Notes under the pieces: model-generated
Databases searched by the model: none
What the model was told of the DNA's origin: nothing
The model's input: only the letters and a program-made list of their open reading frames with translations
Shown here: positions 1-64,000 of the stretch, piece after piece
Position numbering within the stretch: the stretch's first letter is position 1
How the letters are laid out: each line of letters begins with the position of its first letter
DNA from: Treponema sp.
GTDB lineage: Bacteria; Spirochaetota; Spirochaetia; Treponematales; Treponemataceae
Assembly: GCA_016288205.1 (NCBI GenBank)
Contig: JAEEYO010000054.1
Location: 1-64,000, forward strand
Direction of reading: 5' to 3'
Length of the DNA stretch: 64,000 nt
Translations under genes and position numbers: made by a program

Positions 1-396
1 GCACAAAAGGATTTGCTCTTCCTCGCTTTTCGTCTTGTTGTATTCGTGCAGAATCTCGTGGATTTTCTTGCAGCACAAAAGTGCCTTGTCGGGACGCTTG
101 AACAAAACAAGCAGACTGTCGCCCTCGCTCTTGATTAAAAATCCGTCAAAATCCTCGATGACCGGAAGAATCAGACGCTCGGACTCAAAAATAATCTGCA
201 TGAAGTGGATGATTCCAAACTTCTCCGTTCCCCTGGAAAATCCGCTGAGGTCCGTGAACATGACGCACCATTTTTCGCCGAAGGAATCCCAGATGCGCCT
301 GTCGATTTTTTCCTTGTCCGCCCCGGGTTCAAGACGGGCTGTCATAAGGCTTTCAAGTCGTTTTTGCGGTGTGGATGTGTGCTGGTTTATGGGCAT
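1..396 (-). CDS. Class III adenylate/guanylate cyclase domain protein (partial, cut by window edge)
   Basis: The frame is open to the left edge, so only the first 132 residues are visible. It starts at ATG 396, with AGGAGGCCT at 402-410 as ribosome binding site. The core of a class III nucleotide cyclase is readable: VMFTDLSGFSR (first metal aspartate, about residues 45-55) and SEGDSLLVLF (second metal aspartate region, about residues 92-101). No signal peptide or membrane segment precedes the domain, so this part should be cytoplasmic. It would make a cyclic nucleotide from ATP or GTP; the specificity residues lie outside the visible part. It is transcribed divergently from the GGDEF gene. 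A second cyclase occurs at 50585-53440. Confidence 0.8.
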   Translation of the reverse strand, partial: MPINQHTSTPQKRLESLMTARLEPGADKEKIDRRIWDSFGEKWCVMFTDLSGFSRGTEKFGIIHFMQIIFESERLILPVIEDFDGFLIKSEGDSLLVLFKRPDKALLCCKKIHEILHEYNKTKSEEEQILLC

Positions 397-443
397 GTTT
401 CAGGCCTCCTATAAAAAATCCGTGTTTTTTTCTTCCATTTAAA

Positions 444-471
444 AGTATATCACAATTTCTAAAAAAATCAA
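444..471 (-). promoter_or_regulatory. Promoter of the left-edge cyclase gene
   Basis: Read on the minus strand, TTGATT (466-471) and TATACT (444-449) are separated by 16 bases, with an extended TGA just before the -10. It points at the cyclase start at 396. Confidence 0.5.
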
Positions 472-501
472 TTGCCAAATCAAGCATAAATAAGGTATAA
501 T
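472..501 (+). promoter_or_regulatory. Promoter of the GGDEF gene
   Basis: TTGCCA (472-477) and TATAAT (496-501) are separated by 18 bases, upstream of the diguanylate cyclase gene. It lies back to back with the cyclase promoter, so the 160-base gap holds two divergent promoters. Confidence 0.55.
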
Positions 502-555
502 TAAGGAAGGAACTGGAAACGCATTGAAATATGGCAGGAGGACTTGGGCAATAGG

Positions 556-2574
556 ATGGCTTACTCAATAATAGGCGTGCTCTCATTGATTCTTAATCTC
601 ATAATGAACCGTGAAGCTTTCAGGTGCTTCCGGCTGCGTTCCAAGGGGCATGACTCTGAGCAACGGACGGCAATCCGCTACAGTCATTTTCTTGTGGTGT
701 CGAGTCTTTTTTTCATTGCGGACATAGCATGGGGACCTTTGTATGTGCATCGCGACGTGCAGGGTATCTTTCCATTCTTGTATCTTGACTGCGTATTCTA
801 TTTTATATTCATGTTCCTGACCATGCTCACATGGATACGATATATAATCGCCTATCTGGGGAAAAAGGGCCGCCGGAGCAAAATCTTCCTTTGCGTTGTG
901 TGGACCATGTTTTCGCTGGAACTTGTATATCTTGTGGTCAACATTTTTTACCCCTTTCTTTTTTCCTTTAATGCGGAACATGAATACATACCTGAATCCG
1001 GCAGGCACGTGGCGTTTATCCTGCAAATTATCCTCTATATGGCGACTACGATATACATGATCCGTATAGCACGCAAAGCGAACAGGGACATGAGGATCCG
1101 GTACGTCGCGGTCGGAGGCTCATGTTTTATGATGGACATCTTCCTTGTGCTGCAGATACTCAATCCAAAACATCCTTTTTATACCATGGGGCTTATAATC
1201 GGAATCTGCGTGATTCGCACTTATGTCGAGGCCGGTGAGAAAAGGGAAAGAAAAATATACGACAGTATTGCGACAAGCCTTGCGGAAGATTACGAAGTGA
1301 TGTATTACGTTGAAAAAGAGACGGGAGAATTCCGGGAATTCTCAAAAAGCAAGGAATATGAGACCCTGCACGTACCGGTCATAGGCAGCGATTTTTATGC
1401 CGAGACACGGATGAATATTGACAAATACGTCCATCCCGATGACAGGGAATTTGCAAGGAGCATGCACAGCAAAGAGACTATCCTGAAAAATCTGGAGATT
1501 AAAAAATCATACTCCTATAAGTATCGCATTATGATTGACGGGCGGCCGAGGTATTTTCAGTTCACGGTGAAGCATGCCAATGATGAGGACCATTTTGTTC
1601 TGAGTGAAAAGGATATAGATGATGAGATCACGGCTGAGAACATGCTGCTTGAAAATCAGAAAAAGCACGTCACATTCAGTCAGATTGCGGAGCTTCTTGC
1701 CGTCAATTACGATGTGATATATTATGTCGATGCGGAGGACTCAAGCTATATCAGCTACGAGTGCAGGAACATCTACGGCAAATTGGACGTACAGAAATCG
1801 GGAGATGATTTTTTTGCGGAATCCCTGAATGACATTTCGAATATTGTCTATATGGGTGACCGTGAGCTTGTGTCCGATTTTCTCAATAAGGATCATATAA
1901 TCACCGTCCTTGAGAATCAGAGAAGCTGCCGCATTGATTACCGGATTCTGGCATTCGGAAAAACACATTATGTCAGGATGACCGTTCGTAAGACAAGCAA
2001 CGGCTCTCATTATATAATTGGAATCGAGAATATTGATGATGAGGTCAGAAGGGAAAAGCAGCGTCTTAAGGAATTGAATACGGAGAAGGAGCTTGCAAGG
2101 CGTGATGAGCTGACGGGTGTGAAAAACAAGACCGCATACAGTGAGCTGGAAAAATCAGTCCAGACAAACATTGACAACGGAATGGATTATCTTCCTTTCG
2201 GGCTTGTCGTTTGTGACACCAATAATTTGAAGAAAATAAATGACACGGAAGGTCATACGGCCGGTGACGAGTATATCAAAAAATCCGCGGCGATTCTTTG
2301 TGACATCTTCGACCACAGTCCGGTGTTCAGAGTCGGAGGCGATGAATTCGTCGTGTTTTTGAGGGGCGACGATTATTCAAACAGGGAAGAGCTTATGAAA
2401 AAATTGCACGCCCAGATTCTGGAAAATCTGAAATCAGGATCGGGACCTGTGATTGCTTCCGGCATGGCTGAATATGTTCCCAAAGCAGACAGTCTTGTGT
2501 CGGAGATATTCGACCGTGCGGATAAGAAAATGTACGAGGACAAGCGCAGCCTCAAGAGCGGTGCAATGGAATGA
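556..2574 (+). CDS. Membrane-bound diguanylate cyclase with duplicated sensor domain (GGDEF)
   Basis: Predicted diguanylate cyclase making c-di-GMP from two GTP. Residues about 1-230 hold roughly six or seven hydrophobic segments. Two similar regions of about 120 residues follow (about 236-355 and 375-497), each containing a D/Y-V-M/I-Y-Y-V core and ending in an ID-DE stretch; they look like an internal duplication of a PAS-like sensor. The GGDEF domain runs from about 514 to the end with an intact GGDEF motif near residue 594. ATG 556 is preferred: AGGAGG (536-541) lies 14 bases upstream, whereas the in-frame TTG at 544 would be only two bases from it. The DUF975 gene follows after 7 bases, so co-transcription is likely. 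The signal sensed is unknown. Confidence 0.85.
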   Translation: MAYSIIGVLSLILNLIMNREAFRCFRLRSKGHDSEQRTAIRYSHFLVVSSLFFIADIAWGPLYVHRDVQGIFPFLYLDCVFYFIFMFLTMLTWIRYIIAYLGKKGRRSKIFLCVVWTMFSLELVYLVVNIFYPFLFSFNAEHEYIPESGRHVAFILQIILYMATTIYMIRIARKANRDMRIRYVAVGGSCFMMDIFLVLQILNPKHPFYTMGLIIGICVIRTYVEAGEKRERKIYDSIATSLAEDYEVMYYVEKETGEFREFSKSKEYETLHVPVIGSDFYAETRMNIDKYVHPDDREFARSMHSKETILKNLEIKKSYSYKYRIMIDGRPRYFQFTVKHANDEDHFVLSEKDIDDEITAENMLLENQKKHVTFSQIAELLAVNYDVIYYVDAEDSSYISYECRNIYGKLDVQKSGDDFFAESLNDISNIVYMGDRELVSDFLNKDHIITVLENQRSCRIDYRILAFGKTHYVRMTVRKTSNGSHYIIGIENIDDEVRREKQRLKELNTEKELARRDELTGVKNKTAYSELEKSVQTNIDNGMDYLPFGLVVCDTNNLKKINDTEGHTAGDEYIKKSAAILCDIFDHSPVFRVGGDEFVVFLRGDDYSNREELMKKLHAQILENLKSGSGPVIASGMAEYVPKADSLVSEIFDRADKKMYEDKRSLKSGAME

Positions 2575-2581
2575 GATAAAA

Positions 2582-3370
2582 ATGAACGAGACAAAAATAA
2601 AACAGAATGCGAAACAGTTGATGAAAGCAAATAAGAAAAGAATATTGTGTTCCGCAGTGCCTCTCCAGTTGTGCTGCATATCCTGGATTTTACTTTGTCT
2701 TTTTCAGCCAGAACTTCCTCTTGCATCAGAGCTGTGCATTCGCTGTGGATTTTTTATTTTAACAGCGGTTTTATATATGACATTGACAGCTCTTATTGTC
2801 AGAATGATTAACAATAAAAACGGACATGACTCTCACGGACATAAATTGAAGAATTTGTTCAGACATTTCAAATTATGGTTCAAATATACAATTCTTTTCT
2901 TCACCGTTTTCTTCTGCGTTTTTATTATAAGGATTGCCATTGATTTGCTTATAATTTTTATTATTGTTGGAAATAGATTTTATGACTCATTGTTTTTTGA
3001 AATATTCGGCATTGTGCTTTGTGTGATTTCTGTCATCGCATTCTTTTTTCAAATATATATACTGATATCTTTTTCAATGAGTTTTTCTGTGATTGCGGAA
3101 GATGAAAGTTTCGGTGTCTTTTCAGCACATAAAAAAAGCCTTGCATTGGTGAGGGCTCACCGTTCCGAAATATTTGAATTCGAACTCGGGTTTATAGGAT
3201 GGTATCTTCTCTCCGTAATCACGCTTGGAGTCGCATTGATCTGGACACTTCCGTATTATATTGCGGCAAATTATTATATGTATAAGGAGATGGAAAAATC
3301 TTTTGAGCAAGAAAAGGCCAGCGGCAGGCGCTTCACTGAAATGATCGAGAAATTCAATCAGTCCGTTTGA
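2582..3370 (+). CDS. DUF975-like integral membrane protein
   Basis: A 262-residue protein with about five or six hydrophobic segments. The start (TKIKQNAKQLMKANKKRIL) and the end (FIGWYLLSVITLGVALIW then PYYIAANYYMY) match the usual pattern of DUF975 membrane proteins: a polar helix with a KxxAKxxL pattern, and a terminal G-W-x-L-x-x-I-T-L-G segment followed by PY. No enzymatic motif is visible and the family's role is unknown. It lies 7 bases behind the diguanylate cyclase and probably shares its transcript. The start is uncertain: ATG 2582 has no strong ribosome binding site, and another in-frame ATG occurs at 2621. Confidence 0.6.
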   Translation: MNETKIKQNAKQLMKANKKRILCSAVPLQLCCISWILLCLFQPELPLASELCIRCGFFILTAVLYMTLTALIVRMINNKNGHDSHGHKLKNLFRHFKLWFKYTILFFTVFFCVFIIRIAIDLLIIFIIVGNRFYDSLFFEIFGIVLCVISVIAFFFQIYILISFSMSFSVIAEDESFGVFSAHKKSLALVRAHRSEIFEFELGFIGWYLLSVITLGVALIWTLPYYIAANYYMYKEMEKSFEQEKASGRRFTEMIEKFNQSV

Positions 3371-3374
3371 CGCT

Positions 3375-3692
3375 GATAAGTTTACACGGCTGTCGTTAGT
3401 ATGTGTTAATCTAAAAAATGGGAGATAGAGAGAATATGTATATAAGGCAAGTGCCATAACTGTTACATGGGAAACTTAATGTTGATTGAGGAAACGCTGT
3501 AATGGAGGGGAGGTTCGCGACAAGCAGGCATTTGTGCGGGCCGAACGAAGTGAGTGCAATACCTTATACCGCACACCCATGACTGATTGGCGCGGTTCTC
3601 ACCGCAAATGAAAGCGTTTCCTCTTTTAGATTTACGTTTCCCAAGTTTGTTTTAGATTTGCACTTGCCTTCTACAGATGAGTTTACACGGCT
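3375..3692. repeat. Direct repeat pair flanking the 3.5 kb intergenic element
   Basis: GATAAGTTTACACGGCT (3375-3391) and GATGAGTTTACACGGCT (3676-3692) agree at 16 of 17 positions. They bracket about 285 bases without a gene. The right copy runs into the -35 box of the HD-GYP promoter; the left copy continues as CTGTCG, so it lacks that box. This suggests the promoter region was partly duplicated when the intervening sequence was inserted. Confidence 0.55.
3468..3643. mobile_element. Small inverted-repeat element (MITE-like), no ORF
   Basis: The ends are symmetrical imperfect inverted repeats of 31 bases. The outer arms are TGGGAAAC (3468-3475) and GTTTCCCA (3636-3643); the inner arms are GAGGAAACGCT (3488-3498) and AGCGTTTCCTC (3613-3623). 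Each side has a 12-base unmatched stretch between outer and inner arm. The 114-base interior encodes nothing convincing. Size, symmetry and lack of a gene fit a non-autonomous element or a structured RNA; no transposase is near. It sits inside the longer direct repeat at 3375/3676. Confidence 0.5.
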
Positions 3693-3720
3693 TGACAAAC
3701 ACGCAATTCCGTCAGATAAT
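3692..3720 (+). promoter_or_regulatory. Leaderless promoter of the HD-GYP gene
   Basis: TTGACA (3692-3697), a 17-base spacer and GATAAT (3715-3720). Only six bases separate the -10 from ATG 3727, so the predicted transcript begins at the start codon. Confidence 0.7.
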
Positions 3721-3726
3721 CTTATT

Positions 3727-5421
3727 ATGAAGCTATATTATGAAATCTTGTTTATGATTTCTCTGCTGCTGGCGGGAATTTATGCGCTTATATGGAAAAA
3801 AAGGTACAGCATCTTTTATACGCTGATTTTCCTTCTTGTTCCGCTGACGTTACGAGGCTATATTTTACAGACCAGCGCGGTCCATCTTGGGCAGGCAATA
3901 ACCGGGGTAAAACTCGCGTACCAAGGCGCGCCCTTTCTTCTTCTTTTTATGATGTTCGCCATTTTCAATCTGTGCAATTTAAAGCAGTCAAAATTGGTCA
4001 ACTCCATTTTCTTTTTCCTTTCATGGCTGATATATATCCCGGTTCTTACCATTGGATCAAAACCGCTTTTTTACAAGAGCATAAGCCTTGAATTTGTAAA
4101 CGGAAAACCTGTAATCCTGCGGGAATACGGTCCGTTCCACACGGTCTTTTATCTTTTCATCGCGACATATTTTTTTATCTCGACCGGTGTAATCATCTAC
4201 AGCCTGATAAAGAAAAAAGATTCCTCGAAGAAAATCCTCCTGACCCTTTTGTTCTGTGAATTCTCTGGCGTGTTTCTGTATTTGTTCCACCATGTCTCCC
4301 CGATCAAACTTGATTTTTCACCGCTCTCATATTTAATCAGCGAAGCCATTCTTCTCGTCGTTATCCACCGCATCTCGCTCTATGACATAATGGAGACCGC
4401 GATAGATACGATTGCGATGAACGGCAGCTCGGGCTTCATTTCCTTTGACAAAAAATTCACTTACATTGCGTCCAACCAAGTCGCGAAGGAAGTTTTTCCG
4501 TCATTGAAGGAAATCCGTGTTGACTCCAACGCAAGAAAAAATGAGGAGCTGAGTTCCGAGCTCATCTCAAAAATTCTTGATTTCAAAAGGGACAACTCAA
4601 AGGCACATTTTTTCAAGGAATGCGGAGACAAAATCTACAGGATAAACATAAATTTCTTGTATGCCGGAAAACGCAGGCACGGCTACATGATTTACATAGA
4701 GGACGACACGCGGGAGAGAAAATACATTTCACTGCTCAACGGATTCAACGAGCGTCTAAAAGAAGAGGTTGCGGAAAAAACCGGGCACATCGAGAGAATG
4801 CACAACAATCTGATTCTGGGAATGGCAACCATGGTTGAAAGCCGCGACAATTCCACCGGCGGCCACATCAAGAGGACGAGTGACGTAGTGAAAATTTTGG
4901 TCGAGGAAATTCAAAAAGACAAAAGCGATGACTCACTGAACCTTTCCGATGAGTTCTGCCACAATCTCATAAAAGCGGCCCCTATGCACGACCTTGGGAA
5001 AATTGCCGTAGACGACGCGATTCTTCGTAAGCCTGGAAAATTTACGAGCGAGGAATTTGAGATGATGAAAAAACACACGACGGAAGGAGCAAGGATTGTC
5101 CATGAAATTCTCAAGGGGACGGATGACACGGCATTTCATCTGCTTGCGGAAAATGTCGCGCACTATCACCATGAGAGATGGGACGGCTCAGGTTATCCGA
5201 AGGGACTGAAAGGCGAGGAGATTCCTCTTGAGGCCCGCATAATGGCAGTCGCGGATGTTTATGACGCACTTGTGAGCAAGCGAGTTTACAAAGACAGGAT
5301 GAGTTTTTCGGACGCGGACAAAATCATCATGGAAAGCATGGGAAGGCATTTTGACAAGCGGCTTGAAAAATACTATTGCCTCGCACGCCCCAAGCTTGAG
5401 TCATATTACTCGGACTTATAA
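3727..5421 (+). CDS. Membrane HD-GYP phosphodiesterase with 7TM sensor
   Basis: Predicted c-di-GMP phosphodiesterase. Residues about 1-220 contain about seven hydrophobic segments, resembling the histidine-kinase-type 7TM sensor. A PAS-like region (about 225-335) and a short linker helix follow, then the HD-GYP domain from about residue 360. Visible signature pieces are MHDLGKIAVDD (HD pair near residue 420), HHERWDGSGYP (HD-GYP loop) and ADVYDAL. Start ATG 3727 is chosen because a strong promoter ends six bases before it; the longer frame from TTG 3658 would put the -35 box inside the coding region. It opposes the GGDEF protein upstream in c-di-GMP metabolism. No ribosome binding site is visible, consistent with a leaderless message. 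Confidence 0.88.
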   Translation: MKLYYEILFMISLLLAGIYALIWKKRYSIFYTLIFLLVPLTLRGYILQTSAVHLGQAITGVKLAYQGAPFLLLFMMFAIFNLCNLKQSKLVNSIFFFLSWLIYIPVLTIGSKPLFYKSISLEFVNGKPVILREYGPFHTVFYLFIATYFFISTGVIIYSLIKKKDSSKKILLTLLFCEFSGVFLYLFHHVSPIKLDFSPLSYLISEAILLVVIHRISLYDIMETAIDTIAMNGSSGFISFDKKFTYIASNQVAKEVFPSLKEIRVDSNARKNEELSSELISKILDFKRDNSKAHFFKECGDKIYRININFLYAGKRRHGYMIYIEDDTRERKYISLLNGFNERLKEEVAEKTGHIERMHNNLILGMATMVESRDNSTGGHIKRTSDVVKILVEEIQKDKSDDSLNLSDEFCHNLIKAAPMHDLGKIAVDDAILRKPGKFTSEEFEMMKKHTTEGARIVHEILKGTDDTAFHLLAENVAHYHHERWDGSGYPKGLKGEEIPLEARIMAVADVYDALVSKRVYKDRMSFSDADKIIMESMGRHFDKRLEKYYCLARPKLESYYSDL

Positions 5422-5449
5422 TGCAAGCGAAAAAAATTAGGAGGTCAGG

Positions 5450-6835
5450 ATGTCGATAATTGCAGCGTTCATGGTTCCTCACCCACCGATGATTGTGCCG
5501 GCAGTCGGAAAGGGAAGCGAGAGGCAGATTGAAAAGACAATCAGGGCATACGAAAAAGTTGCGGATGAGATAGCGTCACTGAAACCTGATACAATCATCA
5601 TCTCAAGTCCGCACAGCATAATGTACTCGGATTATTTTCACATCTCACCGGGGACTGGAGCGGAAGGTTCTTTTGCTGATTTTGGTGCGGGAGAAATAAA
5701 ATTCAATGTGCAATATGACACGGAGCTTGTGAGCATGATTTCGGACAGGGCTAAGTGCACGGGTTTCCCAGCCGGAATCATGGGCGAAAGAAAAAAGGAG
5801 CTCGACCACGGCACTATGGTTCCGCTGTGGTTTATCCAGAAAAAATACAGGGACTTCAAGCTTTTGCGCACTGGACTTTCGGGCTTTGATCTTTTGAAGC
5901 ACTACGAATACGGAATCATGATAAAGGAAGCCGTTGAAGATTTGGACAGAAAAGCAGTTTATGTCGCGAGCGGAGATTTGTCACACAAGCTCCAGACTTA
6001 CGGCCCCTATGGTTTTGCGGATGAGGGTCCTGAGTATGACGCGAGAATCATGGACGTGTGTTCTGCCGCTCGTTTCGGTGAGCTTTTTGATTTTGACGAG
6101 AGCTTCTGTGAAAAGGCTGCGGAGTGCGGACATAAATCCTTCGTAATAATGGCGGGTGCACTTGACGGAAAATCCGTGGAGGCAAGGCAGTATTCGCACG
6201 AGGATGTGACCGGCGTGGGTTACGGAATCTGTTCTTTTATTCCGACCGGGAATGATGAGACGAGACATTTTCTTAAGAACCGGCTCCAGATTGTGGAAGA
6301 TGAGCTTGAGAAGAAAAAACAAAAATCAGATGCTTATGTAAAACTTGCACGCGCTTCCGCTGAATCTTACGTGAGAAACGGTGAGATAATTGAAGTTCCT
6401 GACTGGGTACCGGGCGAGATGCTCAAGGCAAAGGCGGGTGCGTTTGTTTCCATTCACAAATTCGGCGCTCTCCGTGGTTGCATCGGAACCATACTTCCGA
6501 CCAAAGAAAATCTTGCGGAGGAAATAATCCGAAATGCAGTGAGCGCAGTTTCCGAAGATCCTCGTTTTGACTCCGTAGAAGCGGGTGAGTTAAAGTGGCT
6601 TGACATAAACGTGGATGTTCTGGGCGAGCCTGAGAAGATAAAATCCAAGGACGAGCTGGACGTAAAAAAATACGGAGTCATCGTGCAGAGCGGATATAAA
6701 AGAGGCCTGCTGCTTCCTGATTTGGACGGAGTTGATACGGTGGAACAGCAGATTGAGATTGCGAGGCGAAAAGGCGGCATCTCTCCGTCTGAAAAAATCG
6801 AGCTTTCAAGGTTTGAGGTCGTGCGTCATTTTTAA
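5450..6835 (+). CDS. Fused AmmeMemoRadiSam proteins B and A (MEMO-AMMECR1)
   Basis: Two domains normally encoded separately are joined in one 461-residue chain. Residues about 1-275 are the MEMO/LigB-like domain (AmmeMemoRadiSam protein B), with [16 protein letters not shown] at the start, SSPHS, and a metal-site-like [11 protein letters not shown] near 175-185. Residues about 285-461 are the AMMECR1 domain (protein A), with the conserved [14 protein letters not shown] at about 337-350. The start is fixed by AGGAGG just upstream of ATG 5450. The radical SAM partner follows after 15 bases, so the whole three-part system is one operon. The reaction is not established; the family is known from co-occurrence and from the human MEMO1 and AMMECR1 homologues. 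Confidence 0.88.
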
Positions 6836-6850
6836 CGGGAGATTTGCAAT

Positions 6851-7708
6851 ATGCCGGTTTGTGATGTCTGTTTCAGGCACTGTACAATAGAAGAAAATGC
6901 AACGGAGATTCCTGGATTTTGCGGCGCGAGGATTTGCCGTGGAGCTCAGATAGTTCCGGGAAACTATGGGAAAATCACTTCGGCTGCACTTGACCCGATA
7001 GAGAAAAAGCCCCTGAAAATGTTTGAGAGCGGAAAAATGATTTTGTCCGTCGGCTCCTACGGCTGCAACCTGCGGTGTCCATTCTGCCAGAACAGCACAA
7101 TCTCGTGGTCGAAAAAAGCATTCGAATATAAGGACACAGCGGAATACTGTCCGCCTGAGGAAATCGTCCGGATGGCATTGAAGCTCAGAAACAGAAACAA
7201 CATCGGGATCGCTTTTACCTACAACGAGCCTCTTGTCGGATATGAGTTTGTGCGGGACACTGCAAGACTTTCCAAAGAAGCCGGGATGAAAAATGTTTTG
7301 GTGACGAACGGAACTGCGAGCGCAAGGGTGTTCGATGAAATAAAAGACTGCATTGACGCAATGAACATTGACCTGAAATCTTTTTCGGAGGGATTTTATA
7401 AAAATCTGCTCGGCGGTGATTTCCTGATGGTCAAGAATTTTATCACGAGCGCGGTTCAGAGCTGCCACGTTGAGCTTACCACTTTGATAATACCAGATGA
7501 GAACGACAGCGATGAGGAGATGCGTGAGCTTTCCGCGTGGGTCTCGGATTTGGAAAAACGCTCCGGCAAAAAAATCCCTCTTCACATCACAAGATTTTTT
7601 CCCTGCTTTCACATGACGGACAAAGAGCCGACCCCAGTCAGCACGATAATGAAACTGGTCGATGTGGCAAAAGAAAATCTGGACTTTGTTTTTCCGGGAA
7701 ACGTATAG
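6851..7708 (+). CDS. amrS: AmmeMemoRadiSam system radical SAM enzyme
   Basis: A 285-residue radical SAM protein. The 4Fe-4S motif CNLRCPFC gives Cys72, Cys76 and Cys79 (CxxxCxxC). An additional N-terminal Cys set (CDVCFRHC, residues 4-11, and a CGARIC segment) is characteristic of this PflA-like subfamily. It should cleave S-adenosylmethionine to a 5'-deoxyadenosyl radical; the substrate is unknown. GGGAG precedes ATG 6851. It lies directly behind the fused MEMO-AMMECR1 gene and is probably translated from the same message. The convergent TatD-type radical SAM gene ends 6 bases downstream. Confidence 0.9.
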   Translation: MPVCDVCFRHCTIEENATEIPGFCGARICRGAQIVPGNYGKITSAALDPIEKKPLKMFESGKMILSVGSYGCNLRCPFCQNSTISWSKKAFEYKDTAEYCPPEEIVRMALKLRNRNNIGIAFTYNEPLVGYEFVRDTARLSKEAGMKNVLVTNGTASARVFDEIKDCIDAMNIDLKSFSEGFYKNLLGGDFLMVKNFITSAVQSCHVELTTLIIPDENDSDEEMRELSAWVSDLEKRSGKKIPLHITRFFPCFHMTDKEPTPVSTIMKLVDVAKENLDFVFPGNV

Positions 7709-7714
7709 ATATTT

Positions 7715-8344
7715 TTATCCCACGTACTCCCTGATTCTGTGCGTCACTCCAAGCTCCTTGCAAAGACGAGTACAAGCCTCCTCATCCTCAACGGAAATAG
7801 TGGTGCGCACGGTTGAAAGAATCACCTTGGGAACATAGAGGGCCGCCTCCCTCGCAAAAGAAAGCAGAGCGGGATATGCCTTTTCCTTAAAGACAGGTCG
7901 CACGGTTTTCTCATAAATCTCAGGGTCGCTCGAATTCAAGCTGATGGAAATCGCATCAAGTCTGCCCTTAAAAAGAGGAGCGATCGATTTTTTGTTCACA
8001 AGATCCCCGAGTCCGTTTGTGTTGAGTCTTACGGGAAGAGTGAAAGTCGCCTTCAGAAAATCCGCCACCTCAAGAAGAACGTCCAGGGCCTCCGTCGGCT
8101 CACCGTATCCGCAGAAAACAAATTCCTTGTAGTCCTTGAATCTTTCCGTCAGACTTTCTTTTTTTATCGCGTCAATCACTTCGTCCGCAGAAGGTTCCCT
8201 CTCAAGCCACAAAGTGTCCACATTGTCAAACTCAGCCTTTTCCCTCTGCCTTATGCAGAAAGTGCACGCGCAAGGACATCGGTTCGTAAGGTTTATGTAA
8301 AGCCCGTTATACTCGGGGTAAATAATCGTCATTCCCTTTTTCAT
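7715..8344 (-). CDS. Radical SAM protein, TatD family-associated
   Basis: About 209 residues from ATG 8344. NRCPCACTFCIRQ carries the CxxxCxxC cluster, and YPEYNGLYINLTNRC at the front is typical of the small radical SAM family that usually sits beside or is fused to TatD nucleases. No tatD gene is in the window, so this copy stands alone. FVFCGYGEPT is the conserved G-E-P SAM-binding element. The start is chosen from an extended -10 (TGATACAAT) that ends seven bases before ATG 8344; longer frames up to 8383 would overlap the promoter. Its function is unknown in all species. Confidence 0.8.
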   Translation of the reverse strand: MKKGMTIIYPEYNGLYINLTNRCPCACTFCIRQREKAEFDNVDTLWLEREPSADEVIDAIKKESLTERFKDYKEFVFCGYGEPTEALDVLLEVADFLKATFTLPVRLNTNGLGDLVNKKSIAPLFKGRLDAISISLNSSDPEIYEKTVRPVFKEKAYPALLSFAREAALYVPKVILSTVRTTISVEDEEACTRLCKELGVTHRIREYVG

Positions 8345-8351
8345 GCCCGAC

Positions 8352-8380
8352 ATTGTATCACAAAACAACAAAAAGGGGAA
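8352..8380 (-). promoter_or_regulatory. Probable leaderless promoter of the TatD-associated radical SAM gene
   Basis: On the minus strand the extended -10 TGA-TACAAT (TACAAT at 8352-8357) ends seven bases before ATG 8344. The -35 position (8375-8380, TTCCCC) is weak, so the extended -10 would carry recognition. Confidence 0.45.
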
Positions 8381-8411
8381 CATGAATCATATAGCATTTC
8401 CACCGAAGCTG

Positions 8412-8420
8412 TGCTATACT
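8412..8420 (+). promoter_or_regulatory. Extended -10 element of the DUF4132 gene
   Basis: TGCTATACT at 8412-8420 is an extended -10. GAGGAGA (8426-8432) is the ribosome binding site for ATG 8441. No clear -35 is visible. Confidence 0.45.
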
Positions 8421-8440
8421 GAAATGAGGAGATTGAAAAA

Positions 8441-11400
8441 ATGGCTGAGAAAGAATTTACGGATGAGACGCGGAAAAAACTGGTTGACGATCATGAGCAG
8501 AGACTTTTCAGGACGGTGAATGCGGACGCAAGATTTCTGGCACTTGCACTTGCGAATTACGGAGAACGGCCTTATTCTGTCCTTTCCGAGCAGACAGAAA
8601 AATTCCGCAGCGACGAAACACCACAGGATTTTATCAGGCGCACATATTTTAAGGAAGTATGCAAGGCATGCATTCCGTCAAAGACAGACAGACAAAAATA
8701 CGAGCTCATCATCCAGAAGAGCAATCAGTTCCAGTACGCCCTGAACTACCAGAGACGCTCGGTACGCTCACAGTCATACGCATTCGGCATAATGCGGAAC
8801 CTTTATCTCATGCACGACTACTATCTCTTTTCCATATTTCATTGCAGCCTCAGCAGCTATCTCCGAAACGAATTAAGCGGCGAGCTCTTGGATTTGAAAA
8901 ATCATTCGGCCACATATTACAGCAGACTTTCCATAAATAATCTGGACATGATGATTGCGGCGGAACTTGACTGGGACATGCAGAACGGAGGCCCGGGCGA
9001 GCTTCACAAAACCATTGAGGACATCATCCTTGGAGAGAACAACACAAGCGCGGTTACGGTTCCGATTATCTGGGGCATTTTAAAAAGCAACGATTCTGAG
9101 CTGCATGAGCTTTTGGGAAAACTTCTTCTTGCCGCACGTCTTCAGGAAGGTGTGCGTCAGGCAATCTGCGAGAGCATGGACTGCGGAACGACCTCTTCTT
9201 TCATCACTCTTTTTTCGGTCATCACAAAAAATAATCTCATCCGTTTTTCAAGCGTAAAGCGTGCGGTGGCGACATGGATCGGAATCTTCAATCAGGATGC
9301 GGCGGAACGCATTTCACAAAAGACTCTGGACCTCATGGACAAATGCCTGCACGACGAAAGGAGAATCCCTCAGATGCTACAAAGCGAGGATGCGATGGAA
9401 GTCATAACGGCACTCTGGGCTCTCGGTTTTTATTCGGCTGAATCCGCACTTGGTGCAATCAAATCGATCATAATGAACGGGAGCAGGAACCAGCTTTTGG
9501 TCGCCGCATATTACAACAGCTCGCTCTACAGCAGAAATCTTTATTCACAATCCGCGGAATATGTCGTTGAGACTCACAGCGATGACATGGAGCTTGTCGC
9601 GGCTTTTCTTCCGACCTATCTCGACAATTTCAACACATTCCACAACATCTGGTATAGGGAGGATCATCCCTCGCCATACTTTTCCCCGTCCGATTACGAC
9701 ACTCCCCCTGAAAAATGGTTTGACGGCGATGTTAAAAAAGCGAGGACACACGCGGACATTCTTTACAAGCTCTTTCAAAAACTCGGCAAGGGAAAGGCAC
9801 CCAAAGTTTTTGAGCACTGCGCGTTTCCCTGGCACAACGTAAGCATCTCAAAAATGGACATAGCGATGAGACTGTGCGTAATGGCGGTAATCATCCCGGG
9901 CTCAGTTCCAAAGGAAGTCTCTTACGAGATGATTGAAAATGCGGAGGGCCTCGGAGCCACGGTAATGAGAAGACTGCTGAATCCCCGCAAGGACAATGAC
10001 GACCGGAACTTTATCGTGCACGCGCTCTCGAACAATGACCTAAGAAGAACCGCCGCGAAAATGCTTGAGGACATTTCCATTTCCGACGAGGAATGCATGT
10101 ACATCGAATCTCTCCTGTGCTACAAAAATGAGGAGCTGAGGTTGATTGCCTCCAACATGATTGCGGAGAGGTCGGACAAAAATTTCGCTCCTTCCATAAA
10201 GCGTCTTCTTGCGGGAAAAAGCGAGGGCGAAAGATTTTCAGGACTCAATTTCGTGAACCGTCTTAAAAGAAAGGACGAGTCCCTGGGGCACGCTGGATTA
10301 GACTGGGAGCAATTTAAGGAAGATGTGGCGGCAATAAAAAATCCCACGCAGAAGGAAGAGATTCTCATAAAAAATCTGCTTGAGGAAAAAGACGAGGATG
10401 AATCACATGAGGATTTTGCTCCGTCGGTTGAATCGCTTTATGACGAGAATGACATAAGCCGAATTTCACTTTCTGAAATCGACCTCGACACAAGCCTCAT
10501 CGACCAGATTACGGACTGCAACAAAAAGGAGCTCATTTCAATTTTGGACGAGTTCGACAGTCTCATGCTTTCACACCGCGACGACCAGTATCAGGATTTT
10601 GAGGGGAACGACCATCGGCTAGGCGAAAAGGGACGCTTTAAATATGATATAGCAGGAGACATTCTTCCGGTTATGGCCAACGGATACTCAATTCACCGCA
10701 AGATAGAAATGCTCCCCTTCCCCGACCTGTGGATTGATTTCTACAACGAGCACATTAAAAATCCCGTCGTCCTCATCCAGCTCTTTTTACTGAAGTTCCT
10801 GCACAATCAGAAAAACGGAATCCTCTCGTCGCTTCTGAAAAAATCTGATTCGGAACTGGAGTCTCCTAAAATCATCGACATCGAAAACATCCTCTTCGGA
10901 AAACTCTGTCAGGTAAACCCGAAGGAGTACGAATATTTTTTGCAGGATGAAAAACAATTCATGCGCACCGCATTCCATACTGTGATCGAGCATCTGATCG
11001 GCTCTTTCTGCGATATCGATTTTTTCAAAAAAATCAGGAGAAGCCTTTTCTGCAAGATTCTCAAGGAAGTGCCCGCCGACAATCTGTGGTATTCCATAAA
11101 ATCATCCAAGACTCAGATTGAAAAATTCACATTGGAATATGTAAGCGCCTTTAGTGCCTTGCTCAATCTTCTTAACGGCTACATCAGTCTGGAAAAGGAG
11201 GATGAAAAATCGGACAAGGAATTTACAAAATGGTTCAAGCTGAATTATGCGCTTGCTCTCCATGCTGATTATGCGAGCAGGACAAATGGGATCGACAGGA
11301 TGGATTGCGTTTACAATCACGATAACAATTATTTGAACAATCTGCGTCCTGACGATTATTTCCGTGCATACAAACTCGGGATAATCAATCTGAATTCGGT

Positions 11401-13684
11401 TTACTACGGAATCATCAAAATCAATACCGCCAGAAAGAGTTTAAGCTGCAAGCCATTCATTTTTTCCGAGGACGAGGAGTTCTTTAATATCTACATGCGG
11501 ATCCATGACACAATCATTCAGAATGAGCTCAGGCGAGGTGACGAGGATTCCACTTGTTCAGCTTTCGTAAGTGCGGTCCGTGTCGTTTATGGAGCTGAAA
11601 ATGTCCTGCGCCTTATCCAAGGATTGGGAAACACACCGTTCGAGCGGGGCCTCGTCGTTTCGCTTGAAAACAACATATATTATTATTATAAAATCCACAG
11701 GGGAAGGACATACAATTTCTCTCATCTCATAGCGGCAAGCCGTCCGGCAAAAGATGACAGTGCGGAAAAGATGAGGGAGCTAGTCGCGAAATACAAAATC
11801 CCCGGGCAGAAACTTTACGACCTTGCGATGTACAACACAAACTGGATTCCACTTTTGAGCGATGTTCTTTCGGTACCACAACTTGAAAGCGGATGCTATT
11901 ATTTTATCGCACACATGAAGGAATCCTGGGGAGACAAAAGAGACGCGACACGCATCGCAAAGTTCACTCCGCTTACGATTGAGGAGCTGGGAAAGGGCGC
12001 GTTTGATTTGGACTGGTTTACCGAAATCTACGGCGAGCTTGGTGAGGAAGTTTTTGGCAAGCTGTATCAGAGCGCGAAATATATCACTGACGGAACGAGG
12101 CATGCACGCGCAAGAAAATTTGCGGACGCTGCACTTGGAAGGGTAACTGAGGAGGAGCTTGAGGCAGAGATAAAGAGAGCTCGCAACAAGGATTTTTTGA
12201 TGAGCTATCCCCTCATTCCGATTACACAAAAGGGAGATGCGTTCAACGAAAGGATTCTTCACCGCTACGAGTTTTTGCAGGAGTTCAAAAAAGAAAGCAA
12301 GCAGTTCGGAGCGCAGAGGAGACAAAGCGAAGGTGAGGCCGTGGAGATTGCGTTGGAAAATCTTTCACGCTCGGCAGGATACAGCGACGTGAATCGTCTG
12401 AACCTGAACATGGAAAGCGCGCTAATTGACAAAGTCCGAGAAGTGTTTGAATGGCAGAAAGTTTCCGACGGAAATGACTCAGGCTACGAAATCCGGATTG
12501 CAGTGAGTGATGACGGAAAGCCCGCCGTTGAATGCAGGAAAGAATCTTCGGACAAGACGCTAAAGAGCATACCGGCTTCATTAAAGAAAAGCGATCAATG
12601 CGCGTATATTCAGGACGTTCACAAAAGACTAAAGCAGCAACATGAGCGCACGAGGGCGATGTTCGAAAACTTTATGACTGAGCAGGTTCTGATTCCGGTA
12701 AATGAAATTGCCATGCTTTTGAAAAATCCTGTTGCAAGTCCGATTGTCTCAAAGCTTGTGTTCATTGATGAAAATAAAAACACAGGACTAATCTCCGAGG
12801 AAAATGGAAAGATCTTCCTCACTGACTGGGACGCCTCAAAAAAATCTCTTACCAAGGAAAGCTCTGTCCGTGTCGCACATGCTTATGATTTGTACACCGG
12901 AAAACACTGGCACGAATGGCAGAAATTTATTTTTGACAACAAAATCGTGCAGTCATTCAAGCAGGTGTTCAGGGAACTCTATGTAAAACTTGATGAGGAA
13001 CTGGACAAGGACAGAAGCCTCATGTTCGCGGGAAATCAGATTCAGCCGAGAAAGGCCGTGGCAGCATTGAAGAGCCGCCGGTGGATTGCGGATTACGAAT
13101 CAGGTTTACAGAAAGTTTTCTATAAGCACAATCTCATCGCGGAGATTTACGCACAGGCAGACTGGTTCTCTCCCGCGGATATTGAATGTCCCGCCATTGA
13201 ATACGTCTATTTTTATCCGAGGCGTTACAGCAGCGAGAAAAACACCACGATAAAGATCCGCGACATTGACCCCATACTTTATTCGGAGATTATGCGTGAC
13301 GTGGATCTTGCGGTGAGCGTCGCACATGCGGGAAGCGTGGATCCGGAGACAAGCCATTCGACAATAGAAATGCGCCGTGCGGTCTGCGAGTTTACCCTGC
13401 CCCTCTTTAAAATTGACAACGTGCGCTTTGAAAAGAATTTCGCATTCATCAAAGGAAGCCGTGCGGAATATTCAGTGCATCTTGGAACAGGGCTCGTACA
13501 CAAAACTGCGGGCGGGACAATCAACATTGTTGCGGTACATTCACAGCAGAGAGGAAAAATTTTTCTTCCATTTGTTGATGAGGATCCGAAGACAGCGGAA
13601 GTGCTCACCAAAATTCTCATGCTCGCGAGGGATGAAAAGATAAAGGACCCGTACATTCTGGATCAGATAAGTGCAGAGGTTTAG
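8441..13684 (+). CDS. Very large DUF4132-type protein (1747 aa)
   Basis: A 1747-residue, mostly helical cytoplasmic protein without signal peptide or membrane segment. The C-terminal 150 residues carry the best family signs: a YSEIMRDVDLAVSVAHAG stretch, then a VRFEKNFAFIKGSRAEYSVH-like segment, and near the end SQQRGKIFLPFVDEDPKTAE followed by KIKDPYIL. These match my recollection of the C-terminal region of DUF4132/DUF5724-type proteins. Earlier parts (about residues 200-600) look like helical repeats. The function of the family is not established. GAGGAGA precedes the start. A 148-residue gene follows after 14 bases and probably belongs with it. There is no Walker motif, so it is not an ATPase by itself. 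Confidence 0.7.
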   Translation: MAEKEFTDETRKKLVDDHEQRLFRTVNADARFLALALANYGERPYSVLSEQTEKFRSDETPQDFIRRTYFKEVCKACIPSKTDRQKYELIIQKSNQFQYALNYQRRSVRSQSYAFGIMRNLYLMHDYYLFSIFHCSLSSYLRNELSGELLDLKNHSATYYSRLSINNLDMMIAAELDWDMQNGGPGELHKTIEDIILGENNTSAVTVPIIWGILKSNDSELHELLGKLLLAARLQEGVRQAICESMDCGTTSSFITLFSVITKNNLIRFSSVKRAVATWIGIFNQDAAERISQKTLDLMDKCLHDERRIPQMLQSEDAMEVITALWALGFYSAESALGAIKSIIMNGSRNQLLVAAYYNSSLYSRNLYSQSAEYVVETHSDDMELVAAFLPTYLDNFNTFHNIWYREDHPSPYFSPSDYDTPPEKWFDGDVKKARTHADILYKLFQKLGKGKAPKVFEHCAFPWHNVSISKMDIAMRLCVMAVIIPGSVPKEVSYEMIENAEGLGATVMRRLLNPRKDNDDRNFIVHALSNNDLRRTAAKMLEDISISDEECMYIESLLCYKNEELRLIASNMIAERSDKNFAPSIKRLLAGKSEGERFSGLNFVNRLKRKDESLGHAGLDWEQFKEDVAAIKNPTQKEEILIKNLLEEKDEDESHEDFAPSVESLYDENDISRISLSEIDLDTSLIDQITDCNKKELISILDEFDSLMLSHRDDQYQDFEGNDHRLGEKGRFKYDIAGDILPVMANGYSIHRKIEMLPFPDLWIDFYNEHIKNPVVLIQLFLLKFLHNQKNGILSSLLKKSDSELESPKIIDIENILFGKLCQVNPKEYEYFLQDEKQFMRTAFHTVIEHLIGSFCDIDFFKKIRRSLFCKILKEVPADNLWYSIKSSKTQIEKFTLEYVSAFSALLNLLNGYISLEKEDEKSDKEFTKWFKLNYALALHADYASRTNGIDRMDCVYNHDNNYLNNLRPDDYFRAYKLGIINLNSVYYGIIKINTARKSLSCKPFIFSEDEEFFNIYMRIHDTIIQNELRRGDEDSTCSAFVSAVRVVYGAENVLRLIQGLGNTPFERGLVVSLENNIYYYYKIHRGRTYNFSHLIAASRPAKDDSAEKMRELVAKYKIPGQKLYDLAMYNTNWIPLLSDVLSVPQLESGCYYFIAHMKESWGDKRDATRIAKFTPLTIEELGKGAFDLDWFTEIYGELGEEVFGKLYQSAKYITDGTRHARARKFADAALGRVTEEELEAEIKRARNKDFLMSYPLIPITQKGDAFNERILHRYEFLQEFKKESKQFGAQRRQSEGEAVEIALENLSRSAGYSDVNRLNLNMESALIDKVREVFEWQKVSDGNDSGYEIRIAVSDDGKPAVECRKESSDKTLKSIPASLKKSDQCAYIQDVHKRLKQQHERTRAMFENFMTEQVLIPVNEIAMLLKNPVASPIVSKLVFIDENKNTGLISEENGKIFLTDWDASKKSLTKESSVRVAHAYDLYTGKHWHEWQKFIFDNKIVQSFKQVFRELYVKLDEELDKDRSLMFAGNQIQPRKAVAALKSRRWIADYESGLQKVFYKHNLIAEIYAQADWFSPADIECPAIEYVYFYPRRYSSEKNTTIKIRDIDPILYSEIMRDVDLAVSVAHAGSVDPETSHSTIEMRRAVCEFTLPLFKIDNVRFEKNFAFIKGSRAEYSVHLGTGLVHKTAGGTINIVAVHSQQRGKIFLPFVDEDPKTAEVLTKILMLARDEKIKDPYILDQISAEV

Positions 13685-13698
13685 AAAAGGATAAAGCG

Positions 13699-14145
13699 AT
13701 GAAGATTTCAGTGAATGTAAAAAGCCTTGGTGCACGCCGTGCCTCGGTGAACGAGAATGAGTTTGAGTTGCCATGCACGCCGCAGGACATTTCCACCGTA
13801 AAAGATTTTCTTGATGCGGTTACGGAAGTCTGTGTGGCCCAGTATAAAAAACGGCAGAGTGAAAGCGAGATTCTGAAAGTACTCAGCGCGGACCAGATAG
13901 ATGAAAAATCTCTTTCAGGGAAAATCAGCTTCGGCGTAAACTACGGAACAAAATCTCCGGTCTTGAGCAATGCACAGGAAAACACGCGGCAATGCTATCT
14001 GGACGGAATCTTCGCGCTCTTCATCGACGGAAAGGAAATCAGCGGCCAGGACAATTCACTTCCCCTGGAAACTCCGCTTGAAATCCGCGAGGGAAGCAAG
14101 GTGAGTTTTATCCGCCTTACGATGCTCGCGGGAAGGATGTGGTAG
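13699..14145 (+). CDS. Small hypothetical protein behind DUF4132, possible beta-grasp fold
   Basis: 148 residues, not recognised from any family with certainty. The layout suggests a ubiquitin/MoaD-like beta-grasp: a first hairpin (MKISVNVKSLGARRASVNEN), a helix (STVKDFLDAVTEVCVAQYKK), and a final IDGKEI ... PLETPLEIREGSKVSFIRL strand pair, which resembles the last strands of MoaD/ThiS-like proteins. It ends in LAGRMW, not in Gly-Gly, so conjugation by the usual route is not indicated. It starts 14 bases behind the DUF4132 gene and ends 9 bases from the convergent RloB gene. Co-transcription with the giant protein suggests a partner role; this is inference. Confidence 0.6.
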   Translation: MKISVNVKSLGARRASVNENEFELPCTPQDISTVKDFLDAVTEVCVAQYKKRQSESEILKVLSADQIDEKSLSGKISFGVNYGTKSPVLSNAQENTRQCYLDGIFALFIDGKEISGQDNSLPLETPLEIREGSKVSFIRLTMLAGRMW

Positions 14146-14154
14146 AAACCAGAA

Positions 14155-14715
14155 TTAATTCTTTTTCTTTTCCTCTTCCAGAATATTAATAAACTGGTAA
14201 ATCGTACTGTAAGTTTTATTGGCTTCTGTTTTATCTTTCATATTATTAACTGCATTCATGCGATTATCCCAGAGAGAATCCTGTTGTTTGAATGTCAGCA
14301 ATCCCTTTTTGTACTGTCCCCATCCGTCAATAGCAGATAATTGCTTTACACATGCATCACTTGTTAATTCTGTTTCAGGAGTTTCCTGATAATGTGAGAT
14401 AAACCAAATTTCAATACATGGCTTACTAATCAACATAATACCGCCACAATTTCTGAGCGCACCCAATACTTCCGGAACATCACCATCGTACATGAGGAAA
14501 GTCCTTATTTCAGACAGACTTCCTGATAATTCCTCTTTATGTTTTTTGATTAATCGTGAAGAAATATTGTTCCCAACAATCTTAGAGACAATTTTGATTG
14601 GAAGCCTGTATCGTTGTTTTAGAAAGTTGACGTAAACTTCTTCTGTTTCTCCTTCACAGATAACAAGAAATTGAGGCCTCATCTTTCTGGGATTTGATTT
14701 TCTTTCTCTTCCCAT
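14155..14715 (-). CDS. rloB: RloB/AbiLii-like TOPRIM-type protein
   Basis: 186 residues. The N-terminal part FLVICEGETEEVYVNFLKQR and the YDGD element (about residue 71) form the TOPRIM-like acidic site of RloB proteins. SKPCIEIWFISHYQ is the conserved S-N/K-P-C-x-E-x-W-x-x-x-H-y motif of the family. It is translated right behind the ATPase gene: the RloA stop (14718-14720) is two bases before ATG 14715, and GGGAG lies inside the end of rloA. RloA/RloB pairs correspond to AbiLi/AbiLii of abortive-infection systems, so this is probably the toxic nuclease-like effector held by the ATPase. No restriction-modification genes are adjacent. Confidence 0.82.
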   Translation of the reverse strand: MGRERKSNPRKMRPQFLVICEGETEEVYVNFLKQRYRLPIKIVSKIVGNNISSRLIKKHKEELSGSLSEIRTFLMYDGDVPEVLGALRNCGGIMLISKPCIEIWFISHYQETPETELTSDACVKQLSAIDGWGQYKKGLLTFKQQDSLWDNRMNAVNNMKDKTEANKTYSTIYQFINILEEEKKKN

Positions 14716-14717
14716 GT

Positions 14718-15989
14718 CTATTCTCCCAGAAGATTTTTGATCACACTTATAGAAGAATTGATGTAAGGCACAGCGTCAAACCTTCCCTCAAGATAACATT
14801 TCTCAGCATCCATATTTTCCCTAAAATCTTTAAAGTCAAACAAAGAATAGACTTCTGTTGAACCATCATCCTTTTTGTTTGTGAAAAGAATCTGATCCCT
14901 TCTCATCTTTTTGATATCCAGAAGATTTGTGTTATGACTGGTAAAAAGGAATTGAGCGGATTTTGACGCATTTACCATGTCAAGAATAAACTGGGCAAGT
15001 TCTGTGTGAAGGCTGGCATCAAATTCATCAAGAATAAGGGTCTTTCCGTTCTTGCATACATCTAGAAGTAAAAGAAGAAGTGAAAAAATCTGTATTGTGC
15101 CTGCTGATTCTTCTGCTTCAAGATGGAATGTCACGTCAGGATTTCTTTTGTGCTTGGTGTAAAAATTGATTTCTTCTACAGTTTGTTGCATTGGTATAGA
15201 TGGAATTGTGCTGGAACCAACTTGTAAGTAAGCAGGAGGAACGGCATAGATTTTTTTTTCAATTTTTACATCAATATTTACAATGTCGCTGTCTGCCATT
15301 TTTAAGGCTTGCAAGATCAATTCTTTATTCTGCTTAAAAAGTTCAACTGCATATTTTCCGGAAAGTTGTGGAAGACCAATCAGAAGTTCTGTTCTAAAAT
15401 AATTGTAGATGGTCTTGGCAATCTTTCTGTCCATTTGACTTGCCCTGCTTATAAACAAGGTGTTTGTTCCTGTGCTTTGAGCAACATCAAGAGGCTTTAC
15501 AAACTGCCCTTCTCCAAAACTATAGATGTCTGTCTTGGCCGGACCTTTAGATTCGTCTCTTGTAAATATTTTAGCCCTTCGTTTTCCTGGATAATAATAT
15601 AACTCTTCTGTAAGGATTTCATTTCTCGTAAGGGTAAAGGAATACTCATACTCAATCCCATCTGTGATAAAATCAATAAAAAAAGAACTGGGCTTCTTGA
15701 AATACCCATCGAATTTGAATGGCATATAATTAAATTTAACGCCTTCATTGTATAGATGTGACTGAAGGATTATTTGTATACAGCTTGCGGCGGCTTTTAA
15801 AATACTGGATTTACCAGAGGCATTCGGCCCAAAGAGTCCCAAAACTTTTATGAGTGTGTCATCATTAAAAGAGAAAACATTATCTGCCAGCATCTTAACA
15901 CCAGCAGTATTGATGTTGCCGGCTTTAAAATCAATACAAACTTCATCCTTTATAGAAAAGAAGTTACTAAATCTCATTTCCAACAGCAT
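14718..15989 (-). CDS. rloA: RloA/AbiLi-like AAA ATPase (OLD/ABC class)
   Basis: 423 residues of the SMC/ABC-like AAA_15/AAA_21 class. Walker A is GLFGPNASGKSS near residue 50. The signature region ESAGTIQIFSLLLLLLD and Walker B TLILDEFDASLHTEL follow in the C-terminal half, with the SHNTNLLD D-loop/His element after it. ATG 15989 is chosen over the GTG at 15995 because AGAGGTG (15993-15999) would be the ribosome binding site. A promoter lies at 16019-16047. It is paired with rloB downstream and likely senses phage or DNA damage while controlling the RloB partner. Confidence 0.85.
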   Translation of the reverse strand: MLLEMRFSNFFSIKDEVCIDFKAGNINTAGVKMLADNVFSFNDDTLIKVLGLFGPNASGKSSILKAAASCIQIILQSHLYNEGVKFNYMPFKFDGYFKKPSSFFIDFITDGIEYEYSFTLTRNEILTEELYYYPGKRRAKIFTRDESKGPAKTDIYSFGEGQFVKPLDVAQSTGTNTLFISRASQMDRKIAKTIYNYFRTELLIGLPQLSGKYAVELFKQNKELILQALKMADSDIVNIDVKIEKKIYAVPPAYLQVGSSTIPSIPMQQTVEEINFYTKHKRNPDVTFHLEAEESAGTIQIFSLLLLLLDVCKNGKTLILDEFDASLHTELAQFILDMVNASKSAQFLFTSHNTNLLDIKKMRRDQILFTNKKDDGSTEVYSLFDFKDFRENMDAEKCYLEGRFDAVPYINSSISVIKNLLGE

Positions 15990-16018
15990 AAACACCTCTA
16001 ATTTGTAGGATTGCTACA

Positions 16019-16047
16019 ATTTTAGCGCTTTTAAGCGAAAAAAGCAA
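16019..16047 (-). promoter_or_regulatory. Promoter of rloAB with dyad in spacer
   Basis: On the minus strand TTGCTT (16042-16047), 17 bases, TAAAAT (16019-16024). The spacer contains CGCTTAAAAGCG, a perfect dyad of arms CGCTT/AAGCG, which is a candidate operator for repression. Confidence 0.5.
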
Positions 16048-16146
16048 GGGGATTATGGGAGGAATAATATTTATGAGATCCGTATCTGGCGAGGGTCCTC
16101 ACGACCCCCGCTTGCCTCACCTATGGTCATTCCGACATCAATCCCT

Positions 16147-16392
16147 TTAATCAGCTCCAATCGTTTTCATTATCTTCGAAACGAAATTTAGTCCTTCCCT
16201 CTTGTCGCTCCCCGTGCTGCTGATGGACACCATTCGAAATCCGCCTGCACAGGCAATGTTCAGAATCACATGATTTCGCTTTCGAACTACATGGATTCCG
16301 TGCTTTTTTAATTCCCTCGCTATCTCAGGGGTCATCCTTCTGTAGCCCTTGAAAATCCGCTTTAGCTCCTTTCTGTTTTCCATTTTATCCAT
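16147..16392 (-). CDS. Small hypothetical protein, weakly HicA-like
   Basis: 81 residues from ATG 16392, with GGAGG 6 bases upstream. The part HGIHVVRKRNHVILNIACAGG followed by FRMVSISSTGSDKREG loosely resembles the fold order of HicA mRNA interferases (beta-beta with a basic-H motif, then a beta strand and helix), but the canonical G-S-H is replaced by K-R-N-H. No HicB partner is visible on either side, so a toxin role is unproved. Its end carries the sequence CTGATTAAAGGGATT, which is also part of the dispersed repeat found at 19.5 and 21.3 kb. Confidence 0.5.
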   Translation of the reverse strand: MDKMENRKELKRIFKGYRRMTPEIARELKKHGIHVVRKRNHVILNIACAGGFRMVSISSTGSDKREGLNFVSKIMKTIGAD

Positions 16393-16515
16393 ATTTGCCT
16401 CCGTGCAATATATAGTGATTAACACTCGTAAAGTTGACAGTATAAAATGCAAAACAAGGAGTATGTCTGATGAATATGATGAAAAAGAAGTGGATTGTCG
16501 TCTGTTTTTTATGCT

Positions 16516-16640
16516 TGCGACTGAAAAACTTTGTCAAATGGGTAGCTGGGGCAGTCCCGGCTTTCAGTCGCAAACATCGTGTTTGCTCCTTCCAGCCCGT
16601 CTACGTTCGCTGTCGCCGCCATCCGTGGCGGCTTTTCCTC
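16516..16640. repeat. Palindromic repeat cluster beside the tRNA gene
   Basis: Several inverted repeats lie in series: GCGACTGAAA (16517-16526) with TTTCAGTCGC (16562-16571), GCAAACA/TGTTTGC around 16570-16586, and GCCGCCATCCGTGGCGGC near 16616-16633. Inside the first loop is AGCTGGGGCAG, identical to the 3' end of the nearby tRNA. The 16393-16902 stretch has no gene I can support. Confidence 0.5.
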
Positions 16641-16705
16641 CCACTTGGTCGGCGCTCACTACGCTAGCTTGAAGTTTCACTGCGAGTACGAGTCCTGTCC
16701 TATCG

Positions 16706-16766
16706 CTTTAAAATAAAAAAATCCCTCCTGATTTAGAGGGATTCTTTTTAGCTGGGGCAGGACTCG
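16706..16766. repeat. Duplicated tRNA 3' end plus terminator
   Basis: This 61-base stretch repeats 16860-16920 almost exactly: TTTAAAAT, the AATCCCTC/GAGGGATT hairpin, and then TAGCTGGGGCAGGACTCG, which is the last 18 bases of the tRNA. After it the copies diverge, so only the tRNA 3' end is duplicated. This is the pattern left by integration or excision of an element at a tRNA 3' end. Confidence 0.65.
16711..16749. terminator. Bidirectional terminator (duplicate copy)
   Basis: AATCCCTC (16720-16727) pairs with GAGGGATT (16736-16743). A T-run follows on each strand (CTTTTT on plus, TTTTTTT on minus). Confidence 0.6.
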
Positions 16767-16861
16767 GTGCCGGCTCGTCCAATCGCCTCAAGTTGCTACG
16801 CACTTGCTTGCAACTTGCTTTCAGGCGATTGAACATTGCTTCGAGTCCTGCCAAAATCACT

Positions 16862-16902
16862 TTAAAATGAAAAAATCCCTCCTGAGCTTAGAGGGATTCT
16901 TT
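16862..16902 (-). terminator. Terminator of the tRNA gene
   Basis: Directly behind the tRNA 3' end on the minus strand: AATCCCTC (16891-16898 read in reverse) pairs with GAGGGATT (16874-16881 read in reverse), then TTTTTTCATTTT. Nearly identical to the copy at 16711-16749. Confidence 0.7.
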
Positions 16903-16975
16903 TAGCTGGGGCAGGACTCGAACCTGCGGCCTCCGGGTTATGAGCCCGACGAGCTGCCAACTGCTCTACCCAGCG
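16903..16975 (-). tRNA. tRNA-fMet (CAT), initiator
   Basis: A complete cloverleaf of 73 bases. The acceptor CGCTGGG pairs with CCCAGC, leaving C1 opposite U72 unpaired, which is the initiator-type mismatch at the first pair. The anticodon arm is TCGGG-CTCATAA-CCCGG: anticodon CAT with the three consecutive G-C pairs that define initiator tRNA. The T arm is GCAGG-TTCGAGT-CCTGC. The usual bacterial mismatch is C1-A72, so U72 is unusual. CCA is not encoded. Its terminator follows at once, and the 3' end is duplicated about 154 bases away. Confidence 0.9.
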
Positions 16976-17052
16976 TCGTATTGAGATATATTTTAGGAAA
17001 AAAATATAAAAAAGTCAATAGGGACTGGGAGAAAAATTGTAATTTTTTTCAC

Positions 17053-17085
17053 AAAAAACCCTGTCTCTCGCGGGGAGAAACAGGG
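17053..17085 (-). terminator. Terminator of the PrsW/H1-like gene
   Basis: CCCTGT and ACAGGG (17059-17064 and 17080-17085) with additional TCTC/GAGA pairing, then TTTTTTGT on the minus strand, 17 bases behind the stop codon. Confidence 0.7.
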
Positions 17086-17101
17086 ATTAGTTCAGGCTGG
17101 C

Positions 17102-18007
17102 TCAGCTTTTCTTTGTTGTTTTCTTAGCCGAAGCAGAAGTCTTTTTTGTAGTCGTTGTCTTTTTGGCGGCAGGCTTTTTCTCCACAGCTTTCTTAGTTGT
17201 GGTCTTTGCCTTTGTGGTCTTCTCTGCAGCAGCCTTTTTAGTGGTCGCTTTGGCAGTGGAAGCCTTTGTTTTTGTTGTCGTGGACTTGGCGGCGGCTTTC
17301 TTTACCGTTGAGGCAGACTTGGTTGTAGCTGCCTTTGCCTTTGTGGTCTTGCCAGCTGTAGTCTTAGTCGTTTTTGCGGTGCTTGATTTCGCCGTAGTCT
17401 TTCTTGTTCCGGTCTTTGAGGTCTTTTCCTCAGCAGAAGCGGACTTTTTGGTCGTAGACTTTGTGGCGGCAGTTTTTTTGTTTGTGGATCCTGGCTTTCT
17501 GCCGGGCTTCTTCTTGGCAACTGGTTCCTCAGAATCCTTTTCTGCGGCGCTCTTTCTTGTACGCCTTGTTGTCGTGGAAGATGTGCTTGATTTTGTTGAT
17601 GCGCGCTTTCTTGTCGCAGGTTTCTTCTCAGAGTCATCGGAATCAGCAAGAGCAGAAACTACCTTTTTCTCAACGGCGGCAAGCTTTGTATCAATATCGG
17701 AAGTGAACAAATCAGTCTTCGGTTCCACGGTATCCTGTGGAGCATCATCATCAAACAGCTTGTCAATGGCGGGATACTGCGAAGAAAGCTCTGACTTTGC
17801 CTCATCCACAGAGTCTGACACGGAAATTGCAATCTCAGCGGCAGTGTCAATGGCTTCCTCAGCGGCCTCAACAGTCTCTTCTGCGGCGCTTACAGCAGCG
17901 GTAGTCGCATTGGAGGTCTTTCCAAACACGGTCTGTTCCGGGAGAGTGGGTTCTGCATCCTCTTTTTTTCCTCCGAAAAGACCCTTAAACAAATCCTTTA
18001 ATCCCAT
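17102..18007 (-). CDS. Possible separate product: histone-H1-like basic protein from an internal start
   Basis: ATG 18007, in frame with the PrsW-like gene, is preceded by AAAAAGGAG about 11 bases upstream. The 301-residue product would start MGLKDLFKGLFGGKKEDAEP, a typical independent N-terminus, and continue into the Lys/Ala/Thr-rich tail with KPGRKPGS, an AT-hook-like element. Alternative reading: the two were once separate genes and the stop of the first was lost. No stop codon separates them, so a full fusion is also made in principle. Confidence concerns the existence of the second product. Confidence 0.45.
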   Translation of the reverse strand: MGLKDLFKGLFGGKKEDAEPTLPEQTVFGKTSNATTAAVSAAEETVEAAEEAIDTAAEIAISVSDSVDEAKSELSSQYPAIDKLFDDDAPQDTVEPKTDLFTSDIDTKLAAVEKKVVSALADSDDSEKKPATRKRASTKSSTSSTTTRRTRKSAAEKDSEEPVAKKKPGRKPGSTNKKTAATKSTTKKSASAEEKTSKTGTRKTTAKSSTAKTTKTTAGKTTKAKAATTKSASTVKKAAAKSTTTKTKASTAKATTKKAAAEKTTKAKTTTKKAVEKKPAAKKTTTTKKTSASAKKTTKKS

Positions 18008-18676
18008 CTTTAGATTTTCTCCTTTTTCTACTATATTATTATCATTTCCTATCACAGATAATTTTTCAACGTCATCCTTCAAGAATGCGTATCTCAACCG
18101 GCACTCCAGAATGGCAATCACAATCACCGCAAAGGCGAAATAATGCCTGAAATCCTTGAAGCCGGCAAAATAATTATACACCCCATGGAACAAAACTGCA
18201 AACACAAAAGGCGCGATATGCAGATTTTTTTTCCTCACGGAGTACACGAAAAGCCCCGAAAGCCCGCAGCACAGTATGTGAATCAGCGTCGCCGCATACC
18301 TCCAGAGCAGCACGTTCCGCCTGACCAGATAGATGAAAGCCTCAAAGCATCCGAGCGCCATTCCGCAGATGACGGCATAGGCAAAAAAAACGGGCAAAGG
18401 TGTTTTCTTCGCTGGCAGCAAAAAAAGGAGGAGCATCTTGATTCCTTCCTCAATCAGCGCGAGCAAAATGCACTTCACCAGCATGCCGAGCAAAGTGTTG
18501 TCAGGAAGCCTGGTACCGACAAACATCAGGAAAATCTCTGCCGGAATCAGAGCAAGCAAGCCCAGAACACAAGCCCAAAGCCCCGTCAATTTCCTAAACC
18601 CCTGCACCAACAAGGCGAGACACAAATAAAGTGCCACCAAAGGTATGAAACATAGCGCAAGAGACAAATACGTCAT
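17102..18676 (-). CDS. PrsW-like intramembrane protease fused to histone-H1-like Lys/Ala/Thr tail
   Basis: The first 220 residues are hydrophobic with about eight membrane segments and the PrsW glutamate motif LIEEGIKMLLLFLL, plus conserved histidines in LIHILCCG and LFHGVYNYF. From about residue 224 the chain changes completely: MGLKDLFKGLFGGKK, an Ala/Glu-rich part, then about 170 residues of K-T-T/K-A-A-x repeats like histone H1-type DNA-binding tails. Start ATG 18676 is chosen because TTGAAA-17-TATTCT ends six bases before it. A methionine at the junction has its own AGGAG (see 17102-18007), so two products are possible. Intact PrsW proteins normally end near the junction. The joint of a membrane protease and a basic tail is odd. 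Confidence 0.65.
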   Translation of the reverse strand: MTYLSLALCFIPLVALYLCLALLVQGFRKLTGLWACVLGLLALIPAEIFLMFVGTRLPDNTLLGMLVKCILLALIEEGIKMLLLFLLPAKKTPLPVFFAYAVICGMALGCFEAFIYLVRRNVLLWRYAATLIHILCCGLSGLFVYSVRKKNLHIAPFVFAVLFHGVYNYFAGFKDFRHYFAFAVIVIAILECRLRYAFLKDDVEKLSVIGNDNNIVEKGENLKMGLKDLFKGLFGGKKEDAEPTLPEQTVFGKTSNATTAAVSAAEETVEAAEEAIDTAAEIAISVSDSVDEAKSELSSQYPAIDKLFDDDAPQDTVEPKTDLFTSDIDTKLAAVEKKVVSALADSDDSEKKPATRKRASTKSSTSSTTTRRTRKSAAEKDSEEPVAKKKPGRKPGSTNKKTAATKSTTKKSASAEEKTSKTGTRKTTAKSSTAKTTKTTAGKTTKAKAATTKSASTVKKAAAKSTTTKTKASTAKATTKKAAAEKTTKAKTTTKKAVEKKPAAKKTTTTKKTSASAKKTTKKS

Positions 18677-18682
18677 ATACAT

Positions 18683-18711
18683 AGAATAACGCATATTTTA
18701 CGAAATTTCAA
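18683..18711 (-). promoter_or_regulatory. Leaderless promoter of the PrsW-like gene
   Basis: On the minus strand TTGAAA (18706-18711), 17 bases, TATTCT (18683-18688), then six bases to ATG 18676. Confidence 0.55.
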
Positions 18712-18766
18712 TAGGTAGATTCAAAAATACAAGTAAATTAGTTGGGATTTATGGACTTATATAAAA

Positions 18767-18812
18767 AATGGACCTGATTTAGGGGGGATTACGTCAGTAA
18801 TCTCGAATCCGC
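18767..18812. repeat. Dispersed repeat, copy 1 (core plus palindrome)
   Basis: TGGACCTGATTTAGGGGGG is a variant of the core TTGACCTGATTnAAGGGATT, followed by the palindrome GATTACGTCAGTAATC (18787-18802) and CTCGAATCCGC. The palindrome and tail recur at 19611-19636. Located 90 bases before BrnT. Confidence 0.6.
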
Positions 18813-18863
18813 ATGACAACAAAAAAAATCACATTTCCTCCGCAAAGCTTTTCACAAATATTC

Positions 18864-18893
18864 TTGACAAAAAATACAAAAAAGAAATACAAT
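18864..18893 (+). promoter_or_regulatory. Leaderless promoter of brnTA
   Basis: TTGACA (18864-18869), 18 bases, TACAAT (18888-18893), six bases to ATG 18900. Confidence 0.65.
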
Positions 18894-18899
18894 CTAAAT

Positions 18900-19202
18900 A
18901 TGGAAGAATTCGAATGGCATGAAAAAAAGGCCGCTTCAAACATTAAGAAGCACGATGGCTTAAGCTTTGAAACAGCGGAAGAAGTTTTCGAAGACCCATT
19001 CGCAATCGAAAAATACGATGAAATCAATTCGACCATAGAAGAAGACAGGTTCATCGTACTTGGAAGGATAAGAAATCAGCTTGTAGTGGTTACTGTTTAC
19101 ACGCCTAAAAACGGCAAGAGAAGAATTATTTCCGCCCGTTATGCAACATCAAATGAAAGGAGGTTATATTATGGACAATTTACAGGAAATTATGGCAATT
19201 AA
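18900..19202 (+). CDS. brnT: BrnT-family toxin
   Basis: 100 residues with the family layout: FEWHEKKAASNIKKHDGLSF at the front (W-D/H-x-x-K-x-x-x-N-x-x-K-H), then ETAEEVFEDP, RFIVLGRIRNQLVVVTVYT and RRIISARYATSNERRLYY, the R-x-I-S-A-R-x-A-x-x-x-E-R-x-x-Y motif. BrnT is a ribonuclease toxin that stops translation. ATG 18900 is preferred over longer frames because the promoter ends six bases before it; there is no ribosome binding site. The antitoxin gene overlaps its 3' end. Confidence 0.88.
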   Translation: MEEFEWHEKKAASNIKKHDGLSFETAEEVFEDPFAIEKYDEINSTIEEDRFIVLGRIRNQLVVVTVYTPKNGKRRIISARYATSNERRLYYGQFTGNYGN

Positions 19203-19431
19203 CGAGACGGATGCCATCTCCGACAGCGAAATTGATTTATCAGAGATTCCAGAAATAAAAAGCCTCGAAGGATTCAAGCCCATTCACCCGGAATACTACA
19301 AGCCTGTTCGCGAACAAGTTTCCATCAGATTTAATAAAGTTCTAGTAGATCATTTCAGAACATTCGGCAAAGGATGGCAGACAAAAGTCAATGATTTTTT
19401 AATGCAAGAATATATTAACGGAAGAATTTGA
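19171..19431 (+). CDS. brnA: BrnA-family antitoxin
   Basis: 86 residues from ATG 19171, preceded by AAAGGAGG. It overlaps brnT by 32 bases. The C-terminal part VSIRFNKVLVDHFRTFGKGWQ and KVNDFLMQEYI resembles the BrnA/DUF4415 ribbon-helix-helix region, which binds the promoter and neutralises BrnT. The operon promoter is leaderless for the toxin, while the antitoxin has a strong ribosome binding site, so translation favours BrnA. Confidence 0.82.
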   Translation: MDNLQEIMAINETDAISDSEIDLSEIPEIKSLEGFKPIHPEYYKPVREQVSIRFNKVLVDHFRTFGKGWQTKVNDFLMQEYINGRI

Positions 19432-19469
19432 AAACCTCGCGTCCGAACGACAAAAAAAGATTCCTAACA

Positions 19470-19568
19470 GCAACATTTCCCCTTTGCAATCCGCCGAAAC
19501 CATGCCATAATAAAATTACTGGAGACGCTTTTTGACACATCTGAACAATTGACCTGATTAAAGGGATT
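19470..19568. repeat. Dispersed repeat, long copy A
   Basis: About 98 bases, from CAACATTTCCCC to GACCTGATTAAAGGGATT, nearly identical to 21184-21282 (only scattered changes). It contains no gene. It ends in the core TTGACCTGATTAAAGGGATT. It lies behind the BrnTA pair and before an empty 400-base stretch. Confidence 0.75.
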
Positions 19569-19610
19569 TGTGACGGCATGTACTATTGCACACAAAACAC
19601 ATTTTAAGGA

Positions 19611-19762
19611 GATTACGTCAGTAATCTCGAATCCGCGTGGCAACAAAAATTTCGCTTTACAACAATCCATCCGTGAATGGCGTTAGCCATGAACAAATCC
19701 GTTTGTTAATTCCTTTTAAAAGGCATTTTTAATCCAACCAATTGACTTGATTTTAGGGATTA
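19611..19762. repeat. Second palindrome copy and degenerate core
   Basis: GATTACGTCAGTAATC and CTCGAATCCGC at 19611-19636 repeat 18787-18812. A further variant core, TTGACTTGATTTTAGGGATT, occurs at 19742-19761. The 19432-20006 interval otherwise shows only an unconvincing open stretch at 19767-20000. Confidence 0.55.
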
Positions 19763-19964
19763 TGTCTTGGAGCCGTCCTCGCTCTTGTCAGCCTCGATTC
19801 CGTTGTCGCCGATGCTTCCCCCTGATTCAGATGTCACTATTGTATTCACGCCCGAAGGCCAGTTTACGATTCTCATGGGAGAAATTCTTGCCTATAAGTA
19901 TTTTTTTAGCAAAAAAAAAGGACGGAGGGACAAAATTCCGCTTTTCAAACCAAAGAAACGGTGT

Positions 19965-19970
19965 TATACT
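19965..19970 (+). promoter_or_regulatory. -10 element of the small exported protein gene
   Basis: TGTTATACT: an extended -10, with TATACT at 19965-19970 and a leader of about 30 bases containing GAGAGG before ATG 20007. Confidence 0.45.
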
Positions 19971-20006
19971 ATGGAAAAGAAATCACTTGTAGAGAGGTAA
20001 ATTATC

Positions 20007-20426
20007 ATGAGGAAATATGCTTTGTTAACCTCTTTTTTATTGTTTGCCGTATGCCCACTCGGTTTTTCAAGAAGCGGAAACTGGTATCGCGTCGGGGACA
20101 GAATTTTTGCCACGGAAGATCAGTATGGAGAGCGTCTTAAATCGCCTTATATTTTTCTTGCCGAGGGTTTTTTCGTAAGCGGTCCTGTGTTCATATCCAG
20201 TATTATGCCTGATGGAGAAACTGGATATTACATTCTTGAGCTAACACAAATCTCTTATGTATCAGCATGGAGCTGTTCTTATACAAATAAATACAGAGTG
20301 AGAAAAGGAAGTGTTATCACTTTTAAAATAATAACTAACAATGACGAGTCTGAGGATAAAGAGTTCGGAGTGGACGGCTTCGGAGAAAACGAGATACAAC
20401 TGACCGAACATATAGGGTACAAGTAA
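20007..20426 (+). CDS. Small exported hypothetical protein
   Basis: 139 residues. MRKYALLTSFLLFAVCPLGFS is a signal peptide, with cleavage probably near residue 20. The mature part (SGNWYRVGDRIFATEDQYG onward) has mixed strands and aromatic residues and is not recognised. No cysteine lies in a lipobox position, so it is predicted to be secreted or periplasmic. GAGAGG stands 8 bases before ATG. It sits alone between repeats, converging on the tape-measure-like gene. Confidence 0.6.
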   Translation: MRKYALLTSFLLFAVCPLGFSRSGNWYRVGDRIFATEDQYGERLKSPYIFLAEGFFVSGPVFISSIMPDGETGYYILELTQISYVSAWSCSYTNKYRVRKGSVITFKIITNNDESEDKEFGVDGFGENEIQLTEHIGYK

Positions 20427-20468
20427 AAAAAAGGAAGAGGGCAGGTCGACAACCACCCCCTTATTTTA

Positions 20469-21041
20469 TTAACCCGATATATTAGCTCCCTTCTGCATCA
20501 TCTGTATGGAGGCGAACGTCTGGTCATACTCGCCGTCCAGCATGGATTTCTTGACTATCCCGTTTACCACCACCTCAATGTCTATTCCTCCGCCCTCATG
20601 CTCTGACTGCCTTGAGCTTTCGACATTGAGCTGTGTGCCGGACTCATTGACTATGGTAAAGCTTATGGAAGCCACACCTCCAGATGACATCAGTGAGGCA
20701 GGGTTCTTCATAGCCATGATATAGTCGTCCGGGTGGGTTGAGAAAACTCCCTGTGGTGAAAGAATCATGTCGTTGGTCTTTATCTCTCCCATGGACTCAT
20801 TCACCTGTAACGTCGCTCTTGAACGAAGTCTGTCTACATAATACTTGAGCCTATTCTCTTCCCTCATAAACATATCCACAGGATCGTTTTTCAGAGTGTC
20901 AAGCAAGGCTCTCTGCTCTAGGTTTTCGCCAGTCTTTAGCATCTCATGCATTTCTTTCGTAATACCTATTGGTTCCAACATCGCACCAATCAGTTTTGCA
21001 TCGTCCAAGCCAAGTTCCTTGAAGTCTTCAGAATTATACAT
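20469..21041 (-). CDS. Orphan phage tail tape-measure C-terminus-like protein
   Basis: 190 residues. The middle has NDMILSPQGVFSTHPDDYIMA, matching the THPDDYIMATKNP signature at the C-terminus of phage tail tape-measure proteins, followed by MKNPASL and a Q/E-rich stretch with IDIEVVVNGIV. The N-terminal part does not resemble a tape measure. It has its own start with GGAGG 7 bases upstream of ATG 21041, so it is not merely a broken fragment. No other tail, capsid or integrase gene is in the window. It may be a domesticated phage piece. Confidence 0.6.
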   Translation of the reverse strand: MYNSEDFKELGLDDAKLIGAMLEPIGITKEMHEMLKTGENLEQRALLDTLKNDPVDMFMREENRLKYYVDRLRSRATLQVNESMGEIKTNDMILSPQGVFSTHPDDYIMAMKNPASLMSSGGVASISFTIVNESGTQLNVESSRQSEHEGGGIDIEVVVNGIVKKSMLDGEYDQTFASIQMMQKGANISG

Positions 21042-21183
21042 ATAAACCTCCTAATATTTTTATAGACCGCACGTCTGCACAGCTATAATTTATTTAGAAC
21101 AATAATACTTTTTGATTTTTTTTAGCAATCATCAATAGAAAAAAAAATTAACAGCGCAAGGAAAAAGTTCTTTTCAACCAACC

Positions 21184-21361
21184 GCAACATTTCCACTTTA
21201 CAATTCGCCGAAACCATGCCATAATAAAATTACTGGAGACGCTTTTTGACATATCTGAACAATTGACCTGATTAAAGGGATTAAGACCAAGTAGTCCAGC
21301 CCTTCATAGCTTCCGGTTTTTTTGTCATCTAAAAAATTGACCTGATCTAAGGGATTAAATC
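21184..21361. repeat. Dispersed repeat, long copy B, with a second core
   Basis: 21184-21282 repeats copy A (CAACATTTCCACTTTACAA ... GACCTGATTAAAGGGATT). A further core TTGACCTGATCTAAGGGATT lies at 21334-21353. No gene in 21042-21518 is convincing; the stretch holds the two repeats. Confidence 0.75.
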
Positions 21362-21518
21362 CAGGCTTAACGCGAATGACGTTGGCCAGGAACAAATACA
21401 TTTCAAAAAATTCTTTTAAAGTTTATCAATCATCCGGTTCGTACATACTCTTATAACAATAGGACAGCTTGAAATGAAAAGTTTTAAGCTCTCGGATTAT
21501 GTTTTTAGGAGGAAGAAC

Positions 21519-21803
21519 ATGGCATCACATTTTGTTTATGTCTGGGGTGGCGAGCGAAGGCCTCTTGGTCCCATAAAATCCGAGGGCAGAGGATACTTCA
21601 CCTTTTCCGGCAAGGCCTCTTCACATACGGAACCCACCATTGAATTTCAGTGCCCGTATTGCAATAAAACCATGATGTTCTACTCCGACGAAAGCATAAG
21701 AAATCACATCAGGGACTGCAAATCTTATGACGGAGAATTCGTAAGGAACAGAAGTCCGAAAAGACATCATGGGAAGAAAAGAAACCAACAAAAGGGAGCA
21801 TGA
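21519..21803 (+). CDS. Small zinc-finger-like hypothetical protein
   Basis: 94 residues from ATG 21519, with AGGAGG 8 bases upstream. An in-frame ATG at 21474 exists but lacks a ribosome binding site. CPYCNKTMMFYSDESIRNHIRDC gives a C-x2-C-x12-H-x4-C type pattern that could bind zinc. The C-terminus is very basic (RSPKRHHGKKRNQQKG), suggesting nucleic acid binding. Not recognised. An FHA protein follows after 62 bases. Confidence 0.55.
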   Translation: MASHFVYVWGGERRPLGPIKSEGRGYFTFSGKASSHTEPTIEFQCPYCNKTMMFYSDESIRNHIRDCKSYDGEFVRNRSPKRHHGKKRNQQKGA

Positions 21804-21865
21804 CCTGAACAAGGCAGAGATCATGCTCATCACATAAAAAGGCAATAACGACAAGGAGGCAAACT

Positions 21866-22165
21866 ATGGAAGGAAACTGCGTGGCACCAGAGAAATTGTA
21901 TTTGGTTTTTGACAGGAAAAAGATCCGGCTTGGCGACTTGACCTTTATAGGACGCGACGGCAGCAATGACATCATCCTCGAAGATCCTTGTGTAAGCCGC
22001 AAGCATTGTTTTATCGGAAAGGTTCTCGGAAAATATGTCATTGAAGATCTGGGAAGCAAAAACGGAACTTTTGTGAACGGAAGATACCTGGAGAAAGATG
22101 ACATGGCAATTCTCGACCCGGGGAATGAGATCACAATGGGCGAAACATATTTTTCAATAGGATGA
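21866..22165 (+). CDS. Stand-alone FHA domain protein
   Basis: 99 residues that are essentially one FHA domain: IGRDGSNDIILEDPCVSRKHC is the phosphothreonine-binding start (G-R and S-R-x-H), and DLGSKNGTFVNGRYL is the typical N-G-T motif. FHA domains bind phosphorylated threonine peptides. No Ser/Thr kinase is in the window. AAGGAGG sits before ATG 21866. It could be the second gene of a transcript with 21519-21803. Confidence 0.85.
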   Translation: MEGNCVAPEKLYLVFDRKKIRLGDLTFIGRDGSNDIILEDPCVSRKHCFIGKVLGKYVIEDLGSKNGTFVNGRYLEKDDMAILDPGNEITMGETYFSIG

Positions 22166-22173
22166 CATGAAGC

Positions 22174-22767
22174 TTACGCCCTCAGGTTCTCAATGAACGA
22201 GTGGAAAAGCGCCCTGGACTCATCCAGCGACTCATCGCCCGCAACGGCAAGACGGAACACGGAGGACTCAAGGAGGCTGTAAATCATGTCTATGATTGTC
22301 TTTATGGGATAGCGCACAATCTCCCCGGCTTCCTGACCACGAATCAGAATCACATTCAGGAGATGCTTCAGGCGGATTACACGGCGTGAGATTCTTTTTC
22401 CGGCGTTCTCCCCGGTCTTCTGAATCTGAATCAGGTAGACGAGGAGGATTTTGAAGAGTTTTTTGTTCGACTCGCAGGAATCCAGAATCACGTCAAGGAC
22501 ACTGTTCAGGCAATCAATGGAAGAAAGGCTCTCGTCCGCTATGAGCTCTCGCAGCCTCACCTCAAGGCCCTGGGTCAGTTCCTTTATGCTCCAGATAAAA
22601 ATCTCGCGCTTGTTCTGGAAATAGATGTAGAGCGTGGTGCGGGTGATTCCGCATCGGTCGGCGATTTTCTGGAATGTCACGTCCTCGTAGCCCTCGTCGA
22701 TGAAAAGGTCCAGGGATTTCGCAAGGATTTCGTGCTTTCTTTTTTCGTGCTCAACAACAACTGCCAT
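22174..22767 (-). CDS. TetR/AcrR family transcriptional regulator
   Basis: 197 residues. The N-terminal helix-turn-helix FQKIADRCGITRTTLYIYFQNKREIF is canonical (residues about 30-57). The C-terminal ligand domain has no recognised specificity. It follows the methyltransferase gene after 7 bases, with AGGAA as ribosome binding site, so it probably shares that promoter. Whether it regulates that gene or a distant target is not visible. Confidence 0.88.
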   Translation of the reverse strand: MAVVVEHEKRKHEILAKSLDLFIDEGYEDVTFQKIADRCGITRTTLYIYFQNKREIFIWSIKELTQGLEVRLRELIADESLSSIDCLNSVLDVILDSCESNKKLFKILLVYLIQIQKTGENAGKRISRRVIRLKHLLNVILIRGQEAGEIVRYPIKTIIDMIYSLLESSVFRLAVAGDESLDESRALFHSFIENLRA

Positions 22768-22774
22768 CTGATTC

Positions 22775-23959
22775 CTACCGTCCCTTGTCTTTTGCGGCTG
22801 ACGGACTGTTGTAGATGTAAAGAGTCGTGTCCAGATTTCCGGCCTTGATTGATTTCAGAAGATTGGCATATTTTCCGATGCATTCCTGAAATTTTTTCTG
22901 GTTGGTGATTACCCCGATCTGCCATCCGGGAAAATCCGTGAAGAGGGACGCCATGCCCCGGTAGATTTCCTCTGCCTGAGTAATTTCACCGATTCTCTCT
23001 CCATAAGGTGGATTCGTGATTATCATTCCGTCATCGTAAGGCGCACGGAGTTCCTTGAAGTCGCTCACTATAAAGTCGGGACGCACAATCTTCGCGTCGC
23101 TTCCGATCATCTGCAATGCGCGCCCCGCAAGCACACAGGCATGCTCGGCGTTGAGTCTCGCACGGTCAATGGCGACGGGATCAATGTCGCTTCCGGTTAT
23201 GCGGCACTCAACGTCCGTCCTGATTTTCGAGGCTTCCTGTCTCTTGATTTCCACGGCTTTTTTCTGGGAGTAGATTGCAAGGTGCTCGTATGCAAAATGC
23301 CGTCCCAGCCCAGGTGCGACATCGTGTGCGTAAAGGACTGCCTCGGTGATTATGGTTCCGCTTCCGCAAAACGGGTCATGCAGGGGTGTCTTCCGTCTCC
23401 ACATCATCTCCTGGAGGAGGATCGCGGCTGTGGTCTCACGCAATGGGGCTATTCCGCCCTCGGTCCTGTATCCGCGCTTGTGGAGGGCCTCCCCGCTTGT
23501 GTCAAGGAGAATCTGCACCTCGTTCTCATCAAGGTAAACCCGCAGGTCACACTCCTCACCTGACTCCGGGAGGTTCGTGATTCCCCATACGTCGCCGAGC
23601 TTCTTATATACGGCCTTCTGAATCATCGACTGGATTGAGTGCTCGGAATTCAGCCTGCTCTTGTGCACGCGAACCTTGTCCACCACGAGACGGACATCCT
23701 TCTTGAAATAGTCCTGCCAGTCCACGTCGTAGCATCCGTCGAAAAGCTCGTTGAAATCGTTCGCACGGTATTTCGCCATCTGGATGTAAAGCCTGTCGCT
23801 GGTGCGGAGGCAATAGTTCGCCCTGTACATGGCATCGTCATCTCCGGTAAATGCGACTCTTCCGGGTGCGTTTCCCTCAAGACGGTAGCCAAGATGCTTT
23901 ATCTCGTTTCCTAATATTCTCTCCGCGCCAATGGCACACAATGCGACGTATGTATTCAT
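22775..23959 (-). CDS. THUMP-domain class I RNA methyltransferase (RlmL N-domain-like)
   Basis: 394 residues. An N-terminal THUMP domain (about 50-155) is followed by a Rossmann methyltransferase with DPFCGSGTIITEAVLYA (motif I, about 195-210) and ITNPPYGERIGE (motif IV, about 307-318), the N-P-P-Y signature for N2-guanine methylation. It resembles the RlmL N-terminal half / Ypsc family, so it probably methylates 23S rRNA guanine. The start is supported by a promoter TTGATT-17-TAAAGT that ends six bases before ATG 23959 (leaderless); there is no ribosome binding site. Confidence 0.85.
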   Translation of the reverse strand: MNTYVALCAIGAERILGNEIKHLGYRLEGNAPGRVAFTGDDDAMYRANYCLRTSDRLYIQMAKYRANDFNELFDGCYDVDWQDYFKKDVRLVVDKVRVHKSRLNSEHSIQSMIQKAVYKKLGDVWGITNLPESGEECDLRVYLDENEVQILLDTSGEALHKRGYRTEGGIAPLRETTAAILLQEMMWRRKTPLHDPFCGSGTIITEAVLYAHDVAPGLGRHFAYEHLAIYSQKKAVEIKRQEASKIRTDVECRITGSDIDPVAIDRARLNAEHACVLAGRALQMIGSDAKIVRPDFIVSDFKELRAPYDDGMIITNPPYGERIGEITQAEEIYRGMASLFTDFPGWQIGVITNQKKFQECIGKYANLLKSIKAGNLDTTLYIYNSPSAAKDKGR

Positions 23960-23965
23960 GTTGAC

Positions 23966-23994
23966 ACTTTAACACTTTTTGTCATTTTAATCAA
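23966..23994 (-). promoter_or_regulatory. Leaderless promoter of the THUMP methyltransferase gene
   Basis: On the minus strand TTGATT (23989-23994), 17 bases, TAAAGT (23966-23971), then GTCAAC and ATG at 23959. Confidence 0.55.
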
Positions 23995-24004
23995 GTGGAC
24001 TTTT

Positions 24005-26104
24005 TCAGATGATTTTTCCTCCTGAAAGCTTGCGGACGTCATCCCCAAGCTGTGCCACGTTGGTGTCAAGCTCCTCCACGCATTTGTCAAGCTGCATTCC
24101 GCTCTTGATGACCCCCTGCGCTATGTCCGACATGTCAGACATGGAATCCTCCACGTCCGAAAGGGAGCTTCGGAGTTTGTCCATCTCGCTCAGGATGCGC
24201 GTGCTGCCCTCCGACATTTTGACCGACGCGTCGCGCACATTCTCGGCCGTCCTGTCCATTTCCTCAAGGGACGTGATGACGCTCCTGGAGTCAATCTGCT
24301 GCTTCTCAATGGAATCCCTTACCGACTGAACCAAGCCGTCCGTCTCATGTATGCGAGTGGAGACACCCGCGAAGGCCGTGCTGGAGTCCTGGGATGCCAC
24401 TACAATCTCCGCGATGCTGTCCTGGATGTTCTTGAGCTGCTCACCGATCGTCTTTGACTGCCCGGATGATGTCTCCGAAAGTTTTCTAATCTCATCTGCG
24501 ACTACGGCAAATCCCTTTCCAGCCTCACCCGCGTGGGCCGCCTCAATGGCTGCGTTCATGGCAAGGAGGTTCGTCTGCTCGGCGATTGACGCTATGGCCG
24601 TGTTTGCCTCCTGAAGCATCTGGGACTGCTGCTCAATCTGGGAGATTCTCTCGTTCACCCTCTCCTGCTTGGACATTCCGCTCTGTGCCTCGGTGTCAAG
24701 AAGATTGAATGAGCCCGCAAGACTTTCCATGGAGTGTCCGATCTGCTCAATGCTGCTCACAAGCTGGGAGACCGACGCGGATGACTCACGTATGCTCCGG
24801 GTCTGCGAGTCAATCATCTCGTTTACGGTTGAGATGCTTGATGCGACTCCCTTTACGACGCTCGAGGTCTCGTCAAATCCGTCCGACTGCCTGCCGACCT
24901 GCTCCTGCACGTTTCCTATTCCGTGGCGGATTGAAGTCATGGAGTCAGAGACCGACGCCACGCTTTCCTTCATATTTTTGGACACCACATCCAGATTGGA
25001 GCTTGAGCCCTTGATTGTTCCTATCATGTCCTGGAGGCGCTGGGAGAAAAGATTGAATCCGTCCGAAAGCATGGAGGCCTCTTTGGTAAGATAGTCCGGA
25101 TATTTCTTGGAGAAGTCGCACTTTGCGATGAGCTCGCATCCGTAGGCCATGTCCTTGAATCCCCTGGACAACCTGTTTGAGAGGACGATATCCACCACAA
25201 TCATAAAAATGACCAGCGCGGAAAGTCCCAGGAACATATAGAAAATCATCCTGACGTAAGGGGCGTTGAAATCAGACAAGGGGCCCTCCGTCACTATGAA
25301 CCATTCGGTGTCCTTGATTGGATGCACGCCGTAGTAGAATCCTCCGTCGGTGAACGCCCTCACATTTCCGTCCAGATACGAGCTTCTGCTGATTGCCTTT
25401 GATTTCACAGAGTCAAAGTAGTTCGCGTTCATGATCTGGGAAAAATCATCGTTGGTCACATAAAGGCCGTCCTTCGTTACGATGCTTATGAAGCAGTTCT
25501 CGGAAAGCTTTATGCTCTTAACCAGGTCGCTCAGATTGTTCAGGTAGATGTCCGCGGCGGCGACTCCAATCACGCTGTTGCTTTCGTCATAGGCGGCACA
25601 GGAGAGCGTAACGCAGAGGGTTCCTTCCATGGCATCGACGTAAGGCTCGCCCATCACTATCTTGTCCCTTTCCGCAGCGACGGCATCCTTCCACCAGTCT
25701 CGGGAAGTCGGGATCCAGTCAGGGTCGGGATTCCAGTCAGCTCCGTCGATGTAAAATCCGCCCTCCTCATAGCGTGAGATTTTCGTGGCATAATAAACGT
25801 CGTTGTCCATTCCCTCAAGCATCTCCACCGACTTGTCAATCAGGTTGTCCAGAGTTTTTTCACTCGCATTTGCGGATGCAGAAAAGGCCACGTTGCGGAC
25901 AGTAATCTGATACGGGGTAAAAATGGCCGAGACCTGACCGTCAAGGGTCTCCATCGCCTGACTCACGGTGTTGACAGTCGCCTTGTCAACAATCCTGTGC
26001 ATAAGCAGAAGGTTTAACACACCCAAGAAAACTGCGACAAGAACCATCGAACCAACGGATGCTATAAGAACCTCCGTCCTAAGCGACATTTTTCTGCTAC
26101 TCAT
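24005..26104 (-). CDS. Methyl-accepting chemotaxis protein with dCache-type sensor
   Basis: 699 residues. There is an N-terminal membrane segment (about 11-33), an extracytoplasmic Cache-like ligand domain (about 40-275, including [15 protein letters not shown]), a second membrane segment (about 285-310), a HAMP region, and a signalling domain. The hairpin signature [18 protein letters not shown] (about 520) is intact, as is [17 protein letters not shown]. The ligand is unknown. GGGGAG precedes ATG 26104. A sigma28-like -10 GCCGATTA lies 43 bases upstream, as expected for chemotaxis genes. Confidence 0.92.
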
Positions 26105-26146
26105 ATTGTCTCCCCTTTTTTTTCTATATTATAGCACTCTATGTAA

Positions 26147-26154
26147 TAATCGGC
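26147..26154 (-). promoter_or_regulatory. Possible sigma28-type -10 of the chemoreceptor gene
   Basis: GCCGATTA matches the flagellar sigma28 -10 consensus GCCGATAA at 7 of 8 positions. The -35 position 15 bases upstream is only AATA (consensus TAAA). A sigma70-like TATAAT also lies at 26128-26133, so dual control is possible. Confidence 0.35.
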
Positions 26155-26275
26155 TTTCAAATATTCTTATATTATAATTCACAAATTGGAAATTTCAAGC
26201 AAAATGCGGGAGATGAAGTAAATTTACTTAAAAAAAACGAGGGCGGGATGGCAGGCCGGTCTGGCTGTCCCAGGC

Positions 26276-26304
26276 TTGATTTTTTCGTTCTTTCCCTGTA
26301 GATT
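26276..26304 (+). promoter_or_regulatory. Promoter of the exported protein gene
   Basis: TTGATT (26276-26281), 17 bases, TAGATT (26299-26304). Confidence 0.45.
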
Positions 26305-26352
26305 GTATGTAACCGGAGAAAAATCCGGAATACATGGAAAAAGGAATATAAT

Positions 26353-27327
26353 ATGAAGAAAAAATCAATTTTGCTGGTCCTGCTCCTTCTCACGGCGGCA
26401 CTTTTCGCGGAGGACTTTCCCTGGGCCACGTACAATGTGAAGGCGGGAGAGGAAATCAAGATGCCGATTGAGGCCGGCTTCCTTTTTTACGGAAAGACCA
26501 ATTTCAAGACCGACGACTGGGATTATTCCATCCCGAAGGAATTCGGCAAAAAGACCCTCGTGGCGATTTTCCCCTACACGTATTATTTCGAGGGTGAAAA
26601 GCAGGAGCTTTACTATGAGCTGATAATCCACGGCGTAAACCTCAAAAAGGACATCTCAAAGCTCAAGCCGTTCACCAAAATAGAGATGGGCACAGTGATT
26701 GGGACTGCGAGCACAGACAATCCGGGCATCTTAATCAGGACAGTGAACGGAGCCGCCCCGAACCTGATTCTGGACTCTCCTTGCGTTCCGGTAAGCGTGG
26801 GTGACTACATGTACTTTGACGCGGCCACCCTCATGTCAAGCACCCCCAAATTCCTCACCTTCATGCCGGTAAGCTCAAAGGACGACATGATTGAATTCTG
26901 GGACTATCCGGAATCCCTTGAGGACCTTGCCAAGAACACCATAAACAATGACTCACAAAAACAGAGCTTTTCAACCTACCCCACTTTCCAAATCATGGTT
27001 AAGACCCGGCTCAAATCATATCCCGAGGCCATCCACACGGAGAGCATGAACGACCTGTACCTGCGGAACCAGTTTTATCCCAACTGCACGACGGAGCTGC
27101 CCATCAAGTTCGACGGAATTTCCTTCCACCTCGTTTTCCAGAAGGACTTCGACCAATTCCTGAAGGACGAGTACAAGCTCGGTGACGACATTTACCTCTA
27201 CCTGACCTCCCTTTTCGGAAAGGACGGCACGATGTATTTTTACGTGAGGGACTTTACGCTGAACTCACCCGAGGAGCGGTACAGCGGCAAGATTGAAAAG
27301 CTCAACAAAATCCGGGAGGGTCGCTGA
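26353..27327 (+). CDS. Exported hypothetical protein
   Basis: 324 residues. MKKKSILLVLLLLTAALFAEDF is a clear signal peptide (cleavage probably after AE). The rest is soluble and rich in aromatic residues and strand-forming segments; short internal similarities are not evident. No lipobox, so periplasmic or secreted. Not recognised from any family I can name. It is monocistronic between a divergent chemoreceptor and an acyl-CoA ligase with its own promoter. Confidence 0.7.
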   Translation: MKKKSILLVLLLLTAALFAEDFPWATYNVKAGEEIKMPIEAGFLFYGKTNFKTDDWDYSIPKEFGKKTLVAIFPYTYYFEGEKQELYYELIIHGVNLKKDISKLKPFTKIEMGTVIGTASTDNPGILIRTVNGAAPNLILDSPCVPVSVGDYMYFDAATLMSSTPKFLTFMPVSSKDDMIEFWDYPESLEDLAKNTINNDSQKQSFSTYPTFQIMVKTRLKSYPEAIHTESMNDLYLRNQFYPNCTTELPIKFDGISFHLVFQKDFDQFLKDEYKLGDDIYLYLTSLFGKDGTMYFYVRDFTLNSPEERYSGKIEKLNKIREGR

Positions 27328-27378
27328 GAAATTTCCTGGTTTGTCCGTCATTTTTTTCTCTCTTCCGAAACCATTTGT

Positions 27379-27407
27379 TTGACAAGCGCGAATTTGTGTG
27401 AGATAAT
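27379..27407 (+). promoter_or_regulatory. Promoter of the acyl-CoA ligase gene
   Basis: TTGACA (27379-27384), 17 bases, GATAAT (27402-27407). The leader is about 54 bases with GAGAGGAG before ATG 27468. Confidence 0.7.
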
Positions 27408-27467
27408 TTAAAGCATAGCATTCAAAAGCTTTCTTTAATTTTCTTTTACCGGGCAAGAGAGGAGAAT

Positions 27468-29201
27468 ATGGACAATCTGAAAAAACATAATCCCACGGCG
27501 GTTCTTGACGAATATCGCGGAAAGATTTTTAACGGTGAGTGGCCCACGCTGCCGGAGCTGTTCGAAATCACATTGAAGAGATTCCCACAGAGGAACTGCT
27601 ACACCGATTTTGACGGACCGGACGGAAGCAAGCACACAATCAGCTACACCGAGGCCTATGAGAAAATCATCACGCTTGCAAAATGGCTTTCGGAAAACGG
27701 AGTGAAGCATGGGGACCGTGTGGCCGTCACGGGAAAGAACGGAACCGAATGGGCGATTGTCTATCTTGCGACTCTTTTTGCGGGCGGAATCATCTGTCCG
27801 ATTGACTATGCGCTCAAAATCGAGGAGCAGGAAAACCTTCTTTCGGTGGCCGAGCCGAAGTTCCTCTTTTGCGACGAGGAAAAATACGTTCAGTATGAGA
27901 AAAAGGACACTCCGTACAAGCTCTATTCCATAAATCCAAAATTCCCGGAAAAATATGTCTACAACCTGAAGCCTGCCGGTGAGCCTGAAATCCAGAGACC
28001 GACGGAGGACGAGACCGCTGCAATCCTCTTCACGAGCGGAACCACGGGAAATCCAAAGGGCGTAATGCTGAGCCACAGGAATTTCGTGAGCGACGCGTTT
28101 GCTGCACAGACCCAGATGATTGTAACCGAGACCGACATTTTCTACGCGCTCCTCCCGCTCCACCACGCATACACCATGCTGGCCGTATTTATAGAGGCAT
28201 TCTGTCTCGGAGGCGAGCTGGTCTTCGGAAAAAGCATGGTCGTGAGCCGAATCATGAAGGAACTCAAGGAAGGTCAGATCACCATGCTGATGGGAGTTCC
28301 CATGCTCTTCAACAAATTCATGCAGGGCATAATGAAGGGAATCCGCGCGAAGGGAATTTTCGTATACGGCTTCATCCGATTCCTGATGGGCGTGTCTTAC
28401 TGCATCAAGAAGGTCTTCCGCGTGAACCCGGGAAAAAAGATGTTCAAGTCAATCCTCAAGCAGGCAAACCTTTACACCGTGCGCATCGCAATCTGTGGCG
28501 GAGGTCCCCTGGCAAAATCAGTGTTCAAGCTCTACAACGAGATGGGAATCAATTTCGTGCAGGGCTACGGACTCACCGAGACTTCCCCGATTCTTACGCT
28601 CAATCCGCTTGAGCACTTCAAGATTGAGAGCGTGGGACGGTATTTCAGCAGGTTCATGGAGATGAAAATCATGGACCCGGATTCCGAGGGCGTGGGAGAG
28701 ATTGTCGTCAAGGGACCGATGGTCATGCAGGGCTACTACAAGATGCCGGAGGAGACCGCGAAAATGTTCACGGAGGACGGCTGGTTCAAGACCGGAGACC
28801 TCGGCTGGCTTGACAAGGAGAATTACCTCATGCTCGCTGGCCGCGTAAAGAACATGATTGTCACCGAGGGAGGAAAGAACGTCTACCCCGAGGAGATTGA
28901 GGATATGTTCCAGCTCCAGACCGACATCCAGCAGATTACCGTGCAGGGATACATCGCGAACGAGGCAAAGACCCAGGAGGAGCTTGAGGCGCTGGTCTAT
29001 CCGAGCGATGAGCTTTTCGCAAGGCTGGGATGCACGAGGGAAACCGCGGACAAGGCTGTGGTCGAGGCAGAGATCAAAAAGGATGTGGAGGCCGTGAACC
29101 GCAACCTGCTCCCCTATCAGAGGATGACCCGCATCACCATCCTGGAGAAGCCCCTTGAGATGACCACCACGCTGAAGGTAAAGAGGAACTACAAGAAGTA
29201 G
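27468..29201 (+). CDS. AMP-dependent acyl-CoA synthetase/ligase (long-chain type)
   Basis: 577 residues. The P-loop-like ILFTSGTTGNPKGVMLSH (about 186-203) and GYGLTETSP (about 366-374) are the A3 and A5 motifs; GWFKTGDLGWLD and GRVKNMIVTEGGKNVYPEEI mark the C-terminal hinge region. The catalytic lysine region LKVKRNYKK is at the extreme end. It activates a carboxylic acid to acyl-AMP and then acyl-CoA; by sequence it is closer to the long-chain family. GAGAGGAG precedes the ATG. Confidence 0.85.
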   Translation: MDNLKKHNPTAVLDEYRGKIFNGEWPTLPELFEITLKRFPQRNCYTDFDGPDGSKHTISYTEAYEKIITLAKWLSENGVKHGDRVAVTGKNGTEWAIVYLATLFAGGIICPIDYALKIEEQENLLSVAEPKFLFCDEEKYVQYEKKDTPYKLYSINPKFPEKYVYNLKPAGEPEIQRPTEDETAAILFTSGTTGNPKGVMLSHRNFVSDAFAAQTQMIVTETDIFYALLPLHHAYTMLAVFIEAFCLGGELVFGKSMVVSRIMKELKEGQITMLMGVPMLFNKFMQGIMKGIRAKGIFVYGFIRFLMGVSYCIKKVFRVNPGKKMFKSILKQANLYTVRIAICGGGPLAKSVFKLYNEMGINFVQGYGLTETSPILTLNPLEHFKIESVGRYFSRFMEMKIMDPDSEGVGEIVVKGPMVMQGYYKMPEETAKMFTEDGWFKTGDLGWLDKENYLMLAGRVKNMIVTEGGKNVYPEEIEDMFQLQTDIQQITVQGYIANEAKTQEELEALVYPSDELFARLGCTRETADKAVVEAEIKKDVEAVNRNLLPYQRMTRITILEKPLEMTTTLKVKRNYKK

Positions 29202-29248
29202 AGGGGAGGCGGTCACCGGGCTCTTACGCTTGTGACAATGAATTTTGC

Positions 29249-29277
29249 TTGATTTTTCATGCGCTCTGTCATATACT
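29249..29277 (+). promoter_or_regulatory. Promoter of vapBC
   Basis: TTGATT (29249-29254), 17 bases, TATACT (29272-29277). A short leader with GGAGG precedes ATG 29295. Confidence 0.6.
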
Positions 29278-29294
29278 TTGTATGGAGGCATATT

Positions 29295-29573
29295 ATGGCA
29301 GTGTTACAAGTGCGAGATATAGATGACCGCCTATACGACAGGTTAAAATTCGCCGCAAAAATTGACAATCGCTCTATCAGTCAGCAGGTAATAACTATTT
29401 TGCAAAACTATTTTACATCGGTTCCTGTAAAACCAAAAAATGCCACGGAAGAGTTCCTGAAACTTGCGGGCTCATGGGAAGACTCCAGAACTACGGATGA
29501 AATTATCGATGACATTTATGGTTCACGCGTAAATTCAACAAGATTCGAGGCATTGGATGGCATATTTGATTGA
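29295..29573 (+). CDS. vapB: VapB/FitA-type antitoxin
   Basis: 92 residues from ATG 29295 (GGAGG 8 bases upstream). MAVLQVRDIDDRLYDRLKFAAKIDNRSISQQVITILQNYF is a ribbon-helix-helix start of FitA/VapB type. The C-terminal tail (about 60-92) should wrap the toxin. It overlaps vapC by 17 bases. Confidence 0.85.
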   Translation: MAVLQVRDIDDRLYDRLKFAAKIDNRSISQQVITILQNYFTSVPVKPKNATEEFLKLAGSWEDSRTTDEIIDDIYGSRVNSTRFEALDGIFD

Positions 29574-29955
29574 TACTGACACAATAATCTTTGCATTACG
29601 CGGTGACAGCGGTGTTTTAGCAAAATTTGAGGAGAATAAAAATCTTCCTATCTCTATTTCCATGATAACTTATGCTGAATTGGTGTTTGGTGCAAAACGT
29701 TCCCAGAATGAACAGAAGAATATGATAAAGGTAAATCATATCCGTGATATTTATCCGATCGAGGAATTGAATGAAGGCGTAATGGAAGTCTTTGCAGATA
29801 TAAAAGCAAAAATGTTTGATAAAGGCATAAGAATTGAAGATATGGATTTGCTTATTGCCGCGACTGCAATTTACAATGAACTGACTTTGGTGACGAATAA
29901 CACAAAACACTTTGAGAACATTCCAAATCTAAAAATTGAGAATTGGAAAAGATAG
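29557..29955 (+). CDS. vapC: VapC-type PIN-domain toxin
   Basis: 132 residues. MAYLIDTDTIIFALRG carries the first PIN acidic residue (D6), YAELVFGAKRS gives the conserved E, and IRIEDMDLLIAATAIYNELTLVTNNTKHF gives the third and fourth acids (D98 and D/N region). PIN toxins cleave RNA, often initiator tRNA; an initiator tRNA gene is present at 16.9 kb, but no link can be shown. The VapB start overlaps. Directly behind its amber stop the same frame stays open (see 29956-30060). Confidence 0.88.
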   Translation: MAYLIDTDTIIFALRGDSGVLAKFEENKNLPISISMITYAELVFGAKRSQNEQKNMIKVNHIRDIYPIEELNEGVMEVFADIKAKMFDKGIRIEDMDLLIAATAIYNELTLVTNNTKHFENIPNLKIENWKR

Positions 29956-30060
29956 ACAAAACCTAACAGGCTTTTCGATGAACGGATCGCCTTTTGGTTC
30001 AACAGCCCTGATTATATCGCCGACGAATACGGCAGGGAATTTCCAAGCCCAAACTCTTGA
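29956..30060 (+). pseudogene. Gene remnant or readthrough extension after vapC
   Basis: In the vapC frame, past its TAG, 34 further codons read TKPNRLFDERIAFWFNSP and continue DYIADEYGREFPSPNS to a TGA at 30058-30060. The composition looks like real protein rather than chance. It may be the end of another deleted gene or of a longer toxin variant. No source family recognised. Confidence 0.35.
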
Positions 30061-30158
30061 CAACGCCGTTCGGCTAATTTATAATGAAGCAACAAGAAAC
30101 AACGCCGTTCGGCTAAGAAACCTCTCTTTTACCGCAAACTAAGCCGTTCGCCTAATTT
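30061..30158. repeat. Three direct copies of GCCGTTCGGCTAA
   Basis: CAACGCCGTTCGGCTAA at 30061-30077 and again at 30100-30116; a third, TAAGCCGTTCGCCTAATTT, at 30140-30158. Copies one and three extend into TAATTT. Each copy contains the short palindrome GCCGTTCGGC. They fill the gap between vapC and the XRE gene. Confidence 0.6.
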
Positions 30159-30168
30159 TGGAGATTGA

Positions 30169-30381
30169 ATGAAAGTCAGCGATACACAGGAATTGGGAAA
30201 AGCCATTCGAAACCGCCGCAAGGAATTGTCATACACGCAGAAATATATTTCCGACGTCACCGGGCTCAGCGTGAGTTTCCTTTCAGACCTTGAAAACGGT
30301 AAGCCGACCTGCGAGACAGGAAAAACCATCAGGCTCATAAACCTTCTCGGATTGGATTTGAACATCGAGGCTAGGGGGTAA
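30169..30381 (+). CDS. XRE-family helix-turn-helix protein (HipB/Y4mF-like), orphan
   Basis: 70 residues: LGKAIRNRRKELSYTQKYIS and VTGLSVSFLSDLENGK form the XRE helix-turn-helix, and IRLINLLGLDLNIEAR is the usual end. This resembles the DNA-binding antitoxin of HipBA-type pairs, but no HipA kinase follows; only a short remnant does. GGAG precedes the ATG. Confidence 0.8.
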   Translation: MKVSDTQELGKAIRNRRKELSYTQKYISDVTGLSVSFLSDLENGKPTCETGKTIRLINLLGLDLNIEARG

Positions 30382-30383
30382 AC

Positions 30384-30482
30384 GTAATTTCTGCCAAGGA
30401 GTTGGTCGCCGCCGGATTCCCTGAGGCTGTGGACATGGCTGGAAAGATTGCAGTGAAAATAGCCGACGCGATGAGCCACTGA
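30384..30482 (+). pseudogene. Remnant reading frame behind the XRE gene
   Basis: VISAKELVAAGFPEAVDMAG and KIAVKIADAMSH are read in a different frame from the XRE gene, ending in TGA at 30480-30482. The amino acid composition is protein-like, and it sits where a partner gene would. It could be the end of a deleted partner or a frameshifted tail. No family assigned. Confidence 0.3.
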
Positions 30483-30520
30483 GAAGCTGAAAACACAAAT
30501 TTTCTTCTATAATAATATTC

Positions 30521-30540
30521 GCTTTCCACTTTCCACTCTC
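30521..30540. repeat. CTTTCCACTTTCCACTCTC intergenic repeat (with copies at 48945 and, inverted, 43886)
   Basis: GCTTTCCACTTTCCACTCTC here; AGCTTTCCACTTTCCACTCTC... continues at 48945-48974; GAGTGGAAAGATGAAAGTGG at 43886-43905 is the reverse complement type. All three lie in intergenic spacers beside gene ends or promoters. Confidence 0.5.
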
Positions 30541-30554
30541 ATCTCTCCACTCAT

Positions 30555-30583
30555 TTGACGCACCCAGAAGATTCTGCTATAAT
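30555..30583 (+). promoter_or_regulatory. Leaderless promoter of pyrF
   Basis: TTGACG (30555-30560), 17 bases, TATAAT (30578-30583), seven bases to ATG 30591. This is the best consensus promoter in the window. Confidence 0.7.
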
Positions 30584-30590
30584 ATACGGC

Positions 30591-31496
30591 ATGAAACATA
30601 ACATGCAGATTTTACAGGAGATGGTCGCGAAAAACGGGCCTCTCTGCGTCGGACTGGACACTGATCCATCATATATTCCGCAATCGGTTCTGACCGCCTA
30701 TCCATCCCCGGCACAGGCGGTTCTCGCATACAACAAGGAAATCATCGCGAGGATAAAAAGCGACGGGTCGGCCTCATGCTGCAAGGTACAGATCGCATAT
30801 TACGAGGCAATGGGACTTGAGGGAATGAAAGTCTACGCACAGACTCTGCGTGAGCTAAAGGACGCGGGCATTGTCTGCATCTCAGACATCAAGCGGAGCG
30901 ACATTGCGGCAAGTGCGAGCGCCTATGCAAAGGCACACTTCACCGGGGATTTCGAGACCGACATCATCACGGTAAATCCATACATGGGATTCGACACATT
31001 GAAGCCTTTCACCGAATACTGCTCCTCAAGCGGCAAGGGAGTCTTTCTTCTGCTTCGGACAAGCAATCCGGGAATGAAGGACATCGAGCAGCAGGAGCTC
31101 AAATCCGGCGGACGTGTTCTTGATGCCGTGGGAAACGAGCTCAACAGAATAAAAGATGAGTTTTCTTCCATATATAATGGTCAGACCTGCTCGCCTGTGG
31201 GTGCCGTCGTGGGATGCACGGAGGAAAGCGACGCAAAAATCCTTCGCGAGGCATACCCGGAGATTTTCTTCCTGATTCCGGGCTACGGAGCACAGGGAGG
31301 AGACGCGAGGATTGCGGGAACTCTCCTGAAGAAAGCGGGCGGAACAGTCAACTCATCCAGGGGAATACTCTGCGCATGGAAAAAATCGGAGGACTGCAAG
31401 AAAAAAGAGGAGTCCGGGAAAATCACCATGGCGGACATTGCGGATGCAGCGGCAGAGGCGGCCCGTGTCTCAAAAAAAGACCTTCTGAGTTTTTAG
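30591..31496 (+). CDS. pyrF: Orotidine 5'-phosphate decarboxylase, type 2
   Basis: 301 residues. LCVGLDTDP and CISDIKRSDIAASASAYA give the catalytic D-x-K-x-x-D set of the group 2 enzymes. It decarboxylates OMP to UMP, the last step of de novo UMP synthesis. ATG 30591 is chosen because the -10 TATAAT ends seven bases before it; the longer frame from TTG 30555 would begin in the -35 box. The fused pyrKD gene starts 9 bases downstream. Confidence 0.92.
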   Translation: MKHNMQILQEMVAKNGPLCVGLDTDPSYIPQSVLTAYPSPAQAVLAYNKEIIARIKSDGSASCCKVQIAYYEAMGLEGMKVYAQTLRELKDAGIVCISDIKRSDIAASASAYAKAHFTGDFETDIITVNPYMGFDTLKPFTEYCSSSGKGVFLLLRTSNPGMKDIEQQELKSGGRVLDAVGNELNRIKDEFSSIYNGQTCSPVGAVVGCTEESDAKILREAYPEIFFLIPGYGAQGGDARIAGTLLKKAGGTVNSSRGILCAWKKSEDCKKKEESGKITMADIADAAAEAARVSKKDLLSF

Positions 31497-31505
31497 GGGA
31501 AGCGA

Positions 31506-33320
31506 ATGACAGACGAAGCACTGATTGACGAGAATGGAAAAGGGATTCAGTTCAACGGAGACGCACCGGTCACTGACATAAGGAAAATCCAGCCGAACGT
31601 ATTTTTAGTTGAGACCGCGATCACCTTGGAGCGAAAGTCCCAGATTGTGCCGAAGCCGGGACAGTTCTACATGCTGCGTAAAAAAATCAGCGGCGTATAT
31701 TTCAAGCGTCCCATCTCCGTCTATCATTCAGCCGAGTCCGAGGAAAACGGAAAGCGCCGTCTTTTGCTCCAGTTTCTGATTTTGGAAAAGGGAGAGGGCA
31801 CAAGGGAAATCTGCTCCATGCTCAAAGGAGAGCTTCTTTCTCTCACCGGACCATGCGGATCACCCTTTGTCGCGCCGGAAAAAATCAGGGGCGGAAATGA
31901 CGGATGTGAGATCTGCATCGTGGGAGGAGGAATCGGTGTGGCTCCCGTAGCTGATTTCGCATCATCACTCCCGGAAAAATCCTACGACTTCTACGCATCA
32001 TTCAAATCAGGATCCTACGGTCTTGAGCACGTTAATCCGCGCGAACTTGTCCTTACGACGGATGACGGAAGCGAGGGAACCAAGGGGATGCTGCCCACGG
32101 CCTTTACGAGCGACACAATCAGAAAAAAGGGATATAAAATCATCTATGCGTGCGGCCCCACACCCATGCTCGCCTATGTCAAAAAAATCGCGGAGGAATG
32201 CGGGGTTCTCTGCTACCTGAGCCTTGAGCACCGTATGCTCTGTGGACTTGGAGCATGCCTTGGCTGTACGATTCAGACAAAAAGCGGAACCCTGCGGGTG
32301 TGCAAGGAAGGACCAGTGTTCGACTCACGCGAGATTGATTTCCCTCCTCCACCGAAAAGAAACCAGCCACTTCCAGAAAACGTGGAACCGGATCTGAGCG
32401 TCACGATAAAGGGAGTGAAGTTCAAGAATCCTGTCATCGCGGCATCGGGAACTTTCGGCTACGGTCAGACTTTCCGCGGAGTGGCGGACGTCGCATGGTG
32501 GGGCGGAATCTCCTCCAAGGGAACCACATTTGAGCCGAGGGAAGGAAATCCGGGGGAAAGGAGCATAGAGGAAAGCCGGGGCGACATCAACTCAATCGGA
32601 CTGCAGAATCCGGGAATGGAGGAAGTATGCGAGAAACTGATTCCCGAGATGATGAGACTCCCCTCCACAATCATCTTAAACCTTGCGGGACATGATTTGG
32701 AATCCTACGTGAAGGCGACCGACATGGCCGAAAAGACCGACGTTCCAATGATCGAGCTGAACATAAGCTGTCCCAACGTAAAGGCAGGAGGACAGGCATG
32801 GGGAATGAATCCCGACGCGGCGTTTGAATGCGTGAGTGCGGTTCGTGCCCACACAAAGAAAGTCCTCATGGTAAAGCTCTCCCCCAACGCACCGGACCTG
32901 AGGGCAGTCGCAATGGCATGTGTGAGAGCCGGAGCCGACGCATTGAGCCTAGTGAACACATTCTCTTCCACGGCGATTGACATTGAGACAGGACATCCAT
33001 TCTTCAACAATATCCGTGCGGGCTACTGCGGACCTGCGATCAAACCGATTGCGCTCAGGATGGTCTATGACGTTGCGGAGGAAATGAACAAGCTGCCACC
33101 GGAAAAACGAGTTCCCATAGTCGGACTCGGAGGCATTGAGAAATGGCAGGACGCGGTTGAGTTCATCATGGCGGGATCCTGTGCCGTGCAGGTCGGAAGC
33201 GCGAATTTCGTAAACCCGGATGTGGCGGAGGAAATCGTCACCGGGCTCAGGGATTTCATGCGGCGCAAGGGATACAGGAGCATCGCGGATTTCTGTGGCC
33301 TCGCGCACAATCAGCAATGA
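31506..33320 (+). CDS. pyrKD: Fused dihydroorotate dehydrogenase: electron-transfer subunit PyrK joined to PyrD (class 1B)
   Basis: 604 residues. Residues 1-about 285 are PyrK: RPISVYHS (FAD), GGGIGVAPVADFA (NAD/FAD), and the 2Fe-2S cysteines in CGLGACLGCTIQ and VCKEG near 245-270. From about 295 to the end is the PyrD barrel: PVIAASGTFGYG at the start, LNISCPNVKAGG with the class 1 catalytic cysteine, and GLGGIEKWQDAVEFIMAG for FMN phosphate binding. In most bacteria these are two polypeptides in an alpha2beta2 complex; here they are one chain in electron-transfer to catalytic order. ATG 31506 follows pyrF closely with GGGGAAG before it. Confidence 0.93.
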   Translation: MTDEALIDENGKGIQFNGDAPVTDIRKIQPNVFLVETAITLERKSQIVPKPGQFYMLRKKISGVYFKRPISVYHSAESEENGKRRLLLQFLILEKGEGTREICSMLKGELLSLTGPCGSPFVAPEKIRGGNDGCEICIVGGGIGVAPVADFASSLPEKSYDFYASFKSGSYGLEHVNPRELVLTTDDGSEGTKGMLPTAFTSDTIRKKGYKIIYACGPTPMLAYVKKIAEECGVLCYLSLEHRMLCGLGACLGCTIQTKSGTLRVCKEGPVFDSREIDFPPPPKRNQPLPENVEPDLSVTIKGVKFKNPVIAASGTFGYGQTFRGVADVAWWGGISSKGTTFEPREGNPGERSIEESRGDINSIGLQNPGMEEVCEKLIPEMMRLPSTIILNLAGHDLESYVKATDMAEKTDVPMIELNISCPNVKAGGQAWGMNPDAAFECVSAVRAHTKKVLMVKLSPNAPDLRAVAMACVRAGADALSLVNTFSSTAIDIETGHPFFNNIRAGYCGPAIKPIALRMVYDVAEEMNKLPPEKRVPIVGLGGIEKWQDAVEFIMAGSCAVQVGSANFVNPDVAEEIVTGLRDFMRRKGYRSIADFCGLAHNQQ

Positions 33321-33414
33321 TTTTTTTAGCAGTACCATCTAGAAATAAAATAAGAAATTTTATATACTAGTGAAAGCGTAGATTTTATAAACCCCTATGT
33401 AAAAAGGAGAGACT

Positions 33415-33654
33415 ATGGCGGATGAGGCACTGACTAAAAAAGTTTTGGAGACACTGGACGCTTTCAGACCAGCTTTGAATGCTGAGGGCGGTGACATGGA
33501 ATTTCTTTCCATTGATGATGAAAATCGGGTCCACATCAAGCTGACCGGTGCCTGCGACGGATGCCCTATGGCCACTATGACGCTGAAAATGGGCATTGAG
33601 CGCTACCTCAAGGAGACCTGCCCGGAAATCACCGAAGTGGTGCAGGATCTTTGA
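33415..33654 (+). CDS. NifU C-terminal-domain (Nfu-type) iron-sulphur carrier
   Basis: 79 residues that correspond to the NifU/Nfu C-terminal domain alone: ALNAEGGDMEFLSIDDENRV and LTGACDGCPMATMTL with the cluster-binding CxxC (Cys58 and Cys61 region). It carries or delivers Fe-S clusters. AAAAGGAGAG precedes the ATG. The neighbour PyrKD is an Fe-S flavoprotein, but no dependence can be shown. Confidence 0.88.
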   Translation: MADEALTKKVLETLDAFRPALNAEGGDMEFLSIDDENRVHIKLTGACDGCPMATMTLKMGIERYLKETCPEITEVVQDL

Positions 33655-33684
33655 CGGAATCTATCGGACGGAGACGCTTAACTT

Positions 33685-34239
33685 ATGAAAATCACGAAAA
33701 ACACGGTTGTTACAATCAACTACACGCTTAAGGGCGACGACGGAAACGTCATAGACACATCGGTGGGAAAAGATCCTCTCATCTACATGCACGGAAACAA
33801 TTACCTCCTGCCTAAACTCGAGGAGCAGATTGAGGGACACGAGCCGGGGGACAAAATCAGCACGGTGCTTTCCCCTGCCGACGGATATGGCGAATACGAC
33901 GAGAACATGGTCGCCCAGGTTCCGAGGGAAAACTTTGAGTTTGACGGAGAGATTGCTGTCGGAACAAAATTCCAGGCGGACACTCCACAGGGGCCTGCCA
34001 TCGTCACCGTAACAAAGGTCAGCGACAAGATGATAACCGTGGACGCGAACCACGAGCTTGCAGGAAAGACGCTGCATTTTGAGGTGGAAATCCTTGAGGC
34101 TCGCGAGGCAAGCCAGGAAGAGATCGCCATGATGGAAGAAGGCTGCGGATGCGGTGGTTGCGGAGGATGTGGCGGCGGCTGCGGAGACGGTTGCGGCGGG
34201 GACTGTGGATGTGGCTCCGACTGCAACGGATGCAACTAA
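33685..34239 (+). CDS. slyD: FKBP-type peptidyl-prolyl isomerase SlyD
   Basis: 184 residues. VTINYTLKGDDGNVIDTS and the IF-domain region YGEYDENMVAQVPRENF are SlyD-type, with the C-terminal metal-binding tail extremely rich in Cys and Gly (GCGCGGCGGCGGGCGDGC and onward): about 14 cysteines in the last 40 residues, and no histidine-rich segment as in E. coli. It is a folding catalyst and nickel/zinc buffer. It starts 30 bases after the Nfu gene. Confidence 0.9.
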   Translation: MKITKNTVVTINYTLKGDDGNVIDTSVGKDPLIYMHGNNYLLPKLEEQIEGHEPGDKISTVLSPADGYGEYDENMVAQVPRENFEFDGEIAVGTKFQADTPQGPAIVTVTKVSDKMITVDANHELAGKTLHFEVEILEAREASQEEIAMMEEGCGCGGCGGCGGGCGDGCGGDCGCGSDCNGCN

Positions 34240-34257
34240 AACAAAATGCACGAAACA

Positions 34258-34290
34258 TGCCCCGAATTTTTTCGGGGTTTATTTTTTTAT
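34258..34290 (+). terminator. Terminator of the slyD transcript
   Basis: CCCCGAA (34260-34266) with TTCGGGG (34271-34277), then TTTATTTTTTTA. Strong hairpin with T-run, about 20 bases behind the stop. Confidence 0.8.
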
Positions 34291-34291
34291 C

Positions 34292-34320
34292 TGTCCAATT
34301 TCAAAAAAATGTGATAGAAT
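34292..34320 (+). promoter_or_regulatory. Leaderless promoter of the Rpn gene
   Basis: TGTCCA (34292-34297, weak -35), 17 bases, extended -10 TGA-TAGAAT (TAGAAT at 34315-34320), six bases to ATG 34327. Confidence 0.45.
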
Positions 34321-34326
34321 AATTAT

Positions 34327-35232
34327 ATGGGTATAAATGAATTTACAACAGAAGAAGAATATCTTTCTCTGATGCACACGGGAGCACTCCTTAACCCGCG
34401 TTTGGATTCCACATTCAAGGCACTGTTCACGCAGGCAACGGAGGAATCCAGAAACGCACTGAAATCATTTTTGGAGGCCGCAACTGAGCAAAAAATTGCA
34501 AGTTTTGAGCTGGCCCCAAATGATGCCCCGACGGAATTCAGCGGACAGCGTGGAATCAGCTACGACATCCTATGTACATTCGACGACGGGACTGCTGCAG
34601 ACATTGAGATGCAGTCATTCAATCAGGAATACGATTACGGAAAGCGCGCGGAGTATCAAGTTGCCCGGTTGGAAACGACATATCTCAAAAAAGGGGATAA
34701 CTGGGAAAAAGCTCCTATGGTTTTTCAGATTACCGTACTGGATTTTATATACAACAAAAACAACAATAAGGCAGTAAGCCGTTATGCGATGCGAACTCCA
34801 GACGGTGACGAGCTTTCCAATGCCCTGAATATAATTTTCATTGAGCTTCCCAAGGCAAAATTGCTTGAGCAGAATCTTGACGAGAACACGCTGCTTGAAA
34901 ACTGGGCAATTTTTCTAAAGGAAGCAGACAACCAAGAGAAAAAGGATTTAATCCTAAAACTTACGGCCAAGGAGGATGGACTTATGCAGGCACAGAAATC
35001 ACTTTCATCAATCAGTGCAAACCGTGATTTGTGGATTGCACAGTACAGGCAGGAAATTGCCGACCGTGACAAACGCTCCAGCATAAGTGCGGCAATACAA
35101 AAGGGGCGTGCGGAAGGAATCCAAAGCGAAAAAGCAGAGACTGTAAAGCGACTAGCCGACATGGGATTGACAGAAAAGCAAATTGCACAAGCCGTAAATC
35201 TCCCTGAAGAGGAAGTCCGCAAGTTTCTGTAA
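34327..35232 (+). CDS. Rpn family PD-(D/E)xK nuclease (recombination-promoting nuclease / transposase-like)
   Basis: 301 residues. NPRLDSTFKALFTQ is the usual Rpn/PDDEXK_2 start, and YDILCTFDDGTAADIEMQ gives the D-x(n)-E-x-Q/K catalytic core, followed by QVARLETTYLKKGDNW and VFQITVLDFIY. The C-terminal part is a helical tail ending EKQIAQAVNLPEEEVRKFL, similar to the tail of Rpn proteins. These nucleases act in RecA-independent recombination and are treated as transposase-like. The start is supported by a promoter at 34292-34320 that ends six bases before it. Not part of an insertion sequence here. Confidence 0.88.
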   Translation: MGINEFTTEEEYLSLMHTGALLNPRLDSTFKALFTQATEESRNALKSFLEAATEQKIASFELAPNDAPTEFSGQRGISYDILCTFDDGTAADIEMQSFNQEYDYGKRAEYQVARLETTYLKKGDNWEKAPMVFQITVLDFIYNKNNNKAVSRYAMRTPDGDELSNALNIIFIELPKAKLLEQNLDENTLLENWAIFLKEADNQEKKDLILKLTAKEDGLMQAQKSLSSISANRDLWIAQYRQEIADRDKRSSISAAIQKGRAEGIQSEKAETVKRLADMGLTEKQIAQAVNLPEEEVRKFL

Positions 35233-35314
35233 TGTTGCCTTTACTTTATTTTCGCATTGCGGTATAATCAGTTTGCATGTGAATAATGCGATTTGAAAAC
35301 ACAAGGAGATAAAA

Positions 35315-35509
35315 ATGAACTATTGCGTTATTGATAAATCCAGCGGCAAAAACGTTGACTTCGACTTCAACCCCTGCGACGAAAGCAAAAAGGCAATCTT
35401 CCGCTCAAAGGAGGACGCGTTCTATTTCATGGACTGCGCAATCCGCGAGAAATCCGGAGAAGGAAGCATCGAAAGCGGACGCGGCAAGTTTGAGGTAAAG
35501 GAAGCCTAA
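35315..35509 (+). CDS. Small acidic hypothetical protein
   Basis: 64 residues, MNYCVIDKSSGKNVDFDFN and IFRSKEDAFYFMDCAIRE, not recognised. AAGGAG lies 7 bases before ATG 35315, and GGTATAATC upstream (TATAAT at 35264-35269) is a probable -10. It has its own promoter and stands alone between the Rpn gene and the LuxR-type regulator. Confidence 0.55.
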   Translation: MNYCVIDKSSGKNVDFDFNPCDESKKAIFRSKEDAFYFMDCAIREKSGEGSIESGRGKFEVKEA

Positions 35510-35647
35510 GCAAGGATTCAAGGCAGCTCCAAAATCAACAGATTGCGGGACTGCCGAAGTATGCATTTTTTCATTGCATGTCTTGAACATAGCCTATGCC
35601 CTGACTCTTGACAAGTCCTAAAACCTCAAATATTACGTATATCACAG

Positions 35648-35683
35648 AACATTACATGTATAATATGGCTGTCATGTTATGTT
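35648..35683. promoter_or_regulatory. Dyad operator before the LuxR-type regulator
   Basis: AACATTACATG (35648-35658) and CATGTTATGTT (35673-35683) form an inverted repeat matching at 10 of 11 positions with a 14-base spacer. It lies just upstream of the -35 box and is a candidate regulator site. Confidence 0.5.
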
Positions 35684-35690
35684 TTTCAAC

Positions 35691-35719
35691 TTGAAAATTA
35701 TTGAAAATCGCTGTAACAT
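35691..35719 (+). promoter_or_regulatory. Promoter of the LuxR-type regulator gene
   Basis: TTGAAA (35691-35696), 17 bases, TAACAT (35714-35719). The spacer and the TTTT-C-x-x-CTTGAAAA context are shared with the lipoprotein promoter at 36574-36602. Confidence 0.5.
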
Positions 35720-35737
35720 ATTCATGGTTAAGTGGCT

Positions 35738-36541
35738 ATGAAAAATTTTATCTACAGCAAAAAAACAAAAGTCTCCATAAAAATTGTTTCCATAATCGCC
35801 ATGTTGATTCTTGTCCTCGCGAATTTTTCCAAGCTGGTCAATCTTTTTTCAGGCAAAGTCAAAAATGATTTTTTTTTCTGGTTTATCTCAAATCTCCTTA
35901 TTATGGGTCTTTTTGTTTTTGTCGTCATTTATCCGCACAAATTCTCACTCATAGCACTTGCATGTCTTTTCTACGCCGTATCAATCATTCCCTATGAGCA
36001 ATTCAATCCGATGGGCGTATTGATGTTCGATTTGGCCATGGTGATTCTGAACATAAGAGGATTTTTTAGGGTCCATGCAAAAATTAAGGTTGCCCTGTTT
36101 ATTCTTTTATTGATTGCCCTGCACTTACCCATATTACGCTTCGGCCCAATTTCCCTTATGACAGCTTTCATTGAGAGCATAGGTTTTTCCTTTGTCTTTT
36201 TCATGGGCATATTTTTTGCCTACGGATACGCGAGCAGGAACGCGCCCGAAGAGAAAATCCTGAACATTGCAAAATATGAGGGGCTGAAGGAATCCGACGC
36301 GGAGATGCTGCGACGTGTGCTTGACAACCAACAGTACAAGGTGATTGCGATAGACTTACAGAAAAGCGAGGGAACAATCAGGAACCGCCTGAACAAAGTC
36401 TATGACATCCTTGGTGTCGCAGACCGTATCGGTTTCATCACCACCTTCACAGGATACGAGCTTATATACAAACCTGAAATTGAAATCACAGAAAATCAAG
36501 TTGCGGAAGCAGCCGCACAGTCCAAACCACAACAAAACTGA
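35738..36541 (+). CDS. Membrane protein with C-terminal LuxR-type helix-turn-helix
   Basis: 267 residues. Six or so hydrophobic segments fill residues 15-165 (LILVLANFSKLVNLF, FISNLLIMGLFVFVVIY, LIALACLFYAVSIIPYE, FILLLIALHLPILRF, FSFVFFMGIFFAYGY). The C-terminal part has a LuxR-like helix-turn-helix: LKESDAEMLRRVLDNQQYKV, AIDLQKSEGTIRNRLNKVYD, ILGVADRIGFITTF. It would be a membrane-tethered one-component transcription regulator. ATG 35738 is chosen over the GTG at 35732; neither has a good ribosome binding site. Its promoter context recurs before the lipoprotein gene, suggesting that it controls itself and that gene. Confidence 0.65.
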   Translation: MKNFIYSKKTKVSIKIVSIIAMLILVLANFSKLVNLFSGKVKNDFFFWFISNLLIMGLFVFVVIYPHKFSLIALACLFYAVSIIPYEQFNPMGVLMFDLAMVILNIRGFFRVHAKIKVALFILLLIALHLPILRFGPISLMTAFIESIGFSFVFFMGIFFAYGYASRNAPEEKILNIAKYEGLKESDAEMLRRVLDNQQYKVIAIDLQKSEGTIRNRLNKVYDILGVADRIGFITTFTGYELIYKPEIEITENQVAEAAAQSKPQQN

Positions 36542-36573
36542 TGTTACATTCGTAATATTTCATATTTTCCGCC

Positions 36574-36602
36574 TTGAAAACTCCCGAAACCTATTGTAAA
36601 CT
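36574..36602 (+). promoter_or_regulatory. Promoter of the lipoprotein/rSAM operon
   Basis: TTGAAA (36574-36579), 17 bases, TAAACT (36597-36602). Upstream, ATGTTACATT (36541-36550) and AATATTTCAT (36554-36563) form a weak dyad (7 of 10) sharing TTACAT with the operator at 35648. This region overlaps the end of the regulator gene. Confidence 0.5.
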
Positions 36603-36633
36603 TATTATATCAAATCCAAAAAAGGAGAAGCTT

Positions 36634-37020
36634 ATGATTCATTGGAACTTTAGCAAAATTGCGACATCCGTTCTGGCCGTCCTTGGAATCGGAACACTGA
36701 CATCATGCTATGGAATGGCACCGAACTACGCGGGCATTCAGGGAAACGTCACCTCAACGAAGGACAGCGACGGCAACGGTGAGAATGATCCGGTTCAGGG
36801 AATCAGCGTGCGTGTGATCGACTCGGACGGAAGGGAGATTGACAGAAGCACGACGAATGAAAGCGGAAATTACTATCTCTCCACAAGCGCCCAGGATTCC
36901 GAAGTCACTGTTGTCTTTGAGGACGCTGACGGAGCCTTCAAATCCCAGAGCAAAAAAATCAACCTTGCGGACATGAGCAACGAGCTCAACGCAGAGCTTG
37001 AAGATTCCGATGGCGAGTAA
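36634..37020 (+). CDS. Small lipoprotein of the rSAM/lipoprotein system
   Basis: 128 residues from ATG 36634 (AAAAAGGAG upstream). The signal peptide ends in GIGTLTSC, a lipobox with Cys25; the mature part GIQGNVTSTKDSDGNG to VQGISVRVIDSDGREID and TTNESGNYYLST is a carboxypeptidase-regulatory-like beta sandwich (G-x-x-x-V-x-V, then T-x-x-x-G-x-Y-x). The tail is acidic. Its end overlaps the radical SAM gene by 11 bases. It matches the known layout of lipoproteins encoded next to a dedicated radical SAM enzyme in Bacteroidetes and treponemes (rSAM/lipoprotein system). The modification, if any, is unknown. Confidence 0.75.
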   Translation: MIHWNFSKIATSVLAVLGIGTLTSCYGMAPNYAGIQGNVTSTKDSDGNGENDPVQGISVRVIDSDGREIDRSTTNESGNYYLSTSAQDSEVTVVFEDADGAFKSQSKKINLADMSNELNAELEDSDGE

Positions 37021-38128
37021 GACAAAGCTTAGTCTCGGCGACAAGATAAAAAGAAATATTTTTGCCCTTTACCGGAAGAGCGTCACAAAGCGGCACGAGC
37101 TGAACTATCTGTTCTGGGAATGTACGCTGAGATGCAACCTGAACTGCCGTCACTGCGGATCGGACTGCCTCAAGTCTTCCGGCATAAAGGACATGCCCAT
37201 TGAGGATTTTGCGAGGGTCCTGGACAGCATAAAATCAAAGAACACGGCGAAAAATCTTGCGGTCGCAATCACCGGCGGAGAGCCACTTGTGCGGGATGAT
37301 TTGGAAAAAGCCGGAATGGAAATCATCAGGCGCGGATTCTCATGGGGCATAGTCACGAACGCACTTCTCCTCAGCGAAGAAAGATTCCGCTCCCTCAGAA
37401 AAAGCGGTCTCTCATCAATGAGCGTGAGTCTTGACGGACTTGAGGAGCAGCACACTTATCTCAGGAGAAATCCGAAATCATTTCAGACCGTAGTTAGTGC
37501 GATTGAAATCATGGCGGAGGAGCACAGGAAAAATCCACAGGGCTTTATCTTCGACGTGATTACCTGCGTGCACCGAGGGAACCTTGCGGAACTTCCAGAG
37601 CTGCGTGATTTTTTAATCCAAAAGGGTGTCGGGGACTGGCGCATCTTCTCCATATTCCCGTCAGGAAGAGCCGCGAGCGAGGATCTCTCCCTAAGCCCGG
37701 AGAAGTACAGGCAGATGATGGACTTCATCGCGGAGACACGAAGCTACCGTAACGAGGAGGGAAAGGGAATCCACCTGAACTATTCGTGCGAGGGCTATCT
37801 TGGTTCATACGAGCTAAAGGCACGGGACTTTTTCTTTTTCTGCAGAGGCGGAATCAACGTGGGCTCCGTAATGTGCGACGGCTCGATCTCCGCTTGTCTT
37901 TCGGTGAGGGGCAGAGATTTCATTCAGGGAAACATTTACACGGACGACTTCATGGATGTCTGGAACACACGCTATCAAAACATGAGAGACCGCTCGTGGG
38001 CAAAAAAAGGAAAGTGCGCCAAATGCAAAAGCTGGAAATGGTGCAACGGAAACGGACTCCACCTCTACGACACCATGAGCAGCCCTCCCGCCCACTGCAA
38101 TCTCGAGATGCTCGAAGGGAATCCATGA
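37010..38128 (+). CDS. Radical SAM/SPASM enzyme of the rSAM/lipoprotein system
   Basis: 372 residues from ATG 37010. CTLRCNLNCRHCGSDC holds the 4Fe-4S CxxxCxxC (Cys of CNLNCRHC, about residues 38-45). The C-terminal SPASM-type cysteines are in FCRGGINVGSVMCDG, CLSV, CAKCKSWKWCNG and HCNLEM, enough for two auxiliary clusters. The TTG at 36998 would be 12 bases longer; ATG 37010 is chosen. Radical SAM/SPASM proteins of this kind usually modify a peptide or protein encoded next door, here the lipoprotein. Confidence 0.85.
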   Translation: MASKTKLSLGDKIKRNIFALYRKSVTKRHELNYLFWECTLRCNLNCRHCGSDCLKSSGIKDMPIEDFARVLDSIKSKNTAKNLAVAITGGEPLVRDDLEKAGMEIIRRGFSWGIVTNALLLSEERFRSLRKSGLSSMSVSLDGLEEQHTYLRRNPKSFQTVVSAIEIMAEEHRKNPQGFIFDVITCVHRGNLAELPELRDFLIQKGVGDWRIFSIFPSGRAASEDLSLSPEKYRQMMDFIAETRSYRNEEGKGIHLNYSCEGYLGSYELKARDFFFFCRGGINVGSVMCDGSISACLSVRGRDFIQGNIYTDDFMDVWNTRYQNMRDRSWAKKGKCAKCKSWKWCNGNGLHLYDTMSSPPAHCNLEMLEGNP

Positions 38129-38216
38129 ATTGACAAAATCGTCATCTGAAAAGAATTATTCTGCACGTATAGATTTTTTCCTCAAAAACCACTATATTAT
38201 AAATAAGGAGGCTTCT

Positions 38217-38426
38217 ATGGCTAGACCAATCAGAGAAACACCAATTTTATTCGGTGAAGACGGAAAGCGTTTTGAAGAAAAAATGAGTAACGCAAAATGC
38301 ACTGTAACTCCAGAACAATACGCTGTTATGTATTCTCATTATAAGTCAGTTTTGGCAAGCCTTGAGCGAGGTGAAACTGCAAGGAAAAATCGTTTAGCAC
38401 AGAAATCTGGAGAAACGGCAAATTGA
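38217..38426 (+). CDS. Small antitoxin-like partner of the GNAT protein
   Basis: 69 residues from ATG 38217 with AAGGAGG upstream. MARPIRETPILFGEDGKRFE is the N-terminus. It is not a DUF1778 antitoxin, but it sits in the antitoxin position: its TGA overlaps the TTG start of the GNAT gene (TTGA at 38423-38426), so translation is coupled. Function inferred from context only. Confidence 0.55.
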   Translation: MARPIRETPILFGEDGKRFEEKMSNAKCTVTPEQYAVMYSHYKSVLASLERGETARKNRLAQKSGETAN

Positions 38427-38971
38427 GTTTAGATTTCTTTGAACAATACGATATTCAAAAATTTGAAAACGACATACCCACAGAGGAATTTGACTGTGGG
38501 GATGAAGACCTGAATGACTTCATGAAAAATGAAATTCAGTTTTACAAGAATCAGTTAATCGCAATGCCGTATGTCGTTGTTGGAAAAGGAAAAACGGACA
38601 GAGTTTTAGCGTATTTTACACTTTCCAATGACAAGATTGCGGTCACTGATTTCATATCAAACAATCAGTTCAATAAATTTAAAAAGAAAAATTTCAATAA
38701 GGAAAAATATTTAAGAAGCTACCCGTCTGTAAAAATCGGAAGGCTCGGTATTTCTAAAGAATTACAAGGAGCTGGAATCGGTACAAATATAATCGATTTT
38801 ATAAAACTCTATTTTTTGGAAGATAATAAGACAGGTTGCCGTTTTATTACTGTTGACGCATATAATGCCGCCGTTCCATTTTATAAGAAGAATGGATTTG
38901 ATTTCCTTATAAAAAAAGATGAAAACCCAACGCAACTTATGTATTTCGATTTGATAAATTTAATGCAATAG
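38423..38971 (+). CDS. GNAT-family N-acetyltransferase, toxin-like (TacT type)
   Basis: 182 residues with TTG start. FDCGDEDLNDFMKNE is the usual front of TacT-type GNAT toxins, VKIGRLGISKELQGAGIGTNII is the acetyl-CoA loop (R/Q-x-x-G-x-G/A), and FITVDAYNAAVPFYKKNGF is the C-terminal motif. In TacT-type systems the enzyme acetylates aminoacyl-tRNA. The start overlaps the stop of the preceding small gene by 4 bases. The partner is unusual because it lacks the ribbon-helix-helix antitoxin normally found there. Confidence 0.78.
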   Translation: MSLDFFEQYDIQKFENDIPTEEFDCGDEDLNDFMKNEIQFYKNQLIAMPYVVVGKGKTDRVLAYFTLSNDKIAVTDFISNNQFNKFKKKNFNKEKYLRSYPSVKIGRLGISKELQGAGIGTNIIDFIKLYFLEDNKTGCRFITVDAYNAAVPFYKKNGFDFLIKKDENPTQLMYFDLINLMQ

Positions 38972-39061
38972 AAAACAACTGGCAAAATCCCCATTCCGTA
39001 AACTACTCAAGCAAAGAGGAGCAGCTTACGGAATGGATAATCGAATAGGATCGTCCCGCAA

Positions 39062-40576
39062 TCAGCTGCCCTTTCTGTCCTTCAGGAATGCCTTGTAGAG
39101 CTTGTCGCTCAGAGCCTGCAGATCCTCTTCGGAAAGAATGTCGAACTGCTTGAGGACTTCGGAATCAATCTGTGAGAACTCAACTTCCTCCGCGCGGTAA
39201 TGTGCGAGCATGTCCGAAAGGAACACGATGGAGGAAAGCTTTTTCATTTCATCAGGAGCACCGGACGGATTGTGGTGATAGCGTATGACCGTGGAAATGA
39301 CCGAGGGGAAATTCCATTTCTCGGCGATCAGGGCACCAATCTCGGCGTGGTTCACACCGGCCACCATGCGCTCGAACAAATCCGGGCTGACCATATATTC
39401 CTCGCAAAGACCGTTGATCTTCGTAAGGATATCCGGGTGCGCCGACTCAAACACGATTTTTCCCATGTCATGCAGAAGACCGCAGACATAGCTGTCGTCA
39501 ATCGCGGCACGCTCGGTGGAACTCCGGCAGAAACTACGCGCAAGATTGTATGAATAGAAAGCGACCTGATATGAGTGATCCCAAAGGGCCTTGCTTCTCT
39601 CCTCCTCGTCATCACCGCTCAGAGTCTGCATGGAGCCGATGGAGAAGAGCAGGTTCTTTATGCCACGCAATCCCGCGAGCTTGACCGCCTCCCCGATGGA
39701 ATGGCATGGCTCGGCAAGGGAGAAGGCCGCAGAGTTAACGAGTTTCAGAAGCTCCGCAGTCAGAGAGACATCGTTGGAAATCTTCTGGGCAATGTCGCTC
39801 ATCTTGCTGTTCGGATCGTTAATCACCCTGTTGACCTCGGTGATGTTCTCCGGGAACTCGGGAAGTCCGTTTATATAGGAAACAAATTTCGCCGAAAGCT
39901 CTGAGATGTCCTGCTTCATCTGGTCGCTGAAAGGAAGTATGAGCCGGGTTATAGTCTCCCCGTTCTCGCACACGACCTGATAGTTCTCCTCCGTCAGACC
40001 GATTTTCTTGAGGACGAGAATCATTATGACAAGTCCGAGTCCCGCTCCCTCAGAGTCATCAAGAAGCTGGGCAAGTCCCTCCTCCACGGATTTGTACTGC
40101 TGTGCCCTGGTAATCTTGTCGTGGATTCTCTTGTACTCGAAGGCCGTCAGCTCCACGTTGTTGCGGATCTCGACCTTAACCTTGTTGTTACGGGTCTGCA
40201 TGATCACCTTGACGTAGAGACCTTCTTCCTTCTGCTTTTCCAGATAGTGCTCAATATTGGAAAGGGTATCCTCCTTGAACTGAGTCATTCCCTTCTTGTA
40301 GTCGGACTTATTGGTGATGTCCAGTCCCTTTTCCTTGAAATAGACGCGCTTGGTGTTCGCCTTCTTCGCGTTGTTCACGAGCTCCTTCAGACAGTAGGAC
40401 AGGCTTTCCACCATGTGATCCTGCCGCACCTCCGTCAGAAAGACCTTCAGGACATCCGCCATGTAACATTCCATTTCGTGAGGAAGCGTGTAAGTCGTTA
40501 TTGTCAACGGGATGCCCGACTGTATGGCCATTCTTACCTTGGAGACATCCACTTCAATTCTTTTTCCCTGCGACAT
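39062..40576 (-). CDS. HDOD-domain protein with N-terminal histidine-kinase-type ATPase
   Basis: 504 residues. N-terminal ATPase-like domain (about 50-230): SLSYCLKELVNNAKKAN is a kinase N-box, and DDSEGAGLGLVIMILVLKKIG is a G-box; no His-phosphoacceptor dimerisation helix is obvious. From about residue 235 a HDOD domain follows, with AQKISNDVSLTAELLKLVNSAAF and VCGLLHDMGKIVFES, the HD-type pair. HDOD proteins act in stress and motility signalling without known catalysis. ATG 40576 is preferred over the ATG at 40585, since AAGGA lies 8 bases before it. Confidence 0.7.
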   Translation of the reverse strand: MSQGKRIEVDVSKVRMAIQSGIPLTITTYTLPHEMECYMADVLKVFLTEVRQDHMVESLSYCLKELVNNAKKANTKRVYFKEKGLDITNKSDYKKGMTQFKEDTLSNIEHYLEKQKEEGLYVKVIMQTRNNKVKVEIRNNVELTAFEYKRIHDKITRAQQYKSVEEGLAQLLDDSEGAGLGLVIMILVLKKIGLTEENYQVVCENGETITRLILPFSDQMKQDISELSAKFVSYINGLPEFPENITEVNRVINDPNSKMSDIAQKISNDVSLTAELLKLVNSAAFSLAEPCHSIGEAVKLAGLRGIKNLLFSIGSMQTLSGDDEEERSKALWDHSYQVAFYSYNLARSFCRSSTERAAIDDSYVCGLLHDMGKIVFESAHPDILTKINGLCEEYMVSPDLFERMVAGVNHAEIGALIAEKWNFPSVISTVIRYHHNPSGAPDEMKKLSSIVFLSDMLAHYRAEEVEFSQIDSEVLKQFDILSEEDLQALSDKLYKAFLKDRKGS

Positions 40577-40610
40577 TTTTCCCATCCTTTTTTATCTGTA
40601 GTCCTGAAAC

Positions 40611-41447
40611 TCAGGAGCCAATTTTTTTCGTTTTACCATCCCTTATGGCATCGGTCCACGCCTGCATGAGGATTCCAAAAGCCACGCCGACATTCAGCGA
40701 CGCCTTGAGTCCTGTCATGGGTATTGTCACCCTGCCGTAAGTCGCCCTTGCCAGAGCCTCAGGACTCACCCCGAGCTCCTCCGAGCCGATTATCACCGTA
40801 CCCCGCTCAGGAAAGACAAAATCACCGAGAGGAGTTCCGCCGGTCTCCAGAACAAACACGGGATCATCATCCGGAATCTGCTCAAGGGCACATCGGGTAT
40901 ATCCCATGGTCTCTATGCAACCCATCGCGCTTCTTATCGCCTTGGGCTGGGACGGATCCGTACACTGGGGCGAAATCAGGACTCTCTCGCATCCCATTGC
41001 CTCCGCGGTACGGAAGATTGAGCCCACGTTGAACGGAGAGCGTATGTCCTCCGCGTACACCGCGACACCCGGAAAAAAATTCCTCTTTTCCACGCTCAGT
41101 CCCTCGCTGCTGTGAGGCGCAATCACGAGATCCCACTCGGCGGGGAATGTTCCCAGGATTGCAAGCAGAGCGTTCCTCGCCTTGTTGCATGTCCTCCGCT
41201 CGTCAAAGGGCACCGCATCCAGAAGACTTCTCAGCTCCTGAGCACTGTCCTCGGGAAGCTTCGGGTCCTGCAGCACGATTCTGGTAACAGCCTTGGTGTA
41301 TTCCTCCCTGGTCATCAGGGGAAAATCATAGGCGGTACCTTTCTCCGCAATGCCGGCGATGTCCCTCTCAAGCTCACCGAAAGTCAGCGCGAGCTTCCGT
41401 CGTTTCTGTCCCGCACCCAGCTGAAAAAGTTTTTCCGGCGCAATCAT
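40611..41447 (-). CDS. TrmH/SpoU-family RNA 2'-O-ribose methyltransferase
   Basis: 278 residues. The SPOUT knot motifs are VYAEDIRSPFNVGSIFRTAEAMG (motif 1), FPERGTVIIGSEELGVSPEAL (motif 2) and TIPMTGLKASLNVGVAFGIL (motif 3). The N-terminal 110 residues are a variable RNA-binding extension. The target may be 23S rRNA or a tRNA. It begins 8 bases behind the Fe-ADH-like gene, so the two form one transcript. Confidence 0.85.
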   Translation of the reverse strand: MIAPEKLFQLGAGQKRRKLALTFGELERDIAGIAEKGTAYDFPLMTREEYTKAVTRIVLQDPKLPEDSAQELRSLLDAVPFDERRTCNKARNALLAILGTFPAEWDLVIAPHSSEGLSVEKRNFFPGVAVYAEDIRSPFNVGSIFRTAEAMGCERVLISPQCTDPSQPKAIRSAMGCIETMGYTRCALEQIPDDDPVFVLETGGTPLGDFVFPERGTVIIGSEELGVSPEALARATYGRVTIPMTGLKASLNVGVAFGILMQAWTDAIRDGKTKKIGS

Positions 41448-41454
41448 GGCTCAA

Positions 41455-42603
41455 TCAGTAGGCCTGCTTAATCAGCTCAAACAGGTCGTCGCTGGTCATG
41501 CTTCTCTGCAAGGTGTTTATCAAATCAACCTCGCTCGCATCCTCAGCGGCAAGTGAAAGTTTTTCTATGGTTACGTTGAGGTCCTTGAGACGTGCCGGAA
41601 GATTCGCCTTGGCAATGTGCTGCCTTACATACTCGGTAAAGGCTGAAACCGCCTCGTCGTCGCTTGCGTCAAGGCTCGCCGCACGGATGATTTTCGCCAC
41701 ACGCGCGATTCTGTCCTTCCTGAATTTAGCCGCGTCCTCAATCACATAAGGGAAGAGGATTGACGAAGTGAGCGACTTGGAGATTTTGAACCTTGAGTTC
41801 ACGCAGAGGGAAATCAGCGTGCTGGCACCGATGGAGCTTGAGGCCGCTGCAAGAGAAGCCATGCATCCCGCCTCGCTGTAAAGAACTTCCTGCGGGGTCG
41901 TCACGGTGAGAGTCTGCGCTCCGTCCATGGCGTATCCGATCAGCTCAATGCACTTCTCCGCAATCATGTCGCTGAAGAAGGTCGCTTTCTGGCTAAGGTA
42001 TGCCTCGGTCGCAATGGCAAGAGTCTCAATGGCGAGCGATGACATCTGGTTTTCGGTAAGCGTCACCGTCAGGTTCGGATCAAAGAGAACCATCTTCGCA
42101 AGTCCGTTCTGTGTCTTCAAAAGACGGAGCTTTGATGAGCGCGCGTCAATCACGGGAATGCGGTCGGTGAATACAAAGTCGTCACGGATTGTGGTGGGAA
42201 GAGCGATCAGCGGAATTGGAGCCGTCGTGGGGTTCGCACCGTCAATGAAATCGTAGACCTCGTGGCTCTCATGGTAGAGAGTACAGACTCCGCGTGCGAC
42301 GTTGAGGGCCTTGGAACCTCCTACTCCGATCACGCCGTGGATGTGAGCCTGACGTGCGAGTGTAAGCGCGTTGGTCAGGACCTGCGTATCCGCCCCGCCC
42401 GGAATCTCGTCAAAGACAAAAAAGTCAATCTTGCGGTCCTCAAGGGATTTTGTCACTTTCTCCGCGTTTCCGACCTGTTTCAGCACCGGATCCACGACCA
42501 CCATGAACTTGCTGCCGTAATCCTTCACATACTGTCCCAGACGGCTTGTTGTGTATGAGCCCAGAACAATGTTGGGCTGAATCTTGAAGATAAAATCAGA
42601 CAT
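41455..42603 (-). CDS. Iron-containing alcohol dehydrogenase family homologue lacking the usual metal ligands
   Basis: 382 residues with the family fold: a nucleotide-binding half (VIGVGGSKALNVARGVC, IALPTTIRDDFVFTDR) and a C-terminal helical half. By eye, the residues that bind iron in FucO-type enzymes are changed: the D-x-x-x-H region reads ESLAIETLAIATEAYLS-like (E and I instead of D and H), and the two C-terminal histidine positions fall at SLCVNSRFK and ISKSLTSSILFPYV (S/L and K). Without ligands the fold could be non-catalytic or use another cofactor. GAGGAG precedes the start. Confidence 0.7.
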   Translation of the reverse strand: MSDFIFKIQPNIVLGSYTTSRLGQYVKDYGSKFMVVVDPVLKQVGNAEKVTKSLEDRKIDFFVFDEIPGGADTQVLTNALTLARQAHIHGVIGVGGSKALNVARGVCTLYHESHEVYDFIDGANPTTAPIPLIALPTTIRDDFVFTDRIPVIDARSSKLRLLKTQNGLAKMVLFDPNLTVTLTENQMSSLAIETLAIATEAYLSQKATFFSDMIAEKCIELIGYAMDGAQTLTVTTPQEVLYSEAGCMASLAAASSSIGASTLISLCVNSRFKISKSLTSSILFPYVIEDAAKFRKDRIARVAKIIRAASLDASDDEAVSAFTEYVRQHIAKANLPARLKDLNVTIEKLSLAAEDASEVDLINTLQRSMTSDDLFELIKQAY

Positions 42604-42730
42604 TTTTCAACTCCTCACTCAGCTTTTTTACAAGCAGCTTCTTTCAAACGGGGGATGTTTCCGCGAATAATCCTTTTCAGAAATTCTCCCATAACTAGAT
42701 TAACGGAAGGATTGAAAAGCGTCTTTAAAC

Positions 42731-42762
42731 AAAAAAAAGACGGAACCGAAGTTCCGTCTTCC
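42731..42762 (-). terminator. Terminator behind flgM
   Basis: On the minus strand AAGACGGAAC and GTTCCGTCTT (42737-42746 and 42751-42760) form a 10-base stem with a 4-base loop, then TTTTTTTT. The 42604-42817 gap otherwise holds nothing convincing. Confidence 0.85.
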
Positions 42763-42817
42763 GAGGTCATCAGTCCGCCCGAAGTTTCAGAATAAAAACG
42801 AGCGGATACCGACAAAA

Positions 42818-43105
42818 TTACAGACCGTAAGCACTCATAATGCGATCAGCCGTAGCCGCGATCGTCTCAGGATTCAGATAATTGGGATCCTGAATCTTCA
42901 GCTTGACCTGTTCAATCAAATCCTGACGTACATCAGGTGTTTCTGCCGCCACTTGACTCAAGTAGAAGGACTCTGCCAACTCTTTCGCTTCGTCAGAGAC
43001 AGTGATTTCATCTGAACCGGCTTTCAAGCTATCTGCAACATTGGAGCGTTTAACATTCTGCAGGTTGTTGAGAGGGTTGACCCCTGAAATCTTGTCTATC
43101 ATCAT
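42818..43105 (-). CDS. flgM: Anti-sigma-28 factor FlgM
   Basis: 95 residues from ATG 43105 (GGGAGGAAGG upstream; the next codon is also ATG). MIDKISGVNPLNNLQNVKRS and VRQDLIEQVKLKIQDPNYLN to ADRIMSAYGL is the FlgM layout, with the C-terminal sigma28-binding helices. It holds back sigma28 until the hook is finished. The gene sits apart from any flagellar cluster, behind rsmI. Confidence 0.82.
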   Translation of the reverse strand: MMIDKISGVNPLNNLQNVKRSNVADSLKAGSDEITVSDEAKELAESFYLSQVAAETPDVRQDLIEQVKLKIQDPNYLNPETIAATADRIMSAYGL

Positions 43106-43121
43106 AGTAACCTTCCTCCCT

Positions 43122-43829
43122 TTAATTATCGGAGTCTTCATTTAAAAGTTTAACATTTTTATTAGAAGAAATAAAAATCGCGAACTCGCCTAAAACCTTG
43201 CTTCTTGAAGAATAATCCTCAAGGATCTCGGCGGCCGTCCCGTCATTTATCTCCTCGTGCAGCTTCGTGAGCTCCCGTCCCACGACAATTCTGCGTCCGG
43301 CATCGATCTCGGCAATGTCCGCAAGCAATTTCACCACGCGGAAGGGGCTCTCGTAAACCACCACCGCGGCACCGCTGTCCATAAGCTCACGCAGGCGGCT
43401 CCTCCTTCTTCCCGGCTTGGGAGAGAGGAATCCCTCGAAAATCAGGGTCTTTCCGCCGGCTCCAGCAACAGAAACCAGTGTGGCAAACGCGCTCGGTCCC
43501 GGAATGGGGATTACCTTGTGTCCTGCCTTCCTCGCCTCACCCGCAAGCACGGCCCCCGGATCGCTTATTCCCGGCTCACCAGCATCACTCGCGTAGGCAA
43601 CGGTCTTTCCCTCGTCCAAAAGCGCGATTATTTTCTCCGACGCGAATTTCTCGTTCTGGGCACGGCAGCTTATCATTGGCTTCCGTATCTCAAAATGGGT
43701 CAGGAGCTCCATTGTATGCCTAGTGTCCTCAGCCGCTACCACATCCACGCTGCGGAAAGTCTCCAGGGCACGGTAGGTGATGTCGCCGAGGTTCCCGATC
43801 GGAGTGCCGACGATGTAAAGTTCAGACAA
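43122..43829 (-). CDS. rsmI: 16S rRNA (cytidine-1402-2'-O)-methyltransferase RsmI
   Basis: 235 residues. LYIVGTPIGNLGDITYRA, VVAAEDTRHT, ASDAGEPGISDPG, IPIPGPSAF and VYESPFRV are the family landmarks. TTG 43829 is chosen as the start: AGGGGG precedes it by 6 bases, whereas the upstream TTG at 43844 lacks spacing. It methylates the 2'-OH of C1402 in 16S rRNA. flgM follows 17 bases behind. Confidence 0.9.
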   Translation of the reverse strand: MSELYIVGTPIGNLGDITYRALETFRSVDVVAAEDTRHTMELLTHFEIRKPMISCRAQNEKFASEKIIALLDEGKTVAYASDAGEPGISDPGAVLAGEARKAGHKVIPIPGPSAFATLVSVAGAGGKTLIFEGFLSPKPGRRRSRLRELMDSGAAVVVYESPFRVVKLLADIAEIDAGRRIVVGRELTKLHEEINDGTAAEILEDYSSRSKVLGEFAIFISSNKNVKLLNEDSDN

Positions 43830-43847
43830 ATTTTCCCCCTGCAAATA

Positions 43848-43876
43848 AGGATATACATAAAAATAGGATTCGTCAA
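43848..43876 (-). promoter_or_regulatory. Promoter of rsmI-flgM
   Basis: On the minus strand TTGACG (43871-43876), 17 bases, TATCCT (43848-43853). The leader is about 14 bases. Confidence 0.6.
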
Positions 43877-44062
43877 GGGGAAAACGAGTGGAAAGATGAA
43901 AGTGGAAAACGGAGAGCTAGGGAGGATTTTATTTTCTAAAGAGCACGCGTAAAAAAACCGATAATTTAAATTGGATAGTCGGGTAATTCCGGCTTTGGGA
44001 TAAATTTATCTTAAAAAGTAGAAATGGATTTAATGTTTAGGATAAATTAAAAGGGTGGAAAA

Positions 44063-47000
44063 ATGAAACACAACTCCAAGGAACACGTTGCGTCCGTCGC
44101 GGCAGGGGTGATCCTGTTCTTCTTTGCGGCGGTCTTCGCAATCGGACTTCTCTTAAAAATACTGGATTTCGGAACCGGGGAAGAGGGCGGCTCCATTCTC
44201 TACAAGCTCGGTGACATTCTCCTCAGCGCATACGGATTCTGCGGGATGCTCATTCCCATCTTCTTTGCGGTCGCGGGAGCGTTCTGCTTTGACTCACGCT
44301 GGTCGGTGACAAAGGCGGCATGTCTTTTCGTCTCTGTGCTTCCCTTTATGACCCTGGTTTTCGCCGAGAAAATCATCCGCGACGTGCTCTCCTATGACAC
44401 AAGCTCGGTCGCATTCGTAAAAATCACCATGACATCGGTAGTCACGCTCCTTTTGATTGCGGCGGAATATCTGCTTGCGGTCATCCTTGCGGGAAGAATA
44501 CAGCAGCGCCTTGACAAAAAGAAAAAAAGCAGGGTCAGCGACAACACGGCGAGCGAGGACACAATCAGCTTTGACGATGACCTGTCCGAATTCGACATTG
44601 ACGAAGAGCTGGACGATGAGGACGAAGCGTATGAGAGCCACGGCGAAAAATATATAGAGGATTCTCCCGATGACAGATATGAGACCGAAGAATATGACGC
44701 TGACGAGTACGATGAAGAGGATTCTGAGGATGAGGACAATGAGTCCGGCGTTGAAAGCGAGCGCACGGTAGTCATGGAAGAGGAGGACGATGATAACGGA
44801 AGCGAATTCCAGGCACCGACCATAGCGGACAACTTCTTCGGCGATGAGAAAAAGACCGTGATTGCAGAGCCGGAGGAGCAGACTGAATCCGACGAGGAGA
44901 TTTTCAACGAGACCGAACACACCCTGAAGGAAAAAATCGGGGGGGCGGTCGCCGGAATCTTCGACAAAATCAAGGCGCGGGTTCAGGACATGGCCGAGTT
45001 CAGCAAAAAGCAGGACGAGGAGGACAGAAAGGCGGCTGAGATCCAGGAGCAGAAAAAGGACCAGGAAATCAGAAGCGTAGTGGACATCAACGACTTCTTC
45101 AAGAAACCCGCCGAAAGAACTGTCTACAGCGAATCCGAGCCGGAAGAAGAGAAGACACCCGCACACAACGTGCTTACCGGAGACGACACTTACCGCAGGC
45201 CGGAAATTGAGGACGAGAAGAAACACAATCCGTTCCTGAGCGTAGAGACCCCGGTGGAGGAGACCTTTGAGATTGAGGAATCCCTGGACAGCTCACAGGG
45301 CGACGAGACAATCCGCGAGTTCGAGCAGGGAAACCTTGAGTACAACGAGGCCGACTTCGTGAATCCCTTCGCGACAATCACCGAGGACGACTCCATAGAG
45401 ATCGAGACCTCCGGCACCATAGACCAGGACGAGACTCCCCTTGAGATGAGCGACCTCCAGATTGACGAGTCAGAGACGGAGAAAAACAGGCGCGAGGTTT
45501 TCCAGCACACCGAGGACCTTTATTCCGCAGAGCCGGTTGAAGAGGATGAAGCGGAGGAGGAAGAGGAGCAGAAACCCACGTTCACGCCAAGCCGCAAGAG
45601 AACCGCCGAGGAAGAGGAAGAGCTTTACGCGAAGATACGTGAGTCCATGAGGAGCGCGCCGAAACCTGAGCCCAAGCCTCAGACCGAGAACGTGACAGTA
45701 ACCATAGGAGACAATCTGGACAGCATTTTTGCACGAATAGACGCGGACGTAAAAGCCGAGGTCCAGCAGAAGCCGAGGTACGAGAGCCCAAGAGCCCAGG
45801 AAGAGAACCAGGTGGAAAAGACTGAGGAAGCCCCGGTGGAATTTACCCCGGAACAGAGGGCATCAAGAAATCAGGGGATACTCGTGGACCTTGAGGAGAC
45901 AAAACCCGCCCCGGATTATATGGAAGAATCCGTGACACACACGGAACACGCGGAGGAAAAAGTACAGGGAAGCGGATTTGCGATTGACCCGCTGAAGAAC
46001 CTGCACGACTTCAAAACCGAGGAGAAAAAGGCTCCCGAGGAAAAGAAAGTGCGCCACGGACTTCTCGCACGCACGGAAAGCTTCGCCACAGGAGAAAAAT
46101 GGCCGACGGAGGAAAGCGAGCCGAAAAAAGATTCCGCCACAGACACCGACAGCTCAGTTGAAAGCTCCCCGGTCCGCATTGACGACGTATACAGCGACGA
46201 CGAGATTGAGGACACAGTTTCCCCCTCATACAGCTACGACGACAAGATTTACATTGACGAGTCCGAGGATGACCTTGACGCGAATCTTGACGATGACTCG
46301 GACAGCGTGGAGGAGGAAAAACCCGTCGTCAGAAAGCCGGTCTACATCCAGAAACCAGCGGCTCCATACAAGATTCCCACTACCCTTCTCACCGCATACG
46401 AGGACAATCCCTACTGGATAATCGATCAGGAGACCGAGAACGCGGCGCAGAACCTGAAGCAGACCCTAGCCGAATTCAAGATTGAGGCCGAGGTGACAGG
46501 CATACAGAAGGGCCCCGTCGTGACCATGTTCGAGATTCTTCCCGCGCCCGGAGTAAAGCTGAACAGAATCGTGGCGTTGCAGGACAACATCGCCCTCAGA
46601 CTCGCAGCAAGCTCGGTACGCATAGTCGCGCCCATCCCCGGAAAACACGCCGTCGGAATTGAGGTGCCGAACAAATCAAGGGCGATCATCTCAATACGCG
46701 AGTGCCTTGAGCAGGAAAGACCCGAATGGAAAAAGATGGGAGTGCCGGTCGTGCTCGGAAAGGACATACAGGGAAACACACAGCTCATGGATCTGGTGAA
46801 GACCCCCCACCTCCTGATTGCGGGAGCCACGGGAGCCGGAAAATCAGTGTGCGTGAACAGCATCATCCTGAGCATACTCTTCAAGAGAAGCCCGCGCGAG
46901 TGCAAGATGATTCTGATCGACCCGAAGATCGTGGAGCTCAAGCTTTACAATGACATACCGCATCTTCTCACGCCCGTAATCACCGAGCCGAAGAAAGCAA

Positions 47001-47779
47001 TGCAGGCCCTCCAGTACTGCCTGTGCGAGATGGAGCGCCGTTACTCGCTTCTGGACAACATGTCGGTCAGGGACATCACATCGTACAACAGGAAGATTGA
47101 GGAAAAAAAGATGGCAGCCGAGCATCTGCCCTACCTGATTGTGATAATCGACGAGTTCGCGGATTTGATGGCGACGACAGGAAAGCAGCTTGAGGGAGTA
47201 CTCGCAAGACTCGCAGCGATGAGCCGCGCCGTGGGAATCCACCTTGTTCTCGCAACCCAGAGACCCTCGATCGACGTAATCACGGGACTCATCAAGGCGA
47301 ACATCCCGAGCCGCATCGCATTCATGGTCGCAAGCAAAATGGACAGCCGCATCATCCTTGACCAGGTGGGAGCCGAAAAACTCCTCGGAAAGGGAGACAT
47401 GCTCTACACCTCAGCGACAGACCCCTTCCCCACCCGCATACAGGGAACCTTCGTGAGCGATCAGGAAGTTGAGAACGTGGTGAACGCCGTTAAGGAATGG
47501 GGAGAGCCCGAGTACATTGACGACGAGATTTTTGTGGACGACGACGAGGAAGAGGGAGACGACGCAATGTCCATGTTCAACCCCGACGGAGACGACCCGC
47601 TTTACGAAAAGGCGCTGGACATAGTTGTACAGGCCGGAAAAGCATCCGCGTCATACATCCAGAGACGGCTCAAGATCGGGTACAACAGGGCGGCACGCCT
47701 TGTGGAAGAGATGGAAGAGCGCGGCATCGTGGGCCCCGCGAACGGAAGCAAACCCCGCGAGCTGATTCACATCCCATGA
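44063..47779 (+). CDS. ftsK: DNA translocase FtsK with long acidic linker
   Basis: 1238 residues. Four hydrophobic segments occupy residues about 10-160. Residues about 165-760 are a very acidic, low-complexity linker rich in E/D. The motor is C-terminal: IAGATGAGKSVCVNSIILS (Walker A, about 922-940), LIVIIDEFADLMATTGKQ (Walker B, about 1025) and the FtsK_gamma winged helix, VVQAGKASASYIQRRLKIGY, near 1190-1210. It pumps the chromosome termini at division. The linker is longer than in E. coli-type proteins. The ribosome binding site is AAAGGGTGG. Confidence 0.9.
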   Translation: MKHNSKEHVASVAAGVILFFFAAVFAIGLLLKILDFGTGEEGGSILYKLGDILLSAYGFCGMLIPIFFAVAGAFCFDSRWSVTKAACLFVSVLPFMTLVFAEKIIRDVLSYDTSSVAFVKITMTSVVTLLLIAAEYLLAVILAGRIQQRLDKKKKSRVSDNTASEDTISFDDDLSEFDIDEELDDEDEAYESHGEKYIEDSPDDRYETEEYDADEYDEEDSEDEDNESGVESERTVVMEEEDDDNGSEFQAPTIADNFFGDEKKTVIAEPEEQTESDEEIFNETEHTLKEKIGGAVAGIFDKIKARVQDMAEFSKKQDEEDRKAAEIQEQKKDQEIRSVVDINDFFKKPAERTVYSESEPEEEKTPAHNVLTGDDTYRRPEIEDEKKHNPFLSVETPVEETFEIEESLDSSQGDETIREFEQGNLEYNEADFVNPFATITEDDSIEIETSGTIDQDETPLEMSDLQIDESETEKNRREVFQHTEDLYSAEPVEEDEAEEEEEQKPTFTPSRKRTAEEEEELYAKIRESMRSAPKPEPKPQTENVTVTIGDNLDSIFARIDADVKAEVQQKPRYESPRAQEENQVEKTEEAPVEFTPEQRASRNQGILVDLEETKPAPDYMEESVTHTEHAEEKVQGSGFAIDPLKNLHDFKTEEKKAPEEKKVRHGLLARTESFATGEKWPTEESEPKKDSATDTDSSVESSPVRIDDVYSDDEIEDTVSPSYSYDDKIYIDESEDDLDANLDDDSDSVEEEKPVVRKPVYIQKPAAPYKIPTTLLTAYEDNPYWIIDQETENAAQNLKQTLAEFKIEAEVTGIQKGPVVTMFEILPAPGVKLNRIVALQDNIALRLAASSVRIVAPIPGKHAVGIEVPNKSRAIISIRECLEQERPEWKKMGVPVVLGKDIQGNTQLMDLVKTPHLLIAGATGAGKSVCVNSIILSILFKRSPRECKMILIDPKIVELKLYNDIPHLLTPVITEPKKAMQALQYCLCEMERRYSLLDNMSVRDITSYNRKIEEKKMAAEHLPYLIVIIDEFADLMATTGKQLEGVLARLAAMSRAVGIHLVLATQRPSIDVITGLIKANIPSRIAFMVASKMDSRIILDQVGAEKLLGKGDMLYTSATDPFPTRIQGTFVSDQEVENVVNAVKEWGEPEYIDDEIFVDDDEEEGDDAMSMFNPDGDDPLYEKALDIVVQAGKASASYIQRRLKIGYNRAARLVEEMEERGIVGPANGSKPRELIHIP

Positions 47780-47793
47780 TTCGGAGAGACCGT

Positions 47794-48936
47794 ATGAAAA
47801 GACATATTTTGACTTTCTCCATATCCGCACTGATTCTCCTGACGCTCACCGGATGCGCCAAGGCAAAAAAAGACGGCAGCGACACGGAGCTGGTGCAGGA
47901 GATAATCGCAAGCGAGAAAACTGAGACAGAGGAGATTTCCCCCTCCCCCATCGAGAGGGACGAACCGGGCACAAAGGAAGACTCCCCCGCGGAGACTGAG
48001 GCCGTGAATGCGGAGGAAGCTGACGGAACGGAGAAAAAACAGCCGGTGAATTCCTACAAGGAAGTCTGGGGATACGTGATGACGGAGCGAGAGCATTTCT
48101 TCAAGCCGAACATGCCGGTGACAGACCTCTGCTACTTTGCGGCGGACATAAACAGCTACGCGGAGATTCCGACCATACCGAATCCCAAGGTGTTCGCGGA
48201 CTTCAAGGGACGCACTCACCTCGTGGTGTTCTGCGGAGGAAGGGCACTCACCCACTTCACCATAGACCCGGAAGGAGAGCCGAGAAAACGGATCCTTGAC
48301 ACGATTGAGGGAGCCTCAAAAAAATACGACGGCATACACATTGACTTCGAGAACGTGGGACTGAGGGACGCGGAGAATTTCCATCTGTTTTTGATTGAGA
48401 TACGCAAAAGAATCGGGCCGGGGAAAATGCTCTCCGTGGCTCTTCCGGCAAGGACAAGGCTTCTCAGGGACGAAATCTACGAATACACGAAGATCGCGCC
48501 TCTTGTGGACCGGATCATCATCATGGCGTATGACGAGCACTGGTCGGGAGGAAAGGCAGGCCCCGTGGCAAGCATGAGCTGGTGCCGCAACGTCGCCGAT
48601 TTCTGCAACGAGAACATACCGAGGGAAAAGCTCGTGATGGGACTTCCATTCTACGGACGCGCGTGGGAGGATCAGGGCTTCGACACCTCGTGGATTTTCA
48701 AGAGCATAGAGAGAATAAAGGGAGAGAACGGCGTGACGGAAATCAAGCGCACGGATTCCGTACCATACTTTGAGTTCGACACAAACGTGCATGTGACCGC
48801 ATATTACGACGACGCACAATCACTCACGGCAAGGTGCAGCATGTACAGCGAAAAGGGCATAGACAAAGTGGCGTTCTGGAGAATCGGCCAGGAGGACACA
48901 ACTTTCTGGGATGACATCGCCATCAAAGAAAACTAG
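47794..48936 (+). CDS. Lipoprotein with GH18-type glycosidase domain
   Basis: 380 residues from ATG 47794 (GGAGAG upstream). The signal peptide MKRHILTFSISALILLTLTGC has a lipobox (LTGC). After a low-complexity acidic linker (about 25-85) is a GH18 barrel: YDGIHIDFENVG holds the D-x-x-D-x-D-x-E type catalytic acid (E near 183), and IIIMAYDEHWSGGKAGPVAS is the conserved M-x-Y-D. It probably hydrolyses peptidoglycan or a similar amino sugar chain, like YaaH-type enzymes. It starts 14 bases after ftsK, so co-transcribed. Confidence 0.82.
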   Translation: MKRHILTFSISALILLTLTGCAKAKKDGSDTELVQEIIASEKTETEEISPSPIERDEPGTKEDSPAETEAVNAEEADGTEKKQPVNSYKEVWGYVMTEREHFFKPNMPVTDLCYFAADINSYAEIPTIPNPKVFADFKGRTHLVVFCGGRALTHFTIDPEGEPRKRILDTIEGASKKYDGIHIDFENVGLRDAENFHLFLIEIRKRIGPGKMLSVALPARTRLLRDEIYEYTKIAPLVDRIIIMAYDEHWSGGKAGPVASMSWCRNVADFCNENIPREKLVMGLPFYGRAWEDQGFDTSWIFKSIERIKGENGVTEIKRTDSVPYFEFDTNVHVTAYYDDAQSLTARCSMYSEKGIDKVAFWRIGQEDTTFWDDIAIKEN

Positions 48937-48978
48937 AGTCCCCCAGCTTTCCACTTTCCACTCTCCACTTTCAACTTC

Positions 48979-49815
48979 CTACAGCTGTACCCCGCTCTTG
49001 ATTTTTTCCTCGAACCTCTGGAGCTTCTTTCCGTCCAGGGGATTCTCCTTTCCTGAGAGAACGGCCCTCAGAGCCTCCATTTCCTCCCCGGTGAAAGCGA
49101 CGGATCTTTCCATGTCATTCTCGAAGGATGCCGTTGCCATGGGGCAGACCTTGCGCACCATCTCCAGAATCACCTTGGCATACTCGCGGATCTCATACTG
49201 TGCGTGTGAGTCAAGACGCAGCTTCAAGAAATGGAAGAGATTATGCAGGTCCATCTGCCAGTAGAACTCCGTGTAGAGAGAAAGCGGCAGGTTGATCCTG
49301 GCAATTTCGCGCGCAAGTCCCTTGTCAAGCATCTTTGAGTAGGCTTCGTATGAAAGCTTCTGACCGGTCTCGAACGCGTTTCTGAATTCCTCAGCCTCCG
49401 TCTCGGGCAAAGGTTCGCTCTCCCTTCCCTGCTTGTTGTCCTTGGACTGCTTGGCGATGCAGGAATCCTCGGGAACATAGAACTCATCCCTCATCACCGA
49501 GTAACGTCCCGAGACCTCGTTCATGCGGCCCATGCGGTGACGTACCCACTGGCGGGCGACGAAGATGGGCATCTTGAGATGGAATGTAAACACCACCTGC
49601 TCGAAGGGCGACGTATGCTGGTGGCGAAGGAGATAGTCAATCAGCGCGGCATCCTGGCTCACGGACTTGGTTCCGTCTCCATAGGACACCCTCGCGGACT
49701 GCACGATTCTCTGGTCGCTTCCGTAATAATCCACCATGCGGACAAATCCCTTGTCCAGTACCTTGAATTCCTTGTCCAGAATCTCTTCCGCCTCGGGCAC
49801 GATGCAATGAGCCAT
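48979..49815 (-). CDS. thyX: Flavin-dependent thymidylate synthase ThyX
   Basis: 278 residues. The ThyX signature R-H-R-x7-S-x-R occurs as R92-H93-R94 to S102-G-R104, preceded by MPIFVARQW. It converts dUMP to dTMP using FAD, NADPH and methylenetetrahydrofolate. AGAGG precedes ATG 49815. The N-terminal 25 residues, with a VLDKGFVRMVDYYG start, match the family. Confidence 0.93.
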   Translation of the reverse strand: MAHCIVPEAEEILDKEFKVLDKGFVRMVDYYGSDQRIVQSARVSYGDGTKSVSQDAALIDYLLRHQHTSPFEQVVFTFHLKMPIFVARQWVRHRMGRMNEVSGRYSVMRDEFYVPEDSCIAKQSKDNKQGRESEPLPETEAEEFRNAFETGQKLSYEAYSKMLDKGLAREIARINLPLSLYTEFYWQMDLHNLFHFLKLRLDSHAQYEIREYAKVILEMVRKVCPMATASFENDMERSVAFTGEEMEALRAVLSGKENPLDGKKLQRFEEKIKSGVQL

Positions 49816-49839
49816 GTGAAAACCTCTTCAATATAATTT

Positions 49840-50496
49840 TTACTTTGATTCGTCTGCCGCAGAGTCCTCTTTGGACTCATCATCAGGGGTCACCTCGGGG
49901 CTTACGTCCGGGGTAATGTCTATGTCGTCCTCAATTCCGGCATCCTTCACGCTGTCGGGCTCTATGACAATGGGGCGTTTTCTCCAAGCGTAGAGTCCGT
50001 AAATCAGGCCGCAGAGGGCAAGCACAATGCCCATGATGCGCACGATGTTGGTCATTCCGATGAACGCGATTACGAAAAGCAGGATCGCAATCAGGAGGGA
50101 GACCACAGCCTCAATGCGGTATGGACGCGTAGGAAGCTCGGCCATGTCAAGCTTGCTCACGATGACAATCAGCTCGAAAAGCGCGGACGCGACAAGATAT
50201 ATGCCTATGACAATCAGAAGAACGTGGATTATGCTCTCTGCCGCATGCCAGAAATTCATGGGAAGAATGACCGCCACGGCTCCAAGTATGATGCTAAGAA
50301 GACACTTCACTGAGACCGAGCGGCGGAAAAACGAGTCGTCCACCAGCCTGCGCACCGTGAAGAAATCGGCCACGCCCTTTATGACGGATGCGGCTCCGAG
50401 GAGAATCACGATAATCTTGATGCTGATGTCCGTGAACACAGCCACCAACACGCCGAGAACGATGGAAAGTACGCTGAAAATCAGTCCTGATGTCAT
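49840..50496 (-). CDS. DUF308/HdeD-type membrane protein
   Basis: 218 residues from ATG 50496 (AGGAGGAG, 6 bases upstream). Six hydrophobic segments in three hairpin-like pairs, typical of DUF308 (FSVLSIVLGVLVAVF, IIVILLGAASVIKGVADFF, LLSIILGAVAVILPMNFW and onward), then an acidic cytoplasmic tail. Role unknown; in acid-stress HdeD proteins the membrane domain is similar. Confidence 0.75.
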   Translation of the reverse strand: MTSGLIFSVLSIVLGVLVAVFTDISIKIIVILLGAASVIKGVADFFTVRRLVDDSFFRRSVSVKCLLSIILGAVAVILPMNFWHAAESIIHVLLIVIGIYLVASALFELIVIVSKLDMAELPTRPYRIEAVVSLLIAILLFVIAFIGMTNIVRIMGIVLALCGLIYGLYAWRKRPIVIEPDSVKDAGIEDDIDITPDVSPEVTPDDESKEDSAADESK

Positions 50497-50530
50497 AAAA
50501 TTCTCCTCCTGTAACAAACGCTATATTTAA

Positions 50531-50552
50531 GAGCCCACGTGTCCGTGGGCTC
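50531..50552 (-). terminator. Terminator-like hairpin behind the CHASE2 cyclase gene
   Basis: GAGCCCACG (50531-50539) pairs with CGTGGGCTC (50544-50552). A second hairpin CGACATT/AATGTCG lies at 50562-50578. The T-run is weak on either strand, so it may be a partial terminator. Confidence 0.5.
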
Positions 50553-50584
50553 CTAAACTCAACGACATTTCAATGTCGATTATA

Positions 50585-53440
50585 CTACTTTGATGTCATT
50601 GTGTAAACACCGTCCCATCTTTCGGGGAGGCCGTTCTGCACGAAGAACATACATCTCTGCATGAACACCTCGGATGAGCGGTCGTCCGGGAAGCAGTCAA
50701 GTGCCTGCTTGAAGAACTGGTAGGCCTTCTTCAGATCCTCCGGGTCCTTCTTCAAGTCCGGTGTCTCGCTGCCCTTCAGGTACCACTCGATTCCCTTGTT
50801 GAAAATCTCGGCCGCCTCAATCTGTGCGGGCGGAAGCTCGCTCCTGAGACCGAGGATGTTGTAAATCGGGACAGGCTGTACAACGTTGACGACCTGAACA
50901 CAGTCAAAGCGGCGTCCGATCAGCTCGTCGTCATGCTTCGTCGCCGTGGCTTCCTTCCAAGTGCTCTCGGAACACATAATCCATGACTGGTATGCCTTGT
51001 TCGTTCCCTCAAGACGGGACGCGAGGTTCACGTTGTTTCCCATGACGGTGTAGTTCAGCTTTCGGGTCGTACCCATGTTTCCGACGACCATGTCTCCGGT
51101 GTTAATTCCGACGCGAGAGTTCAAGAGGAAGGGTTTTCCTGTCTTAACGTTGATCGGAAGCTCGGCCTCATGCTCGCGGTTATACTGTGCCTCAGCCTGC
51201 AACATACGGATTCCCGCCACACAGGCGTTCCATGCATGGTTCGGGTCGTCAATCGGGGCACCGAAGAAGGAAACGATCTCGTCACCGACGTATTTGTCGA
51301 TGGTTCCGTGCTCCTTCATAATCGCGTCGCTCAGGGCTCCAAGGTAGTCGTTAAGATAGGCTACCAGGTTTTCAGCTCCCTTGGCCGCACCCTTCATGGC
51401 CACCTCGTCATCGGAAAGGGGCTCCTCTCCCGGCCATTTTCCGGCTCGGACTTCCTCGTTATGCTCCCTGACCTGCTTTGTGGCGACATTGTTGACGGTC
51501 TCGGTGAATCCTGAGAAGGTCTTTACGTCGCTGAAAAGTGCCGTGATGTGCTTGCTGTCTCCACCGACTTTCGCGCTCTCAGGATGAGCCACAAGCTGAT
51601 CGACAATCTCCGGGGCAACGTAGGCTCCGAATTTCTCCTGGATGAACTTCTTTTCCCTTGATGTGCTGATCAAGCTGATTGCCGTCATGGTCACGAAAAT
51701 GATTCCTGTGGAGATGGTCGGAACAGCCGCGCCCAGATAAATCTTCGTGATTACGAAGGTGGCGAGAAGTCCGCCGATGGCAAGAGCCAAAATGACGAGA
51801 CCAAGAAGAAGCTTGCGTCCCGGGGTCTTTATCTTGAAGCAGATGAACACGTACAGATAGCAGAGCACGAGCGCGATTATGACACCCATGTACCAGGGAG
51901 CGTCATCCACGAACTCCCCGCACAAAAGCTGGTTCGCCATGGTCGCATGCACACCGACGTTCGGATACTGCTCCTGATAGGTGATGAGTCCGTAATCAGT
52001 CGTGCTGGATGCCGTGGTTCCGATGACACACAGAGCGTCCTTGAGCACGGCCCCTGTCTCCGCACGTGATTTCTTGAGGTCGGCAAGCTGCTCGCTGCAG
52101 GTCCTGAAATAGAGGAGGATGTCGCCAATGAGGTCAGAGTCTCCCTCGGCCATCTCAAGGAGCTCCCTTTCATAAGAGCCCTCGATGAACTCCTCGGCCA
52201 CCGCATAAAACCTCTCAAGCTCGGACATGTACATTTCAAAGTCAACTTCCTCACTCTCACCCTCGAAAAGGGCGTTCCTGATGTACTCAACTCCGTCGTA
52301 AACGTCAACAGGAGACTCCTCGGCGGGATCCCACACGGCGTCGAAATATCCGTTGTCCTTCATGGCACGGAGGTTGCGCACGAGTCCCCTTTCCTGGAGG
52401 TAGATTCTGTAGATGTTCCATGAGGAAATCTGGTTGTAGCCCACGTATTTTTTCTTCGGGAACTTTACGATTACCTTTCCGTCCTCGCCGCGGGGAATCA
52501 CGATGTCCTTGGTAACGCCCTCGGCAATCTTCGCGCCCTTCAATATAATGGAAGAATTGCTCACGATGACCTGTGGATCGCCGTAGTGATGGAGAATCGG
52601 GACGAAAACGAGCTGTCCGTAGTAGCGTCCGCGGTACTTGGTCACGAGGTTCAGTCGGCGGAGGTATCCGTCGGAGTCCGGGTCAGCGTTCACGAATCCT
52701 GCGGAGGCTGAGTTCTTGATGAGAAGGTCAATGGCGGGCTGCACCGAATCATACTCCGGGGTAACAGTGTCGCCGTTTGAGACCACGTTTGAGAGCGCCA
52801 GATGATTTTCCAGATAGTCCATGTCCACCTTGGTCATGTCGTAGCCGGACTGCATCCAGAGCGTGAGATATGAGTTGTCGAAGAATTTCAGGGCGTGGGC
52901 AAGGTCAATGTCGTAGTTTTTGCTCGCCGAGCTGATGGAGACCTTGAGACGGTTCTTTATGTCCTCGTTGCTCTCAAGGACCTCGGCCTCAATCTCCTCG
53001 GGAGAGACTGGATTTTCCTCCCCGGCATTAGAAAGCGTGCTGATGGCGTAATCGAGGTTGCTGTTCAGCTCGTCAAAATCCTCGTCAACGTAGCGCGGAA
53101 GGTCATTGTCCAGATAGTCCTGGTTCACCTGCATAGGACTGTTATCAACAAAGCTCAAATCGGAAATGAAAGCCTCGGCTCCCAGCTCCTTCATGGTAAT
53201 GAGCATGTCAGCGTAGATGTTGCGCGTGAGCGGCCAAACACCCGTCTGATCTATAAGATTGTCATCGATATTCACGAGCAGCACGTGATCGCTTTCCTCA
53301 AGCGGGGGCAGGGCTCGCATAAAAAGATCGTTTATCTTGCTGTCCGTCTTGGTGAAAACAAGCAGGGAGCAGAGTCCCACCACCAGAATCGGGAGCAGAA
53401 GAAAGGATATGTTAGTGATTAATTTTGAATTTTTTTTCAT
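50585..53440 (-). CDS. CHASE2-type adenylate/guanylate cyclase
   Basis: 951 residues. One N-terminal membrane segment, then a large extracytoplasmic CHASE2-type region (about 40-510; FWPLTRNIYADML-like D/W-P-rich start and VIGTTASSTTDYG before the end), three membrane segments (about 515-600), and a class III cyclase from about 625: FSDVKTFSGFTE, VGDEIVSFFGAPIDDPNHA and RVGINTGDMVVGNMGTTRKLNYTVMG with the metal aspartates. About 50 extra residues follow the first metal aspartate loop. ATG 53440 has AAGG 7 bases upstream. Extracytoplasmic sensing would drive cAMP/cGMP production. Confidence 0.9.
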   Translation of the reverse strand: MKKNSKLITNISFLLLPILVVGLCSLLVFTKTDSKINDLFMRALPPLEESDHVLLVNIDDNLIDQTGVWPLTRNIYADMLITMKELGAEAFISDLSFVDNSPMQVNQDYLDNDLPRYVDEDFDELNSNLDYAISTLSNAGEENPVSPEEIEAEVLESNEDIKNRLKVSISSASKNYDIDLAHALKFFDNSYLTLWMQSGYDMTKVDMDYLENHLALSNVVSNGDTVTPEYDSVQPAIDLLIKNSASAGFVNADPDSDGYLRRLNLVTKYRGRYYGQLVFVPILHHYGDPQVIVSNSSIILKGAKIAEGVTKDIVIPRGEDGKVIVKFPKKKYVGYNQISSWNIYRIYLQERGLVRNLRAMKDNGYFDAVWDPAEESPVDVYDGVEYIRNALFEGESEEVDFEMYMSELERFYAVAEEFIEGSYERELLEMAEGDSDLIGDILLYFRTCSEQLADLKKSRAETGAVLKDALCVIGTTASSTTDYGLITYQEQYPNVGVHATMANQLLCGEFVDDAPWYMGVIIALVLCYLYVFICFKIKTPGRKLLLGLVILALAIGGLLATFVITKIYLGAAVPTISTGIIFVTMTAISLISTSREKKFIQEKFGAYVAPEIVDQLVAHPESAKVGGDSKHITALFSDVKTFSGFTETVNNVATKQVREHNEEVRAGKWPGEEPLSDDEVAMKGAAKGAENLVAYLNDYLGALSDAIMKEHGTIDKYVGDEIVSFFGAPIDDPNHAWNACVAGIRMLQAEAQYNREHEAELPINVKTGKPFLLNSRVGINTGDMVVGNMGTTRKLNYTVMGNNVNLASRLEGTNKAYQSWIMCSESTWKEATATKHDDELIGRRFDCVQVVNVVQPVPIYNILGLRSELPPAQIEAAEIFNKGIEWYLKGSETPDLKKDPEDLKKAYQFFKQALDCFPDDRSSEVFMQRCMFFVQNGLPERWDGVYTMTSK

Positions 53441-53456
53441 TTTAAAACCTTAACAA

Positions 53457-53503
53457 TAAAAAAAATCCTGCGAAACAGAAGAAAATCCCCCGTCCCGCAG
53501 GAT
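53457..53503 (-). terminator. Terminator behind the FecR-like gene
   Basis: On the minus strand ATCCTGCG and CGCAGGAT (53496-53503 and 53465-53472) enclose a 23-base loop, then TTTTTTTT. This separates it from the cyclase gene downstream. Confidence 0.6.
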
Positions 53504-53527
53504 GCCAGACCAAACGTTAGGACGCTC

Positions 53528-53938
53528 TTACTCCTCGTCCCAATCCACGTCTTCCTTAGCCTCGGAAGCACGTGAAGAAGCTGTATTTACACCAGATTTG
53601 CTGCCGCTGCTTGAGCTGCTTGCATTTCCGGCAACAGTTCCACCCTTTTTCAGAGTACCAGATCCGCCGCCGACAGCGACCTTCTCTACTGTACCCTTCT
53701 GCTTTGCCTTGATTGTGAGATCCTTGCCGTCGATGGTAAGAACCAAAATGGAGTTGAGGCCGGTATCAACCACGGTAGAAGATGAGAGTGTCTGTCCAAC
53801 CTTAACGTCCTGCATTTTGCCAGGAGCCGCCTCATACTGTACTTTACCCTTCACAGACTTAACTACATAAGAGCCTTCTGCGAACACGAAACAGGCTGAG
53901 AGCAAAGCTACCAAAACTAAAGCCATTCCTCTTTTCAT
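53528..53938 (-). CDS. Exported FecR-like protein
   Basis: 136 residues. Signal peptide MKRGMALVLVALLSACFVFA. The mature part VVKSVKGKVQYEAAPGKMQD, VKVGQTLSSSTVVDTGLNS, ILVLTIDGKDLTIKA resembles the FecR domain (V-x-G-x-V, then V-x-x-G-x-x-L, then T-G-x-N-S), with an acidic serine-rich tail. AGGAGG precedes ATG 53938. The giant surface gene lies upstream in the same direction. Confidence 0.7.
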   Translation of the reverse strand: MKRGMALVLVALLSACFVFAEGSYVVKSVKGKVQYEAAPGKMQDVKVGQTLSSSTVVDTGLNSILVLTIDGKDLTIKAKQKGTVEKVAVGGGSGTLKKGGTVAGNASSSSSGSKSGVNTASSRASEAKEDVDWDEE

Positions 53939-54029
53939 AAAAACCTCCTGGAAACCGAAGTAAACCGCTCAATGGCTCGGCCGACTGACCGATTGAACCC
54001 ATTTGCCTTTCTCAAGTTTCCTATTTAAT

Positions 54030-54035
54030 ATTATA
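54030..54035 (-). promoter_or_regulatory. -10 element of the FecR-like gene
   Basis: On the minus strand, extended -10 TGATTATAAT with TATAAT at 54030-54035; no clear -35. Confidence 0.4.
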
Positions 54036-54085
54036 ATCATTTTTTTACAAAAAACCACCACTTTTGGAAATTTTTTGCAAAAATT

Positions 54086-57000
54086 TTACGAATTTTTTTT
54101 CATGCGGCCACGTCCGAGCGTAACCACAAGACCCAAAGCGCACACAGAAAGCAGGGAAAGAGCCAAAGCAAGCCATTTTTCGTAATTTTTCCCGCTCTCA
54201 TCCTCCAGAGCAGCGTCCGTAGCGGTAAGCACCTTGTTCGGGGAGCTGAACTCAACCACCGCGTTCTGGGCAAGAAGCTGATTTCCCGCCGCCTCAGTCT
54301 CTTCCGAAACGAAGCCGTCCGGAGCCCGCCATGCGTGATTCTGCACCGGCAGTTCCTCTGCAATGGAAGCCTCATCCATATAACCACCTTCTTCCGCCGT
54401 GGTTACAACTTTTTCCGTCTTTTCCGCGATACCTCCGTTTTCCATATTTCTACCTATATTAAATGCAATCTTTGTGTCCTCCGCCTTTTCCTCGGGCGCG
54501 GAGCTCAGGGCGTTGAAGTATGTGGCAAGATCCACGGCTCTCTCGGTTCCATAAGACCTGCGGATGACTCCCGACCTTCCAGAGTTGTCCACAAGGGACT
54601 CAATCGCGGGCAGGTTGTGGCGGATGAAGCCGGAGAGGCTTGTGGCAGGACTTATTGATGCCGCTGCCAGTTCCGTACCGTTTATCTTAATGCTCGTAGG
54701 TGCCGTAAGGCCAGAGCCAGCTAACACAAATTTAACGGTTCCAGCGTGAGGAAGATAGCCGGTGGAATCTGTATATTTTGCACCGTTTGTTATGCCAGTA
54801 GCAGTTAAGACTTCTGCATAATCAATTGTTCCGTCATCTTTCTTATAGTCAAATTTTGCCTTTCCGTCACCGCCTGTAGCACCAGCAGCCGTAGCCTCGA
54901 TTGATTTTATAGGCACAGCGACGTTGGAAAGCGTTATCTCCATCTTTGCACCTGACTCGATAACGCTATATGTTGCCGTGATGTCCGAAAGACTGCCTAA
55001 CTGCATCCACCAGCCACCGTCCTTTTCAATAGTGGCATTCTTATAGTGATTAGTCGCGTCATCTACAGTGACGTTTCCAACATTGTCCTCAAGGAGCAAT
55101 ATGAGATTGGTTTTTGGAGACGTAACCTCTGGAAGCTCAAATTCAATGGGAGAGCCAGTCGCATTGGCCCATGAGGCTGTTGCAGGATTCGCCTCATACG
55201 AAGAACTTTGAATGAGGGCATAGCGTTTCAGGCCGGATCCAGTTTCCGTGATCGGAATACTGATTGTCGTTCCAGCCTCAAATACGTTCACCTTCCAGCC
55301 AGTGGATCCACCAGAGCTTAGTGAAAGAGCCTTTGTCGTAGCAGGATTTATGGTATTGCCATTTTGAGTAAACGTCGGAGCCGCGACATCCTTTATGAGG
55401 GTGATTGTAAATGCCGTGCTCTTGTTTCCAAGCTTGTCGTAAGCATAGACCGCAACACTCGTTGGTGAAGATGTCAAATCCACAGAAACGGTCGTATCGG
55501 GAGTGTCGGTGTCGTTCAGGGCATATCCTGCAAGTCCGCATCCTGCATCCGAGCTTCCTGTAAGAGCCAGTGTCAGGCTTTCGGGGGTTCCGCTATAGTA
55601 GACCGTAGTTCCAGTGGCCGGATAATATCCGTCGGTCGCTGTTCCCTTTACGCATACACCAGAAGTCGGAGCGGTCACTTTGAAGCCTGTCGGTGCGTCC
55701 GGTGCGGTCACATCCTTTACGAACTTGTACGTGTAACCATTAATGACGTATGCCTGAGTATTTTCAACATTATCAATGACATTTCCACTTTCAATGACGA
55801 TTTCCCCGTTTCCGTTAAGCACACCGCTGTCAGAAAGATTAAGTGTCTTTCCGTTTTGCCATGATGTGCTCTTAAGTCCTGAGCCAGAGTCAGTTATGGA
55901 AAGAACAGCCTGTACCTTGTCCGTATCGCTTGCATCCTTGAAATACATGGTGGATCCGCTGGTATATGTCTTTCCTCCGCTTACAGAGCTGATTGAGACT
56001 GACGGTTTCGTCTCATCCTTTACAAGTGTCAGAGTGAGTGCGGTTGACGCGTTTCCAAGATTGTCTATGGCATAGATGGTCTGGGTAGTTGAACTTGTAA
56101 TTGACGAAACATTGATTGCAATCGTACTGCTGGTAGTTCCGCTGGAACTTGTCGAATATCCAGCTACACCGCATCCGCCCGGATTGTCTGCTGAGTCCGG
56201 AGTGATTACAAGTTGTGTCGCAGAACCGCTGACGCTGAAGTAAACCGTATTTCCATCCTGGTGATAGGCACCTCCTGTGGCACTTATTGCAGAGACTGTC
56301 GGAGCGTCGGGTCCTGTCGCGTCAAAGATAATGTTTTTATCGTTATATTTGAGCTGATATGATTGGGTGTTTCCGACATTGTCAACAATAACAATAGGGT
56401 CAGTCCCAATCTCAATGATGTTGCTTGTGGAATTATAATAGGTAGAAACTTGTATTTCCTTGTTGTCCTGCCATGATCCGCTTGCAAGTCCTGAGCCGGA
56501 GTCGCTTATGGAAAGCTTCGCCATTGCGTAGGAACCTGAGTTATTATAGTAGAAAGCAGAAGTGCCGCTGTAAGTCTTTCCACCTGTAATGGATGTGATG
56601 GAGACTGATGGCTTTCCCTCGTCCTTTATGAGTGTAACGCTCAGAGCCTCTTCACTTTCATTTCCAACACCGTCCTTTGACTTGATGGAAACGGATTGTG
56701 TGGCGGCAAAACCGCTTACAGGAATAGTTACAGTTATTGCTGTAGACTCAACATCTGATATACCATCAACTGTATAACCAGTGACACCGCTACCATTTGT
56801 TCCGTCATCTGCTCCTACGAGGGTCAGCGTAACTGCAGTAGTTGTATCGTTGTAATATACAACTATTCCCGAACTTGTGTCCAAACATACACCGCCTGTT
56901 GGAGCCGCATCTGAAACGCTAGTTGGTCTAGTTGGAGGCGTTGAGTCCTCTTTAACGACCAAACCTGTAAGCTGATAAGGACTATCGCTGGTGTATGCAT

Positions 57001-60000
57001 TTCCTACATTGTCGGACACTCCCTTAGTACTAGAGTTTGACGGATTCGGAATTGTTACGACGCCACTTGTTGAAACATAGTCAGACAGTTTGATCCATAC
57101 TTCGCTATTTTCATCAAGTGTAAGGTAGCTGCTTCCTGATTTAAGTCCAGAACCAGTATCAGTTACTTTAATCTTGAGTTTTGCGTTGCCGTCCTTGAAG
57201 AAGAGGTTGCCTCCTACAGGAATACATCCATCAAGAGAATTTTCACCAGCGGCCCTTTCAATAGTTGGCTTGGCACTATCCATTGTAAGAGTAAATGTCT
57301 CAGAATTACTGTTGCCAACGTTGTCGAATGCGTAGACTGTGATACTTGAAGGAATGGCAGAGCCTGATTCAGGAACAGTTATGGATGTCGCCGGAGTTCC
57401 TGTTGGACTAAGGGCATATCCCTTAACACCGCTTCCACCTGTGTCTGTAGAACTTGGAGTAATGGTAATTGAATTTACGCCTGACTTGTAGTAAATGGTC
57501 TTCGTTGAACTGTTACAATACACATTTTCTGCAGAGCATGAGACAGTTGGTTTACTTGGAGGCGTTGCATCCTTAGTCCATGTTGTTACGGTATTCGATG
57601 TAGTTGCAGATACAGTTCCGCCCTCAGCCTTGATGAAATAGTCCTCGCACCATTCACCGGAATAGAAACAAAGCCAGATAGATGGTTTTCCATCATAATC
57701 AGCTGGAACGGTAATGGGTGAGCTGTAGGGGTTCATTATAGTCCACTGTCCATCCTCATGTCCATAACCAATAATACCCTGGCTCGGAGTAATAGTCGTA
57801 TTAGGATTTGCCACTGTGGCTACAACTGGAGTTAAGTTTGCGCCGCTCTTGAACCATCCGTTGGCGCCGCTGGAATAAAGACCTGTACCTGAGATTGATT
57901 TAAGGGTTGGGCTTGTATCGTTTTTCTGCAAGCTTACTGTAAGATATGAGGTGTCTGAGCTTGGGTTACCGGCCTTGTCCACCGCATAAATATACTTTGT
58001 GATAGTGGATGATGTCGGTGTAACAGGAATGGTAATGCTTTGAGAAACGTCAGCCACTGAATAGAAAGTCGCTAATCCGGTTGTGCTATCCCTGAACAAA
58101 TATCCCATGACATCGCTGTCTGATGAATTTGGATTTGGACTTATGGTTATGGTATTGACTCCTCCAGCATATTTGATGGTGTATGAGGAGCCACTACTAG
58201 TAACAGTCAAACCATTTGAATTATATTTATTATAGTCAGAGCTTATGGAATTTGTAGTAGGATACGGATAACTGGCATCATAAGACAGAGTTGGCGTTCC
58301 AGGGCTAGTTACATCCATTACCCACTTGTTGCTTCCGTTATACGTCATTGAGCTATTTGAAGCATTGCCGAACCTATCCGAAACACTTATCACGAGAGAC
58401 TTGTCTGATGTCGGATCAGGGAGATCATTCACGAGGTTTACACTATCTGTGCTGAATCCTCCGTTTGCACTTGAAAGACCCGCATATTCATCGCTGATAG
58501 ATATTTTAGCCGTTGCCTGTGAGCCAAAGTAGTTTACTACCTCACTTGTGCCGCCGGAAGTTTCCGTAATCTGATTTACCTTCTGCACGTCGGTAGCGGA
58601 GATTGTCGGACCCTCGGTGTCCTTGACCAGTTTGATGTAAATGTCGCTTGAGTTTGCTCCCTTGTCCACGGCACTGAACTTTATAGTTTGAGGTGTGTTC
58701 GTGACTGAGATGGAAGCATTCTCTCCATAGAAATAAGTCGGGTCATAGCTCCAAGCAGTAAAGCTATTGTCGATTTCCGTCGCCGTAGCATCATTTATCG
58801 AGTATTTAATCTTAAGGGTATCTCCCTCATTTGGATAGGCTGAATCTGCCGTTGTTCTTGTCAGGAAAGTAAGTGCAAGTGAGTCCGCGTCGGTATAGAG
58901 CACAAAAGGATTGCTAGACGAGAGTCCAATACTTGTCATTCCAGTCGTTAGATAGTTGGAATCGCCGGTTCCCCCCTGAACCAAGAAAGTAGCAATGGGA
59001 GCACTCGAGTCGTTGTATGAATGTTTCACACAAATTCGGTTGTCCGGATCAAGAGTGGTTGGGGAGCTGCTCATGGTTAAAATACCGGTTTTTTGGCTCC
59101 ACTTCATGTGCTTGTTCGAAGAAGATGTTCCACCTTGAGGCACAAGGTTTACTTCAAAATACGGCGGAGTACTGTCCACAGTCACTTTTACTACAGCGGT
59201 AAGATCCTGTCCAACGGCATCGTAGACGTAGAAATAGAACTCAGCGTAATTCGTAGATTGTGCAGTCGATTCCGTAATGTAGCTTTGAGGAATCTCAAGG
59301 TAGGGGCCTGTTGCATCTCGTTTTGCCTTGGAAATATCTTCATGTCCCTCACCATATCTTTCATGATTTCCCATGGCATAACCATAGATGGGCGCGCCGT
59401 TGGTACAAACCTTGTCGAACCAGCTTGTGGGAATGTAAACCTTTACGGCTCCGGTTGTTCCGGCAGGCAAAGTTACGGTAAGTCTGGGTATGTCGGTGGC
59501 ATAGAAGCCGTCGGATTCAAGATAGTAAACTCCGTTCTCCATCTTCTTTCCGGTGTCATCTTTTCTCTTGGGCCAAGCGGAAGCTACAGTCTCGTTAATC
59601 CACTGGCATTGGCTCATCTTTTTGGTGGTCACATTTCCGGCATAGTCCGCCACATGAAGGTACCAGTCCATTGCCGTCACACTGTCCGCTGATACATCGC
59701 CCGAAGTCGGGAAGTTGACATCCACCTTGTAGGAGGAGTTGGTTGTGTTCCATGATGTAGGCACGGTTTCGCTGTTTGTCCATTTATAGTACAATAGGTT
59801 TGCCGCGGTGCTTGGCGTGATGTCCAGGTCAAAATAGGGACAGTAGGAGCGGCCTAAATACACACCGTTTCCAGAAGGAGTCGAGTTGGAACCTTTTCTG
59901 TTGCCCTGGCTGGAATGCGAGAAAGTCCAGACTGTAGTTCCCTCCGCATAGGCCTGAAGTCCGTTGTTTTTGGGAACAAGCGTCTGTATGTTCGCCGCGG

Positions 60001-63000
60001 TGATTGTCGCCGGGTCAGATTTTGCAGTGTCATTCACGGTGATTGTGGGCGCGGTTCCGCAGTACACGATGCTGAACGTAGCGGTACCGACAGAAGCACA
60101 GCTTGTGGAATATTGGTTTGCAGTGTCGAAAAGTTTGACCGTAACGCTCTTCGATCCATCTGAAGTTGTGCTGTTAAGCTTTATGTTATTGATGTAGAAC
60201 CAATAGTCATCCTTTACGTTCATAGGTGTCTTAAAGACAAGTGTATCATTTCCTACAAGATAGAATCCCAAATCAGCTTCGGCATAGCCGAAACCACAGT
60301 TTTCTATGGAGTCCTTCGAAGACAAATAATACTGTGATCGTTGGCCGCTGATTGGAATGCTGTTGAAGTTTGCATGCCATTCTGCGGTACCATACTCTCT
60401 CCACTTTATGTAAGAGCCGGAACTTCCGTCTTGTTCCGTGTCAGGAATAAAGCTCGCTCCCTCAAGCTTAATGACTCTAAGACCAGATGGAGACGTTACA
60501 TCAGAGTTCCAAGCAAATTCGCTGATTGCACACTCAATATTCACAACGGAAGTATTCGTATAGCCATCGTATGCTGCAATGGAATTTTCGTCATCAACAA
60601 GGGTACCTGTTGTGGCAGAAATGCGTTTTCCGCTATCTCTCATAACACGACAGTCTGTCTTGAAGCCAGGTGACGAACTATCTTCTACCACAGCCGCAAA
60701 CGGATTGTTGGTGCCCACAGTAGCCGAAGCCGGATTTTCAGGAGCTTCATTGACATTGGTGGCGAAGTCCGTCAAATCAACACGAAGTGCCGCTGCAATC
60801 TTGTTTCTGTACTCATCATCCGTGGTAGCATTACCTTCTGTAATCTTAAGTTCTGTAATTTTCAGGAGGATATCGCCACTTCCAGATATTGCCTGTGTCT
60901 GAGGTATGGTTATGCTCCTATCACTTGATGTTGCACTATAGCTTATGCCTGTAACCTCGGTGTAAGTCGTTCCATTGTCCGTAGACTTGTAGAGCTTGGT
61001 ACTTGCAGTCGGTATTACAGTACGGCATCCACCAGCACCACTATAAGGGTCATAGCCAGTGTAATGGTCGAGATTTATATTTTTAATTCCAGAGCCATTT
61101 TCGGCCAGTTTTACATATAGAATGTTGCCGGTACTGCTGTTCGTATAAGTGCGGTGGTGAGGATGCTTATATGTGCCGCTTCCGTTCAAGGCGGTGTTCT
61201 CAACTCCGTCAAACCAAACGTCCTTCACCACAGGCTTGGTGTGGTCGTTGCTGATGTCTATGGTCTTTGTGGCGCTCGCGTTTCCGGCATAATCATAAAG
61301 GGTCACTTTGAGGGTGTAGTTTCCTTCCTCCAGAGCCGCGTCCGCTGCGCTGCTTATGGTGATTCCTTTGATGTAGTACCACCCAGCTTTTCCATAGGTA
61401 GCCGGATCCACTATCGTAATCTCGTTGTCGGCCACACTCCAGTAACTTGTGTTCAGAGTTGAGGCACCAGACGTTGATGTACCTGTCGAAGAAGAGTATC
61501 CCACGTATGAAACGTTTTCACAGGAAGCGGTTGTAGTCGCCGCCATGGTTCCTTCCGCGTTCTCCTTCTCCACCTCGATCCTTATTTTTCGCACGCCGGA
61601 ATTCGTCTCAGTGACCGGAATGACCAGATACTGATTGTTAACGGTAGCGGTGCCGGTAATACCCGCAGTTCCAGTACTTGAAGAGTTAACAATCCACTTC
61701 ATCGACTCAGTTGAGGATCCGACCACAGGAGCCACGGTGTCGTAGATTACGGTCGTGGTTTTGACCGCGCTCGCCCATCCCGCAAGGTACTCGTACTTTG
61801 CGGAAAGTGTGTTGCTTCCCTGGGTCAGGCTCGTGAGCTCAAGGTTCGTGATCGTCAGCGTTACGGCACTTGATGACACAATCGGATAATCAAGCACGAT
61901 TGTGGTTCCGCTGTTGGGGCCGTCGTCCTCCAATGTATAACCAAGACCCGCACCGGCTGTTGAGGTTCCGCGATAAACCCTTGTGCCGCCCACAGTGCTT
62001 TTGTTCGCCTTCAGTCCGGTAAACTTGATTTTCTTTAAGCCGCTCTCACCGAACGAGGGGAAAACCAGAGTCGTCTTTGCCAGGGTCGGATTGTTCGCAT
62101 ATCCGTCCGGGTCAGTATTGTAAGGACTACCCTTTACGGTAAAGGTTGTTACGTCGGAGGGGGAGCTGTTCGGGTTGTCCACCAAGACCGCGCTGTAGGT
62201 AGCCGAATCACCCTCGAAGCTCAGTGTGCTGAAAGCGTTCTCAGGAGAACGCAAGGCATAGTCCTTCGCTGTTACGGAAATCGTCCTGCTTCCCACGCCT
62301 GAGGAAGTTCCTGGTATCTTCACATTGGTGATTGTTACTATGAAGTTTCCTGTCGCACACATGGCCGTGCCCTTTTCGGTGAACAAAATCTTGTTGTCGG
62401 TGGTGTTCACGGTATACGGTGCTGTGATGGCCGCGTTTGTCGCCGCGTTTTTCAATGAGACTGTGGATGTGGATGTAAGATATGCGTCGCTACCCAGGCT
62501 GAGCTCAAGCAGACCCGCCGCCTCCTGAACCGTGACCTCAAGCGTGGCCTTATATCCGGAGATGCTTGAGTCATACGCGGATGAGGGGAGGAAGTACTTG
62601 TAGGTGTCATCATCATCGGGTTCAGAGGCCTTCTCGGCATACTGTTTTGCGTCTTTCACAAGGAGCTTCTGAATGACCGGAGCCGCATTGTCAACGCAGA
62701 TTGTTATGGTCTTTTCCGCAGACTCGTTCAGGGCAGCGTCATAGAGCTTCACTTTGATTGTGTAGTTTCCTTCCACAAGGTCTGAGTCACTCGCGGCAAT
62801 CTTGAGGTTGTCCAGGTAGATTGCGTTCAAGTATGTATACGATGTGTCCGACTTCAAGGAATAATCCAAAACATCGGTGGCTCCTCCAAGAACCAGATTC
62901 TGTGCTGCTCCAGCCGCTGGAGTTGCCGGAGATCTAGTGAAACCACAATCGATATATGTGTTGGAAGTTGCGGAATACTTTCGTCTTATGCTAAAGTCCG

Positions 63001-64000
63001 CGGCACTGAAAGCCTGCTTGTATGCAGCTCCACCACCAGGAGGCACTACCTCTACGGAAATCTTTTTGATTCCAGAGAGCGACTCCGTGAACGGAATTGC
63101 GAGCGTGTGATTTCCTATCTTTGCGTATCCGGTGAATCCCACGGGAACGTCGGAGGCGGTAATCCAGCTGAGCGTACCCACCTGAGGAGCCGTGCCGTCG
63201 TACTTAATCGCGTTCACCGCCGCCTTGCTTGAGACGTTGCCCACGTCATCCTTGAACACCGCGTAGATTGTGACATCGCCTTCTGTGATCGTGCTTGTGT
63301 CGAGATCATGTCCGAGCAGGGTTGAAAGCGGCGTTGATGTAGATGAGACTTCCGTCCATTTGCTGCTGTCCCATGCGTTTTCAGGCTGCTGCATATCAGT
63401 GGCCCATGTATCAGCTGCAGTGGAACTTCCCGCAAAGAACGCCCACCAGACCGTATCAGAGTAATACCGCAGATCTGGATCCGTATCTTGATGAACATCT
63501 GGCACACCAGCATCCTTAATTGCCCCTGCGGAAACTTCCTTGAGCTGTATGTGTCCAAGGCCGTTCGAGCCGTACCAGCCATAAGGCGCGTAGGTAAGGT
63601 TCGCGGATGAAATTTTTCCCGCACAGGTCGCGGCAACTGGAGCATCTATATCCCTGATGAACATAATGTACTTGTAGCCGGCATCGTTACCATCCTTGCT
63701 AAGCTTCAGATCGTCGGGGTCTCCCTGATTTCCTACATTGTCCACTCCATAAGCAGTCAGTTTATACAGACCTCCACAGCCACTGTCATACCCTGGCCCT
63801 GGCGCTATTTGTGGCTGTATTTGGAATACAGTTCCCAAAGATGAGCTTGCAACGGCCTTAGGATAAACACCGGGCATGTCGGTAAAGTTGACGGCCGGAG
63901 AATAATTATTTGAATCTGGGTTCAAATATACAGGCGAATAATATCCATTTGATGGACTAATCCCTGAAACCGGAGACGGGAGTGTACGATATACCTCATA
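54086..64000 (-). CDS. Giant Ig-like repeat surface protein (partial, cut by window edge)
   Basis: At least 3304 residues; the frame is open at the right edge, since 25 further codons before the TTG at 63925 carry no stop. The whole chain is a series of roughly 90-120-residue beta-sandwich modules separated by linkers like DNVGN, KDxTxPS/APxxPT, with two alternating types: one with P-x-x-P-T-V-S openings and S-Y-x-I-D-N-x-G-N closers, the other with KPSVSITSVTGGKTYT-like openings and SGSGLxxxSW cores. It ends WLALALSLLSVCALGLVVTL and RGRMKKNS, a membrane anchor with a basic cytoplasmic tail. No C-terminal cysteine or sorting motif. It is probably a surface adhesin or stalk. Confidence 0.75.
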   Translation of the reverse strand, partial: YEVYRTLPSPVSGISPSNGYYSPVYLNPDSNNYSPAVNFTDMPGVYPKAVASSSLGTVFQIQPQIAPGPGYDSGCGGLYKLTAYGVDNVGNQGDPDDLKLSKDGNDAGYKYIMFIRDIDAPVAATCAGKISSANLTYAPYGWYGSNGLGHIQLKEVSAGAIKDAGVPDVHQDTDPDLRYYSDTVWWAFFAGSSTAADTWATDMQQPENAWDSSKWTEVSSTSTPLSTLLGHDLDTSTITEGDVTIYAVFKDDVGNVSSKAAVNAIKYDGTAPQVGTLSWITASDVPVGFTGYAKIGNHTLAIPFTESLSGIKKISVEVVPPGGGAAYKQAFSAADFSIRRKYSATSNTYIDCGFTRSPATPAAGAAQNLVLGGATDVLDYSLKSDTSYTYLNAIYLDNLKIAASDSDLVEGNYTIKVKLYDAALNESAEKTITICVDNAAPVIQKLLVKDAKQYAEKASEPDDDDTYKYFLPSSAYDSSISGYKATLEVTVQEAAGLLELSLGSDAYLTSTSTVSLKNAATNAAITAPYTVNTTDNKILFTEKGTAMCATGNFIVTITNVKIPGTSSGVGSRTISVTAKDYALRSPENAFSTLSFEGDSATYSAVLVDNPNSSPSDVTTFTVKGSPYNTDPDGYANNPTLAKTTLVFPSFGESGLKKIKFTGLKANKSTVGGTRVYRGTSTAGAGLGYTLEDDGPNSGTTIVLDYPIVSSSAVTLTITNLELTSLTQGSNTLSAKYEYLAGWASAVKTTTVIYDTVAPVVGSSTESMKWIVNSSSTGTAGITGTATVNNQYLVIPVTETNSGVRKIRIEVEKENAEGTMAATTTASCENVSYVGYSSSTGTSTSGASTLNTSYWSVADNEITIVDPATYGKAGWYYIKGITISSAADAALEEGNYTLKVTLYDYAGNASATKTIDISNDHTKPVVKDVWFDGVENTALNGSGTYKHPHHRTYTNSSTGNILYVKLAENGSGIKNINLDHYTGYDPYSGAGGCRTVIPTASTKLYKSTDNGTTYTEVTGISYSATSSDRSITIPQTQAISGSGDILLKITELKITEGNATTDDEYRNKIAAALRVDLTDFATNVNEAPENPASATVGTNNPFAAVVEDSSSPGFKTDCRVMRDSGKRISATTGTLVDDENSIAAYDGYTNTSVVNIECAISEFAWNSDVTSPSGLRVIKLEGASFIPDTEQDGSSGSYIKWREYGTAEWHANFNSIPISGQRSQYYLSSKDSIENCGFGYAEADLGFYLVGNDTLVFKTPMNVKDDYWFYINNIKLNSTTSDGSKSVTVKLFDTANQYSTSCASVGTATFSIVYCGTAPTITVNDTAKSDPATITAANIQTLVPKNNGLQAYAEGTTVWTFSHSSQGNRKGSNSTPSGNGVYLGRSYCPYFDLDITPSTAANLLYYKWTNSETVPTSWNTTNSSYKVDVNFPTSGDVSADSVTAMDWYLHVADYAGNVTTKKMSQCQWINETVASAWPKRKDDTGKKMENGVYYLESDGFYATDIPRLTVTLPAGTTGAVKVYIPTSWFDKVCTNGAPIYGYAMGNHERYGEGHEDISKAKRDATGPYLEIPQSYITESTAQSTNYAEFYFYVYDAVGQDLTAVVKVTVDSTPPYFEVNLVPQGGTSSSNKHMKWSQKTGILTMSSSPTTLDPDNRICVKHSYNDSSAPIATFLVQGGTGDSNYLTTGMTSIGLSSSNPFVLYTDADSLALTFLTRTTADSAYPNEGDTLKIKYSINDATATEIDNSFTAWSYDPTYFYGENASISVTNTPQTIKFSAVDKGANSSDIYIKLVKDTEGPTISATDVQKVNQITETSGGTSEVVNYFGSQATAKISISDEYAGLSSANGGFSTDSVNLVNDLPDPTSDKSLVISVSDRFGNASNSSMTYNGSNKWVMDVTSPGTPTLSYDASYPYPTTNSISSDYNKYNSNGLTVTSSGSSYTIKYAGGVNTITISPNPNSSDSDVMGYLFRDSTTGLATFYSVADVSQSITIPVTPTSSTITKYIYAVDKAGNPSSDTSYLTVSLQKNDTSPTLKSISGTGLYSSGANGWFKSGANLTPVVATVANPNTTITPSQGIIGYGHEDGQWTIMNPYSSPITVPADYDGKPSIWLCFYSGEWCEDYFIKAEGGTVSATTSNTVTTWTKDATPPSKPTVSCSAENVYCNSSTKTIYYKSGVNSITITPSSTDTGGSGVKGYALSPTGTPATSITVPESGSAIPSSITVYAFDNVGNSNSETFTLTMDSAKPTIERAAGENSLDGCIPVGGNLFFKDGNAKLKIKVTDTGSGLKSGSSYLTLDENSEVWIKLSDYVSTSGVVTIPNPSNSSTKGVSDNVGNAYTSDSPYQLTGLVVKEDSTPPTRPTSVSDAAPTGGVCLDTSSGIVVYYNDTTTAVTLTLVGADDGTNGSGVTGYTVDGISDVESTAITVTIPVSGFAATQSVSIKSKDGVGNESEEALSVTLIKDEGKPSVSITSITGGKTYSGTSAFYYNNSGSYAMAKLSISDSGSGLASGSWQDNKEIQVSTYYNSTSNIIEIGTDPIVIVDNVGNTQSYQLKYNDKNIIFDATGPDAPTVSAISATGGAYHQDGNTVYFSVSGSATQLVITPDSADNPGGCGVAGYSTSSSGTTSSTIAINVSSITSSTTQTIYAIDNLGNASTALTLTLVKDETKPSVSISSVSGGKTYTSGSTMYFKDASDTDKVQAVLSITDSGSGLKSTSWQNGKTLNLSDSGVLNGNGEIVIESGNVIDNVENTQAYVINGYTYKFVKDVTAPDAPTGFKVTAPTSGVCVKGTATDGYYPATGTTVYYSGTPESLTLALTGSSDAGCGLAGYALNDTDTPDTTVSVDLTSSPTSVAVYAYDKLGNKSTAFTITLIKDVAAPTFTQNGNTINPATTKALSLSSGGSTGWKVNVFEAGTTISIPITETGSGLKRYALIQSSSYEANPATASWANATGSPIEFELPEVTSPKTNLILLLEDNVGNVTVDDATNHYKNATIEKDGGWWMQLGSLSDITATYSVIESGAKMEITLSNVAVPIKSIEATAAGATGGDGKAKFDYKKDDGTIDYAEVLTATGITNGAKYTDSTGYLPHAGTVKFVLAGSGLTAPTSIKINGTELAAASISPATSLSGFIRHNLPAIESLVDNSGRSGVIRRSYGTERAVDLATYFNALSSAPEEKAEDTKIAFNIGRNMENGGIAEKTEKVVTTAEEGGYMDEASIAEELPVQNHAWRAPDGFVSEETEAAGNQLLAQNAVVEFSSPNKVLTATDAALEDESGKNYEKWLALALSLLSVCALGLVVTLGRGRMKKNS

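Follow-up and report, generated by a model that had tools for sequence, protein, structure and literature searches.

The 64,000-nt stretch of Treponema sp. DNA analyzed here (the window) contains a minus-strand open frame (18676 to 17102) in which a PrsW-type membrane protease is joined to a 301-residue, histone H1-like tail, with a second start codon at the junction. The locus raises the question whether the basic tail belongs to a membrane protease, whether two adjacent genes have lost the stop codon between them, or whether both a fused protein and a free tail are made, as a sequence-only reading had asked. Counted from the first ATG, the frame covers 17102..18694 and encodes 530 amino acids without an internal stop. 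The earlier choice of 18676 as the start of the head (stop codon at 17104-17102) was retained over 18694 because the starts of relatives line up with this methionine and because a promoter-like site ends 6 nt upstream, its -10-like box lying 12 nt before the ATG. The in-frame fusion with an internal start was likewise recovered: the frame is open through the junction, and AGGAG precedes the in-frame ATG at 18007 by 11 nt.

Table 1. Coordinates of the PrsW-tail gene and its predicted signals within the window.
Feature	Position	Strand	Basis or remark
PrsW-type head and linker	18008..18676	-	7 predicted TM helices; translated from ATG 18676
Linker from last TM helix to internal start, 27 codons	18008..18088	-	Junction reading, dN/dS
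Internal Shine-Dalgarno AGGAG, 11-nt spacer	18019..18023	-	GGAG here in 13/13, AGGAG in 12/13
Internal in-frame ATG (MGLKD...)	18005..18007	-	Junction reading across relatives
Tail ORF, 301 aa and stop; predicted free product	17102..18007	-	ORF, charge profile
Acidic, Thr-rich part of tail, net -15, with PEQTVFG	17648..17947	-	Charge profile
H1-like Lys/Ala/Thr/Ser part of tail, net +43	17105..17647	-	Charge profile
-35-like TTGAAA	18706..18711	-	17-nt spacer to TATTCT, 9/12 matches; same placement in relatives
-10-like TATTCT, 12 nt before ATG 18676	18683..18688	-	Promoter consensus, relatives
Intrinsic terminator directly after stop codon	17059..17085	-	11-pair stem, then TTTTTT

The upstream neighbor is BrnT-like, part of a BrnT toxin/BrnA antitoxin pair at 18813-19428 (+), and is divergent from the PrsW-tail gene, which is therefore probably monocistronic. 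Directly downstream lies a tRNA-Met gene (16903-16975, minus strand); in many relatives a tRNA-Met gene also follows a tail-less PrsW gene, so that the tail sits between PrsW and the tRNA. Elsewhere in the window, an RloB-like gene adjoins an AAA_21 ATPase gene (14158-15995, minus strand), a pairing that occurs in phage-defense islands.

By its motifs, the head is predicted to be a PrsW-type intramembrane protease with proteolytic activity. The PrsW family motif EExxK (PMC4602095) was found in TM3 of 152 of 154 heads from the genus, with E82, E83 and K86 invariant in the alignment. All 154 possess HxxxD/N in TM6 (H170 and N174 in the window), and the conserved histidine of TM5 corresponds to H139 in the window's head. 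The profile PF13367 matched seven of seven heads tested (best E 2.6e-14) and gave the window's head 18.5 bits, the cut-off being 23.5. A PF13367 search of the window's genome returned a weak fragment elsewhere only and missed this head, showing that the family search is insensitive here. There was no match in an NCBIfam search, a sequence search against solved structures gave two chance-level matches only, and Foldseek reached a best E of 0.06, none being below 0.001. An AlphaFold2 model from five sequences has a mean pLDDT of 58.9 and shows a disordered tail behind seven helices, with blocks of the head mostly at 60-90 and values <50 from about residue 182. The top matches in VIA-align were gamma-secretase APH-1 and a chain of the multipass translocon (Z 12.8-14.9), the next, unrelated structures scoring 8.5. 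In this model the head has the fold of the superfamily in which PrsW is grouped with CAAX proteases and APH-1 (PMC4602095). It is like the PrsW (PF13367) family in EExxK, the TM5 histidine and HxxxN, with a fold nearest to APH-1.

From the charges of the loops, we infer that the C-terminus faces the cytoplasm. Loops 1, 3 and 5 and the C-terminal stretch contain on average 1.9, 2.3, 2.8 and 2.0 Lys and Arg residues, and loops 2 and 6 only 0.5 and 0.8; loop 4 is the exception, as it is also basic (mean 2.27) and does not fit this topology.

The observation that the two halves differ in composition holds, with 20% Leu and 5% Lys in the head and 20% Lys, 19% Thr, 17% Ala and 11% Ser in the tail. 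The tail is, however, not uniformly H1-like: its residues 1-20 are neutral, 21-120 acidic and 121-301 strongly basic. The profile of the chlamydial protein HC2 (PF07382) did not match the window's tail and gave 17.3, 12.4 and 14.0 bits with the tails of three relatives, under the cut-off of 40. Because its composition resembles that of AlgP, the tail is a probable ligand of DNA or of some other polyanion: the KPAA domain of AlgP binds DNA and is needed for the spacing of polyphosphate granules, to which AlgP binds as well (PMC9239181). The likeness to AlgP/PhaF and HC2 consists in a disordered, Lys/Ala-rich C-terminal domain and is one of composition only, with no homology claimed. Unlike these proteins, the tail is joined to a membrane protease and has no domain match over the cut-off; it is dominated by Thr and Ser, versus Pro and Ala in the AlgP/PhaF-type KPAA repeats. 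A phospho-Thr-type motif, [DEKQNS]T[IVLM] (e.g., in PEQTVFG), is modestly enriched in the tails. A small FHA-domain protein is encoded 3 kb from the PrsW-tail gene (21866-22162, plus strand); it is speculative that tail motifs such as PEQTVFG could be FHA ligands if phosphorylated. An amphipathic helix at the first residues of the free tail was considered and rejected, with muH not above that of shuffled sequences in most species; it was 0.71 in G085 and G184, with 1-2 of 500 shuffles as high.

We then compared the locus across the genus, where a head profile finds the PrsW head in 183 of 200 genomes. Loci were read for 154 of these 183, leaving out 29; three named records were dropped because their proteins were identical to those of genomes already included. 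Classes were assigned by hand from the tails, which yielded 13 window-like loci (class A), 13 loci of class B, 14 with other tails of at least 35 amino acids (class C) and 114 with less. The head-bearing open frames of the order are mostly 200-330 amino acids long, and long tails therefore look derived. On a midpoint-rooted tree of the 154 heads, class A lies on one side of a branch with an SH-aLRT support of 97, and class B, apart from A, on one side of another (SH-aLRT 98). The 13 species of class A are related and represent about five lineages, not 13 independent cases; the tail of one member (G182) is cut by a contig end.

The 13 species of class B have basic tails rich in Lys, Ala and Ser that start near the last helix, and a DPNKTIEMPKNPAIIIPVKK-like stretch is common to 10 of the 13. 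Because classes A and B separate on the head tree, the arrangement of PrsW and a basic tail arose at least twice; judged from these sequences, the class B tail is an independent gain and the fusion itself recurs. The class B loci are L044-L053, L064, L065 and L045/L041, and further lineages have basic tails of lesser length (e.g., L078, L153, L171).

These comparisons bear directly on the idea that two separate genes recently lost their stop codon, or that the frame results from an assembly or sequencing error. The junction does resemble a gene start, but every one of the 13 class A species has the same open junction, the linker being 13-28 codons long. No orthologue with a stop before the internal methionine, set beforehand as the refuting test, was found among the 154 genomes read. 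A profile built from 13 rows over the tail's first ~125 residues hit 14 of 200 genomes, namely the 13 fused cases and a weak partial match in G212; these 200 genomes thus yielded no convincing gene for the tail alone. The sequence following 157 heads, at least 300 nt long in 145 of them, likewise contained no basic gene that could credibly be a separate tail. An earlier four-row profile had missed six species with divergent tails, all 13 being found with the 13-row profile; the match of the four-row profile in G105 was rejected as a tail gene, being the N-terminus of a frame that we take from its sequence to be an FtsY-like GTPase. A recent stop loss, as the sequence-only reading had considered, was accordingly discarded, and this explanation, error included, is very improbable. 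Two genes may have fused long ago, in the ancestor of class A.

We next asked how the fused frame evolves. In ten pairs of class A ORFs, which overlap and are not independent, dN/dS was 0.07-0.14 for the head; within the tail it was 0.12-0.32 at the front and 0.07-0.36 at the rear. For the linker, six pairs gave 0.14-0.38 and one gave 1.19, the other three having no synonymous changes. The low values indicate that both linker and tail are translated and maintained at the protein level, and that the fused form is under selection. Together with class B, in which a tail is fused without a conserved start at the junction, the dN/dS of linker and tail, mostly 0.07-0.38, supports the proposal that the basic tail is carried by the membrane protease. 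Linker dS was below head dS in all ten pairs, based on small numbers of changes, which fits constraint at the nucleotide level.

The junction of class A genes also contains an in-frame start codon with a ribosome-binding site inside the longer ORF, conserved according to sequence comparison. Each of the 13 species has GGAG 4-13 nt upstream of the junction ATG, and in 11 of them this ATG is the sole one in the ORF with this feature. As background, GGAG stands at this distance upstream of 4 of 685 other in-frame ATGs of PrsW heads (AGGAG of none) and of 19 of 350 in-frame ATGs of the ORFs in the window (AGGAG of 6); 12 of 36 window ORFs have it before a start candidate. The codons GGA-GAN place AGGAG 11 nt before the ATG in 12 of the 13 species. 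In the remaining one, G195, both signals are kept, as CGGAG at 8 nt, with a linker of 13 codons and differing surroundings. The glycine codon inside the Shine-Dalgarno sequence is GGA throughout class A, compared with 121 of 283 glycine codons in the class A ORFs, and the G-[D/E] before the methionine could partly be conserved as protein. In all 13 species the junction has a lower GC content than the ORF and is less structured than the ORF's median segment. Because the window's genome lacks a 16S gene, the anti-Shine-Dalgarno sequence was taken from two other genomes of the genus, in which the 16S 3' end has CCTCC.

The arrangement in class A is unlikely to be accidental because it was kept in 13 related species, and because the Shine-Dalgarno sequence and ATG are retained in all 13, synthesis of both products is favored. 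We consider it likely that this is one gene with two in-frame starts, giving the fused PrsW protease-tail and a free tail from one mRNA; the use of both starts is inferred from the conserved signals. Alternatively, only the fused protein might be made, its tail serving as a cytoplasmic basic anchor and the apparent Shine-Dalgarno sequence being a by-product of a conserved K-G-[DE] peptide or of a pause in translation once the last membrane helix is complete. Class B would agree with this, as it is viable without a conserved GGAG-led start at the junction: none lies within -15 to +80 codons of it in 11 of 13 species, and those of the other two are at differing places. The 11-nt spacer is also long, since the 44 plausible AGGAG-led starts in the loci have a mode of 6 and only four are at 11 (in the window, none of nine). 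The explanation is nevertheless unlikely, given that the ATG is conserved together with the Shine-Dalgarno sequence in 13 of 13 species and that G195 retains both despite its different spacing, linker and surroundings.

A free tail might also arise by proteolysis, perhaps by self-cleavage of PrsW, the short form then being a cleavage product. The active-site motifs are intact, and in polymorphic toxins self-release has been proposed for N-terminal PrsW domains with C-terminal cargo (PMC3482391). No Pfam toxin domain was matched in the tail, however, and cleavage leaves the conserved Shine-Dalgarno sequence and ATG unexplained; we regard it as quite improbable. A separate promoter for the tail was rejected as well, because in class A (13 species) the best site upstream of the junction did not exceed what codon shuffles gave; the window's head holds two promoter-like sites inside.

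If two starts on one mRNA are used, the first appears to be of another type than the second. None of the 13 genes of class A and none of the 13 of class B has GGAG within reach of the head start, a test in which the ATG chosen lay inside the head in several rows; the promoter test used all candidate ATGs. Of 148 heads with a candidate ATG, 50 have a promoter whose -10 box begins precisely 12 nt upstream of it; at every other offset from -40 to -6 the count is 0-13 of 148. Ten of the 13 class A genes have a -10 at -13 to -11 with at least 8/12 matches and the other three score 7; in class B the box peaks at -14 (10/13). Leaderless-type promoters are thus frequent among PrsW genes of the genus (heads of L003-L172). 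From the position of the consensus promoter, the PrsW-tail mRNA is probably leaderless or nearly so. In Leptospira interrogans, leaderless mRNAs with transcription starting at or near the AUG are common (PMC5243855); the start position is alike, and here, in another genus, it is deduced from promoter position only.

In the favored scheme of two starts, a monocistronic mRNA would begin at or within a few nt of AUG 18676. Translation from its 5' end without a Shine-Dalgarno sequence would yield a PrsW-type intramembrane protease with its long basic tail facing the cytoplasm, and the Shine-Dalgarno-led second start at 18007 on the same mRNA would yield a soluble, 301-residue free tail. The fused form may hold the protease near, or hold onto, the nucleoid or a polyanion, and the free tail may bind the same target without the membrane. 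The full version, in which leaderless initiation gives the tethered protease and Shine-Dalgarno initiation a free H1-like protein, as two modes on one mRNA, is tentative and we give it somewhat less than an even chance. If true, the ratio of tethered protease to free tail would change under conditions that favor either mode, and the two could compete for one target.

To our knowledge, conserved in-frame internal starts that yield a separate domain are few. Such starts inside ORFs are an accepted phenomenon in Ribo-seq (PMC11955535), and Cas11b is a C-terminal product whose ATG, possibly led by a Shine-Dalgarno sequence, lies within a longer gene (PMC11899642). The predicted free tail is like Cas11 within cas8 or cas10 in being a C-terminal product of an internal ATG, predicted here from sequence. 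Unlike there, the outer gene has a start of the leaderless type and encodes a membrane protease, and the predicted inner protein is basic and H1-like. PrsW has been described in fusions with PilZ, cyclic-nucleotide-binding, FHA, Zn-ribbon and toxin domains (PMC3482391), and the accessible sections of that paper name none with a Lys-rich disordered tail and its own start signal. We found no description of a PrsW-H1-like tail fusion in the open-licence PMC literature.

The conserved internal start was found here by comparison alone, with a clean test. In many Treponema, this suggests, a basic and possibly chromatin-like protein goes unannotated. The locus links an intramembrane protease to a tail resembling DNA- or polyphosphate-binding proteins and is a natural example of an mRNA that may be subject to both leaderless and Shine-Dalgarno initiation.

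Follow-up and report, generated by a model that had tools for sequence, protein, structure and literature searches.

A membrane-embedded LuxR-type regulator and a putative palindromic operator at a radical SAM/lipoprotein locus of Treponema

Radical SAM (rSAM) enzymes of family TIGR04133 (rSAM_w_lipo) and the small lipoproteins of TIGR04134 (lipo_with_rSAM) are catalogued as a system in NCBIfam, and a literature search found no paper on this system, its signal or its product. NarL/LuxR response regulators such as DosR, VraR and ComA bind dyad operators as dimers. A membrane-embedded architecture with a LuxR-type HTH is exemplified by the transmembrane LuxR regulators DadR, CadR and HcdR of Eggerthella lenta, which were found by Pfam GerE and have 10–12 transmembrane (TM) helices; DadR activates its neighbouring gene in response to dopamine (PMC9734109).

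Here we describe a locus in a 64,000-nucleotide stretch of Treponema sp. DNA (the window; contig JAEEYO010000054.1) that places a LuxR-type regulator beside an rSAM/lipoprotein pair. By its named relatives, this Treponema stands near rumen MAGs. The pair resembles the NCBIfam system in its above-cut-off rSAM, its adjoining and overlapping lipoprotein gene and the YG motif after the cysteine, and differs from it in having an adjacent, operator-linked regulator and a lipoprotein that falls below the TIGR04134 model. The regulator shares the helix–turn–helix (HTH) fold of the NarL/LuxR response regulators but is a membrane-embedded, one-component protein without a receiver domain. By architecture, an N-terminal multi-helix membrane domain followed by a C-terminal LuxR-type HTH, it is likened to the Eggerthella proteins; unlike these, members of the Treponema family have six TM helices, match GerE weakly, and in only 5 of 26 cases, and often have a partner protein of ~180 aa. 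With six predicted TM helices it was not assigned to the transmembrane LuxR family of Coriobacteriia, in which 10–12 precede the HTH. The regulator family, its operator and the partner protein are apparently undescribed so far.

Regulator, lipoprotein and rSAM enzyme

The three genes lie on the forward strand in the order regulator (35738..36541, 267 aa), lipoprotein (36634..37020, 128 aa) and rSAM (37010..38128, 372 aa), the start of the rSAM gene overlapping the end of the lipoprotein gene by 11 bp. An AlphaFold2 model of the regulator built with 26 homologues (mean pLDDT 85.9) contains six long membrane helices within residues 8–167 (8–37, 45–64, 69–83, 92–106, 114–135 and 137–167) and a C-terminal LuxR/NarL-type HTH of four helices at residues 185–237. 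The HTH matched DesR in profile comparison (E = 1.1e-5) and DosR in a structure search that aligned mainly this domain (Z 9.8, rmsd 1.6, 64 residues aligned), and Pfam GerE was reached weakly, by 5 of the 26 homologues. The predicted membrane helices and the HTH, recovered by both profile and structure, bear out the original prediction of a membrane-tethered LuxR-type protein.

The rSAM enzyme scored 478.6 bits against the TIGR04133 model (HMM cut-off 425) and contains the radical SAM and SPASM domains (PF04055 and PF13186). An HMM search of its own genome gave no TIGR04134 match for the lipoprotein (cut-off 39.8 bits). The protein is 59.5% identical to the lipoprotein at locus L035, for whose gene the model gives 39.9 bits; because of this homology to a protein over the cut-off, we take it as TIGR04134-type. 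Together with the TIGR04133 score, this supports the earlier reading of the two overlapping genes as an rSAM/lipoprotein system. The lipoprotein has the lipobox LTSC, with Cys25 encoded at 36706–36708, followed by YGMAPNY, and shows weak, sub-threshold similarity to TTR/CarboxypepD_reg-like domains.

TIGR04133 was matched over cut-off in 43 of 196 Treponema genomes, and 48 rSAM loci were examined in the genus, 47 of which exceed that cut-off. A permissive pattern, a small open reading frame with a cysteine and then a YG motif within ~60 residues, was found near 44 of the 48, L057 being a doubtful case among the 44. The motif takes the forms YGMP, YGVP and YGPA, sometimes several at one locus. 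The region of the YG motif after the lipidated cysteine, YGM(A/P)P here, is most likely the target of the enzyme, which would modify the cytoplasmic prolipoprotein before export, probably around YG(M/x)P. At L057 (G102:C138), a TIGR04133-level rSAM occurs without an evident lipoprotein, and a nearby 46-aa peptide ending in ITGGYCVGYGGLPAR is a GG-leader-like candidate substrate.

The surrounding genes were also annotated. On the 5' side of the regulator lie an FKBP-like, SlyD-like protein with a C-terminal tail rich in cysteine and glycine (33685–34239; GCGCGGCGGCGGGCG...) and an Rpn family nuclease/putative transposase (34327–35232; TIGR01784, PF12784). Directly after the rSAM gene, a 98-aa protein and an overlapping GNAT acetyltransferase (PF13673) occupy 38130–38971, an arrangement resembling a GNAT toxin–antitoxin pair.

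Promoters and operator sites

Each of the two transcription units has a forward-strand promoter with the −35 element TTGAAA and a 17-bp spacer, the −10 element being TAACAT for the regulator (35691..35719) and TAAACT for the lipoprotein/rSAM pair (36574..36602). The pattern CTTGAAAA-N5-GAAA-N5-TGTAA is exact at 35690–35716 and 36573–36599. Within the window no other site fits it with three mismatches or fewer, and the 3.5-Mb genome has no further exact match, so the shared pattern and 17-base spacing originally proposed were confirmed.

A de novo dyad search upstream of regulator homologues returned ATTAC-N4-GTAAT, with an overlapping TATTA-N6-TAATA, as the strongest signal. ATTAC-N4-GTAAT occurred exactly upstream in 5 of 32 cases, compared with 0.035 by shuffling. 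We therefore treat this 14-bp palindrome as the operator unit; in some promoters it is found in tandem at ~19–22 bp, including ~20–22 bp at L146 and L113. Sites in the window were ranked using a 20-bp position weight matrix (PWM) compiled from other genomes, with the window genome and the related genome G179 left out. The best match in the 64 kb (PWM 21.8) was the lipoprotein-promoter operator at 36540..36559 (GATGTTACATTCGTAATATT), which overlaps the regulator stop codon and is centred ~24 bp upstream of the −35 element. Rank 2 (PWM 16.1) was the regulator-promoter operator at 35648..35667 (AACATTACATGTATAATATG), preceded by 19 bp by a weak copy at 35629..35648 (AATATTACGTATATCACAGA; PWM 10.5, rank 4 in the window) and followed by an extra half site, identified by sequence, at 35673..35683 (CATGTTATGTT); none of these sites is assigned a strand. 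Thirty random 64-kb sequences generated by a Markov model gave top scores with a mean of 8.8 and a maximum of 14.0; the matrix used for them was nearly identical but included the site from G179. Window matches at 18788 and 19612 (ATTACGTCAGTAAT) were rejected as operators on their low PWM scores.

The two dyads first noticed at these promoters are thus real, although their units had to be redrawn: the 36-bp 'strong' dyad is one operator plus the half site that formed its 3' arm, and the lipoprotein-promoter dyad, originally ranked as weak, is the better operator of the two.

Taken as a whole, the locus is best explained by a one-component membrane regulator that binds ATTAC-N4-GTAAT and controls both itself and the lipoprotein–rSAM pair, a reading to which we assign a probability of about 0.76. 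The six-helix domain would sense an envelope signal, and the cytoplasmic LuxR/NarL-type HTH would bind the palindromes upstream of its own promoter and of the lipoprotein–rSAM promoter, giving autoregulation and control of the pair. The position of the sites, upstream of the −35 elements as is typical of activation, suggests that the regulator acts as an activator. A repressor, for example a sensor that lets go of its DNA site once the lipoprotein layer is perturbed, would be a variant compatible with the same operator binding, and repressors, too, often have autoregulatory tandem sites; given that the operators do not lie over the promoter, we regard this variant as unlikely. A defined operator, together with a candidate activator, would provide a handle to switch the operon on and seek the modification.

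Conservation of the arrangement among Treponema genomes

The arrangement recurs in Tb.RUG.153 (G179; L038 and L114), where the regulator is divergent from the lipoprotein–rSAM operon. The G179 intergenic region contains 18 bp identical to the lipoprotein-promoter operator of the window (longest match by shuffling, 13), and the −35 element lies 33 bp from the start of the operator in G179 and 34 bp from it in the window. Control by the regulator of itself and of the pair, as originally proposed, is well supported at the sequence level, because the operator is found across genomes, its window copies rank first and second by PWM, its core is kept in G179 despite the inverted gene order, and its exact copies are distributed as described below.

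An operator with an adjacent regulator was found at only 2 of the 48 rSAM loci, namely the window locus and G179. In G191 (82%) and G005 (83%), whose rSAM enzymes are the nearest relatives at loci lacking the regulator, there is no operator either. TIGR04133 and a regulator homologue occur together in 18 of the 196 genomes, near the ~14.5 expected by chance, and a genus-wide association was accordingly rejected. The co-occurrence and dyad conservation implied by the original prediction therefore hold within this lineage, through G179, and fail for the family at large. The regulator appears to be a local addition to the system, and the suggestion that it is the missing sensor finds no support outside this lineage. 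Since the full arrangement is confined to two genomes, the linkage of regulator and pair could be recent and lineage-specific.

The same rarity would be expected if regulator and pair had come to lie side by side in a small clade by coincidence, with the operator serving the regulator alone and the lipoprotein site being a leftover or serving another output. In G060 and G113, moreover, the regulator (a fragment in G113) lies ~1.7–3 kb from the pair, and the lipoprotein has no operator. Such a coincidence is nevertheless improbable, as the best operator of the window is the one at the lipoprotein promoter, and it is this site that is conserved in G179 at a nearly equal distance from the −35 element. 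In UBA1233 (L126, 1882–2241), only the C-terminal remnant of an rSAM is left, directly adjoining a fragment of a regulator HTH. A deletion running through the divergent module took parts of the rSAM, lipoprotein and regulator together, as expected if the module were lost as a unit.

Exact copies of the 14-mer ATTACRTAYGTAAT are present in 6 of the 196 genomes. Only three of these, G000, G060 and G113, hold more than one copy, and each of the three has a close regulator orthologue; G179, the fourth genome with such an orthologue, carries divergent copies and no exact 14-mer. Operators were located upstream of partner–regulator operons in G060, G113, G153 and G071, and a recognisable site was absent upstream of most of the more distant regulator homologues. 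By PWM, lipoprotein promoters at loci without the regulator lacked the operator, apart from one score of 14.3 upstream of an rSAM in G013 (L045), where no regulator was found nearby and the site is probably due to chance. Searching genome-wide for ATTACNNNNGTAAT with one mismatch was too noisy and was abandoned. Two other readings of the palindrome, as the target of a different transcription factor or as a dispersed intergenic repeat, in either case only correlated with the regulator, are very improbable: although its copies cluster in tandem and have common flanks within related genomes, they are few (2–7 per genome), lie 5' of regulator operons and exported-protein genes, are missing from almost every genome that lacks a close regulator orthologue, and have a spacing and symmetry that suit a dimeric LuxR/NarL HTH.

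The only exact operator pair in the window genome, a tandem at C12:6196–6229 with a spacing of 20 (L146; G000:C12, 6193–6232), precedes the gene for a 221-aa lipoprotein, a probable further member of the regulon. Operator-linked genes elsewhere mostly encode signal-peptide proteins or lipoproteins.

The wider regulator family

Homologues of the regulator occur in 66 of the 196 genomes. The window genome contains a second one on C63, 33% identical to the first; it could cross-talk with the window regulator, although its upstream region yielded no operator. Many family members are co-transcribed with the ~180-aa partner, 28 of the 29 full-length matches in the genus being located directly upstream of a regulator homologue. 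The window genome lacks the partner and hence the two-gene partner–regulator arrangement. The partner is conserved and all-helical (as in L117, 9392–9994); Pfam gave no family above its cut-off for it, and no fold in the PDB matched it clearly.

About 8 of the 30 regulator loci examined are close to C39-type exporters or GG-leader peptide genes. At L117, the exporter gene and the partner–regulator operon have one operator between them, and a second lies 5' of a GG-leader peptide gene. On account of such neighbours, and of the operator-linked genes for signal-peptide proteins and lipoproteins, the family seems to control exported products and to have been recruited here to the rSAM/lipoprotein pair. 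More tentatively, a six-helix LuxR-type family with its own operator and partner may control exported and modified products in rumen Treponema, from GG-leader/C39 loci to the rSAM-modified lipoprotein of the window, and the exported peptide or lipoprotein may itself be what the membrane domain senses, in a peptide-type feedback. The family, its operator and its partner suggest that exported peptides and lipoproteins make up a larger regulon in these bacteria. Regulator homologues by C39-type ABC exporters and GG-leader peptides were seen at L117, L120, L169, L179 and L181, loci that resemble peptide export loci, and L120 and L179 also carry other rSAM enzymes.
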